From the NCBI GenBank assembly GCA_017379255.1, contig JAFNWZ010000306.1:1-11812 (forward strand): a stretch of 11,812 nucleotides of DNA, in the 5' to 3' direction. Under the pieces are notes generated by a model. That model saw only the letters and a list, made by a program, of their open reading frames with translations, did not search any database and was not told the DNA's origin. A program made the position numbers and the translations under genes. The stretch is from Akkermansia sp. (GTDB lineage Bacteria; Verrucomicrobiota; Verrucomicrobiia; Verrucomicrobiales; Akkermansiaceae). Shown one piece after another: positions 1 to 11,812 of the stretch. The first letter of the stretch is position 1. The number at the start of each line of letters is the position of its first letter.

Positions 1-2150
1 ACCGCATGGTGAACTGGGATCCGGTGCTGCTCACCGCCCTTTCCGATGAGGAGGTTATCATGACCCCCTCCAAGAGCAAGCTCTACACCATCCGTTACAA
101 ACTGGCAGACGGCAGCGGCCAGCTGCTGGTTTCCACCACACGCCCGGAAACCATCATGGCCGACGTGGCCGTGGCCGTGAACCCGAAGGATCCGCGCTTT
201 GCCCACCTCATCGGCAAAACAGTTATCCGCCCGCTCTGCGAGGCTGAAATCCCGGTTATCGCCGATGACCATGTGGAAATCGAATTCGGCACCGGCGCGC
301 TGAAGATTACCCCCGCCCACGACCGCACCGACTTTGAGGTGGGCATGAAGAACAATCTCGAAATCATCGACGTGCTGACCGCCGATGGTCACATCAACTG
401 CCCCGGCTGCCCCGAGCTGCACGGGCTGGATCGCTTCGTGGCCCGCGAGAAATCCATTGAGCTCATCGAAGCCAAGGGGCTGCTCGAGAAGGTGGAGGAC
501 TACGAAAACAACGTAGGTATCTCCCAGCGTTCCGATGTACCGATTGAACCGCGCCTGAGCATGCAGTGGTTCCTGAAATACCCCTGCGTCAAGGAAGCCG
601 CGGAAGCCGTGGCCAATGGTGATATCGTATTCCGCCCTGCCCACTGGGCCAAGACCTATGCCCACTGGCTGGAGGGTATCCAGGACTGGTGCATTTCCCG
701 CCAGCTGTGGTGGGGACACCGCATCCCGGTCTGGTACAAGAAGGACAAGGCCGCCGAGCTGCAGGCCGCTACCAAGCTGGATGCAGCAGATGCCGCTGCC
801 GGTGATATCTATGTGGGCGTAGAGCCGCCCGCCGACCCTGAAAACTGGGTGCAGGATGAAGACGCGCTGGACACCTGGTTCAGCAGCTGGCTGTGGCCTT
901 TCTCCACCATGGACAAGGACTGCCTCGCCAAGTTCTACCCCACCAGCGACCTGGTGACAGGACCGGACATCATCTTCTTCTGGGTGGCCCGCATGATTAT
1001 GGCTGGTTACCGCTTTGCCGGCGGCAAGCCCTTCGGCAATGTGTTCTTCACCTCCATTGTGCGTGACCTGCTGGGCCGTAAGATGAGCAAGAGCCTGGGC
1101 AACAGCCCCGACCCGCTCGACCTCATTGCCAAGTACGGCGCAGACGGCCTGCGTTTCGGGCTCATGCGCATCGCCCCCACAGGCACAGACGTGAAGTTCG
1201 ACGAGAAGCAGATTGAAGAAGGCAAGAACTTTGCCAACAAGCTGTACAACGCCGCCCGCTTCCGCATGATGCAGGGTGCTGCCAGTACCGAGCCTGCTCC
1301 CCGGTTCACCGCCGTGCATATCGACATTCTTGCCAAGCTCAAGGAACTGCACGAAACCGTGGCCGAAGGTCTGGGCAAATACGAATTCAACACCTACACC
1401 CAGGCACTCTACTCCTTCTTCTGGAACGAATACTGCTCCCTCTTCCTGGAAGCCGTCAAGAACGACCTGCGCGAAGGCGATCCTGCCGTGAAGAACGCCA
1501 CGCTCTTCACCATGGATACCGTGCTGCGCCACTACCTGGCCCTGCTCGCCCCCATCATGCCGCACATTGCAGAAGAACTCTGGGCAAGCCTCGGTTTCAC
1601 CAAGGATGGTCAGCCGCTCATGAGCACTGAGCTGCCCAATGCAGATTCCCTGCTCTCCGGGCTGGACAGCACGGCCATTTCCAAGGCCCGTGCCACCGCC
1701 ACCGCCCTGTACGACACGGCAAACAAAGCACGCAACCTGAAAGCAGAATACAATCTTGCCACCAACCGCAAGGTCAAGTTTGTGCTCAAACCCGGCAGCG
1801 TGCCGGTAGATGAAGACCTGGCCTCCCGCCTGGCATTGCTGGCAGGTGCCCAGTCCGCTGAGCTGAACCGCGACTACGAAGCCCCCAAGGGCACTCCGAC
1901 GGCACTTACTCCGCTGGGTGAACTCTTCCTGCCGCTGGACGGTCTGGTGGATGTGGAAGCTGAGCGCACCCGCATCACCAAGGAACTCGAAAAGATGTCC
2001 AAGGAAATCGCCAAGAGCAAAGCCAAGCTGGGCAACGCCTCATTCGTAGACAGGGCTCCCGCCGCCGTGGTGGAGCAAGAACGAGCTCGCCTGACCGACT
2101 GGGAAGCCAAAACAACCCAGCTTGAAGCCATGCTGAACGCCCTCAGCTAA
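1..2150 (+). CDS. valS: Valine--tRNA ligase (ValRS), 5'-truncated
   Basis: Cytoplasmic class I aminoacyl-tRNA synthetase that charges tRNA-Val and hydrolyses mischarged Thr-tRNA. The reading frame is open at the window edge (first full codon at base 3), so the N-terminus with the HIGH motif lies outside. About 715 residues are present; ValRS is usually 880-950. Numbering from the Met at base 6: the CP1 editing domain has TTRPET (44-49) and GTGALKITPAHD (95-106); the catalytic core has WCISRQLWWGHRIPVWY, DTWFSSWLWPFS and the KMSKS loop (359-363, bases 1080-1094). A helical anticodon-binding domain follows, and the last 65 or so residues form the charged coiled-coil arm typical of ValRS. It ends in TAA 19 bases before the next gene, with no terminator visible between, so cotranscription is likely. 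The internal Met at base 6 is not the true start. Identity is secure. Confidence 0.98.
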   Translation, partial: RMVNWDPVLLTALSDEEVIMTPSKSKLYTIRYKLADGSGQLLVSTTRPETIMADVAVAVNPKDPRFAHLIGKTVIRPLCEAEIPVIADDHVEIEFGTGALKITPAHDRTDFEVGMKNNLEIIDVLTADGHINCPGCPELHGLDRFVAREKSIELIEAKGLLEKVEDYENNVGISQRSDVPIEPRLSMQWFLKYPCVKEAAEAVANGDIVFRPAHWAKTYAHWLEGIQDWCISRQLWWGHRIPVWYKKDKAAELQAATKLDAADAAAGDIYVGVEPPADPENWVQDEDALDTWFSSWLWPFSTMDKDCLAKFYPTSDLVTGPDIIFFWVARMIMAGYRFAGGKPFGNVFFTSIVRDLLGRKMSKSLGNSPDPLDLIAKYGADGLRFGLMRIAPTGTDVKFDEKQIEEGKNFANKLYNAARFRMMQGAASTEPAPRFTAVHIDILAKLKELHETVAEGLGKYEFNTYTQALYSFFWNEYCSLFLEAVKNDLREGDPAVKNATLFTMDTVLRHYLALLAPIMPHIAEELWASLGFTKDGQPLMSTELPNADSLLSGLDSTAISKARATATALYDTANKARNLKAEYNLATNRKVKFVLKPGSVPVDEDLASRLALLAGAQSAELNRDYEAPKGTPTALTPLGELFLPLDGLVDVEAERTRITKELEKMSKEIAKSKAKLGNASFVDRAPAAVVEQERARLTDWEAKTTQLEAMLNALS

Positions 2151-2169
2151 CCTTTCCAACCAAACAGAA

Positions 2170-2925
2170 ATGGACGAATCCCTTTTTCAACAGCTGACGG
2201 AGCAGGAAGTTTACGAGCTTTCCCTCTGTGGTATTTCCAGCGAAGCCCAACTCCTCAAAACAGATGTAAATACCATTCTGAAGGATTTGGCAACAGCTCA
2301 GGAATTCTTTCCCGATAAACACTTCTCGCTGACAAAAGAGAAGCTGGAGGCCCTCCTCGGGACTCAGGCCACCGTGGAAGCAACAGAAACAGCCGAAGCT
2401 GACAACGCAGACGAAGAGAACGAAGCAGACACCTTCAAGGTTGAAAATGTTGGTCCCACGACAGGATTCCGTCGTTCCTCCAGTGAACGGACCAGAAAGC
2501 AGATACAAAAAGCAAATAAGGCACACCAGAAAATCCTGCACAGTTCTGTGCGCACGTCTCACCCGTGGGGAGCTGTTTTTGCAGCCATGAGCATGCTGCT
2601 GCTTATTGTGCCCGCACTGTCCACAGTGGCGCTTTCATTCATGATGCTGACCGATTCCCTTCCTGGTATACCGCTGCCGGTTCTGGTGTTTGTCTTCATC
2701 ATTGCACCCTCCCTGCCATACCTGGTATTTTCCAGAACAGCGCATTGCCCGGTCTGCCACATCCGCATATTCTCATTTGGCAATTATACGAGAAACCGCG
2801 CCGCGCACTACATTCCCGGGCTTGGGCACAACGCAGCTACAGCCCTCAACCTCTTGTTCAAATTCCGGTTCATCTGCCCCGGCTGCGGTACCCCGGTCCG
2901 GCTGACTCGTAGCAAATCCAAATAA
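2170..2925 (+). CDS. Two-helix membrane protein with paired CxxC zinc-ribbon-like motif, function unknown
   Basis: I do not recognise a named function. The 251 residues fall into clear parts. Residues 1-64 are a helical cytoplasmic-looking segment whose pattern (short helix, Gly-Ile turn, repeated Leu/Asp spacing) loosely recalls helix-hairpin-helix/DUF4332-type modules; that is inference. Residues 68-90 are a strongly acidic linker and 100-128 a basic stretch. Two hydrophobic helices lie at about 134-158 and 167-188. The C-terminal part carries CPVC (193-196) and CPGC (236-239), 40 residues apart, a likely zinc-binding pair with a short hydrophobic stretch before the second knuckle. The start is the ATG 19 bases after valS; no Shine-Dalgarno is visible. 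It sits between valS and a small secreted protein, probably in one transcript, but the neighbours do not reveal its role. A genuine gene is likely because of the domain structure and tight spacing. Confidence 0.85.
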   Translation: MDESLFQQLTEQEVYELSLCGISSEAQLLKTDVNTILKDLATAQEFFPDKHFSLTKEKLEALLGTQATVEATETAEADNADEENEADTFKVENVGPTTGFRRSSSERTRKQIQKANKAHQKILHSSVRTSHPWGAVFAAMSMLLLIVPALSTVALSFMMLTDSLPGIPLPVLVFVFIIAPSLPYLVFSRTAHCPVCHIRIFSFGNYTRNRAAHYIPGLGHNAATALNLLFKFRFICPGCGTPVRLTRSKSK

Positions 2926-2949
2926 ACACAGGCACCAGCTCATCCGTTC

Positions 2950-3348
2950 ATGAGAAATTATCTGTTTGCCATCGCGCTCGGGGTGGGCATTCTGGGAAAT
3001 GCTGCGCAGGCCATGCCGACCAACCATGTTGACATGACCAGCGCCATTCTCGATTTTCTCTCCCGCACTGAACTCTGCCTCAATTCCTGTCGGGATACCG
3101 CCTCTGTGGCAGAGGCAGTATCCCAGCTCAATCAGCTCAAACAGGAATGTGCTCAGCTTGTGGAAACACAGCGACAGCTCCCTGAACCCACCGTGCAGGA
3201 CTACATGGCTGTGCAGAGCAAAATGGAGGCATTCAACACACTCTGGGCTGCCATCCGCAACCATATTGAGCGCATGGAGCAGGAGCAGCTTCTCACCCCG
3301 GAACTCCGCGAAATCCTCCATATCTCGCCCTCTTCCCCCAAAAATTAA
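2950..3348 (+). CDS. Small secreted helical protein, function unknown
   Basis: Unrecognised 132-residue protein. Residues 1-21 are a classical Sec signal peptide (basic MRN, hydrophobic core, cleavage after AQA), so the mature protein of about 111 residues should be in the periplasm or outside. The remainder is predicted almost wholly alpha-helical: heptad-like Leu/Gln-rich stretches around 55-80 and an amphipathic helix around 88-115. It contains two cysteines six residues apart (CLNSC near residues 43-47) that could form a disulfide or bind a metal. It begins 24 bases after the zinc-ribbon protein and has no Shine-Dalgarno. It is the last gene of the valS run; a 182-base gap follows. Helical periplasmic chaperone-like or structural roles are possible, but nothing in the sequence decides. 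Confidence 0.8.
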   Translation: MRNYLFAIALGVGILGNAAQAMPTNHVDMTSAILDFLSRTELCLNSCRDTASVAEAVSQLNQLKQECAQLVETQRQLPEPTVQDYMAVQSKMEAFNTLWAAIRNHIERMEQEQLLTPELREILHISPSSPKN

Positions 3349-3376
3349 CATACTATCCGTCTGTTCTCAAAAGTTT

Positions 3377-3404
3377 TTTACAGCAGATAAACACAAGATA
3401 TAGT
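3377..3404 (+). promoter_or_regulatory. Candidate distal sigma-70-type promoter upstream of marR
   Basis: TTTACA (3377-3382), a 16-base spacer and TATAGT (3399-3404) in an AT-rich stretch just after the end of the preceding gene. A transcript from here would carry a leader of about 120 bases before marR. It may be an alternative to the closer promoter at 3477-3504. Sequence resemblance only. Confidence 0.4.
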
Positions 3405-3476
3405 ATCATTTTTTCAAAACTGCCACCACATTCACCAACGAGGCAGAAACGCTTAGGAGAGGCTGAAATTTTGGGC

Positions 3477-3504
3477 TTGCAAAAATTACGCAAAGCCGTA
3501 ATAT
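3477..3504 (+). promoter_or_regulatory. Candidate proximal promoter of marR
   Basis: TTGCAA (3477-3482), 16 bases, then TAATAT (3499-3504), ending 26 bases before the marR ATG. The hexamers match the sigma-70 consensus at four or more positions each. A perfect inverted repeat sits in the spacer and overlaps the -10, the usual position for a repressor site. Confidence 0.5.
3485..3502 (+). promoter_or_regulatory. Candidate MarR operator palindrome
   Basis: Perfect inverted repeat ATTACG (3485-3490), N6, CGTAAT (3497-3502). The 18-base span with half-sites centred 12 bases apart suits a dimeric winged-helix regulator, and MarR proteins commonly repress their own promoter by binding such sites. 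It lies 28 bases before a marR-family gene and overlaps the -10 box. Autoregulation is inferred from position. Confidence 0.5.
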
Positions 3505-3530
3505 CGTGACTGAACAGCCCATTTCCGATA

Positions 3531-4004
3531 ATGAGTAAAGCACCGTTCTCTCCTACAGAAAATCAGCACGAGCAGGATGTCCAGAACCTGACGGACTTTG
3601 TCCTTTTCTCCCAGCGCAGCTGCATTCTACGCCTTTCCCCGGAGCTGACCAAAGGCAAGATTTCGTTCCCGCAGTTTTTCCTGCTGGCGTATCTGGATGA
3701 AGAGGAATGCCTCTCGATGAGCAATATTGCCAGGATGATGGGGCACTCCACAGCCGCTGCCACCGGCATGATTGACAAGTTACAGGAACTGGGGCATCTG
3801 AAGCGCTATACCGCCGCCGCAGACCGCCGCAAAATCATGGTACGCATCACCGAACAGGGGCGTGCGCTTGTCGCCCAGATGCGCAGCAACATTGCCACAG
3901 ACCTGGCCCAGATGATGAGCCGGGAAGACAGCACCACCCCGGTGGGCAGCGCCCGGCGGATCATCTCCCGCCGCGCAGCAGCCGCGCGTAAGAATCAGGC
4001 TTAA
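3531..4004 (+). CDS. MarR-family winged helix-turn-helix transcriptional regulator
   Basis: DNA-binding regulator of 157 residues, a normal length for MarR. An N-terminal dimerisation helix spans about 12-35. The winged helix runs from about 44 to 112: a scaffold helix (47-58), then SMSNIARMMG and the recognition helix at about 73-87 with STAAATGMIDKL, then the wing with the family-typical DRR (98-100) followed by a beta strand. A C-terminal helix closes the dimer domain, and the last 15 residues are very basic (Arg/Ala-rich), which may add DNA contacts. No ligand can be deduced. It is first in a run with pgeF-like, folate cyclo-ligase, miaB and transglutaminase genes; the next gene starts 19 bases later. 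A palindrome in its own promoter suggests autoregulation. The ATG has no Shine-Dalgarno but gives the expected N-terminus. Confidence 0.92.
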   Translation: MSKAPFSPTENQHEQDVQNLTDFVLFSQRSCILRLSPELTKGKISFPQFFLLAYLDEEECLSMSNIARMMGHSTAAATGMIDKLQELGHLKRYTAAADRRKIMVRITEQGRALVAQMRSNIATDLAQMMSREDSTTPVGSARRIISRRAAAARKNQA

Positions 4005-4023
4005 AACAATACCACTCCCATCC

Positions 4024-4707
4024 ATGAGCAACTATTCCCCCGATTATCTGCAAGCCCTCAACAAATACCCGGAAAACTTTGCGCGTTTCATTACCCGCAT
4101 TCCGGGCATTGCCACCACCACCGACCGCGCCGCCGTCATCTCTGCCCTGACCCCCACACACGAGGCCGTGCTCCGCGAAAGCGGCATCGAGCCCAAAATG
4201 CTGCGGCGCGCCCAGCAGGTGCATGGCAACAAGGTTGCCCTGGTAGGCGATATAGGCTGTTCATACCCCGTGGAAGGGGTGGATGGCCTGTTCTGCGGAG
4301 GCAAGGCAGACTGCTGCCTGGGCATCTATGTGGCAGACTGTGCCGCCGTCTGGATTTACGACACCGTGACCCAGAGCCGCGCGCTGGTGCATTCCGGCAA
4401 GGCCGGCACCCAGCAGAACATTGTGGGTGAAACGCTGAAATCCATGTACAAGGTGCTGGGAGTCAACGCAGGGGACTGCATCGCCGTCATCTCCCCCTGT
4501 ATCCGTCCTCCTCATTACGAAGTCGATATCGTAACGATGATTAAGCAGCAGCTGTCAGATGCCGGTATCGCCGCAGAAAACATCATCGACAGCGGTCTTG
4601 ACACCGCTGCCGACCTGGAAACTTTCTATTCCTACCGCGTGAAGAAAGGCAACACCGGTCGCATGCTCGCCCTCTTCGGGCGCAATCCCGGCTTCGATGC
4701 CGAATAA
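4024..4707 (+). CDS. PgeF/YfiH-type laccase-domain protein (purine nucleoside phosphorylase family), variant
   Basis: Cytoplasmic protein of the multicopper-oxidase-fold 'laccase domain' family (E. coli YfiH, B. subtilis YlmD). Family members have been reported as purine nucleoside phosphorylase/adenosine deaminase enzymes and as peptidoglycan-editing factor PgeF. The 227 residues match the usual length. The three metal ligands are recognisable: His67 (QQVHG), Cys106 (VADC) and His123 (LVHSG), spaced like H71/C107/H124 of YfiH. The segments SPCIRPPHYEVD (158-169) and FYSYRVKKGNTGRMLALF near the C-terminus also fit. It differs in having HSGKAG where most members have HAGWRG, so it may belong to a divergent subfamily with altered substrate use. 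It follows marR by 19 bases and precedes the cyclo-ligase by 3 bases, so it is almost certainly cotranscribed. No Shine-Dalgarno is seen. Confidence 0.85.
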   Translation: MSNYSPDYLQALNKYPENFARFITRIPGIATTTDRAAVISALTPTHEAVLRESGIEPKMLRRAQQVHGNKVALVGDIGCSYPVEGVDGLFCGGKADCCLGIYVADCAAVWIYDTVTQSRALVHSGKAGTQQNIVGETLKSMYKVLGVNAGDCIAVISPCIRPPHYEVDIVTMIKQQLSDAGIAAENIIDSGLDTAADLETFYSYRVKKGNTGRMLALFGRNPGFDAE

Positions 4708-4710
4708 CCC

Positions 4711-5259
4711 ATGCCCATCACCAAACAGGAACTGCGCCGGGAGGCACTGCAGCGGCTCAAAGCCGCGGCGCTGGCCGACCCGGCGCAGTTGCGTTCTGCA
4801 ACGCTTCGCCGGAAACTGGCTGCCGTTCTGGGCGGGCACTCACGGTGCGTAGCCATCTACGCACCACTTCCGCACGAAATCAACCTGTTGCCCCTGCTCC
4901 GCGAATACCCGCAGCACCGGTACGTTTTCCCCCTCTGCCTGCCGGGCCGTCAGCTGCAATTCCGGCACGTGCTCTCACCGGAGCGAGATTTAATCCCCGG
5001 GGCCATGAATATCCCGGAACCGGCAGCACACACCACCATCGTCCCGCCGGAGGAAATAGACATCCTCATCGTCCCCGGTGTGGCGTTCACCCGTAGCGGA
5101 GCCCGTCTGGGCTACGGAGGCGGGTATTATGACCGCTTCATCCCCCGGTGCACCCGGGCCCGGGTACTGGCACTTGCCTTTGAGGAACAACTGGTCGCAG
5201 AAATACCTGCCGAGCCGCACGACCTGTACATTCCTGAGCTGATTACGCCGTTGACTTGA
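4711..5259 (+). CDS. fau: 5-formyltetrahydrofolate cyclo-ligase
   Basis: Cytosolic ATP-dependent enzyme (MTHFS, E. coli Fau/YgfA) that converts 5-formyl-THF to 5,10-methenyl-THF, returning stored folate to one-carbon metabolism. Length is 182 residues, normal for the family. Visible signatures: LPHEINLLPLL (53-63) in the folate/ATP region, VPGVAFTRSG (121-130), the hallmark RLGYGGGYYDRF (132-143) that binds nucleotide phosphate, and a C-terminal PHD...ITP (169-180). It starts three bases after the pgeF-like stop codon with no Shine-Dalgarno, which implies transcriptional and probably translational coupling. A 42-base gap with a possible separate promoter separates it from miaB. A 14-base perfect palindrome inside the gene (5152-5165) looks fortuitous. 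Confidence 0.95.
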   Translation: MPITKQELRREALQRLKAAALADPAQLRSATLRRKLAAVLGGHSRCVAIYAPLPHEINLLPLLREYPQHRYVFPLCLPGRQLQFRHVLSPERDLIPGAMNIPEPAAHTTIVPPEEIDILIVPGVAFTRSGARLGYGGGYYDRFIPRCTRARVLALAFEEQLVAEIPAEPHDLYIPELITPLT

Positions 5260-5266
5260 ATTGGGC

Positions 5267-5295
5267 TTTCCATCTGCGCGCAGGTGTGTTAGCAT
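5267..5295 (+). promoter_or_regulatory. Candidate promoter for miaB placing the start at or near the 5' end
   Basis: TTTCCA (5267-5272), a 17-base spacer and TAGCAT (5290-5295). The miaB ATG begins only 6 bases after the -10, so transcription starting 6-8 bases downstream would give a leaderless or nearly leaderless mRNA. The spacer holds a 10-base palindrome, CTGCGCGCAG (5274-5283). The -35 is weak. Read-through from the upstream gene is an alternative. Confidence 0.35.
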
Positions 5296-5301
5296 ACCCG
5301 C

Positions 5302-6660
5302 ATGCCGAGTGTGTTGATTAAAACCTATGGATGCCAGATGAATGAACGGGACTCCGAGCAGGTAGCAAGCATGTTCCTTGCCGGAGGTTACGAACTGACC
5401 ACGGATGAGGCCGCGGCCGATGTCATCCTGATTAACACCTGCTCCGTGCGCGAAAAGGCAGAATTGAAAGCCCTCGGCAAAATGGGACTTCTCTGCGCCC
5501 GTCCCACAGCCAAACCCTGGGTCGTGTACGGGTTCATGGGCTGCATGTGCCAGAGCCGCGCCGCCTCCCTTTTCCGAGATGTTCCCCGGCTCGACATCGT
5601 AACCGGCACGCAGCAATACCACAACGTATATAAACTCTGCAACCGCCTGCTGCGCAGCCGCCTGGGGCAGCCCGCATTCGAACCCATCCGCCGCGGGGCC
5701 CACATCTGCGCCACCCAGCAGGAGGAAGGGTTCCAGAACGCCATCCGCGACCACCTTCCCCCTGCAGGAAACTGCACGGCTTTTGTCTCCATCATGCAGG
5801 GGTGCGAAATGCGCTGCTCCTACTGCATTGTGCCCAGCACCCGCGGCTCCGAATGCAGCCGACCTGCAGCAGATATTCTGCAGGAAGTGCGCGAGCTGGT
5901 AGACCGCGGTGTCAAGGAAGTCACCCTTCTGGGGCAAATCGTGAACCGTTACGGCAAAGATGAACCCGTCATCAATGGCCGCGGCGCCTTTGTCCGTCTC
6001 CTGGAGCAGCTCAACGATATGGACGGGCTGGAACGCATCCGTTTCACCAGCCCGCATCCCATCGGCTTCCGCCAGGATCTTGTGAATGCATACACCTACC
6101 TGCCGAAACTCTGCAGCCACATCCACTTCCCCATGCAGAGCGGCAGCGACCGCATTCTGCAGCTCATGCGCCGCCCGTATAAGAACGAGAAGTACCTCAG
6201 ACTCTGCGAAGCCATGCGTGAGGCGCGCCCGGATCTGGCCATCACCACCGATATCATCGTGGGATTCCCCGGTGAAACGCACGAGGACTACCTCGAAACA
6301 AAGGCAGCGGTGGAACGCATCCAGTTCGACAACGCCTTCGTGTTCCAATACTCCCCGCGGCGTGACACCGTGGCCGCCGCCATGGATAACCAGATTTGCC
6401 TGCGCGTCAAGGAAGAACGCAACCACGACCTGCTCGAGACAGTCAACCGCATCGCCGTAGCGCGGAATCAGGCACTGGTGGGCACGCAGCAGACCATTCT
6501 GGTGGAAGGGCCCAGCAAGAACAATCCGGAACGCCTGCAAGGCCGCACCTCGCAGAACAAACCGGTCATCATCCCCGGCGGCACAGCCGAAGTGGGTACG
6601 CTCGTTCCTGTACGCATCGCCGAATGCACGGGGTTCACCCTCTACGGTGAAGTAGAATGA
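5302..6660 (+). CDS. miaB: tRNA-2-methylthio-N6-dimethylallyladenosine synthase MiaB
   Basis: Radical-SAM methylthiotransferase that adds the 2-methylthio group to i6A37 of tRNAs reading UNN codons. It uses two [4Fe-4S] clusters, and 452 residues is a typical length. The N-terminal UPF0004 domain has the auxiliary-cluster cysteines Cys11 (YGCQMN), Cys47 (NTCSVRE) and Cys81 (GFMGCM). The radical-SAM motif is CEMRCSYC (Cys168, Cys172, Cys175) followed by IVPSTRG. Further MiaB-like segments are TLLGQ (208-212), SPHP, HFPMQSGSDRIL and DIIVGFPGET. A C-terminal TRAM domain (about 385-450) ends in GFTLYGEV. The MiaB rather than MtaB/RimO assignment rests on YGCQMN and the overall pattern. One oddity is GQI where GQN is usual (Ile213). 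Its stop overlaps the next start (ATGA, 6657-6660). The start has no Shine-Dalgarno and may be leaderless. Confidence 0.95.
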   Translation: MPSVLIKTYGCQMNERDSEQVASMFLAGGYELTTDEAAADVILINTCSVREKAELKALGKMGLLCARPTAKPWVVYGFMGCMCQSRAASLFRDVPRLDIVTGTQQYHNVYKLCNRLLRSRLGQPAFEPIRRGAHICATQQEEGFQNAIRDHLPPAGNCTAFVSIMQGCEMRCSYCIVPSTRGSECSRPAADILQEVRELVDRGVKEVTLLGQIVNRYGKDEPVINGRGAFVRLLEQLNDMDGLERIRFTSPHPIGFRQDLVNAYTYLPKLCSHIHFPMQSGSDRILQLMRRPYKNEKYLRLCEAMREARPDLAITTDIIVGFPGETHEDYLETKAAVERIQFDNAFVFQYSPRRDTVAAAMDNQICLRVKEERNHDLLETVNRIAVARNQALVGTQQTILVEGPSKNNPERLQGRTSQNKPVIIPGGTAEVGTLVPVRIAECTGFTLYGEVE

Positions 6661-7583
6661 AAGCACTTTTGACCAGCTGCCTACTGATACTTCCGCTCTG
6701 GGGGGCAGATTTTCCCTGGAGCTCCCAGGTGCCTGCAGACATAGCAGCAGCCTCTCTGCACCAGGATACCGTGCTGGACGAAATCCCCTGCAACTGGAGG
6801 CCACAGCTCACCCCCATCGTTGAACCACTGGTAAAAGATTGCACCACAGCCCGGGAAGCAGTGCTGCGCATTGCAGCAGAACTGAGCCGGGTCACCGGCG
6901 TGTACTATTCCACAGAGCGCCGGAAGCACAACATGAATGCCCTGGAGGCGCTGGCAGAAAAGAAAGTTTCCTGCACCGGGCAAAGCATCCTGCTGGTGTG
7001 CGCGCTGCGCAGCGTGGGAATTCCCGCCCGCGCCGCCGGAGTATTCACCTGGAACCACATCCGCGGCAACCACACCTGGGCTGAAGCATGGTTCGATGGG
7101 GCATGGCACATGATTGAATTCAACGAACGGGACTTCAACACCCCCTGGGTTCTGGATAATATCGGCATGCTCGACAGCACTCAACCAGCCCAGCGCATCA
7201 AAGCAGCCACGCCGCACGGTAAAGCCCAATGGGCTCCGCCCTCCCCGCTTTTTACACCGCTGCCGGCAGAAGATGTGACAGAGCGCTACCGTGACCTTGC
7301 GCTGCGCTGGTATCGGCAGAATGGCCAGGACGCCAACACTCAACGACTTCTGCTTGATATAAGACCCCGGACCAGCACCGGGTACATCGCAGAGCTGCTG
7401 GATGCATCCGGGAAAACCATAGATTCAGCAAAGCTCCCCACCACGGCCGATGATATGCGTTACCTGGCCCGGCTCTCGCTTCCGCGCCAGGGGAAATTCA
7501 CCCTGCGTATCAAGGGGTATACTAAACGCTTTCCTGTGAGCGCGTCTGATTCTGCCGTGCAGATACTCCAGATCGCTTATTAA
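6657..7583 (+). CDS. Secreted transglutaminase-like (papain-fold) protein
   Basis: A 308-residue exported protein. Residues 1-17 form a signal peptide (MKALLTSCLLILPLWGA); Cys8 is too close to the N-terminus for a normal lipobox, so I favour soluble export. The transglutaminase-like core spans about 60-165: catalytic Cys106 in KVSCTGQSILLVCALRSVGIPAR and His139 in GNHTWAEAWFDGAW. The third catalytic position, normally Asp four residues after the Trp, is Glu154 (W150-H-M-I-E). About 140 residues follow, the last 80 looking like a beta-rich domain (residues 225-308). Such bacterial proteins are usually proteases or amidases rather than cross-linkers; the substrate is unknown. The ATG overlaps the miaB stop by four bases, and GGTGAAG inside miaB could serve as a weak ribosome site. 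The gene ends tail-to-tail with rnc, the stop codons overlapping at 7580-7583. Confidence 0.85.
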   Translation: MKALLTSCLLILPLWGADFPWSSQVPADIAAASLHQDTVLDEIPCNWRPQLTPIVEPLVKDCTTAREAVLRIAAELSRVTGVYYSTERRKHNMNALEALAEKKVSCTGQSILLVCALRSVGIPARAAGVFTWNHIRGNHTWAEAWFDGAWHMIEFNERDFNTPWVLDNIGMLDSTQPAQRIKAATPHGKAQWAPPSPLFTPLPAEDVTERYRDLALRWYRQNGQDANTQRLLLDIRPRTSTGYIAELLDASGKTIDSAKLPTTADDMRYLARLSLPRQGKFTLRIKGYTKRFPVSASDSAVQILQIAY

Positions 7584-8263
7584 GCATCGAACAGTTTGAG
7601 CTCCAGCGCCAAGGCCGCTGCGGCAACCTCTGCCTTATGCTTGCTCTGCCCCTCTGCACAGCCTAACTCGCGGCCATTCCACATCACGCGGGCGCGGAAC
7701 GGGCCTGCCGGCTTATCCTCAGATACCAGCTCCACCGCATATTTGGGGCCTTCGCCATTGATTGACTGCAATTTTTCCAGCAGCTCCCCTTTGTAGTTGA
7801 CCGCAATGAGTGAATGGGCATTTTTCAAGCTCTCTTCCATCAATTTAAGCGTCACCTTGCGGGCAGCATTATAGTTGGAATCCATCATCACAGCACCTAT
7901 AACGCTTTCAAACGTATTCGCCAGCACAGATACCGCTTCGCGCCCCCCCGTTGCCTCCAGCTGCGGGCTGAGCGTCAACTGCTGCCCCCACCCCAGCTTC
8001 CGGCACAGCTCTGCCAGGTGGGCACGGCTCACAATCGCTGAGCGCATCTTGGTCAACGCGCCTTCATCCGCCTTCGGATAGAGGGAAAACAACTCGCGGC
8101 TCACCACCAGCTCCAGCACGGCATCGCCCAGGAACTCAAGGCGTTCGTAATTCAGGTTGGTGCTGCGCTTCTGGTCACTGCTGGGGTGGGTCAGAGCCTG
8201 CTTCATCCACACCTCATCCGTAAACACATAGTCCAGGCTCTTTTCGACAGCTGCTCTATCCAT
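7580..8263 (-). CDS. rnc: Ribonuclease III
   Basis: Double-strand-specific endoribonuclease that processes rRNA precursors and structured mRNAs; a cytoplasmic homodimer. From the ATG at 8263 it is 227 residues, the normal size. The catalytic domain shows the signature ERLEFLGDAVLEL with Glu40, Glu43 and Asp47 (equivalent to E38, E41, D45 of E. coli). The second acidic pair is ANTFE: Glu119 matches E117, but the position of D114 is Asn116, a change at a metal-binding residue. The C-terminal double-stranded-RNA-binding domain (about 155-225) has the KGELLEKLQ helix and the terminal GQSKHKAEVAAAALAL helix. An in-frame ATG at 8272 would add Met-Arg-Arg, but it overlaps the candidate -10 box, so I prefer 8263. 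The gene faces the transglutaminase gene, and its promoter region is shared divergently with the transporter operon. Confidence 0.95.
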   Translation of the reverse strand: MDRAAVEKSLDYVFTDEVWMKQALTHPSSDQKRSTNLNYERLEFLGDAVLELVVSRELFSLYPKADEGALTKMRSAIVSRAHLAELCRKLGWGQQLTLSPQLEATGGREAVSVLANTFESVIGAVMMDSNYNAARKVTLKLMEESLKNAHSLIAVNYKGELLEKLQSINGEGPKYAVELVSEDKPAGPFRARVMWNGRELGCAEGQSKHKAEVAAAALALELKLFDA

Positions 8264-8270
8264 GCGCCGC

Positions 8271-8299
8271 ATTCTATCACAACTTCCCCCACTTGGCTA
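8271..8299 (-). promoter_or_regulatory. Candidate leaderless promoter of rnc
   Basis: Read on the minus strand: TAGCCA (8299-8294), a 17-base spacer, TAGAAT (8276-8271), then seven bases GCGGCGC and the ATG at 8263. Initiation seven bases after the -10 would fall on the A of that ATG, giving a leaderless mRNA. A GGGGGAAG stretch in the spacer resembles a Shine-Dalgarno for the 8272 ATG, which is the competing reading. Confidence 0.45.
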
Positions 8300-8343
8300 G
8301 AGAAATAAGCTTCATACAAACGTCCTGCTCCACTGTAGGAATT

Positions 8344-8367
8344 AGAATAACTTGCTTTCAGAATAAC
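8344..8367. repeat. Pair of 8-base direct repeats upstream of the transporter promoter
   Basis: AGAATAAC occurs at 8344-8351 and again at 8360-8367, start to start 16 bases apart, ending seven bases before the -35 box of the transporter promoter. The position suits an activator or the divergent rnc/transporter control region. Two short AT-rich copies can also arise by chance. Confidence 0.35.
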
Positions 8368-8374
8368 ATTTAGC

Positions 8375-8402
8375 TTGCATAATCGGTAGCGTGTGCTACA
8401 AT
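8375..8402 (+). promoter_or_regulatory. Promoter of the amino-acid transporter operon
   Basis: TTGCAT (8375-8380), 16 bases, TACAAT (8397-8402), with TGC immediately before the -10 (extended -10, TGnTACAAT). The palindrome CCGCGCGCGG (8403-8412) follows directly. A small inverted repeat, GTAGC-N4-GCTAC (8386-8399), overlaps the -10 and could bind a regulator. The predicted start near 8409 leaves a leader of about 30 bases before the ATG at 8439. A GTG at 8391 lies inside this promoter and is therefore not the gene start. Confidence 0.6.
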
Positions 8403-8438
8403 CCGCGCGCGGGGCGTATCAACCCCGGGTTGTACAAC

Positions 8439-9959
8439 ATGAATAAAACACTTCATATTGTAGCAACTTTAGTTGCTTATGTCATGCTGGCCGTGTCTCC
8501 CGCCTGGGGCGCGGAATCCTCTGCCGAAGCTTCGCAGCAGACCTCCAAGCGCATCGCTTGTTTTGAAGATTTACGCGGCCGCGTTCTTGCCGTTCCCTCT
8601 TCCACCGTACAAGATATTTATGTGGAGGAACACTACCCGGATATCCGTCTCGACCGCTTTGATACCGAGGCTGACATGATGCTCTCCCTGCAGCAGGAAA
8701 AATGCGACGGAGCCATCATGGACGATGTCATCTGCTACGCACTGGTACGCAAGACCGAGGGCGTTACCATCCTTCCGGACAGTCCCGTCCCCCCCTGCCA
8801 GATGGGTATGGTATTCGGCAAACACAACGCCGGGCTCTGCCAGCAATTCAACGCCTTTATCGCCCAGCTGAAAGCCAGCGGTGAGCTCCAGCAGATTATG
8901 GATCGCTGGATCAAGCATTTCGACACGGCTGAAATGCCCAACCTTCCCCTGCCCACCCAGGGCGAGCCTATCCGCGTGGCCATGGAGCCCTGCACCGAAC
9001 CCATCGTCTTCATCAAGAACGAAAAGATTGCCGGTTTCGATGCCGAACTGGTGCAGCGCTTCTCCGTCTACATCAACCGCCCGGTGGAAATCGTGGAATT
9101 GGTGTACGATTCCCTCATCGCCTCCACCACCACCGGCAAGGCAGATATGGCCGCATCCGGCATCCTCATCACGGATGAGCGTGCCGAAAGCGTCCTTTTC
9201 TCCGACCCGTACTACGACAGCCACTCCCGCGTGGCTATCCTCACCAAGAACGCCGACGCCTCCATCATCAGCGGTAACGAAGGTGCGCAGGCACTGGGCA
9301 TCTGGGGCAGCATCCAACGCAGCTTCATGCGCAACATCATCGAGGAGCGCCGCTACATGCTCCTGTGGGACGGTCTGAAGGTCACCGTCTATATTTCTTT
9401 CTTTTCCGCCCTGCTGGGCACTATCCTGGGGGCATTCATCTGCTATCTGCGCATGAGCAGCTGCAAAATCTGCAGCAGCATCGCCAGGATATACATTGAT
9501 GTCATGCGCGGCACTCCCGTGCTCGTGCTCCTGATGATGATGTGCTACGTCGCCTTCACCCAGTTTGACAACACACCGGTGGCCATCATCACCTTTGCCA
9601 TGAACTTCGCCGCCTACGTCAGCGAAATGTTCCGCACCAGCATCAGCAGCATTGACAAGGGCCAGACCGAAGCCGGCATAGCCCTGGGCTTCTCACCCGT
9701 GCGCACCTTCTGCCACATTGTGCTGCCGCAGGCCGTGCGCCGCGTGCTGCCCGTGTACAAGGGAGAGCTCATCTCGCTCATCAAGAACACCTCCATTGTA
9801 GGTTACGTGGCCGTGGCAGACCTCACCCGTGCATCCTACATCATCCGCGGGCGTACCTTCGACCCCTTCTTCCCGCTTCTCATGGTGGCACTCATGTACT
9901 TCCTGATTGCCTGGCTGTTCACCTATATCCTTGACCGCATTGGCAACAAAGTCTGCTGA
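8439..9959 (+). CDS. Amino-acid ABC transporter: circularly permuted substrate-binding domain fused to permease
   Basis: Importer subunit of the polar amino acid (GlnP/HisM-like) family, 506 residues from the ATG at 8439. Residues 1-24 are a signal peptide (cleavage around AWG/AE). Residues 40-163 match the second half of a family-3 binding protein: [19 protein letters not shown], then the closing helix ending MDRWIKHF. Residues 178-271 match the first half: IRVAMEP...IAGFDAELV...[26 protein letters not shown]. In E. coli GlnH these halves occur in the opposite order. The ligand contacts fall at Asp95 and Arg248. The permease follows (about 308-505) with roughly five membrane helices and the ATPase-docking EAA loop EAGIALGF...IVLPQA (411-432). 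Six cysteines lie in the exported part. The first gene of a two-gene operon, with no Shine-Dalgarno. The amino acid carried cannot be read from sequence. Confidence 0.93.
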
Positions 9960-9991
9960 TTTTTCTGAACGTTCCTACCACTTTAGAAAAG

Positions 9992-11062
9992 ATGATTCAA
10001 ATCAAACACCTTCAGAAGAGCTTCGGCAAAATTGATGTGCTCACCGATGTGAACCTGAACATCAAATGCGGTGAGGTTATCTCCATCATCGGCCCCTCCG
10101 GCACTGGTAAGAGCACCTTCCTGCGCTGCCTCAACCTGCTGGAGCAACCCACCGGCGGCAGCATCATCATCGATGGAGAAGAAGTGCTCAACGGGCACAT
10201 CAACACCTCGAAACTGCGCCAGAAAATGGGCATGGTATTCCAGTCATTCAACCTCTTCAACCACCTTTCCGTGCTGGAGAACGTGTGCATCGGCCCGGTG
10301 AAACTGAAAGGCAAGAGCCGCAAGGAAGCCGAAGCCAAGGCCATGGAACTGCTTAAGCTCGTGGGCATGGCAGAGAAAGCCCACGCCATGCCCGATGAAC
10401 TCAGCGGCGGGCAGAAACAGCGGGCCGCCATTGCCCGCAGCCTCTCCATGGAGCCGGAAATCATCCTTTTCGATGAACCCACCTCCGCACTCGATCCCAC
10501 CATGGTCAGCGAGGTGCTCTCCGTTATCCGCGCGCTGGCCCGCCAGGGCATGACCATGGCCATCGTGACCCACGAAATGAGCTTCGCCCGTGATGTAAGC
10601 ACCCGCGTGGTGTACATGGACAAAGGTATCATTTACGAAGAAGGCACGCCGGAGGAAATCTTCGAGCACCCGAAGCGCGAACGCACCCGCGTATTCGTGA
10701 ACCGCATCCGGGATTTCCATTTCGCCTTCCACAGCCCGGATTACGACCGATTCCTGCTCAAATCCGAATGGCAGGCCTACTGCAACAAGTATTTCCTGAC
10801 CCGCGAAAGCATGCGCAAGGCCCAGCTCATCGGCAACGCACTCTTCCGCAACCTGCCGCTGGATAAAGGCACGCTGGACTTCTACTTCCGCTACTCGGAA
10901 CAGACCCGGGAAATGAGCATGGAAGTACTGCTGCCTTTCGGCACAGATGAGGTAGACCTGGAAAGCAGCCAGATTATCAAGGAACTCTGCTCCTCCGTTG
11001 AATCCAACATTGAAGATGACCGCGTGAAATACAAGCTCAAACTGCGCCACAGGAACCGCTGA
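9992..11062 (+). CDS. GlnQ-type amino-acid ABC transporter ATPase with extra C-terminal domain
   Basis: Cytoplasmic ATPase that powers the permease encoded 32 bases upstream. Residues 1-235 are a complete polar amino acid ATPase: Walker [10 protein letters not shown] (34-42), Q-loop Gln84 (MVFQSFNLF), signature LSGGQKQR (137-144), Walker B IILFDEP (157-163), D-loop SALD and H-loop His194 (VTHEM). Family members normally end near residue 240-250. Here about 110 residues follow (245-356), with an alpha/beta pattern: a helix ending in YCNKYFLT, a helix with [11 protein letters not shown], a strand with LDFYFRYSE, a strand with SMEVLLPFG, a helix with [12 protein letters not shown] and a basic C-terminal strand. 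The order loosely recalls a degenerate GHKL/HATPase-like fold; that is tentative. It probably senses something or regulates transport. The ATG has no clear Shine-Dalgarno. A strong terminator follows 21 bases after the stop. Confidence 0.93.
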
Positions 11063-11083
11063 TTCATCCCCCCATTTTCACAC

Positions 11084-11119
11084 ATGCACCTCCAGCCTGC
11101 CCTGGAGGTGCATTTTTTT
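11084..11119 (+). terminator. Rho-independent terminator of the transporter operon
   Basis: A perfect 12-base-pair stem, ATGCACCTCCAG (11084-11095) pairing with CTGGAGGTGCAT (11102-11113), a six-base loop, and a run of seven T (11113-11119). It lies 21 bases after the ATPase stop codon. No matching A-run precedes the stem, so it should act on the plus strand only. It separates the transporter unit from purM. Confidence 0.93.
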
Positions 11120-11164
11120 CGTTCAGCTCTTGCCTATCAGTTGGAAAAAGAGAGCAGAATCGGC

Positions 11165-11193
11165 TTGCCAAACGGGGGGTTCTCATGTATAAT
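11165..11193 (+). promoter_or_regulatory. Promoter of purM
   Basis: TTGCCA (11165-11170), an exact 17-base spacer and a consensus TATAAT (11188-11193). It is directly followed by the alternating GC palindrome TGCGCGCGCA (11193-11202). Transcription would begin around 11200, about 10 bases before the first purM ATG. This is the best match to the sigma-70 consensus in the window. Confidence 0.75.
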
Positions 11194-11210
11194 GCGCGCG
11201 CATCCAAGCG

Positions 11211-11812
11211 ATGATTCAAGCTATGTCCGGCAATCTCACTTACAAGCAGTCCGGCGTCGACACTATTGAGGCGCAGTCTTTCGTTTCTGATATCAGTGCA
11301 CACGTCAAGCGCACGCAGAAAAACCGTCAGCTTTGCAATGCTTTCGGCCTCTTTGCGGCAGCATACGACCTTTCCTCCTACAAGGAGCCCGTTATCGTAA
11401 CCGGTACGGATGGCGTAGGCACCAAGACCGAAATCCTCTTCGACATGGATATGCTCGAAACCGCCGGTAAGGACCTGGTGGCCATGAATGTGAATGACCT
11501 GCTCACCACCGGTGGCGATCCACTCCTCTTCCTTGACTACCTCGGTATTTCCAACCTCGAAACCGAGCGTCCCCGCATCACCCGTCTGGTGGCCGGTATG
11601 TGCGATTACCTCGAAAGCTGCAACTGCATCCTGGCCGGTGGCGAAACCGCTGAAATGCCCGGCGTTGTGCCCGAGGGTCTGGTGGAACTGGCCGGCTTCA
11701 GCATCGGCTGCGTGGAAAAGAGCGAAATGATTGACCCCAGCCAGGTGGCCGTGGGCGATATCCTCATCGGCTACCCCAGCGATGGTTTCCATGCCAACGG
11801 CTGGAGCCTCGT
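11211..11812 (+). CDS. purM: Phosphoribosylformylglycinamidine cyclo-ligase (AIR synthetase), 3'-truncated
   Basis: Cytosolic enzyme of de novo purine synthesis that closes the imidazole ring: FGAM + ATP gives AIR. About 200 of the usual 340-350 residues are in the window; the frame is open at the right edge. Hallmarks are LTYKQSGVD near the N-terminus, VIVTGTDGVGTKTEI (61-75), DLVAMNVNDLL (88-98) followed by FLDYL, the ATP-site motif GGETAEMPG (143-151), and VEKSEMID...GDILIGYPSDGFHANGWSL at the break. Two in-frame ATGs are possible, 11211 and 11223. The second would begin MSGNLTYK, closer in length to E. coli PurM. I give the longer form because both lie downstream of the promoter. Neither has a Shine-Dalgarno. 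The gene has its own promoter and is isolated from the transporter operon by a terminator. Confidence 0.96.
   Translation, partial: MIQAMSGNLTYKQSGVDTIEAQSFVSDISAHVKRTQKNRQLCNAFGLFAAAYDLSSYKEPVIVTGTDGVGTKTEILFDMDMLETAGKDLVAMNVNDLLTTGGDPLLFLDYLGISNLETERPRITRLVAGMCDYLESCNCILAGGETAEMPGVVPEGLVELAGFSIGCVEKSEMIDPSQVAVGDILIGYPSDGFHANGWSL

Follow-up and report, generated by a model that had tools for sequence, protein, structure and literature searches.

The window, meaning the whole 11,812-nucleotide stretch of DNA analysed here from Akkermansia sp., a gut bacterium, carries a gene in which the two halves of an amino-acid receptor appear to precede a transporter in the wrong order. This raises the question of whether the gene encodes one circularly permuted substrate-binding domain (SBD) fused to an ABC permease, as an initial annotation claimed, and how such a protein relates to known importers.

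Order of the receptor halves in the Akkermansia gene

We observed that 8439-9956 on the forward strand, the strand of all window features given here, is an uninterrupted frame of 506 codons with an ATG start and an in-frame GTG 16 codons 5' of it. The encoded protein, P0001 (506 aa), runs from signal peptide through L2C1 (lobe 2 plus the closing helices), a Pro-rich linker, N1 (the N-terminal half of lobe 1) and a tether to a PAAT-type ABC permease. The signal peptide (residues 1-25, 8439-8513) was assigned by eye and has no lipobox. L2C1, normally the C-terminal half of an SBD, covers residues 38-162 (8550-8924) and N1 covers residues 177-272 (8967-9254), both placed by Pfam, PDB matches and an AlphaFold2 (AF2) model. 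The linker between the native C- and N-termini was located at residues ~163-176 (8925-8966), in agreement with the ~162-177 given for it initially. A tether of ~33 residues (9255-9353) connects the hinge end of lobe 1 with the first transmembrane helix of the permease domain (residues 306-506, 9354-9956), which matches 4yms_D and scores above the cut-offs of PF00528 and TIGR01726 (67.4 bits vs 42.2 for the latter).

The SBP_bac_3 profile (PF00497) matched the whole of P0001 with an E-value of 4e-27 (95 bits, cut-off 26.4), as two pieces in reversed order. Profile positions 1-94 align to 8970-9251 (E 3e-20) and positions 97-131 fall within 8643-8915 (E 1e-5), this second piece being only at the cut-off when taken alone (26.2 bits). 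By phmmer against PDB sequences, residues ~187-273 correspond to the start of a conventional substrate-binding protein (SBP) chain (6svf_A) and residues ~38-159 to the end of one (4ymx_A). The N1-L2-C1 chain order of conventional family-3 SBPs is absent, and P0001 is not of the GlnP type, in which a complete conventional SBD is followed by the permease, because here N1 precedes the permease. Chance or a frame error behind the reversed order was ruled out by the open frame and by the same order in homologues.

The adjoining gene (9992-11059) encodes an ABC ATPase whose best NCBIfam model is GlnQ, at a score under the equivalog cut-off. Its ATPase domain (residues 1-239, 9992-10708) matches PF00005 and contains by eye what we take to be the Walker A, LSGGQ and Walker B motifs. 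The PAAT permease domain and this GlnQ-like neighbour place the system among the PAAT ABC importers (3.A.1.3). We conclude that P0001 very probably supplies the SBD and permease of a type I polar-amino-acid ABC importer, the single SBD being circularly permuted.

Permuted arrays, free units and their history

Three homologue sets, made up of the best 120 of 2052, 1150 and 957 matches, yielded 278 proteins, P0001 included. N1 lies directly before the permease in all 278 of the proteins among the matches listed; since the sets hold best matches only, conventional proteins are not expected in them. Within the 278, 43 proteins have one permuted unit (n = 1), so that the order seen in the window recurs in homologues, a point that the initial annotation had proposed to check, while 88 have two, 72 three and 65 four. 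The odd architectures comprise eight proteins that start with an N1 piece, one with an additional L2C1, and P0234. In the latter (1513 aa), four permuted units and a permease are followed by a hydrophobic stretch and one more permuted unit at ~1245-1510, which is apparently a free SBP fused behind the permease. P0001 is thus placed by sequence as the one-unit member of a family of (L2C1-N1)n-permeases with n of 1-4. Its nearest proteins, where named, come from Akkermansia sp., and source names such as 'ABC transporter substrate-binding protein/permease' conceal the order of the halves.

We also scanned genomes at one per species. Of the 526 loci obtained, the best 80 all showed the permuted order, again with n of 1-4, some of them being interrupted by a contig end. 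Besides Akkermansia, these named loci hold 81 genes from 13 named phyla and one unplaced record; as many of them are MAG contigs, the phylum labels may contain binning errors. Some loci bear the names of cultured strains in their titles, among them Nitrosomonas communis, two Methylobacter, Trichlorobacter thiogenes, Syntrophomonas wolfei, Flexilinea flocculi, Novosphingobium arvoryzae and Pelotomaculum propionicicum. Trichlorobacter (L055) and Pelodictyon (L044) have single units as well, and so do two other genomes from the phylum of the window (L088, L092). The presence of the rearranged receptor in relatives from many phyla argues for a real branch and not a one-off mistake. The loci fetched from 194 genomes of the window's phylum comprise permuted as well as conventional fusions, and the host genome itself has a conventional SBD-permease paralog (L002, C25). 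Of 18 genomes of the window's genus, only the host, G137 (n = 2) and G051 (n = 1) had listed rows across both halves and the permease. In the remaining genomes the rows listed covered the permease, the matches were outside those listed, or there were none.

Permuted units also occur without a permease. Among L001-L113 we found 17 L2C1-N1 frames of 247-318 codons from stop to stop that lack a permease, 16 of them being clear free-standing cases. A free Trichlorobacter unit of 247 aa aligns with the 229-aa Thermotoga maritima ArgBP (6svf) in crossed order, residues 150-246 with 7-103 and residues 21-134 with 115-227. When a free unit was searched against plasmids by tblastn, 43 of 1481 records had at least 80% coverage, and 15 listed rows carried the names GlnH or general SBP; for the array protein P0029 the figure was 3 of 2475 records at the same coverage. 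The reversed order of P0001, the family and its free units can be regarded as demonstrated at the level of sequence.

Several free permuted SBPs adjoin arrays (L012 6658-7440; L024 4144-4926 and 9029-9796; L055 4938-5720), and two more lie in L047 (4914-5717 and 9205-9984). The Trichlorobacter free unit adjoins an n = 1 gene. Many of these proteins have a lipobox by eye, and they fall into at least two sequence types. The L095 locus has minus-strand frames at 308-1123, 1127-1798 and 1006-2556, in which a free-type frame is directly followed by a leaderless L2C1 in a different frame, and it may represent an array whose continuity is broken by a stop and a switch of frame. L098 contains an unfused version of the system, in which a free permuted SBP has as its neighbour a permease frame that lacks any SBD half (466-1284 and 1280-2077).

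In a permease tree of 155 rows, thinned from 230, the 12 rows of conventional order were separated from the permuted ones (SH-aLRT 98), with one conventional row forming a very long branch. The P0001 permease, preceded by N1, falls within the array clade. Unit number changes at least 28 times over 139 permuted rows, and at least three times among the 22 rows of the window's clade, whose named rows are Akkermansia; these counts omit four long-branch rows and leave 17 truncated rows uncounted. Unit number therefore changes often, and n = 1 recurs. Across all 315 arrays, the highest identity between two units of a protein has a median of 43%. In n = 2 proteins of the Akkermansia clade (P0061, P0057, P0017, P0029 and others), the two units are 93-99% identical, so they have been duplicated or homogenised as a whole, by recent duplication or gene conversion. 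The single unit of the window could be ancestral or could have been reduced within Akkermansia.

The initial annotation derived this gene from a GlnP-like tandem that lost the outer half of each copy. We set such a direct ancestor aside as unnecessary, since P0001 lies inside a family that is already permuted, free and in arrays of one to four units, and need not descend from a tandem of that kind. Permutation by duplication may be the origin of the permuted family as a whole. In P0114, a short remnant of an N1 tail (~24-55) follows the lipobox ahead of the first L2C1. We considered it as a relic of a lost conventional N1 and rejected this, because on visual comparison it looks like the terminal part of one of the types of free permuted SBP and is probably the scar of a lost unit.

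Pairing of the halves, binding site and alternative readings

To characterize how the halves are spaced, we collected gap statistics from 364 distinct permuted proteins (11 duplicates removed). The C1-N1 gap is nearly constant (927 gaps, mean 11.3, sd 1.13, range 10-16), and the linker contains MP in 32 of 40 random examples. The N1-L2 gap varies widely (572 gaps, mean 9.9, sd 5.28, range 1-36) and is two residues or fewer in 5 of 572, compared with -2 to +2 in 35 conventional hinges scored with the same HMMs, a set enlarged from 11-13 and drawn entirely from genomes of the window's phylum. Between N1 and the permease lie 24-44 residues (219 cases). Over 315 arrays, the covariation (top-30) of L2C1 and N1 reached 0.206 for the permuted pairing, 0.107 for nested pairs, 0.139 for the outer pair and 0.047 after shuffling, the baseline being one shuffle per scheme. 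Since duplication of whole units would likewise favour the permuted pairing, we count this covariation as evidence for the evolutionary unit. Linker statistics, covariation and the model of a two-unit array together favour L2C1-N1 as the unit, and the statistics support gain and loss of units as whole L2C1-N1 modules.

AF2 modelled residues 26-300 of P0001 confidently as a whole (pLDDT 90.3, pTM 0.85), consistent with one rigid domain. The Pro-rich linker is ordered in the model (block means of pLDDT 93-97), and pLDDT drops below 50 in the tether from residue 284. A two-lobed fold with its halves packed in cis is thus predicted. Compared with SBPs of the T. maritima ArgBP/GlnH type, domain 2 superposed at an rmsd of 2.0 with 30% identity and domain 1 at 2.7 with 34%. 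Plain Foldseek gave query TM scores of 0.32-0.46 in the 50 rows listed, and the match with the highest Z score, for this model and for a two-unit one, was OpuAC (10% identity for n = 1). No solved family-3 structure in permuted order was present among the PDB sequence matches listed (best 60 of 77 and 60 of 254). An n = 2 array from Pelotomaculum was modelled at pLDDT 89.7 and pTM 0.52, values that two loosely joined domains should give. Apart from five rows discussed below, most rows of its superposition align a single permuted unit at an rmsd of 3-5 and low identity, some of them perhaps through the pseudo-symmetry of the lobes.

Because order along the chain would also fit other pairings, we weighed two of these against the permuted unit. 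The L2C1 of one protomer could pair with the N1 of the other in a homodimeric transporter, as order alone is silent on cis and trans and the transporter is probably a dimer. We regard such a swap as highly unlikely in view of the high-confidence monomer model with its ordered linker, the near-constant linker length, and the free ~250-aa units and the unit behind a permease, all of which suggest a self-contained domain. Slimmer still is the chance that in arrays each inner N1-L2C1 forms a conventional SBD while the outermost L2C1 and N1 pair with each other, a single unit being what remains after loss of the inner ones. This would suit the order along the chain, and within a single n the covariation of the outer pair reaches the permuted value, with fewer pairs and a higher shuffled baseline. 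However, 567 of the 572 N1-L2 gaps exceed two residues and are mostly not hinge-like, free single units exist, and the covariation over all arrays is highest for the permuted pairing. Moreover, the N1-L2 junction (residues 239-243) is the sole interior stretch of the n = 2 model below 50 pLDDT and hence its flexible point. Five superposition rows do pair the first N1 and second L2 with conventional ArgBP-, Tv2483- or GlnP-type SBDs, over 168-176 residues at 21-39% identity, but with an rmsd of 12.6-13.4.

The permuted unit retains both binding residues of family-3 amino-acid SBPs, as initially annotated: Arg248 (9180-9182) and Asp95 (8721-8723) align in our own alignment with the residues of GlnH that bind the ligand's carboxylate and alpha-amino groups. 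In GlnH numbering, Asp95 would be equivalent to D157 and Arg248 to R75. All 51 N1 segments from n = 1 frames carry the Arg, and in arrays, going from the permease outward, it is present in 165/169, 165/169, 45/50 and 8/8 N1 segments; the Asp is present in 46 of 50 n = 1 frames and in 119/169, 118/169, 26/43 and 3/8 array positions. These counts take in the window twice (as L001 and P0001) and the frames L045 and L084, which are cut by a contig end. Several pocket positions of P0001 are unlike those of GlnH, and as the other pocket positions are variable, amino-acid-like ligands with differing side chains are to be expected. A loose lipobox pattern precedes the first unit in 51 of 61 proteins with four units, 51 of 70 with three and 41 of 81 with two, but in none of the 42 single-unit proteins examined.

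Two further readings concern the window's copy. In the first, its single unit would result from assembly collapse of an n = 2 array, leaving the permuted order untouched. The genome is in 457 contigs, and units that are 93-99% identical, as in the Akkermansia n = 2 proteins, are the type of repeat that short-read assembly can merge. Against this, sister arrays with units of just this identity did assemble as n = 2, single units occur at the four other loci named above, and all listed proteins of the window's clade (~77-96% identical to P0001) have a single unit across many assemblies, in some cases on contigs as long as 130-337 kb, which makes collapse very improbable. To read P0001 instead as a decayed remnant of a tandem SBD protein that no longer binds ligand, one could point to a pocket that departs from GlnH at several places and to an ATPase extension that is unrecognisable. 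Yet the Arg and Asp are kept, the fold is confident, the listed clade is conserved at 77-96%, and permease and ATPase look intact by eye, so that we give this reading an equally small chance.

Mechanistically, P0001 most likely serves ordinary type I import, with a receptor that has been re-threaded. Beyond the signal peptide, the chain would form lobe 2, and the closing helices would then cross to lobe 1, where the ~11-residue Pro-rich linker would connect the native C- and N-termini before lobe 1 is completed. It would leave lobe 1 at the hinge and enter the permease through the ~33-residue tether. The break would lie in the N1-to-L2 hinge strand, and the lobes would as a result be covalently linked by one hinge crossing and not two. 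The domain is still expected to hold an alpha-amino acid between Arg248 and Asp95, to dock on a permease that is probably homodimeric, and to deliver its ligand when the neighbouring ATPase fires; the amino-acid ligand, docking, transport and homodimer are what we infer for this system. The permutation had been thought to change which lobe is tethered to the membrane domain. From the known SBP fold, however, the permuted domain now ends with N1, and its C-terminus still belongs to lobe 1. Within lobe 1, the point of attachment would shift from the end with the closing helices to the one at the hinge, and the N-terminus, with its signal peptide or lipid anchor, would now open lobe 2.

Partner ATPase, partner-switching neighbours and relation to known systems

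The partner ATPase continues beyond its ABC domain in a C-terminal extension (10709-11059) that matches no Pfam family in the window. It is the counterpart of a domain that resembles HATPase_c_2 (RsbW/SpoIIAB-like) elsewhere in the family. The ATPase extends 118-133 residues past residue 238 in 78 of 78 assessable permuted loci, the window included, vs 2-8 residues in 10 of 10 conventional loci. An HATPase_c_2 match at E ≤ 0.01 was found in 23 of 42 extensions scanned (41 of 66 reference sequences plus the window), the best at 1e-6. The extension profile A4 had no credible match among PDB sequences, the closest being a tudor chain at E 0.4 only.

Partner-switching frames were present in the fetched flanks of 35 of 80 array loci (STAS in 32, SpoIIE in 21, free HATPase_c_2 in 17), with examples confirmed by Pfam. 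In L027, L028, L030 and L051, STAS lies only in frames of more than 1.3 kb that are perhaps other proteins, and excluding these gives 31 of 80. A STAS frame is likewise present at five further permuted loci (L087, L089, L090, L096, L097). No STAS, SpoIIE or HATPase_c_2 frames were seen at the conventional loci, which are a weak control, as their flanks are shorter than those of the arrays. The STAS background was 56 matches in ~37 Mb, or ~0.02 per 12 kb, measured in 10 array genomes picked for having STAS nearby. Frames at L007 (2299-4299, 9152-9487), L044 (2111-4105, 10517-10861, 10868-11296), L082 (4560-4925) and L047 (2993-4871) encode SpoIIE phosphatases, STAS proteins and one free HATPase_c_2 protein, and the phosphatases of L007 and L044 have a Cache-HAMP-SpoIIE architecture. 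Upstream of the SpoIIE gene, both loci contain an NMT1-type SBP (L007 1329-2354, L044 1087-2145), a second receptor type in the cluster. The host genome has no HATPase_c_2 (PF13581) match; STAS is absent from the window's contig and present only on other contigs of that genome.

In the MlaB-MlaF pair, a STAS protein sits on an ABC ATPase, so STAS control of an ABC ATPase is possible. We put forward, tentatively and as something rather less than probable, that the family is a new class of sensor-importers. Rows of permuted receptors, often with a lipid anchor at one end, would be attached to the permease by the other, and the RsbW/SpoIIAB-like ATPase would be coupled through STAS and SpoIIE proteins to partner switching, with extracellular amino acids gating signalling or the phosphorylation state gating transport. 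The Akkermansia gene would then be a one-unit version that has lost the signalling link. The extension and the partner-switching neighbours point to a possible, unstudied connection between amino-acid uptake and SpoIIE/STAS signalling.

Neither a permuted family-3 SBD or permuted array nor an ABC ATPase with an RsbW-like domain was found reported in searches of open-access literature. At word starts, 'permut', 'swap' and 'dislocation' are absent from a paper on OpuAC (PMC2861598), and in a passage of PMC9732360 'permuted' is used only of GFP. The permuted (L2C1-N1)n branch of family 3 is thus apparently undescribed. It adds a large permuted branch to the best-studied family of amino-acid receptors, and it provides natural arrays of one to four units as well as free units of one permutant. 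With both forms of the same permutant at hand, the effect of a cut in the hinge strand of an SBP is directly testable, as are the relation of tethering geometry to permease docking and the evolutionary tuning of receptor number.

Circular permutation in SBPs as such is already known from other families, and the initial claim that no example had been described does not hold in that general form. The literature describes OpuAC as permuted relative to ProX (PMC2395249) and Treponema pallidum TpMglB-2 (Tp0684) as a natural circular permutant that still binds ligand, for which the name 'Type Ic' was proposed (PMC4990184). TpMglB-2 differs from P0001 in being a type I sugar SBP of another fold class, a lipoprotein without permease fusion, and P0001 matches no type I sugar-binding Pfam family at E ≤ 1. 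OpuAC, a glycine-betaine SBP (Bacillus subtilis; fused to its permease as OpuABC in Lactococcus lactis), belongs to a different sequence family, PF04069, for which P0001 has no match at E ≤ 1, and its ligand is a quaternary amine. We know of no unit arrays of OpuAC.

The closest comparisons lie within family 3. T. maritima ArgBP (6svf, 6gpm, 6gpc) and GlnH belong to the same family as P0001, and both of its halves match them singly, but they are free proteins of conventional order. L. lactis GlnP (SBD1-SBD2-permease) resembles P0001 in having family-3 SBDs N-terminal to a PAAT permease, and PDB matching to it spans the SBD1-SBD2 junction (6h30). Unlike P0001, it has whole conventional SBDs, and its permease follows C1 and not N1. 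The conventional paralog in the host genome likewise combines a single SBD with a PAAT permease and an ATPase gene next to it, but its order is N1-L2C1 and its ATPase has no extension.
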